From a virus, in IMG/VR virus record IMGVR_UViG_3300031977_002507, positions 1-21,974 of that record: a stretch of 21,974 nt of DNA; one strand, 5' to 3'. Made by a program: the position numbers and the translations under genes. The notes below the pieces were generated by a model. It was not told where the DNA came from. It ran no database searches and saw only the letters and a program-made list of their open reading frames with translations. Positions 1-21,974 of the stretch are shown piece after piece. How positions within the stretch are numbered: position 1 is the stretch's first letter; the number at the start of each line of letters is the position of its first letter.

Positions 1-1339
1 TAGTAACCCCAGTGCAATTTAAACTGTCAATCTTTATTTCTTTTAAATACCTACAACCATTAAAGCATTCAGTGATAGCGGTAACGCTATCGACGCTAGA
101 CAAATGAACCCTTTGAAGATGAGTACAATACGCAAACGTAGAAGAAAGATTCGTAAGGTTGGGCGTGTTTAAATACGGCAATCTTTTTAAGAGAGTACAT
201 GAATGGAAAGCGCTGCTCATACTAGTAGCGCCAGAAGTATCTAAACCAGCAACTCTTCTTAAATTAAAACAATAATAAAAACAATAATTAAAATTAGTGA
301 TGTGCGCAGTAGAGCCTAAAAATCTAACAACGGCCATGTTTTCACAACGATTAAAGACGCTCTCAAAATTCGTTGCATTTGGAGCATAAGGCATGATGCC
401 CTTTTTTAACCCCTTGTTTCCAGAAAAACACGACGCGACATTTGTAGCGCTTGAAAAATTATAGGCAGGAAATTCAGAAACTCCCGTATTACTAAAAGCT
501 GCGCCAAAATCAGTTCCAGAAGAAGTATCCCAGTTTGGAGCCGTTCTTAAAGATGTGCAATAATAGAGAGCGTAAAGAAAATCCGTGACGTTAGATGTAT
601 CTAAATCAGGAATAGATATCAAAGAAGAGCAAGACGCAAACGCTCTATTTAAACTTGTAAGCGTTCCATTGTCCTGTATAGAAAGATCAACCAAAGAGTA
701 AGAACCCTCGAACCTCATGCTAAATAAATTATTGTTCTCTATTGTCACCTTGTGTAAATATCTGGCTATAGAATTTCTTTGAAGCGATCTACCGACATGA
801 AAATGTTTTAAATTACTCCAGTTTACATAAAACTCTGTCCATTTTGAATAAGGGGTCGCATACATATCTCTATTATCATATGTAGCTTCTGCCATTCCAT
901 TAAAATAAATTCCAGACAGGTCTGCATTAGAAGAACTATTTAAAGTCACCTTTACGATTGCCTGTCTACAACTTCTTCCGAAAACTGTAGTTTGTGTATT
1001 AGAATTAATATCAGAATAATTATATTTATGGAGCGCCCTAATACCGCTTTGATTTGGGGCGGTAAAAGTTTCTACATTTCCATCACCCCAGTCAACATCA
1101 ACAGATCCGCTAGAGTCATTATTATTACCAAAATAAAATGTTATAATAACTTCTTCTTGATCTGTATCATAAACAGGAAGAATGCCATAAATAACATCGT
1201 CGCCGTTCGGGTTGGCTGGAGGGTCTAACCAAGTAGAGGGCTTTACCCAGTCCTTTCTGGCTCTTTGATCAGGAACCATCGACTCATAATTCTCGGTTAC
1301 AGCCGTGGCGTTTACTTCTGTATTACCTAACTTAAACAT
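1..1339 (-). CDS. BspA/DUF285-type leucine-rich-repeat adhesin, third tandem copy, C-terminus outside window
   Basis: Partial gene: the ATG is at 1339 and the frame stays open to base 1, so at least 446 residues are visible and the C-terminus is missing. A GGGGATAA Shine-Dalgarno lies just before the start, in the 8-base gap after the preceding paralogue. The N-terminus (MFKLGNTEV) matches its two neighbours, as does the WVKP..WLDPP segment near residues 31-41. A PKD-like DWGDG motif sits at 83-87. From about residue 200 it becomes leucine-rich repeats of about 23 residues of the BspA/DUF285 type, with DTSNVT, MF/AF..C..L and IPDLDTS elements. Such repeats usually mediate adhesion. After a tail fibre in a phage late operon, a receptor-binding or virion-decorating role is the best inference. 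No signal peptide is seen, which fits a virion protein better than a secreted one. Confidence 0.85.
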   Translation of the reverse strand, partial: MFKLGNTEVNATAVTENYESMVPDQRARKDWVKPSTWLDPPANPNGDDVIYGILPVYDTDQEEVIITFYFGNNNDSSGSVDVDWGDGNVETFTAPNQSGIRALHKYNYSDINSNTQTTVFGRSCRQAIVKVTLNSSSNADLSGIYFNGMAEATYDNRDMYATPYSKWTEFYVNWSNLKHFHVGRSLQRNSIARYLHKVTIENNNLFSMRFEGSYSLVDLSIQDNGTLTSLNRAFASCSSLISIPDLDTSNVTDFLYALYYCTSLRTAPNWDTSSGTDFGAAFSNTGVSEFPAYNFSSATNVASCFSGNKGLKKGIMPYAPNATNFESVFNRCENMAVVRFLGSTAHITNFNYCFYYCFNLRRVAGLDTSGATSMSSAFHSCTLLKRLPYLNTPNLTNLSSTFAYCTHLQRVHLSSVDSVTAITECFNGCRYLKEIKIDSLNCTGVT

Positions 1340-1347
1340 TTTATCCC

Positions 1348-3444
1348 CTATGTTGTGACTGTCCAGCCCTTGGAAGTGGCTATTGCTATAGTGTCTGCGT
1401 GAAGCTGTGGGGTTCCGTAATTTAATCTCACATCAATAGTTTTTCCAACAACTCCACTAGCAAGATTAGTGAATATATGCTCCAAAGCGCCACTACTTAA
1501 AAAACAATCATAATATCCTATGTTGCAACTTACATTACGAATATCTGACCATCTCAAACTTCTGCAAGAAGAAAAAGCTCCAGTCAAATCCTCAACGCCA
1601 GAAGCATTCCAGTCTCCAACCAAAGTGAGATTTGGGCAATTATTAAATAGATTAGGCAAATAATCACCAGAAGAAAATTCTACATTTTCAACTTCTTGTA
1701 ACCCATACATAGTAACAAATGGCGAACCATTGGTGTGTGTCATTCCAGAAGTTGTTACGTTTGACATTTTTTTTAGGTAATTAGTTTCCCAGAACATTCT
1801 AAATCCCCTAGTCGGGGTAGAATAATAGTCTTGACAAAGACCGGAAGGAAACTCTTCAAGCCTATAGCATCTATAAAAACACTGACTGGCATCAGCAGCC
1901 TTAACGTTTCCAAACTTAAACCCGCCGACTCTTCTAAGCTGATTACAACTGATAAAAAAACTTTGATAATCATTCGCATTGGAAAGGTCGTAGACGGGCG
2001 CCTCTTCAAGAGAGTGACACCCTCCAAAAAAATAAGCCACCCAGTAGGCTTTAGACAAGTTTATTTCTGGAGCCTGCCTTAAAGAAAAGCAGTTACTAAA
2101 CATACTATACATGCCAGAAGCCCAAGTCTCGTCTGGATAATCTATTTTAATTGATTTAGCATTATAAAGATTATGAAACGCCTCTCTGAAGTTACCATTT
2201 GTATTGTAAGGGGCCGTTGGCATACTGCGAACATCACCTATATGCAAATCTTCTAGCTGATGGCAGCTTTGTGCAAATCTCCTCATGTTTGTACAATTTG
2301 GAAGGTCGATCCTTGGCATCCTTTTAAGGTTTATACATGAAGCAAAAGTACCATCTGCCGTTGTGACATTTGTAAATTGATCAAAAATATTATTTGGCAA
2401 AGATTGCAAACTATAACACGAAGCAAAAGTGCTATTTATGTTTGTCGCGCTTGAAAAATCTAGACCAGAAGGGACTGTTTTAATTTTAAACATAGCGCTA
2501 AAACAGGAAGTAAGGTCTGTGCCGTTTGAATAATCAAGCCGAGGTATCTCGTCTAAATAAGAATAAAGTAAAAAGCTATTGAAATTGGTTACATTTGAAG
2601 TATCAATATTTGGTATTGTTTTAAGAGATCTGGTGTTATTGAACATGCTAGATACATTAGTAGCAGAAGAAGTATCCAAATCAGGAACAGACTGTAAAGA
2701 ATAACAATACGAAAACATGCCAGCAAAAGATGTAACATTAGAGGTGTCAGCATGAGGCATTTCAAAAACTCTTAGTTTAGTCATCGCATGACATAACGAG
2801 CTACATGTGGTAAATTCTCCGGTGGCGTTAATCACCAGTCTTTCTATTTCTCGCGGATATCCATATTGATGTGTATATAAATACAACTCTCTTAAATTTG
2901 GACACTCTATATGAACGTCTAATATGGGCATAGACTGGTAGTTATTTGAATAAGACACCCTTTGAGCATTATTAAATTCTGACAAATTTATTTGCTCTAT
3001 GCCACTTACACTTCCGTCTAGCACTATAAGAGCCTGCCTGCAAGTCATTCCGTTTATCTTGGCTTCACTTTCCGCAGGAAGATCATCGTAGTTATAAACA
3101 TGAACCTGCGGAGCAATATAATCAACACTTCTCCAGTCAGTAGACGTTCCGCTTGCAATGCTGGTTGTTCCGTCACCCCAATCTATTGTAGTATAAGTTT
3201 TATATCCAGAAGCCTGAAAGCCCCTAGTGTAAATTTGTGCAGAAATATCTGTAGACCCACTTGGGAAAAATGCAAGTATTGCAGCTTTATCTTCCCCAGA
3301 AGCAAATGTTGGCATGTCAAGCCATCCACTAGGGCGAACCCACGGACCCTCTAGTTTATATTCTGGTGTACCAATAGGATCGTCATACGGTTCAATAACC
3401 GATATCTTACCTATACTGTTGTTTCCTACTTTTATAACTGCCAT
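1348..3444 (-). CDS. BspA/DUF285-type leucine-rich-repeat adhesin, second tandem copy (698 aa)
   Basis: Complete 698-residue protein. Residues 1-20 (MAVIKVGNNSIGKISVIEP) and about 35-63 (WVRPSGWLDMP, ASGEDKAA, FFPSG) are shared with the 705-aa neighbour. A PKD-like DWGDG lies at 88-92. About residues 180-640 are DUF285/BspA repeats built on DTSNVT, MF..C.SL and VPDLDTS units. The protein ends in LHADTIAIATSKGWTVTT, identical to the end of its neighbour. GGTGATAAA precedes the ATG, and the gap to the upstream gene is 9 bases, so expression is probably coupled. Family knowledge: these repeats form a curved solenoid used for surface binding. Position after the fibre gene supports a receptor-binding or tail-tip role; this is inferred, not shown. 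A moron that alters the host surface is possible but lacks a secretion signal. Confidence 0.88.
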   Translation of the reverse strand: MAVIKVGNNSIGKISVIEPYDDPIGTPEYKLEGPWVRPSGWLDMPTFASGEDKAAILAFFPSGSTDISAQIYTRGFQASGYKTYTTIDWGDGTTSIASGTSTDWRSVDYIAPQVHVYNYDDLPAESEAKINGMTCRQALIVLDGSVSGIEQINLSEFNNAQRVSYSNNYQSMPILDVHIECPNLRELYLYTHQYGYPREIERLVINATGEFTTCSSLCHAMTKLRVFEMPHADTSNVTSFAGMFSYCYSLQSVPDLDTSSATNVSSMFNNTRSLKTIPNIDTSNVTNFNSFLLYSYLDEIPRLDYSNGTDLTSCFSAMFKIKTVPSGLDFSSATNINSTFASCYSLQSLPNNIFDQFTNVTTADGTFASCINLKRMPRIDLPNCTNMRRFAQSCHQLEDLHIGDVRSMPTAPYNTNGNFREAFHNLYNAKSIKIDYPDETWASGMYSMFSNCFSLRQAPEINLSKAYWVAYFFGGCHSLEEAPVYDLSNANDYQSFFISCNQLRRVGGFKFGNVKAADASQCFYRCYRLEEFPSGLCQDYYSTPTRGFRMFWETNYLKKMSNVTTSGMTHTNGSPFVTMYGLQEVENVEFSSGDYLPNLFNNCPNLTLVGDWNASGVEDLTGAFSSCRSLRWSDIRNVSCNIGYYDCFLSSGALEHIFTNLASGVVGKTIDVRLNYGTPQLHADTIAIATSKGWTVTT

Positions 3445-3453
3445 TTTATCACC

Positions 3454-5571
3454 TTATGTTGTAACTGTCCAGCCTTTAGAGGTAGCTATCGCAATTGTGT
3501 CAGCGTGTAATTCGTAAGTTCCGGGCGTGTATCTGATATCAATTGTTTTATTCGCGGTTCCAAGCCAATTAAAAATATCCTCGATAGCGCCACTAGAAAG
3601 ACACGTTCTGTAGTATCCTATGTCTGATGTTACACCAGAAAGAGTTCCGACTTCTAAGTTGTAGCAGTTATTAAAAAATCCTGCCATTGTGTAAGCGCCA
3701 GACGCCTCAACAAAAGGAACCCTTTTTAAATTTGGATTACCAGCAAAAGTGCTATTAAGGTTTGCATCTGGGGGAATTACTAAATCTGTAATGACATCAT
3801 ACCTAATGCCGAATTGACCAGCCTGAGACGACGAATTTAAGGAAGATAACATATTGCTAAAATCACAGGCGCCAGACTGTGACAAGGCTGGCATACCGTT
3901 AAACATTTGATACCCGTACCAAACGCGAGACAAATCTAAATCTGGTAATTTCTCAAGATTGAAGCAAGAGTTAAACATTCTTTGAGCAGATATATTTCCA
4001 TTGCCTCCTGCCGACATATCAATAGGCCCAACTTCTTTTAAATTATAACACAAATAAAATAGATTGTTAAAGTCTGTAGAACTGTAAGAGTTTATTCCAG
4101 CGAACTTTTTAAGGTTGTAGCAGTGTTGAAAAATAGCCCCTGTTCGCTCACATCCAGAAGCATTTATGTAACCGGCATATTCTAGTTTCTTACAACTAGA
4201 GAACATGCTATTAAAACCATAAATATGAGATGTGTATAATGGTTTTTCTGAAAACTCAACCTTACGAACATCGGAACCAGCAAATAATCCATCCATACGA
4301 CCGTTTTGCGATCCAGAGGTTCCAATATCCTCTATGTAAATAGACCCCTTTACTCCCGCACAGTTAGAAAACGCGCTGCCGTCTGTAGTATTAAGATACG
4401 GCATATAAACACGACCATCTGGGAATATATTGGTTTTTAGTTTAGGGGTTTCGTTAAAACCTCTTCTAATGTCTGTAACAGAAGAAAAATCTATTCTGGG
4501 CATAAATTCTAGATTGTCAGAATTCATAAAAGTTTCATTAAATGACACGTTTAATGATGTGTCCCAGTTTCCGGTAATCCTTTTAAGTTTTTTGCAAAAC
4601 CGAAACATGGCAGCCATATTCTGGTATCCGGTGTCGCCAGATGGCACGTCTATATGGATCTCTTCAAAATTAGAACCGGAAAACATAGAACTAAAACCAC
4701 TATATCTATTATTAGATGGGTTATGGTATACTTTATCAAAGTTGTATTTACCCGAAGGGAAAATTTTAACGTTTTTAAAATTAATAAACATTCCATTACA
4801 CATCTCAACACCAGAAGTTTCAAAATCTGGAAGGTAATCTAGCGCAGAGTTAGAAAACATGGATCTAGTGCCATGCAACTCATTTGTAGTATGTATTTCA
4901 ACCTCTTTGAGTCTTGGTGTCTCACTAAACATGCTATTTAGATAGCGAACTTTTGGTCCGTATATTCTCGCCTTTTCTAGTAGCGGAAATCTTTCACCGT
5001 AAGTATCTTGACTAACACCGAGGTACTCACCACTTGGCGCATTAATATTATATTCTAGAACATATAAATCTGGATATTGCCTTTGGGTGCCGGTAATATA
5101 TCTCCAGTTTAAGCTAGAAATACCGCTCGCACCAGCATCTACAACAACGAGAGTTTGCCTAAACCTCATCCCCCTAAATTCAAACTCTGTTGCTGGATCT
5201 AATGAAGAGAAATCATATACATGCTCAACAGTCGCACCGCCTTGACCATTGTGAAGATTTTGATATTCGGAATTTCCATCACCCCAATCCACAGTAAAAT
5301 CAGTTAAGAAATAATTTGTATTTGTTGTGCTAGGATCGTCGGCACCTCTACAGTTAATCTTAACAAAATTACTTAATAAATTTTCACCGCTGGGTATCGC
5401 CCACAAAAACGCCGCCTTATGCTCTCCAGATCCAATCGTTGGCATATCTAACCAGTGCGCAGGACGAACCCATTCTCCCGTTGGATAAACGTCTTCTACA
5501 ACGGGAACCTCTGGTGGTTCAATAATAGATATCTTACCTATATTAGTATTACCAAACTTTAAATTTGCCAT
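3454..5571 (-). CDS. BspA/DUF285-type leucine-rich-repeat adhesin, first tandem copy (705 aa)
   Basis: Complete 705-residue protein and first of three tandem paralogues. It opens MANLKFGNTNIGKISIIEPP, has WVRPAHWLDMP and SGEHKAAFLWAIPSG at about 34-62, DWGDG at 95-99 (PKD-like), and DUF285/BspA-type repeats from about 180 to 650. In this copy the repeats are more degenerate than in the second (for example MFSSCKKLEYAGYINASG). The C-terminus is LHADTIAIATSKGWTVTT. Its ATG overlaps the stop of the 960-aa fibre gene as TAATG, so translation is probably coupled to the fibre. That coupling is the best local argument that the repeat proteins are made with, and perhaps assembled with, the fibre. The exact role (receptor binding, accessory fibre, chaperone) cannot be read from sequence. 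Confidence 0.88.
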   Translation of the reverse strand: MANLKFGNTNIGKISIIEPPEVPVVEDVYPTGEWVRPAHWLDMPTIGSGEHKAAFLWAIPSGENLLSNFVKINCRGADDPSTTNTNYFLTDFTVDWGDGNSEYQNLHNGQGGATVEHVYDFSSLDPATEFEFRGMRFRQTLVVVDAGASGISSLNWRYITGTQRQYPDLYVLEYNINAPSGEYLGVSQDTYGERFPLLEKARIYGPKVRYLNSMFSETPRLKEVEIHTTNELHGTRSMFSNSALDYLPDFETSGVEMCNGMFINFKNVKIFPSGKYNFDKVYHNPSNNRYSGFSSMFSGSNFEEIHIDVPSGDTGYQNMAAMFRFCKKLKRITGNWDTSLNVSFNETFMNSDNLEFMPRIDFSSVTDIRRGFNETPKLKTNIFPDGRVYMPYLNTTDGSAFSNCAGVKGSIYIEDIGTSGSQNGRMDGLFAGSDVRKVEFSEKPLYTSHIYGFNSMFSSCKKLEYAGYINASGCERTGAIFQHCYNLKKFAGINSYSSTDFNNLFYLCYNLKEVGPIDMSAGGNGNISAQRMFNSCFNLEKLPDLDLSRVWYGYQMFNGMPALSQSGACDFSNMLSSLNSSSQAGQFGIRYDVITDLVIPPDANLNSTFAGNPNLKRVPFVEASGAYTMAGFFNNCYNLEVGTLSGVTSDIGYYRTCLSSGAIEDIFNWLGTANKTIDIRYTPGTYELHADTIAIATSKGWTVTT

Positions 5572-8453
5572 TATAGTATAATCCAGTTAGAGTTAGTTGA
5601 CTGTACTTTAATGGACTGATATTGAGTACTCATCTCAAATGAAAGTTGTCCATCTAGTGTTTCGCCACCTACACCGCTAACAATGACATTACCAGTACTT
5701 GTATTTTTAATGTGATACATAAGACCACCGTTACCAACTGCTGTTGGCAAAGTCAAGACGAGACCAGCTGTGGCGTTTATAGTATAATCTGTAGATAAGA
5801 TAGTTGTGTTAGAAGAAACCTCTCTATAGGGCTGAACTACTGGACCCTCTACGTCTGGATCAGTAATAATATAAAAGGTCGCCGCGTCAGGTGTGATAGC
5901 GTCGTATTCTGCCTGCGTGAGCTTCTCGATGTGGTAAACCTGTTCGCTGGTTATAACCCTCTTGCCGCTAGCTATAATATTGCCACTAAGCGCAACATCG
6001 GCCCCGTTATATGTTAAAGTGTTATCACCAGTAACAGAGCCAGTATTATCAAAGTAAAGTATACCACTTGCTTCGCCGCTTATGGTATTTCCAGAGGCAT
6101 ATGCAGCAATACCGGACACGGCAACAATATCTTCACTTAAACTATCTACCTCACCTTGGAAATAACCAGAAACAGCAGCATCTTCACTGGCGTCTGTTAT
6201 GATATAAAAAGTAGCGGAGTCTGGTGTTAATGCGTCATATTCTGCCTGAGTAAGCTGTTTAATGTGAAATATTTCATCACTAGTTATAACGCGCTCACCA
6301 GTAGCAAATATTGTGCCATCAAGAGTTATACTCTGACCATCATATATTAATGTATTATTTCCAGTGATTGCGCCATCGTCACCAAAGAATGGTATACCGC
6401 TTGGATCTCCATTTACCGTATTACCAGACGCATAAGCAGCAATACCAGAAACAGCCACAATGTCTGTAGCGTTCTGAGACACCAAAGGCTGAAAATATCC
6501 AGAGATAGATGGAGCATCTGTAATTATATAAAAAGTGGCCGAATCAGGAGTTAAGGCGTCGTACTCAGCCTGAGTCAACTGAACAAGATGATGTATGTCT
6601 GGACTTGTTACGACTCTTTCGCCGCTAGCGTCGATATAGCCACCAACAGTTACGTTAGCTCCATCAAATGTAAACGAAGGATCGCCGGTCGCGGAACCAG
6701 CGTTATCGAAATACAGCACCCCGCTTGGGTTGCCCGTAACACCCTTGCCAGAGGCATATGTCGCAATACCCGACACATAATCCATTTGCAAGAGGGTAGA
6801 GAATGTACTTTCTGACCACCCGCTAACGGCGGTATCGCCAGCGTCGGAATGGGTGCCAGCCCAGCCGCTAACAGCTGTTATCTCAGCGTCGGCATCATCA
6901 ACTCTAGTTTCAAAATAACCAGAAGTAGACGATAGATCATTAACATTGTCTGTTATTTGTGATTGTAAATTACCACTGGTACTGGATATTAAACTTGTTA
7001 AAGTATTGGCTATGTTTGCGTCATCATTAAGAGCGGCAGCAATTTCATTGAGAGTATCAAGCGTGGTTGGTGCGCCATCTACAATCATGGCATAAACATC
7101 ACCACTTATACTAGATAGATCAACATCAAAACTACCACCAGCACTATTGAAGTATGTCAAAATGGCATTTGAAAATGTGAAGTGATCACCACTAGGTGTT
7201 AGCAGTCCAGATACAGACGCTATATCTAGAATGTTTTCATTTATTGAGTCTCGTAAGGCCCCAGACGCGGTGGCGATATCTGTCGTATTTGCATTTATAC
7301 TGTCACGAAGCGCACCAGATGCGGTCACGATATCTGCGGCATTTGTATTGATACTATTTCTTAATGCGCCAGAAGCGGTAGCTATATCGTCAGTATTTTG
7401 ATCTATTAAAGCGCCAGTAGCTCCCGGCAAAAAGTCAGCAACACCAATCAAACCAGAAACTGCGGCTATGTCGCTTTCGTTTTGTATGGCTTGACCGCTA
7501 GCATAGGTAGCAATACCAGAAACATAATCAACATCTAGATTTGTTTGTGTAAAATTACTACTGGTCCAACCAGAAACGCTAGACAGATCAGAAACAACAG
7601 AATCAATACCAACCTGAGTCCAGCCGGAAACATTAGCAAGATCGGAAACAACTGCATCAACACCAGCCTGAGTCCAACCGGACACGCTGGCTAGGTCACT
7701 GGAAGCGGAGTCTAGGCCGGTCTGAGTCCAGCCAGAAAGAGAACCAATACTCGCATCAGCCCATCCAGAGGTGGCAGAGAGGTCGGCAACCACGGCATCT
7801 AGGCCAGATTGAGTCCAACCAGAAACATTTGCTAGATCAGAGACAACAGAATCTACACCAGCCTGAGTCCAGCCAGATACGCTAGCAAGATCGCTAACAA
7901 CACCATCTATTCCAACCTGAGTCCAGCCAGAAACAGAGGACAGGTCATTTGCAGAGTCAGTAAACTTTGAGTCAGCCCAGCCAGAAACAGCAGTAGCGTT
8001 GTGATCCTGTTCGTCAACATAAGCCTGCGCCCAACCAGAAACAGAAGATATCTCACTAGACAGCTCTGCTACATTGGCGATAGTCCAGCCAGAAAGAGCT
8101 ATTAATTCATCTTGATTTGAAGATACAACACCACTAAGATATACAAAATCATCTTTAAACACAGCCTGAGAAGCTGGGTATACTATAGATACAGTACCGC
8201 TACCACCAAGAGTGATTTTATTTCCATTATTAGAACTTGCGAGTACGGTATTTCTTTCTAGATTATGAGAACCGTAAGTACCAATACCTACTTCCCATTT
8301 ATCATTTTCTTCTATAACGTAATATGTGGTGTCACCAGCACTTAAAGCGTCGTCGAATCTCTGAAAGCCATTATACGGGCCTATAAAAGATACACCACCA
8401 ATACCACTGGTAGTGGTATACTCCTTTACCCTGTCTGCGACCTTTAGAGGCAT
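5571..8453 (-). CDS. Long repetitive tail fibre / receptor-binding protein (960 aa)
   Basis: The N-terminus (MPLKVADRVKEYTTTSG, later DTTYYVIEENDKWEVGIGTY and RNTVLASS) resembles a head region common in phage fibre or appendage proteins. Residues about 120-330 are tandem VSGWTQ.G.D.VVSDLA units, with a spacing of 18 residues. Three ASGALRDSIN..T.DI units follow with a similar period. About residues 570-890 hold three copies of a roughly 105-residue module, each with VSGIA.YASG, TGERV or SGERV, and LTQAEYDALTPDSATFYI or a close variant. The C-terminal domain (DYTINATAGLVLTLPTA, MYHIKNTSTGNVIVSG, ending NWIIL) resembles fibre tips seen in many phages. The ATG directly follows the stop of the 73-aa gene, with GGAGAGATAG before it. 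Product class is well supported; its position on the particle is not. Confidence 0.85.
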   Translation of the reverse strand: MPLKVADRVKEYTTTSGIGGVSFIGPYNGFQRFDDALSAGDTTYYVIEENDKWEVGIGTYGSHNLERNTVLASSNNGNKITLGGSGTVSIVYPASQAVFKDDFVYLSGVVSSNQDELIALSGWTIANVAELSSEISSVSGWAQAYVDEQDHNATAVSGWADSKFTDSANDLSSVSGWTQVGIDGVVSDLASVSGWTQAGVDSVVSDLANVSGWTQSGLDAVVADLSATSGWADASIGSLSGWTQTGLDSASSDLASVSGWTQAGVDAVVSDLANVSGWTQVGIDSVVSDLSSVSGWTSSNFTQTNLDVDYVSGIATYASGQAIQNESDIAAVSGLIGVADFLPGATGALIDQNTDDIATASGALRNSINTNAADIVTASGALRDSINANTTDIATASGALRDSINENILDIASVSGLLTPSGDHFTFSNAILTYFNSAGGSFDVDLSSISGDVYAMIVDGAPTTLDTLNEIAAALNDDANIANTLTSLISSTSGNLQSQITDNVNDLSSTSGYFETRVDDADAEITAVSGWAGTHSDAGDTAVSGWSESTFSTLLQMDYVSGIATYASGKGVTGNPSGVLYFDNAGSATGDPSFTFDGANVTVGGYIDASGERVVTSPDIHHLVQLTQAEYDALTPDSATFYIITDAPSISGYFQPLVSQNATDIVAVSGIAAYASGNTVNGDPSGIPFFGDDGAITGNNTLIYDGQSITLDGTIFATGERVITSDEIFHIKQLTQAEYDALTPDSATFYIITDASEDAAVSGYFQGEVDSLSEDIVAVSGIAAYASGNTISGEASGILYFDNTGSVTGDNTLTYNGADVALSGNIIASGKRVITSEQVYHIEKLTQAEYDAITPDAATFYIITDPDVEGPVVQPYREVSSNTTILSTDYTINATAGLVLTLPTAVGNGGLMYHIKNTSTGNVIVSGVGGETLDGQLSFEMSTQYQSIKVQSTNSNWIIL

Positions 8454-8675
8454 CTATCTCTCCGCATTAAATTCTAATGTTTTGTTTACACCTAAAGAGT
8501 GATCCTGCTGAGTATTTATATCAAGATTTAGTTCTGCTTCAGTGTTTAATTCAAGAGGAAATTCTAAAAAGGAGTTATTAAAAAATATAACAACATCGCT
8601 ACTGCCAACTATACCGCTAGTAATGACAGAAATTTCTGAAAAAGCATTCTCCGCGAAAGAACTACCAGAAAACAT
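8454..8675 (-). CDS. Small protein of unknown function preceding the tail fibre (73 aa)
   Basis: I do not recognise this family. The 73-residue protein starts MFSGSSFAENAFSE and is rich in Ser, Asn and aliphatic residues, with alternating polar and nonpolar stretches (FPLELNTEAELNLDIN) that suggest beta structure. No signal peptide or membrane helix is clear. A good AAGGGATAA Shine-Dalgarno precedes its ATG, and its stop abuts the fibre start (TAG-ATG), so it is very likely expressed and coupled to the fibre. It is the first gene after the capsid terminator and behind a TGTGTATAAT element. A small virion or fibre-attachment component is possible, but that is only a guess from position. Confidence 0.7.
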   Translation of the reverse strand: MFSGSSFAENAFSEISVITSGIVGSSDVVIFFNNSFLEFPLELNTEAELNLDINTQQDHSLGVNKTLEFNAER

Positions 8676-8701
8676 AGCTTATCCCTTTTGTGACTCGTCA
8701 T

Positions 8702-8714
8702 TTATTATACACAA
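8702..8714 (-). promoter_or_regulatory. Putative late promoter element before the fibre module
   Basis: Read on the minus strand this is TTGTGTATAATAA, 27 bases before the ATG of the 73-aa gene and just after the capsid terminator. It contains a perfect TATAAT but no recognisable -35 box at 16-18 bases. The TGTGTA core recurs in the three other larger minus-strand gaps. It would restart transcription for the fibre and adhesin genes. Inference from recurrence only. Confidence 0.5.
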
Positions 8715-8718
8715 AATA

Positions 8719-8747
8719 AAAAGAAAACCGTCCCAAACGGGACGGCT
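8719..8747 (-). terminator. Rho-independent terminator after the major capsid gene
   Basis: On the minus strand, CCGTCCC and GGGACGG form a perfect 7-bp GC-rich stem around a GTTT loop (8728-8745), extended by A-T pairs and followed at once by TTTTCTTTTT. It lies about 30 bases past the capsid stop codon. On the plus strand the downstream side is not T-rich, so it is directional. It separates the head genes from the fibre genes. Confidence 0.9.
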
Positions 8748-8776
8748 TTCCAAATTTTCTTCTGTTAAGCTCAGTT

Positions 8777-9781
8777 TTAGAACGAGCCAGCGAGAACTCT
8801 ACGGTTGTCGAGGACACCAAAGCCCATTTCTGCAAATCCGTAGTAGCCCTGTCTTTGATGACGGTGAAGAGTTTCGTCTTCAAAGATTTCGACTTCGCGC
8901 TTGACAGGCATAACGAAGCTGTCGCTAGCACCTTGGTCGAGACCGATAACGAGTTCAACGTCGCTACCTTGAAGCGATCCACCAAGATCACTAGTGAAGT
9001 ACGACTGATACTCTTGATTGTCGCCAAACTCGAACAAGTCGTGCAAGTTGACACCAAAGATTCTGGTGATTGCAGGACCATCGTCGCCAGCAACGTAGAT
9101 TTCTCTACGGCTAACTTCGTCAAGCTGATCAACACCCCAGTTGCGGATGTCTTCGATAGCTTCTGGCGAGCAGTAAAGGTCGGTCAAACGACCGGGAGCG
9201 GTAACACTGTTACCACCACCATTACGACGCATGACGGTTTTCATCAAGCTTACAAGACGCTTAGTGAACTGACCGGCAGCTGCATCAGCATCGTAAACCA
9301 AGATGTTACGGTCTACAGCAGCAGCCAAAAGGGTGTGCCAGCCGTCGTCGTTGATTTTCTTCACGAATGAAGACTCAAGAACCTGCATCGCGCGAGCAAC
9401 AACATTCCAGTTGGCTTCACGAGCGTACTTGAGCAAGAAGTCAATCGAGCTAGAAACGCCATAGGTGTTGACCATGACGTAATCACCTTCAACGTGACGC
9501 TCAGGAATACGTCCGTTTCCGGGATTAGTGTAAGCAATATGATCGACTTCGCTTCCGGGTGACAAGAGGTCCAATGGGAACTCTGGAGTCGCGCCGGGTT
9601 CGAGAGGCATTGTCTCGAAAATCGAGGTAACAACATCGCCAAAAAGAACGCCCTTACGAAGAGGAAGCTCAAGAGCTTTAGCGATTTCGCGCTGTGCTTC
9701 GATAGCAACAGCTTTATCAGAAGCGCCAGAACGCTTTAGCAGTTCAATGAATTCTGCTGATGGTCTTTCTTTGATCGACAT
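8777..9781 (-). CDS. Major capsid protein (334 aa)
   Basis: This 334-residue protein lies where the major capsid gene is expected: after terminase, portal, protease-scaffold and a small capsid accessory gene. A near-perfect Shine-Dalgarno (AAAGGAGAT) precedes the ATG, and a strong terminator follows, both fitting very high expression. The sequence has an alpha-helical start (SAEFIELLKRSG, AIEAQREIAKAL), a central helical stretch (WNVVARAMQVLESSFVKKINDDGW) and a late YCSPEAIEDIRNW segment. This layout is compatible with HK97-fold capsid proteins, including the P-domain helix pattern. I cannot cite a diagnostic motif, so the fold is inferred from context, length and style. Codon choice looks more GC-rich and regular than in the adhesin genes, consistent with high expression. 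Confidence 0.85.
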   Translation of the reverse strand: MSIKERPSAEFIELLKRSGASDKAVAIEAQREIAKALELPLRKGVLFGDVVTSIFETMPLEPGATPEFPLDLLSPGSEVDHIAYTNPGNGRIPERHVEGDYVMVNTYGVSSSIDFLLKYAREANWNVVARAMQVLESSFVKKINDDGWHTLLAAAVDRNILVYDADAAAGQFTKRLVSLMKTVMRRNGGGNSVTAPGRLTDLYCSPEAIEDIRNWGVDQLDEVSRREIYVAGDDGPAITRIFGVNLHDLFEFGDNQEYQSYFTSDLGGSLQGSDVELVIGLDQGASDSFVMPVKREVEIFEDETLHRHQRQGYYGFAEMGFGVLDNRRVLAGSF

Positions 9782-9806
9782 GTTAAATATCTCCTTTATA
9801 ATTTAA

Positions 9807-10298
9807 TTATACGTTAGTGTTAGGAAGGTCGATGTAAACTTTAGCATAACCGTCCTGATCTACGCCAGAAAGGAATCTACCAACAAGTCTGGTCGAACCA
9901 TCGGCATCGGTATCGTCACTGGAAAGGTCTTCGATAGCCAAGTTTCCACTGTGAGCAACGTAGGCAGGATCACCAGCGCTTGGGCTAGTTCCTTCTAGGC
10001 TGTTTGTCACAACGTAACCTTTACGAAGAAGAGTGACCTTGCCACCTTTTTGAACTTCGTCTTTGTGCTGGTTCAAGTGCTGACGAGTAAGGTCAATACT
10101 GACCATATCGTTGAGCAAAAGACCAACAGGAACTTTTCCGGATGGAAGAGCAGCATAAGTAACCAAAGCCTCGCCTTGGTCCATAGCCGCCCCAGAACCT
10201 CCGGTGCTAACAGAAGCAATACCGCCTCTGGTAGCTGCTTCATTCATGAAGAATGAAATGTCAGTATCTAGAACACTTCTATCTGATTTAAGAGCCAT
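9807..10298 (-). CDS. Probable capsid decoration/stabilisation protein (163 aa)
   Basis: This 163-residue protein lies between the protease-scaffold gene and the major capsid gene, the usual place for a decoration or cement protein. The second half reads as a small beta-barrel-like domain (VPVGLLLNDMVSID, VTLLRKGYVVTN, GDPAYVAHSGNL, RLVGRFLSGVDQDGYAKVYIDLP). That pattern, ending in a GRF-like strand and YAKV-IDLP, resembles DUF2190-like and other phage capsid-stabilising proteins. A GGAGATAAATA Shine-Dalgarno precedes the ATG; only 25 bases separate its stop from the capsid start. Function is inferred from position and fold pattern, not from a catalytic motif. Confidence 0.65.
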   Translation of the reverse strand: MALKSDRSVLDTDISFFMNEAATRGGIASVSTGGSGAAMDQGEALVTYAALPSGKVPVGLLLNDMVSIDLTRQHLNQHKDEVQKGGKVTLLRKGYVVTNSLEGTSPSAGDPAYVAHSGNLAIEDLSSDDTDADGSTRLVGRFLSGVDQDGYAKVYIDLPNTNV

Positions 10299-10321
10299 TA
10301 TTTATCTCCTTGTTAAAAAAA

Positions 10322-10963
10322 TTACTTGTTTTTTGGGGTTGATTGCAAGAAAGAACCAATCCATTCGCTTGCAACACTGCGGAGCGACTCTGCTGGATCA
10401 ACTTCTGGTTCTACTTCAGAAATAGCAACTTCTTCCGAAGCCTCTGCTTCTTCAAGAACTTCTTCGCTAGCTTCCGCTGCGTCTACTTCTTCTTCGATTT
10501 CAGCTTTAGCGTCTTTTTCTTTTTCGTCATCATGCTCTTCCGCTTTTGGCTTCTTGGCATACTTGCTTTTCATGACCGCGACAACAGCCTCAAAAGCTTC
10601 GTCGTTTACGCCGTCAAAAGATTCGACAGTAGCAGCGGCTTCTTCAGCATCTAGACCAGCTTCTTCAAGCTGTGCCTTGCGCTTCATCATGCCTTCTTTC
10701 TTCTTCATTTCGCGAAGTTCTTCCATCTTTTCTTTCATATCTTTTTCGCCATTCTTGATGGCTTCAGCTTGTTCTGCAATGGTTGCAGTGTTAGCTTCGA
10801 TTGTAGCAGCTTGTTCAGCGATAGTAGCCTCAAGAGAAGCAATCTTTGCTTCAACTTCAGCTTGCTGCTCTGCAACAACCTGTTCTTTTAGAGCTTCGTT
10901 AGCAGCTTTTGCTTCTGCTAGCTCCGCGCGCAAATCTTCGATCTGCTTATCATGATCTGACAT
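10322..10963 (-). CDS. Nested scaffolding protein from an internal start (213 aa)
   Basis: Inside the protease-scaffold frame, AAGGAG lies 6 bases before an in-frame ATG at 10963 (residue 266 of the long product, MSDHDKQIEDLR). The start falls exactly at the junction between the protease-like part and the coiled-coil part. It would yield a 213-residue free scaffold made almost wholly of charged coiled coil (EALKEQVVAEQQAEVEAKI, later EKDMKEKMEELREMKKKE), with an acidic tail. Phages such as lambda make their scaffold from an internal start in the protease gene, so the arrangement has precedent. The ATG two codons earlier is too close to the Shine-Dalgarno to be preferred. Expression is inferred. 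Confidence 0.7.
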   Translation of the reverse strand: MSDHDKQIEDLRAELAEAKAANEALKEQVVAEQQAEVEAKIASLEATIAEQAATIEANTATIAEQAEAIKNGEKDMKEKMEELREMKKKEGMMKRKAQLEEAGLDAEEAAATVESFDGVNDEAFEAVVAVMKSKYAKKPKAEEHDDEKEKDAKAEIEEEVDAAEASEEVLEEAEASEEVAISEVEPEVDPAESLRSVASEWIGSFLQSTPKNK

Positions 10964-11758
10964 ATTCATCTCCTTAACTGAAGAAATAGTTAACGTTTGT
11001 GATTTTGATTCGTCAAAATATTCACTCTTGTCCAAAATAATACTACGTGGATTAGCAGGTTTTGAAACAAGACCTTTACCAGAGAATGCTAAGTTTCGTA
11101 ATAATCTGCCAATTCTATAGTTTTCGTAAGTACCTTCCCCACCGTAAGCTCTTAAATGCTTTGTAAGAAAAGCAGAAGCTTCGTTTCTTTCTATAACCTT
11201 TGTTTCGCCTTCGGCTGATTGCAGAGCGTAGTCGAAAGCAGGGAACAAACACTCCATAGAGACGAACCACTTACCTTCTTCGATTTCTGCTATAATTTTA
11301 TTCATACGATCACGCTTTTCTTCACCAGACCAGCTAGTGTAAAGAACTGCTTGAGTAACAATATCAAATTGATCAGGCTTTTCTTCTTGCTCAAGACGAT
11401 TCCCGTCTTGGTCAACGATATAACTGCCGGTAATATGACCAATGATATCATCTTCATTGTGCATGAAATTGAATTGTTTATCTTCTGGGGTATTCCTAGC
11501 AGCCCAAGTTTCGCCAGAATCAAAAACGTCATCATTTTTGTTCCAGCCAGTGGAAACTAGAATAGACTCAAGATAGTATAAATCCATCTGATCTTTATTT
11601 TGGGCCACGACCTTTTCGAGAACATCTGCATTAGATATAGAAATCTTAGCGGACTCTAAGTCACCCTTATGAAGATTAGCTTGTGCGCAATAAGCAACAC
11701 TGTTATTTTGTAGAAGCTCAGATAAACCGGCTTCTATTTCTGATTTATATATTTCCAT
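10322..11758 (-). CDS. Prohead protease-scaffold fusion (478 aa)
   Basis: The frame is open upstream of 11758, but the ATG at 11758 (MEIYKSEIEAGL) has GGAGG ten bases before it, so I chose it. Residues 1-260 look like a head-maturation protease: FNFMHNEDDIIGHITGSYIVD places a candidate catalytic His at 100, and GKWFVSMECLFPAFDYA a candidate Ser at 167, the His...Ser layout of phage prohead proteases. Residues 266-478 are a highly charged Glu/Ala/Lys coiled coil (EDLRAELAEAKAANEALKEQ), typical of scaffolding. The gene sits between portal and capsid accessory genes. By family precedent the protease digests the scaffold and trims capsid subunits during maturation. The His and Ser assignments are by motif resemblance only. 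Confidence 0.82.
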   Translation of the reverse strand: MEIYKSEIEAGLSELLQNNSVAYCAQANLHKGDLESAKISISNADVLEKVVAQNKDQMDLYYLESILVSTGWNKNDDVFDSGETWAARNTPEDKQFNFMHNEDDIIGHITGSYIVDQDGNRLEQEEKPDQFDIVTQAVLYTSWSGEEKRDRMNKIIAEIEEGKWFVSMECLFPAFDYALQSAEGETKVIERNEASAFLTKHLRAYGGEGTYENYRIGRLLRNLAFSGKGLVSKPANPRSIILDKSEYFDESKSQTLTISSVKEMNMSDHDKQIEDLRAELAEAKAANEALKEQVVAEQQAEVEAKIASLEATIAEQAATIEANTATIAEQAEAIKNGEKDMKEKMEELREMKKKEGMMKRKAQLEEAGLDAEEAAATVESFDGVNDEAFEAVVAVMKSKYAKKPKAEEHDDEKEKDAKAEIEEEVDAAEASEEVLEEAEASEEVAISEVEPEVDPAESLRSVASEWIGSFLQSTPKNK

Positions 11759-11777
11759 TTTAAAAATACCTCCAGTC

Positions 11778-11790
11778 TGATAATACACAA
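11778..11790 (-). promoter_or_regulatory. Putative late promoter element before the protease-scaffold gene
   Basis: Minus-strand TTGTGTATTATCA lies in the 58-base gap between portal and protease, about 20 bases before the protease ATG at 11758. It shares TGTGTA plus an AT-rich run with the elements before the fibre module, portal and 48-aa gene. A promoter here would boost scaffold and capsid synthesis over portal. No sigma-70 -35 box is evident. Confidence 0.45.
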
Positions 11791-11816
11791 ATTTTTAATA
11801 TATGAGTTTTTTCTTG

Positions 11817-13895
11817 CTAAAAATCGCTCAATTCAGCAAAGACAGTAGAGTAAATCATCTTCATCTCATTACTATTTGGCTGCCTATTGTTGGTATCAAC
11901 AAACTGTTCAACCTTCTCTGAAGCGAAAGAAGTAAACTCCTTTGGGGGGTTTATTTGAGCCTGTAATAGATTTTTAATTACAGCTTCATCAATTTCCATA
12001 AATGGTTTTAATCCAGTAAGAATACATAGCTTTAGGTGTTCTAGCTGATCTACTTCTGACTTAGTGAGGCTTCTGATGTTCTTCTTATCAAAGTGGGCTA
12101 AAGCTATTGGGGACAAAACCTCAGAGATTTTTGCCTGAGCGTCCATAGCCCAAAGCATAGCCACGGTAGTATCGGAACTCTTTGGTAGAACTCTTTTCTG
12201 CTTTCTTTTCTCTGTATCCCTAGAAAACATAGGTCTTCCAGCCTCTTGAATTGGTTGATTCTCTTCTTGTTTTGGTTGCGGCTTAGGTTCTTCTACAACC
12301 TCTGGTTGGCTGTATGGAATACCGTATTTTTCAAAGTATTCTTCATTGTCAACCAAGTCTTTAGTAATACCAATTTTAGCAACATCGTGGGCATGTTGAG
12401 GATTATGATATGGGCTAGCCTTTTGTGGAGCGTAAGCCTCGGTATCTCTATCTCTAACCTCTCTTTTAACCCTAACCTTCTCGATAGATGGTATTTCTCT
12501 GAATCTTTCCAGAAGTGTTTCTTGTGAGATAATATCTCTATCTGCAAGATCGAGCAACAACTTCTTCTGGGCGGCTTCATCAGACAATACAATAGAGTCG
12601 AAATGAATTTCTGCTGGATATCTAAAACCCATAGCCTTTTGTACTATTGCTATTTCTTTTCTCCAGAAACTAGCCAATATCTCTCTACCATACTCAAGTC
12701 GCTCAACCAGAGTCTTGAGAGAAACGTAATTATTGGTATAACCACCACCGCCAGCGGCGCCGGTAAGGGTAGGAGGTATCCCCAAACCGGCATAGATACT
12801 CGTGAGAACCGGCTGATATTTTTCAGATCCTAAGAATCTATACACTTGAGATTGACTTTCAGTGAATTTCAGTTCCGGTCCCCAAACCATATCCATAGTT
12901 CCACCGCCGACGTTGCTGGCTAATATGTCTCTCAGCTTATTAATAACGGCTTTTGTTGGTATAATCTTATGATCTAAGTCACCAACGGTCCATAGTCGGA
13001 CATTAGAGATAGCGCCATCAAGAGCTGCCATATCTGCTAATTTCATTTTTTCTAACATGATAATATCGTCAAGAATGGAACTAATCATAGGATCAGACCA
13101 AACCATCCAATCATCTTTTTTGTAAAAGTAAAAATCTACTTTATTGGGATCAAGAGGAATAGTTCTTTCGCCATTCTTTAGTCTATTATATAGGTCTTGA
13201 GGTAGAGACTTTTTATTATTTGCAGTCATGAGGGCTTGATGTGAGTTATGTGATAGCTTCATCACGTACTCAGGCTTTCCAAGCTGCACGCCACCAACAG
13301 CATCAATACTCAAAGGATTAAGAAAATCATAACCCCAAGGTATTTCTCTAGACTTAAAGTTGATATCCTCTATTTTTGTATCTGCGGCAATTGCGCTTTT
13401 TAGCGCCCTTTCTTGCTTTCTGTTGATTTTAGCCGTGCTTCTTCTTGTTATTACATTACCAGTTCTGTAAAGGTAGTTCAAGAATCTTTCTGACCTGTCT
13501 GTGCCGCCAACCTCTTGGAACCATTTTCTATAAAACTTTTCTATTGTCTTGTTTGGGTGAACCAGCACAAGCCCCTGACTAGCAAAATCGCTCATCAAGT
13601 CAATAACATTTCTGATTATGCCAACACGACTATAAGCCTGCATACACTGTGCTATTAGTCTTTTCTGTCTGGTGGCAACAGCCTCTCCGGGACGGAAAGC
13701 ATTATAGTCACTTCTGTTAAAACTAGTCCTTACCGAACGGTTAGGCTCTATATCTATGTAGCTGGTTCTTCTGCCATAAGAGTGAGCAGAAGCCTTCTGG
13801 ATACCCTCATATGCCTCAATATTGTCAGCTGTAGACCTGTATGCGTCTTGCTTTTGAGACTCGTTATCCCATGTTAGATATAGATCGTCAGACAT
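11817..13895 (-). CDS. Portal protein (692 aa)
   Basis: The portal forms the ring at one capsid vertex through which DNA is pumped. The call rests on position directly after large terminase, length, and portal-like segments: RIGIIRNVIDLM-type helix near residues 90-105 (here SRVGIIRNVIDLMSDFASQG), DDIIMLEKMKLADMAALDG near 275-295, and GLGIPPTLTGAAGGGGYTN followed by LKTLVERLEYGREILASFWRK near 370-410. The last is the usual portal pattern of a glycine-rich loop before a long helix. The C-terminal 150 residues are polar and Pro/Gln-rich (PQPKQEENQP). The Shine-Dalgarno is weak (GGGAAAA), fitting the modest amount of portal needed. A 54-base gap to terminase carries a TGTGTA element and an inverted repeat. 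Confidence 0.88.
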   Translation of the reverse strand: MSDDLYLTWDNESQKQDAYRSTADNIEAYEGIQKASAHSYGRRTSYIDIEPNRSVRTSFNRSDYNAFRPGEAVATRQKRLIAQCMQAYSRVGIIRNVIDLMSDFASQGLVLVHPNKTIEKFYRKWFQEVGGTDRSERFLNYLYRTGNVITRRSTAKINRKQERALKSAIAADTKIEDINFKSREIPWGYDFLNPLSIDAVGGVQLGKPEYVMKLSHNSHQALMTANNKKSLPQDLYNRLKNGERTIPLDPNKVDFYFYKKDDWMVWSDPMISSILDDIIMLEKMKLADMAALDGAISNVRLWTVGDLDHKIIPTKAVINKLRDILASNVGGGTMDMVWGPELKFTESQSQVYRFLGSEKYQPVLTSIYAGLGIPPTLTGAAGGGGYTNNYVSLKTLVERLEYGREILASFWRKEIAIVQKAMGFRYPAEIHFDSIVLSDEAAQKKLLLDLADRDIISQETLLERFREIPSIEKVRVKREVRDRDTEAYAPQKASPYHNPQHAHDVAKIGITKDLVDNEEYFEKYGIPYSQPEVVEEPKPQPKQEENQPIQEAGRPMFSRDTEKRKQKRVLPKSSDTTVAMLWAMDAQAKISEVLSPIALAHFDKKNIRSLTKSEVDQLEHLKLCILTGLKPFMEIDEAVIKNLLQAQINPPKEFTSFASEKVEQFVDTNNRQPNSNEMKMIYSTVFAELSDF

Positions 13896-13924
13896 TTAAT
13901 TTTCCCAATAGTATTGTTAATAGA

Positions 13925-13939
13925 AATGGTAATACCATT
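13925..13939. repeat. Short inverted repeat between large terminase and portal
   Basis: AATGGTA and TACCATT form a perfect 7-bp inverted repeat around one base. It sits between the TGTGTA element and the portal start. With a one-base centre it suits a dimeric DNA-binding protein better than an RNA hairpin, although a shortened stem with a wider loop could form. It lacks a T-tract, so it is not a convincing terminator. Confidence 0.4.
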
Positions 13940-13948
13940 ATTACACAA
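13936..13948 (-). promoter_or_regulatory. Putative late promoter element before the portal gene
   Basis: Minus-strand TTGTGTAATAATG lies about 40 bases before the portal ATG at 13895 and overlaps the edge of an inverted repeat. It is one of four TGTGTA elements found in the larger gaps of the late block. Function is inferred from recurrence and placement. Confidence 0.42.
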
Positions 13949-13949
13949 T

Positions 13950-15932
13950 TTAATAGATATCTTGTATTTTATCGGCAAACCAAGCTGGTCCATTATAGAG
14001 TTTGCCGGAATTACCAAACCTAGAAGCGTTCTCCTGAGCAAATCCGCCAACCTCGATCTCCTGAATTTTCTCTACGCTAGAGTAGTGTCTGGCAGACATG
14101 TTAGCCATAATCAAAGCAGAATACCTATCTTTTCTAAGTCTGGTCTTTTTACCGGCACCAAGTTTAACCTCTGGAGTATCCCAACGCTCTCTACCGCTTG
14201 ATGTTTGCGTCATGACAATCATAGAAAGCTCATCTTTTAGCTCTTCTATTTCCATAACACAATCTTCGAGAGTGTCGTACTTTCTTCCAGAAACCTTGTC
14301 TTGCTCTATTGAAAGACCAATACTAGCGGTGTCAAAGAATGGGAATAAAACACACTTGTCTTCAAAGTCTTTTCTAAGTCCGTGATTAGCTTCTGCTAAC
14401 CAGTCAGCCTTAGCGAATTGACATAATTTAAGGATATGTAGACCGGAGTGATAGTCTGTGTCTTTTTCTTTTTCTTCTATCGTAGGCCAGATTTGAACCT
14501 CGCCTTCTCCAATCTTATCCCTATCCTGAAGCGCTTCCACAACCGCTATACCACCACCTTGGGCGTCAATGGCGATCTCAACACAAGGAAAAGCCTTCAT
14601 TAGCTGTCTAATTTTCTTAGCACAGTAAGAATAGAAATCGTCTTCCGTTACTATTTTCGATTTCAACTTCTCTTTGTGTTGCTTTCTGGTCGTCGTCCAC
14701 GAATGGACTATTCTTCTATGATCGCCATTTAACTCCAAAACCACTATACTGAAATTATCAACCTCGGAAGCAGGATCGACACCAAAAATATATTTTTTAT
14801 TTGGATCGCCTTTCAGCAGGGCTTCAAAACACACGTCTCCAGAAGGCAGTGTTATTGGCTTCATCTGAGACGTTGTGCATGATTCGATTAGGCTCCTTTT
14901 AAAGAACCCTTGACTATCTGTTGTAAATACCGCACCGTATTCCATCTGATATATTCCAGAATGAACCGTAGCCTTGGCTCTGGCTATCTGGCCGCTATCC
15001 ATAAAACCATCTGGCAGCCTATCTACGGGCATCCTGATAACAGAATACTCTCTCCAATCAAAATCAGCAGGGACGGCTCCACCAAAAACCTCTTGGAGCT
15101 TAAATTCGTCCCCTCCGCTAGCTACTATAGCGTGATATCTCTTCCAATACTCAGCAAAATGATTAAAATCATAATAGGCAGTACCTGAAAGGATAATTTG
15201 GTTTGATTTCATTGCGCCGGTGTCCGACTCGTCTGGACTACTAATGGGTATGCCTAATTCTTTAGCTTTCTTTTCTCTCGCTTTTTGCTTGACCTTTTCT
15301 ATAGGAGAAGCGGCAACGGCAGCAAAACCAGCAACAACGTTTTCAAAAATATCTCTAGGAATAGAGGCAAATTCGTCAGCAATGATATCATTAGCACGCT
15401 GACCTCTAATCTTGCTACCGTCACCGAGCGGGAGGCAGGTAATAGTGCTTTGACCGATGTGCATAACACACCTATCCACATCTCTTCTAGGTCCACTATT
15501 ACTTGCACACAAATCCCTCAAAATAGGCGCGTTCTTCCAAATAGTATCCATGTACTCAAAAAGAACTTTAGACTGCCTAAAGGCCGCACCAACAACAATT
15601 ATCTTTCTTCTAGGCATAAACAAGGCGCGTAGTAATGGGTAAACAGAAAGGATGAAAGACTTACCCATACCACGACTACCAACGAGCATTGGGAATTTTC
15701 TATTCCACATCTCGTATAACAATAAAGACTGAAATGGAGACAACTCAACATTTAGTATGTACTTACAAGCAAAAGAGAAATACTCTGGACGCATCATTAG
15801 CCACGCAATTCTCTCTAGAAGTTTTTCATTATCAGAATCCTGCATGACGAAATCCATAGGGTTAAATAGCTTAGATTCATCTACGCTAATCCCAAGCCAC
15901 GCATCTTCTATTTGCTTTGTCTGATCTATCAT
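13950..15932 (-). CDS. terL: Terminase large subunit: packaging ATPase and nuclease (660 aa)
   Basis: This motor enzyme packages DNA into the prohead using ATP and cuts it at genome ends. The ATPase part shows a PFQ adenine-binding segment at 66-68, Walker A GSRGMGKS at 85-92, Walker B IIADEF at 183-188 (Asp186, Glu187) and a coupling SGT at 249-251. The nuclease part shows the RNase H-like acidic motifs: IFGVDPASE with Asp386, EIAIDAQGGG with Asp456, and a late RLRKDRYSAL Asp near residue 610. All key residues are present, so the enzyme should be intact. Length is normal for the family. The ATG overlaps the ClpP-like stop as ATGA, so translation is coupled. The portal gene follows. Confidence 0.97.
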   Translation of the reverse strand: MIDQTKQIEDAWLGISVDESKLFNPMDFVMQDSDNEKLLERIAWLMMRPEYFSFACKYILNVELSPFQSLLLYEMWNRKFPMLVGSRGMGKSFILSVYPLLRALFMPRRKIIVVGAAFRQSKVLFEYMDTIWKNAPILRDLCASNSGPRRDVDRCVMHIGQSTITCLPLGDGSKIRGQRANDIIADEFASIPRDIFENVVAGFAAVAASPIEKVKQKAREKKAKELGIPISSPDESDTGAMKSNQIILSGTAYYDFNHFAEYWKRYHAIVASGGDEFKLQEVFGGAVPADFDWREYSVIRMPVDRLPDGFMDSGQIARAKATVHSGIYQMEYGAVFTTDSQGFFKRSLIESCTTSQMKPITLPSGDVCFEALLKGDPNKKYIFGVDPASEVDNFSIVVLELNGDHRRIVHSWTTTRKQHKEKLKSKIVTEDDFYSYCAKKIRQLMKAFPCVEIAIDAQGGGIAVVEALQDRDKIGEGEVQIWPTIEEKEKDTDYHSGLHILKLCQFAKADWLAEANHGLRKDFEDKCVLFPFFDTASIGLSIEQDKVSGRKYDTLEDCVMEIEELKDELSMIVMTQTSSGRERWDTPEVKLGAGKKTRLRKDRYSALIMANMSARHYSSVEKIQEIEVGGFAQENASRFGNSGKLYNGPAWFADKIQDIY

Positions 15933-16567
15933 TTGTAAATACCGTCCGCGAAACCATAGTACACGGCTTCTTCAGCGGACATATACCAGTCTCCATTATT
16001 TAATTTTCTTTTTATATACGCCTTGGTCTTTGAAAGCGTATATTCTGACTCTTTAAAAAACTTTCCAGTCTTGTGGCATTTTTCCGCATATATATCAACC
16101 ATCTGCTGCGCCGCACTTTTTTCAAACGCTGCAAGGTTCTGAGAGCTTAGGTAGTGACCGCTTATCTCGCTACTGCCCCAATGCACCATGAAGGCGGAAC
16201 TGGGAGTTAGGAGCCGTCTGGAGGCGGCCTGTATAATAATAGTACCCATAGAGCATAACTGCCCATAACCAATAAAGCTTGTTTTACACCGGGAATTTCT
16301 AATAGCGTCATATATACCCATTCCTGAATACCAGCAACCACCAACCGTTTGCATGTGTATGGTGATTGGCTCTTTGTTAAGGTTTTTAAGAATATTTATA
16401 TTTTTAATGAACATTTGGAGCATTCTGTGGTCAACACCAGCCGACTCGCCAGAATCATCAAACTCATTTATATATATTTCCCTATTCTTAACATCTACTC
16501 CATAGCCGTGGATTTCTCCAACAATATCTCTATTGAGCGTCATTATCTGTCCCATTAAAAAGTTCAT
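15929..16567 (-). CDS. ClpP-like serine protease (212 aa)
   Basis: ClpP-fold peptidase with a full catalytic set: nucleophile Ser106 in GQLCSMGT, His129 in AFMVHWGS and Asp193 in NGDWYMSAEEA. The oxyanion-strand TVGGCWYSGMGIYDAI (74-89) corresponds to NSPGG...IYD of ClpP, and MSAEEAVYYGFADGI closes the domain as in ClpP. Three in-frame ATGs (16567, 16555, 16543) are possible; 16567 has AAGAGA upstream and 16543 a weak GGGACA, so the start is uncertain by 8 residues. It overlaps the ERCC4 nuclease gene upstream and terminase downstream. ClpP-fold proteins serve as head proteases in lambda-like phages, but a separate prohead protease is present here, so it may instead degrade or modify other proteins. 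Confidence 0.88.
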   Translation of the reverse strand: MNFLMGQIMTLNRDIVGEIHGYGVDVKNREIYINEFDDSGESAGVDHRMLQMFIKNINILKNLNKEPITIHMQTVGGCWYSGMGIYDAIRNSRCKTSFIGYGQLCSMGTIIIQAASRRLLTPSSAFMVHWGSSEISGHYLSSQNLAAFEKSAAQQMVDIYAEKCHKTGKFFKESEYTLSKTKAYIKRKLNNGDWYMSAEEAVYYGFADGIYK

Positions 16568-17099
16568 TAAGTCTCTTAAAGATACTATTGCAAATTATAA
16601 AAGCATTATACTTATTATCGCAAAAAATAACATTTATATCTCGCCTTATAGATATTTCCATAAGAGACTTCATAAGATATTTACCACTAAGTTTAGTCTG
16701 GTCAACAATATCAAATCTTTTTCCTACAGGCTTCTTTATCTGGCCGCTTTTGTACATCTCATAATTCTTCTTGTCGTTTTCGTCAAGTAGACTCATGGGA
16801 TAGTTAATAACGTCAGAAGCAGAAAACTCAAGCAACAGATAACGAAAGTGGAAATCCTTCATGCGCTCCATTTCGTTAAAAAATGCCTCTTTTTTCCTTC
16901 CTAGGTTCATACTAATCTCAGATACCGAAGCTTTTCTTTCGATGCACACGATATCCTCATACCCCTTGAGGGTATAGTCGCCAGTATGAAGCGTTCCTAT
17001 TTCCATACCATCGCACTTATCGTATTCACTAAAGAACCATCCATCCTGCTCTCTAGTGTCTTTTATAACTGTGTACTTTGGTATTTGTTTTCTTGGCAT
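16530..17099 (-). CDS. ERCC4-fold (XPF/Mus81-type) nuclease (189 aa)
   Basis: The N-terminal third carries the ERCC4 nuclease signature: VIKDTREQ (Asp14, Glu17), TGDYTL (Asp41) and CIERKAS (Glu54, Arg55, Lys56), the GDY...ERK metal-binding core of XPF/Mus81 enzymes. The rest is helical and Lys-rich with no clear second domain; an HhH tandem is not obvious. Such nucleases cut branched or flapped DNA. Within a packaging operon it may clear branches from replicating concatemers, a job done by endonuclease VII in T4. A second resolvase-like gene lies on the other strand of this window. It starts 2 bases after the stop of the 90-aa gene and overlaps the ClpP-like gene. Confidence 0.85.
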   Translation of the reverse strand: MPRKQIPKYTVIKDTREQDGWFFSEYDKCDGMEIGTLHTGDYTLKGYEDIVCIERKASVSEISMNLGRKKEAFFNEMERMKDFHFRYLLLEFSASDVINYPMSLLDENDKKNYEMYKSGQIKKPVGKRFDIVDQTKLSGKYLMKSLMEISIRRDINVIFCDNKYNAFIICNSIFKRLNELFNGTDNDAQ

Positions 17100-17101
17100 A
17101 T

Positions 17102-17374
17102 TTATCGCTTAGTAAAGGATAACACTCCGCCCCTGTAGGCTGGCCTATTTGCTGGGGACGTTTTCTTCATTTGCAGATATACTTCATCAAAGACCCTAGC
17201 GCCCAACTCTACTTCATAGCTTTCGCCCGGCTCAAGGGCCTCTAGAGCGCTCAGTACGCTTTCCGCAGAAAGTTCTGGCTCAGACCGCACGGGTTCTGGA
17301 GCGGGGTCTATAACTTCTTCTGGCTGATCTGGCTCGCTATCACTAGCCCAAGAGGAAAATCTATCGAAACTCAT
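17102..17374 (-). CDS. Acidic Pro/Glu-rich protein of unknown function (90 aa)
   Basis: I do not recognise it. The first half is acidic and Pro/Glu/Ser-rich (SEPDQPEEVIDPAPEPVRSE), probably disordered. The second half has a helix-like ESVLSALEALEPGESY and a basic end (MKKTSPANRPAYRGG, then FTKR). It overlaps the HNH gene upstream as ATGA and ends 2 bases before the ERCC4 nuclease start, so it is embedded in a coupled set of nuclease genes. A small regulatory or bridging partner of one of them is possible but unsupported. Confidence 0.65.
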   Translation of the reverse strand: MSFDRFSSWASDSEPDQPEEVIDPAPEPVRSEPELSAESVLSALEALEPGESYEVELGARVFDEVYLQMKKTSPANRPAYRGGVLSFTKR

Positions 17375-17646
17375 TTTTTATTTCTCCTAACTATCTCGTT
17401 GAAATATGAAACGTAATGCGACTCTTTGCCCGTAACAGACTTGTGGCACCCCCTACATAGGGTAACTCCGTTGTCTGTGTCATGGCGCAGGGAACTCGCT
17501 GAACTCCATTTTATTATATGATGAACGTTGAGATAAGCATTCTTACCTCTTTTATTACACATTTGACAGGTATATTTGTCTCGTTTTAGTACATCAAGAC
17601 GAAACTGCTTGTAAACCGGATCTCCGTAGTCTCGCCTTTTCGACAT
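17371..17646 (-). CDS. HNH endonuclease (91 aa)
   Basis: Small stand-alone HNH nuclease. Visible motifs are a zinc knuckle CQMC (Cys27, Cys30), the catalytic VHHIIKWS (His42, His43), Asn59 in DNGVTLC, and CRGCH (Cys64, Cys67, His68). The N-terminal YGDPVYKQFR is typical of short phage HNH proteins, supporting the ATG at 17646 even though this makes it overlap the upstream gene by 53 bases. HNH proteins beside terminases often help cleave cos or pac DNA during packaging, which is the likely role here. A homing endonuclease is the alternative, but the protein is short and well integrated in the operon. Confidence 0.9.
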   Translation of the reverse strand: MSKRRDYGDPVYKQFRLDVLKRDKYTCQMCNKRGKNAYLNVHHIIKWSSASSLRHDTDNGVTLCRGCHKSVTGKESHYVSYFNEIVRRNKK

Positions 17647-18700
17647 CGCTATCCACCATTCTTTCTGCTAACTGTTTAAAACTTACGTCTCTATGCCATC
17701 CGAGTACACTCTCTGCTTTCTTTGGAATACCAAGCAAATAGTCAACCTCGGCTGGCCTGTAAAACTCTGGGTCTACGACAACACAGGATTCCCAGTCATC
17801 TATATCAACATAGTTAAATGCAGCATCTAGAAAGTCTCTGACGCTATAGGTTTCTCCGGTGCCAATAACATAATCATCAGCCGTGTCTTGCTGTAGCATT
17901 AACCACATGGCGTTTACATAGTCCTGAGCATGTCCCCAATCTCGTTTAGCGTCTAGGTTGCCCAGCCTGAGCTTTGGAAAACTACCCTCTAAATTTATAA
18001 TATGATCTTCTGAGGTTTTAAAATCATCTGATTCAAGCTCTTGTATTGTATATCCAGTCTCATCAATCCACTTTAGAAAGCCCCCAATCCATTTAGTAAT
18101 TTTCCTAGTTACAAAGTTCTCTCCACGTCTTTCGCTTTCGTGATTAAATAAAATACCACAACTTCCGTGTATGCCGTATCCTTCTCTGTAATTTCGCACC
18201 AAATGATGCGCTGCTAACTTTGCGATGGCATAAGGGCTTTGTGGCACGAATGGAGTGTTCTCGTCTTGGAACTTAATGTCACCAAATCTACCTTTGGTAG
18301 TCGAGAAATTTTTTCCGAACATTTCGCTACTGCTAGCTTGATAAAATCTAATTTTATCTTTTCTGTCGGAATATCTTATTGCTTCTAGAATATTTAGAAC
18401 ACCACCAGCGGTAATGTCCCATGTTAGATTGGGCTGCTTGAAACTAGTGCCAACATGAGATTGTGCAGCCAAATTATATACTTCATCAGGACAATGCTCT
18501 TCGATTATTTTTGCGACATTGAAGCCGTCCGTTACATCGCCCTCTACGAGTACGATATTTTGCAAGATATGATTAATATTGCTCGTGTTTGGCGTACTGG
18601 TGCGTCTGGTTACTCCAATAACTTCATACCCTTTACTCAGGAGTAATTCTGCTAAATAGCTACCATCCTGTCCGGTGATACCAAATATAATCGCCTTCAT
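17594..18700 (-). CDS. gmd: GDP-mannose 4,6-dehydratase (368 aa)
   Basis: Converts GDP-D-mannose to GDP-4-keto-6-deoxy-D-mannose, the precursor of fucose, rhamnose and perosamine sugars. It is a short-chain dehydrogenase with NADP-binding GITGQDG (Gly7, Gly10, Gly13), catalytic SSSEMFG (Ser124/125, Glu126) and YAIAK (Tyr157, Lys161), and the family signatures NHESERRGENFVTRKI, LGNLDAKRDWGHAQDYV and RPAEVDYLLG. A segment at about 207-243 (from WIGGFLKW to NLEGSFP) is absent from typical bacterial enzymes and looks like an insertion. No downstream sugar gene lies in the window. The start overlaps the small-terminase stop as TAATG. Its place inside a packaging operon is unusual. A role in altering host or virion glycans is inferred. 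Confidence 0.95.
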   Translation of the reverse strand: MKAIIFGITGQDGSYLAELLLSKGYEVIGVTRRTSTPNTSNINHILQNIVLVEGDVTDGFNVAKIIEEHCPDEVYNLAAQSHVGTSFKQPNLTWDITAGGVLNILEAIRYSDRKDKIRFYQASSSEMFGKNFSTTKGRFGDIKFQDENTPFVPQSPYAIAKLAAHHLVRNYREGYGIHGSCGILFNHESERRGENFVTRKITKWIGGFLKWIDETGYTIQELESDDFKTSEDHIINLEGSFPKLRLGNLDAKRDWGHAQDYVNAMWLMLQQDTADDYVIGTGETYSVRDFLDAAFNYVDIDDWESCVVVDPEFYRPAEVDYLLGIPKKAESVLGWHRDVSFKQLAERMVDSDVEKARLRRSGLQAVSS

Positions 18701-19503
18701 TACTTATCCTCATCTTTAATTAATGTTTCTGGTGTTAGGAAGGGCTGGTCGATGTTGCCGTCCTCATATTGTGTGTAATCTGAAAGCCGTTCTTTCTCTC
18801 TTTCAGTGGCGAGTCGCATCTTTTCCATCTCTATTCCTATTTTAGACCTGAATTCTGAACTGGTTGCTATTTGTTTCACAAGCGATGCAAATGTTTGTTT
18901 CGAGTCCTCAATAGCCTTGATTCGCTGTTCTCGCGTGCCTTTGAGGTCTTTGAGCATGGTCGCTTTTCGAGCCTGAAGATCTTTGTAATCTTTACTCAGA
19001 GTCTCCTGTGAGGCTCTCAGCACTGCGATCTGACGCTCCAAATTCATTATGTAGTCCACATCTCGCTGATCCTTGTCTCGCGCCTTTTCATTCTGAACAA
19101 GACGCTCGTTAAGCGCTATTTCTTCTTGACCTTCGTGTTGGGACCGTAGAATCCGATTCATGAGGATTTCAAGCTTGATCGTATCTATTATCTGCATTTC
19201 TTCGGTATGAAACACATCATCTTTGAACTGGCTCCACATTTTTTTGAAATGAAATTGAAACATTTCTAATTCTTCTGAAGAAAATTGGTTGGATAGCTCT
19301 TTGTAGTATGGTTTCGTCTTTAATTCATTTGCTACAGCCGCCTCTTTCTTTTGTGCTGAAGAAAATCCGACCCGTTTGGCAATCCAGTCCCTAACAGACT
19401 CAGGGTCTCGTGTTAGAGTCTCTGCAATGGCTTCTGGAGAAAGAACCTCGCAGTTCTGCTCGATAAATTGCATTTCCTCATTGGAGAATCTACCCTTCTT
19501 CAT
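18700..19503 (-). CDS. Probable terminase small subunit (267 aa)
   Basis: Residues 1-45 (RFSNEEMQFIEQN, SPEAIAETL, RDPESVRDWIAKR) form a helix-turn-helix-like unit suited to DNA recognition. Residues about 60-120 (KPYYKELSNQF, EELEMFQFHFKKMWSQFKDD, TEEMQIIDTIKLEILMNRIL) resemble a segment found in phage small-terminase proteins encoded near large terminases. About 125-240 is a long charged coiled coil, plausible for oligomer formation. Such proteins bind genome recognition sites and load the large subunit. The ATG has GGAG about 9 bases upstream and overlaps the sigma-like gene by 14 bases. A transcription regulator is the main alternative. Confidence 0.68.
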   Translation of the reverse strand: MKKGRFSNEEMQFIEQNCEVLSPEAIAETLTRDPESVRDWIAKRVGFSSAQKKEAAVANELKTKPYYKELSNQFSSEELEMFQFHFKKMWSQFKDDVFHTEEMQIIDTIKLEILMNRILRSQHEGQEEIALNERLVQNEKARDKDQRDVDYIMNLERQIAVLRASQETLSKDYKDLQARKATMLKDLKGTREQRIKAIEDSKQTFASLVKQIATSSEFRSKIGIEMEKMRLATEREKERLSDYTQYEDGNIDQPFLTPETLIKDEDK

Positions 19504-20011
19504 TTTCGTGTTCTCCGTCTATTATCTCTTGTAATTTCTTTATGATTTTAACTTTACGACTTTTTGTGAGTTTACCCTTATTTTTTAGCTTGAGATAGTC
19601 CGAGCGCATGTTTGCAGGAAGTTTTTCATCAATTATCTCATGTATTTCTGTAAGGTGGGCCTCATCTTCAATATCTGAACCCGTGGCTATGTGGAATAAT
19701 TCATGTATATCTATGGGTTCGAGTATGCTTTTCTTGGTGTCTTGCATTTTTTGGGCATCGCCCACCTCATAACGGTAATAATTATCGCGTTTAAAGTTTT
19801 TTAGCCTGTTGCTCAGGTGTATATATAGGAAATTTTCCAGCGAGCGCTCATTGTCATAGGATTTTAGCCCATCATATGCAATAATAAACGCCTCTTGGCG
19901 GATGTCATCACACTCAAAGGACGTAAAAACATATTTATGGGCGATTTTATCAATAACAAAATGATATGCCGCAAGGAATTTCTCCTCTGTTACTCCATCA
20001 GGCAGCTCCAT
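19490..20011 (-). CDS. Sigma-70-family-like transcription factor (173 aa)
   Basis: I chose the ATG at 20011, with AAGG five bases upstream; a GTG two codons earlier is possible. Residues 35-53 (DDIRQEAFIIAYDGLKSYD) match sigma region 2.1-2.2, the core-polymerase contact, and 57-76 (SLENFLYIHLSNRLKNFKRD) match 2.3-2.4, used for -10 recognition and melting. Aromatic residues follow (NYYRY). The end (ANMRSDYLKLKNKGKLTKSRKVKIIKKL) could be a reduced, basic region 4, but a full helix-turn-helix is not clear. By family analogy it would redirect host polymerase to late phage promoters; the TGTGTA elements in this block are the candidate targets. It overlaps the 48-aa gene upstream and the next gene downstream. 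Confidence 0.78.
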   Translation of the reverse strand: MELPDGVTEEKFLAAYHFVIDKIAHKYVFTSFECDDIRQEAFIIAYDGLKSYDNERSLENFLYIHLSNRLKNFKRDNYYRYEVGDAQKMQDTKKSILEPIDIHELFHIATGSDIEDEAHLTEIHEIIDEKLPANMRSDYLKLKNKGKLTKSRKVKIIKKLQEIIDGEHENEEG

Positions 20012-20144
20012 CTTCACCTTCTTCTTCTAAAAGTGACGCTATGGACTTGTCTTCCTGCTCCAAGTCGGCCTTGACGGACTCTTCTAGCTCCGCAGTGGAC
20101 TTCATGTGCAGCTCGATCTCTATTTCTTTGGGATTTTCACTCAT
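19998..20144 (-). CDS. Short acidic protein heading the late block (48 aa)
   Basis: This short frame encodes a 48-residue acidic protein, MSENPKEIEIELHMKSTAEL at its start and LLEEEGEDGAA at its end. An excellent Shine-Dalgarno (AAAGGAG, six bases before the ATG) supports it, as does the 14-base overlap with the sigma-like gene, which would couple the two. It sits 30 bases behind a TGTGTATATAAC element. The composition (mostly Glu, Ser, Lys) suggests a disordered or helical peptide with no recognisable domain. An adaptor of the sigma-like protein is conceivable from pairing alone; I cannot support it further. Confidence 0.7.
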   Translation of the reverse strand: MSENPKEIEIELHMKSTAELEESVKADLEQEDKSIASLLEEEGEDGAA

Positions 20145-20173
20145 TTTTCTCTCCTTTAGGGGGTTTACAACTA

Positions 20174-20186
20174 GTTATATACACAG
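20174..20186 (-). promoter_or_regulatory. Putative late promoter element heading the late block
   Basis: Minus-strand CTGTGTATATAAC lies 30 bases before the ATG of the 48-aa gene. It shares TGTGTA with three other elements in the block. As the most upstream copy it would drive the sigma-like gene itself, allowing positive feedback. Inference only. Confidence 0.42.
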
Positions 20187-20390
20187 GAGCAATAAATTTA
20201 CCCATAATTTGTGCATTTTCGCATGAAAAGAGATATAGTATGGTGACTTCGGTCGGAACATTTAGATTTAGGGCGATTTCATTAACGCTGTCACAATAAA
20301 AATTTGTCCTGTCTGTGGCGCTTGGACGGCGGCACCCTCCCAAGGTGGGGTTGTCAGAGTGAAATTTTTCTTTTGAATGTTAGGAATTGG

Positions 20391-20512
20391 ACTCAGGTAT
20401 TACCCGTGCCTGATACATTTGGCAGTTGTTGGTTCCAGTAATGGAATGCGGCGAAAGAATTTTCCTGTAGTGAGTTCGGCTCTCACCCAAATCAATCCAA
20501 CAAGAACAACTG
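20391..20512 (+). ncRNA. Possible structured RNA in the divergent gap
   Basis: Four short perfect helices can be drawn. TCAGG (20393-20397) pairs with CCTGA (20409-20413). ATTTGG (20417-20422) pairs with CCAAAT (20487-20492) and encloses two hairpins: TTCCA-GTAA-TGGAA (20433-20446) and GTGAG-TTCGGCT-CTCAC (20470-20486). A rival pairing, CAGTTGTT (20423-20430) with AACAACTG (20505-20512), crosses the closing helix and could form a pseudoknot. The GTAA loop is a stable GNRA tetraloop only on the plus strand, which suggests that orientation. I recognise no known RNA family. Folding energy and conservation are untested. Confidence 0.3.
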
Positions 20513-20539
20513 ATTAATGGTTCACTAATAAATGTTTCA

Positions 20540-20571
20540 TATCCTACAGACAGGGGCTTGTTGGTAGGATA
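20540..20571 (+). promoter_or_regulatory. Leader hairpin before the DUF1289-like gene
   Basis: TATCCTAC and GTAGGATA form a perfect 8-bp stem around a 16-base loop. The loop holds GGCTT, complementary to AAGCC just after the stem (20573-20577), next to the GAGG ribosome site. A pseudoknot seems sterically hard with the full stem, because only one base would cross it, but the pairings could compete. A translational control element is possible. Confidence 0.35.
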
Positions 20572-20591
20572 AAAGCCGAGGGTATGTAAAT

Positions 20592-20780
20592 ATGAAATCA
20601 CCATGTGTTAGAATATGCAGATTAAATGACGAAAGCTGGTGTATTGGGTGTGGAATGACCGTTAGGGATTTAAGGGTTTGGAGGAGTGTCGATGAAGAAG
20701 AGCAAAAAAGAATCAGAAATGAAAGTAGTGAAAGGCTCCGCTTGCAAAAGCTGCGGGACGACGATCTATTACATGATTAG
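20592..20780 (+). CDS. DUF1289-family small Cys-rich protein (62 aa)
   Basis: Residues 3-30 carry the DUF1289 pattern: SPCVRICRL with Cys5 and Cys9, then WCIGCG with Cys17 and Cys20, followed by a Trp-containing helix (LRVWRSVDEEEQKRI). The four cysteines probably bind zinc or another metal. The family is small, common in Proteobacteria, and of unknown biochemical function, so none is assigned. GAGG lies about ten bases before the ATG. Its last 89 bases overlap the zinc-ribbon gene in another frame. A phage copy is unusual enough to note. Confidence 0.82.
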   Translation: MKSPCVRICRLNDESWCIGCGMTVRDLRVWRSVDEEEQKRIRNESSERLRLQKLRDDDLLHD

Positions 20781-20838
20781 CAAGAAAAAATTCAAATGTG
20801 TTATGTGCCGGGAGACTCACATTGACAAAAACATGTAA
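20692..20838 (+). CDS. Small zinc-ribbon protein (48 aa)
   Basis: Encoded within and beyond the end of the DUF1289-like gene. GGAGGAG five bases before the ATG is the strongest ribosome site in this cluster and supports a real gene. The protein begins with a basic MKKSKKESEMK and has two CxxC knuckles: ACKSCG (Cys18, Cys21) and KCVMC (Cys36, Cys39), 15 residues apart, a classic zinc ribbon. A nucleic-acid-binding or protein-adaptor role is likely for such folds; the specific function is unknown. It overlaps the next gene by 17 bases. Confidence 0.72.
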   Translation: MKKSKKESEMKVVKGSACKSCGTTIYYMISKKKFKCVMCRETHIDKNM

Positions 20839-21184
20839 GATATGCGGCCAAGCAAAAGATAGGGCGGCCTTTGCGGGTCATAAGATGTACAAGGACCGCC
20901 TTGATTCGCGTTGTAAGGAGTGCGTGAGCGAGCAGGCGAAGGTTAGACGCCAGTTGAAGAAGGTGGCTCCTGAGAAGCCTGAGAGGTGCGAGTGCTGTGG
21001 TAAAGAATCACACAAGACGCTAGTTTTGGACCATTGTCACGAAACGAATCAGTTTAGGGGCTGGATCTGTGAGGCTTGCAACACGGGCATCGGTAAGTTG
21101 GGCGATGATTTCACTGGTGTCTGGATGGCTGCCATGTACTTGTCTCGATTTGATGATAAATTACTTCAAGAGCGTCGAGTCTAG
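20822..21184 (+). CDS. Recombination endonuclease VII-like nuclease (120 aa)
   Basis: The His-Me finger core of T4 endonuclease VII is clear: ERCECCG (Cys56, Cys59), LDHCHET (Asp70, His71, His73), GWICEACN (Cys83, Cys86, Asn87) and GIGKLGDD. In T4 this enzyme resolves branched DNA before packaging. An extra N-terminal zinc knuckle is visible (Cys5, Cys8 with Cys31, Cys34). I chose the TTG at 20822 because GGGAG lies seven bases upstream; a GTG at 20798 in the same frame would add 8 residues. It overlaps the zinc-ribbon gene by 17 bases, completing a compact cluster of three Cys-rich proteins. Confidence 0.85.
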   Translation: MTKTCKICGQAKDRAAFAGHKMYKDRLDSRCKECVSEQAKVRRQLKKVAPEKPERCECCGKESHKTLVLDHCHETNQFRGWICEACNTGIGKLGDDFTGVWMAAMYLSRFDDKLLQERRV

Positions 21185-21236
21185 ATGGTTTAGATAAGAC
21201 ATATTATATTTATTTGTGTTGGTTGTGTTTGAACCA

Positions 21237-21298
21237 CCCCGGCTTTACGGGGAAAAAATACGCCATTATCTTCTGAACAAATAATTCCCCCTTTTTTT
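21237..21298 (+). terminator. Terminator-like region with alternative hairpins
   Basis: GGGGAA (21249-21254) can pair with TTCCCC (21285-21290), stacked on an inner ATTAT/ATAAT helix, and is followed by seven Ts (21292-21298), as in an intrinsic terminator for the nuclease cluster. The same GGGG can instead pair upstream, CCCCG (21237-21241) with CGGGG (21248-21252). The two structures exclude each other. The terminator stem has a ten-base bulge, so strength is doubtful. Confidence 0.45.
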
Positions 21299-21319
21299 CA
21301 GAATTAGGGTGCAGAGGTA

Positions 21320-21347
21320 TTGACAAATCTGCCGATCTATGTATAAT
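21320..21347 (+). promoter_or_regulatory. Sigma-70 promoter, early cassette 1
   Basis: Perfect -35 TTGACA (21320-21325), 16-base spacer containing CCGAT, and perfect -10 TATAAT (21342-21347). A leader with ACATAACAAACAACAACAC and TTTTTAAGGA follows before the 46-aa gene. Host polymerase should use it strongly. Confidence 0.93.
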
Positions 21348-21388
21348 AAGGACATAACAAACAACAACACTTTTTAAGGAAAAACAAA

Positions 21389-21529
21389 ATGCTAACTATC
21401 ACGAATCCAATCACCAAACAAATCGTTTTCCAAGGTACTACCCGCGAATTCTTGCAAGCTTTCCCGAAAGGTCTTGATCGGGACGCAGTAGAATTTTTTG
21501 AAGTTTCTTTCAAAAAGATTCAAGATTAG
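21389..21529 (+). CDS. Small early protein of unknown function (46 aa)
   Basis: Starts at the ATG nine bases after AAGGA and encodes MLTITNPITKQIVFQGTTRE at its start, ending FFEVSFKKIQD. No family is recognised. Size, its own strong promoter and its place in a run of tiny genes are typical of phage early genes that act on the host. The end of the frame holds the inverted repeat TTTTTGAA/TTCAAAAA, which may weaken read-through into the next cassette. Confidence 0.72.
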   Translation: MLTITNPITKQIVFQGTTREFLQAFPKGLDRDAVEFFEVSFKKIQD

Positions 21530-21531
21530 TC

Positions 21532-21559
21532 TTGACAATTCCGATAACTATAGTATAAT
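21532..21559 (+). promoter_or_regulatory. Sigma-70 promoter, early cassette 2
   Basis: TTGACA (21532-21537), 16-base spacer with CCGAT, TATAAT (21554-21559), both boxes perfect. It starts 3 bases after the stop of the 46-aa gene. The leader (GCATACAACACACAACACTT, then TAAGGAAAAC) closely matches cassettes 1 and 3. CAAGA-TTAG-TCTTG, a short inverted repeat, overlaps the -35 box. Confidence 0.93.
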
Positions 21560-21599
21560 CAAAGCATACAACACACAACACTTTCTAAGGAAAACTAAA

Positions 21600-21764
21600 A
21601 TGATCTTCACAAACGAAAACGAACTATTCACCGCAGTTGACAACGACGTAAACGTAATCGGTGCTACTTACACCGGCGAAGTAGAACACGGCGTTGTTCT
21701 CGATGAAGAAGGCTGGGGATTCACAGTAGAAAACGGAATCATCACCGGATACGCTCAAAAATAA
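21600..21764 (+). CDS. Small early protein of unknown function (54 aa)
   Basis: The frame is open further upstream, but the ATG at 21600 is placed just after TAAGGA and downstream of the promoter, so it is the start. The protein (MIFTNENELFTAVDNDVNVI at its start, ending ENGIITGYAQK) is acidic with alternating hydrophobic residues, suggesting a small beta-rich fold. No family is recognised. Like its neighbours, it has a private promoter, as expected for an early gene. Confidence 0.82.
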   Translation: MIFTNENELFTAVDNDVNVIGATYTGEVEHGVVLDEEGWGFTVENGIITGYAQK

Positions 21765-21788
21765 TTCGAGAATCTTTCAAGATTTTGT

Positions 21789-21816
21789 TTGACAACTCCG
21801 ATAAATAGATTATACT
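21789..21816 (+). promoter_or_regulatory. Sigma-70 promoter, early cassette 3
   Basis: TTGACA (21789-21794), 16-base spacer with CCGAT in the same place as cassette 2, and TATACT (21811-21816), one mismatch from consensus. The leader GCATAACAAACAACACTT again matches the other two. AATCTT-TC-AAGATT with following Ts, just upstream, could be a weak terminator for the 54-aa gene. Confidence 0.9.
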
Positions 21817-21855
21817 TTAAGCATAACAAACAACACTTACTAAAAGGTAAACACT

Positions 21856-21974
21856 ATGAAAAAGTTTAACATCACCTACATCTGCCCAGTCAACGGTCGC
21901 CAAGTTACGGAACTAGACGTAAACGCTAACCGCCTATTCCACAATGACGGCGAAACATGGTTCAAGTACGACGA
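21856..21974 (+). CDS. Small early protein, cut by the window end
   Basis: Begins MKKFNITYICPVNGRQVTEL after AAAAGG and runs off the right edge with 39 complete codons seen. No family is recognised. A CPVNGR segment may be half of a metal site, but no second cysteine is visible yet. Its promoter and leader mark it as the third member of the early cassette series. Confidence 0.72.
   Translation, partial: MKKFNITYICPVNGRQVTELDVNANRLFHNDGETWFKYD

Follow-up and report, generated by a model that had tools for sequence, protein, structure and literature searches.

Tagged leucine-rich-repeat proteins behind the tail fibre of an uncultured phage look like exchangeable host-recognition tips

Known adhesins, DUF285 repeats and the locus

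Host range is set by receptor-binding proteins, and most of these are unrecognisable in uncultured phages. In the T-even phages a separate adhesin gene adjoins the fibre gene and encodes gp38, a protein of about 260 aa with a polyglycine-II sandwich and glycine-rich motifs. In T2, S16 and PP01 the constant N-terminal part of gp38 attaches, the variable regions bind, and specificity follows the variable part (PMC12892980). The BspA/DUF285/PARCEL repeats are known for horizontal spread (PMC2996958). A 2020 paper states that PARCEL repeats had not been described in phages (PMC7765460), and most of the phage DUF285 proteins in the databases have no proposed function. Lamprey VLRs, in turn, are leucine-rich-repeat (LRR) solenoids in which the caps are constant and the surface varies, and they are assembled somatically by gene conversion in the animal. 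In the open-access literature we found no description of LRR/DUF285 phage tail adhesins or of a tandem array with exchanged bodies.

Here, we analysed IMGVR_UViG_3300031977_002507, a 21,974-bp IMG/VR fragment of an uncultured virus, referred to in its whole length as the window. The order of genes on its minus strand is terminase, portal, scaffold/protease-like protein, small decoration-like protein, capsid gene, tail fibre and LRR genes, the labels scaffold/protease and decoration being assigned from gene position. The lineage is an uncultured one, since neither the capsid protein (MCP) nor the portal had a match among 50,697 phage isolate records; the terminase (terL) is only 21-31% identical to those of isolates, and its relatives are plentiful in IMG/VR (at least 591). 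Judging by the kind of relatives, the group is apparently marine. The features of the fibre-LRR unit are as follows.

5571..8453, minus strand: tail fibre, 960 aa (Pfam Phage_tail_C three times; PHROG tail protein)
5571..6080, minus strand: C-terminal region of the fibre, defined by alignment; the knob proper is its last 93 or so aa
3454..5571, minus strand: LRR1, DUF285 leucine-rich-repeat protein, 705 aa (Pfam DUF285, E 3.4e-8)
1348..3444, minus strand: LRR2, 698 aa (Pfam DUF285, E 4.9e-19; AlphaFold2 model)
2..1339, minus strand: LRR3, incomplete at the edge of the window, 446 aa or more (Pfam DUF285, E 2e-14)
8722..8751, minus strand: terminator-like hairpin 3' of the capsid gene and upstream of the fibre-LRR unit (consensus match only)

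The earlier note, made from the letters of this DNA, had described three tandem BspA/DUF285 paralogues of about 700 aa behind the fibre, filling a quarter of the window. By profile the LRR proteins are indeed members of the DUF285 family (PF03382): all three exceed the curated cut-off of 25 bits, LRR1 with 33.7, LRR2 with 68.7 and LRR3 with 53.8. LRR3 also passes for the BspA-type LRR_5 (PF13306; 37.9 bits, cut-off 27.7, no listed match for LRR1 and LRR2) and for PARCEL TIGR02167 (31.0 bits, cut-off 30; LRR2 reaches 17 and LRR1 has no match). Their share of the window is 25%, and the length holds for LRR1 and LRR2, while LRR3 runs off the window after 446 aa; its relative in contig L005, 75% identical, is complete with about 691-701 aa. 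With regard to palindromic PARCEL DNA, a screen of the DNA for inverted repeats of 14 bp or longer, spaced up to 200 bp, found none; this screen differs from the MEME palindrome test of PMC2996958.

Like gp38, the LRR proteins are encoded separately at the fibre gene, whose stop overlaps the LRR1 start codon in TAATG, an adjacency repeated in 15 of 17 related contigs (below), and they combine a constant N-terminal part with variable regions, although docking and a receptor role would here be putative. Unlike gp38, they have about 700 aa, stand in rows of up to six paralogues, and are predicted to form an LRR solenoid without glycine-rich motifs (Gly 5.6-8.9%, no glycine run above GG). Membership of the gp38 group was therefore rejected, the defining fold and glycine motifs of gp38 being absent. 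With the BspA/DUF285/PARCEL surface proteins they share the repeat family, but differ by the absence of a signal or anchor, by an N-terminal tag of their own and by the linkage to a phage fibre. They resemble lamprey VLRs in the solenoid, the constant cap and the variable surface, and sequence matches to VLRs exist; since exchange here takes place between phage genomes, this is an analogy only.

Taken together with the evidence below, our reading, to which we give a probability of about 0.72, is that the LRR proteins are separately encoded adhesins of the tail-fibre tip, attached by a tag, whose variable solenoids are swapped by recombination at conserved gene ends. In this role they would act much as gp38 does.

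The fibre knob and its LRR block in related phages

A search with the knob region alone returned 17 contigs in which a related knob forms the C-terminus of its ORF. The next gene encodes an LRR protein in 15 of them (these include two near-duplicate pairs), among them three phages with knobs just 40-52% identical. The coupling to the fibre gene claimed earlier is thus borne out, both by the TAATG overlap and by this pairing, though linkage and shared descent may explain part of the association. The N-terminal motif K-x-G...I-G/N occurs in all 13 knob-adjacent LRR proteins (one per contig, near-duplicates excluded) versus 2 of 25 related proteins in other contexts. The p-value of 2e-8 overstates this contrast, because the motif, a regular expression, was composed post hoc, after the sequences had been seen, and because 10 of the 13 belong to one group. 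The pattern fits an N-terminus matched to its partner fibre.

Within the window, LRR1-LRR2 and LRR2-LRR3 are separated by gaps of 9 and 8 bp, and GGTGATAAAATG and GGGGATAAAATG precede the starts of LRR2 and LRR3; an RBS-like stretch was seen before the start in the LRR copies inspected. The count of three is a minimum, as complete blocks in other contigs hold 1, 3, 3 and 6 copies. In L005 and L113 the first of six genes stands after a long fibre; next comes a mini-fibre of 160 aa, in which the knob region has 91% identity to that of the window, and the other five genes follow it. L115 and L193 have three each. Four contigs (L211, L215, L216, L219) have a single LRR gene followed directly by a small (G)FYK...DGW protein, which is the last of the block in L113 and L115 too. 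A recognisable module, made up of fibre knob, tagged LRR proteins and small DGW protein, occurs in several kinds of contigs. The LRR module is accessory, since L009 and L116, with a terminase 95% identical to that of the window, carry different fibre genes and lack an LRR gene in this position.

Small products of genes behind fibre genes are often chaperones. It is nevertheless scarcely credible that the LRR proteins are fibre-assembly chaperones or maturation factors, as a length of about 700 aa, the presence of 3-6 divergent copies and the rapid evolution of one set of positions (below) are unlike a chaperone, and the small GFYK...DGW protein that closes the block is the better candidate for that role.

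Related proteins were also found in the tail modules of other phages. In gp35 of the Klebsiella P2-type phage ST16-OXA48phi5.4, Tail_P2_I (baseplate protein I), Big_2 and BspA/DUF285 repeats are joined in one protein. In Zoogloea prophages a single LRR gene comes after J and a collar/collagen fibre, and gp104 of the Synechococcus phage S-CBWM1, flanked by genes annotated as tail fibres, has the same layout of PKD (here with a Pfam match) and DUF285. Both gp104 and gp35 share the tail-module position of the window LRRs, and particles of AaV, a virus of algae, were found to contain two DUF285 proteins (PMC7507832). Because of these four cases, a role of the LRR proteins in the virion tail appears likely by analogy.

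Bacterial and protist BspA/DUF285 proteins are often membrane-targeted or located at the cell surface (PMC2996958), which would agree with non-virion proteins acting on or in the host, as a phage-excluding surface coat, a decoy or an intracellular binder. We consider this very unlikely. The three LRR proteins have no secretion signal, just as the earlier note had stated, no membrane segment (the Kyte-Doolittle 19-residue mean peaks at 1.02, and within the first 50 residues at 0.63) and no LPxTG anchor; the link to the tail fibre is fixed, and in the Klebsiella phage the repeats are fused to a baseplate protein. Under the adhesin reading, the LRR proteins would be translated together with the fibre, and all copies would probably be displayed.

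Tags fixed in place and bodies exchanged

We define the tag as the first 22 residues of an LRR protein. The tags of the window and two sites of difference from its closest relative, L108, are listed here.

5506..5571, minus strand: LRR1 tag MANLKFGNTNIGKISIIEPPEV, 22 codons (91% aa identical to L113_2)
3379..3444, minus strand: LRR2 tag MAVIKVGNNSIGKISVIEPYDD (95-100% identical in five other contigs)
1274..1339, minus strand: LRR3 tag, beginning MFKLGNTEVNATAVTENY (sequence comparison)
3376..3382, minus strand: point at codon 22 or so of LRR2 where L108 diverges (alignment with the window)
4921..5012, minus strand: 92-bp tract of LRR1 that holds 11 of the 15 positions at which L108 differs from the window

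The earlier note held that the paralogues had kept their ends while their arrays diverged. Pairwise identity in the repeat regions is low, and the ends are kept in LRR1 and LRR2, in which the C-terminal 70 aa are 60% identical. LRR3 has its C-end outside the window; its tag is 71% like that of the closest relative, and its similarity to tags of other types does not exceed 57%. Conservation of a tag is seen between genomes. Six contigs have the MAVIKVGNNSIGKISVIEPYDD tag in common, with about 30-40% identity between their LRR bodies. In a tree built from 23 LRR bodies this tag (NSIGK) needs 6 changes for 7 rows, compared with a shuffled mean of 6.1, and a single clade for it is rejected (p-AU 4e-49); the other tags are tied more closely to their bodies (8 changes in all vs 14.2 shuffled).

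The same is visible at the DNA level. Identical residues in shared tags mostly have the same codon in 90-100% of cases, compared with about 50% for these pairs in their bodies and in their capsid genes, and the 13 bases preceding the gene usually match too. Exact DNA blocks of 78-123 bp span most tag junctions, even between phages with capsids 62-70% identical. For LRR1, 18 of the 19 residues identical with L113_2 share the codon, and a 118-bp exact block common to the window and L113 spans the tag junction. The order of tags along the block is constant across genomes, and no tag occurs twice in one genome. From these patterns, the first 22 or so residues behave as a position tag. An N-terminal tag of this kind, short and flexible, may attach the LRR protein to the fibre knob or to a neighbouring tip protein.

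A further-reaching version appears possible to us, although doubtful: the LRR genes could form an ordered multi-specific array, in which position-specific tags, fixed in order across genomes, direct every paralogue to a separate place at the fibre tip and bodies circulate in a gene pool shared by phages of very different backbones. This would be a recombinational LRR-receptor repertoire paralleling the VLRs of animals.

Two cases of exchange can be followed directly. Over 8,961 bp, L108 and the window agree at 99.83%, with zero differences in fibre or capsid, and the LRR2 body of L108 differs from that of the window from codon 22 or so onwards. The clustering of 11 of the 15 differences in the 92-bp LRR1 tract was equalled in none of 20,000 simulations; they are mostly silent, with three codons changing the residue, which is what a short tract of recombination would leave. 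Hypermutation by a diversity-generating retroelement, as in Mtd-like targets, was considered for this tract, and recombination was preferred because the changes are mostly synonymous; a search for the donor found none. The second case is L114_2, a mosaic that is near-exact to L115_2 through gap and tag and then follows L115_3 (96% aa) from the WVRP linker on. No site-specific recombinase near the LRR array was noticed on inspection of the ORFs.

Could the swapping of cassettes be an artefact, with different genomes joined by the assembler through shared tag DNA? Identical stretches of as much as 123 bp at the junctions would allow it, and L108 switches 0.8 kb from its contig end, so that this swap taken alone could be an assembly join across about 110 bp that both sequences have in common. 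Neither the L114/L115 mosaic nor the tag tree, however, depends on L108. Tags and bodies are mixed in seven contigs, interior positions included, the reading frame of L114_2 is open across the join, and contigs from different samples (L016/L115 and L191/L193) agree through their shared LRR1 parts, bar a frameshift in L191. An artefact thus seems highly improbable as a general explanation.

In the swapping of adhesin bodies that we favour, new bodies would be acquired through homologous recombination between phages. One arm would be the conserved 3' end of an LRR gene together with the short gap and the tag of the next gene, the other a conserved linker or C-terminal sequence, so that the binding body changes and tag and slot are retained. 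The earlier proposal of a bank of interchangeable binders therefore survives in part: the variable part is exchanged between phages, whereas a silent bank within one genome is unsupported because the LRR copies are intact ORFs, L191 excepted. As far as comparison of genomes can tell, the best reading of the LRR set is a displayed set swapped between phages.

Predicted fold and fast-evolving repeat positions

The AlphaFold2 model of LRR2 (mean pLDDT 88.6, pTM 0.82) comprises a beta domain, a solenoid and a helical cap, preceded by residues 1-30, which are predicted to be disordered (pLDDT about 30).

2875..3354, minus strand: beta domain at the N-terminal side of LRR2, residues 31-190, containing DWGDG (AlphaFold2 pLDDT 87.8, pTM 0.84, ten strands)
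1525..2874, minus strand: LRR2 solenoid, about residues 191-640 (AlphaFold2; contains the variable registers)
1351..1524, minus strand: LRR2 C-terminal cap, ending KGWTVTT (alignment/model)

The predicted solenoid superimposes on the BspA-like Bacteroides protein 4fs7 with Z 21.5 and rmsd 3.8 over 354 aligned residues. The PKD-like DWGDG segment of the earlier note stands as far as the motif is concerned, DWGDG being present in all three proteins. The PKD assignment is based on this motif: Pfam PKD had no match in LRR1, LRR2 or LRR3, although it matches S-CBWM1 gp104, and a PKD fold for the N-domain was not adopted, as Foldseek gave no significant match of the LRR2 beta domain in the PDB.

The earlier note had proposed to check whether exposed positions vary fastest. 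We assessed this by position in the 24-residue repeat register, choosing the fast set in discovery pairs and testing it in two other, held-out pairs, so that the outcome, a positive one, applies to repeat register. The most variable registers in the discovery pairs were 1, 2, 4, 5, 9, 19, 21 and 22. In the held-out pairs these eight of the 24 positions had a dN/dS of 0.94 (dN over pooled dS 1.06, 95% interval 0.66-1.68), compared with about 0.15-0.16 (0.08-0.26) for the remaining registers, and none of 5,000 random sets of eight registers reached the value of the fast set. A dN/dS of about 1 is relaxed constraint or diversifying selection, which this value does not tell apart. Positive selection across whole LRR regions is not claimed, the averaged dN/dS being 0.2-0.4. 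The eight registers fit a contact surface that changes quickly while the scaffold that carries it is conserved. In the proposed adhesin, this variable set of positions of the DUF285 solenoid would contact the bacterial surface, with the beta domain following the tag and the constant C-terminal cap ending the protein.

Changing glycans would also be consistent with these variable positions, and PKD/Big_2-type domains frequently accompany glycan-binding surface proteins. The LRR proteins might then be part of the virion and bind particles, mucus-like glycans or dissolved polymers, in the manner of Ig-like capsid decorations. This seems unlikely, as the genes lie at the fibre end beside a dedicated knob, the usual place of receptor binding, and not among the capsid genes.

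With the adhesin reading preferred, the LRR array appears to be a novel type of exchangeable host-recognition tip. The analysis indicates the residues likeliest to contact the host and the natural joints for exchanging bodies, and the DUF285/PARCEL repeats would gain a testable function in phages. The fold itself recurs in the databases: the whole LRR2 chain had its best match (TM 0.68) to phage DUF285 proteins of uncultured Caudovirales, named 'Bacterial surface protein 26-residue repeat'. The small (G)FYK...DGW protein that closes several of the blocks resembles a Zoogloea prophage protein, with 34% identity over 53 aa.

Fibre shaft, mini-fibre and exchanged tip

Three fibre regions are described here.

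Window about 6950-8100, minus strand: fibre shaft with near-tandem VSGWTQxGxDxVVSDL repeats
L116 13719-18789 (reverse complement): region with other fibre ORFs
L005 5237-5719: mini-fibre, 160 aa

In L116, a close relative of the window (terminase 95%), the fibre ORFs differ from those of the window and carry different knobs at their ends, and no leucine-rich-repeat (LRR) gene was found within the listed region. Between these two phages the entire tip module is exchanged. The L005 mini-fibre consists of a short start (MTYNPIPTLASGDAIF), a tail-tip motif and a knob, and its own LRR genes come after it. This knob is 91% identical to that of the window; the terminases of the two phages are only 49% identical.

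The LRR block and the small DGW protein

Across very different phages, the LRR block is closed by a small protein that begins with (G)FYK and contains a DGW motif, found at the following positions:

L005 16254-16541
L211 5651-5926
L215 4657-4896
L216 5130-5525
L219 4728-5111
L197 9910-10311

Those tested gave no match in a Pfam search; the protein is a candidate fibre-assembly factor.

The first LRR gene behind the fibre is frameshifted in one contig:

L191 14923-16916 (reverse complement): frameshifted LRR1

Compared with L193, to which it is otherwise ~100% identical, L191 lacks about 67 bp here, and this deletion shifts the reading frame. The gene copy is broken, or else the deletion is an error of assembly. 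The fibres of these two contigs are a small indel apart.

DUF285 relatives are also encoded on cyanobacterial genome contigs (L199 and L200), without obvious phage context:

L200 7863-9869: related DUF285 protein

Head, packaging and neighbouring genes

Window 8777-9781, minus strand: capsid protein
Window 11817-13895, minus strand: portal protein
Window 15929-16567, minus strand: putative ClpP-like serine protease, named from a sequence impression
Window 17594-18700, minus strand: GDP-mannose 4,6-dehydratase-like gene

Neither the capsid nor the portal protein had any match among 50,697 phage records searched; in contrast, the window's terminase lineage is plentiful in IMG/VR. The dehydratase-like gene, a sugar-nucleotide enzyme amid the tail/head cluster of the packaging/structural region, is retained by most terminase relatives. 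The putative protease gene immediately precedes the terminase, and is found in many relatives and absent or replaced in others.
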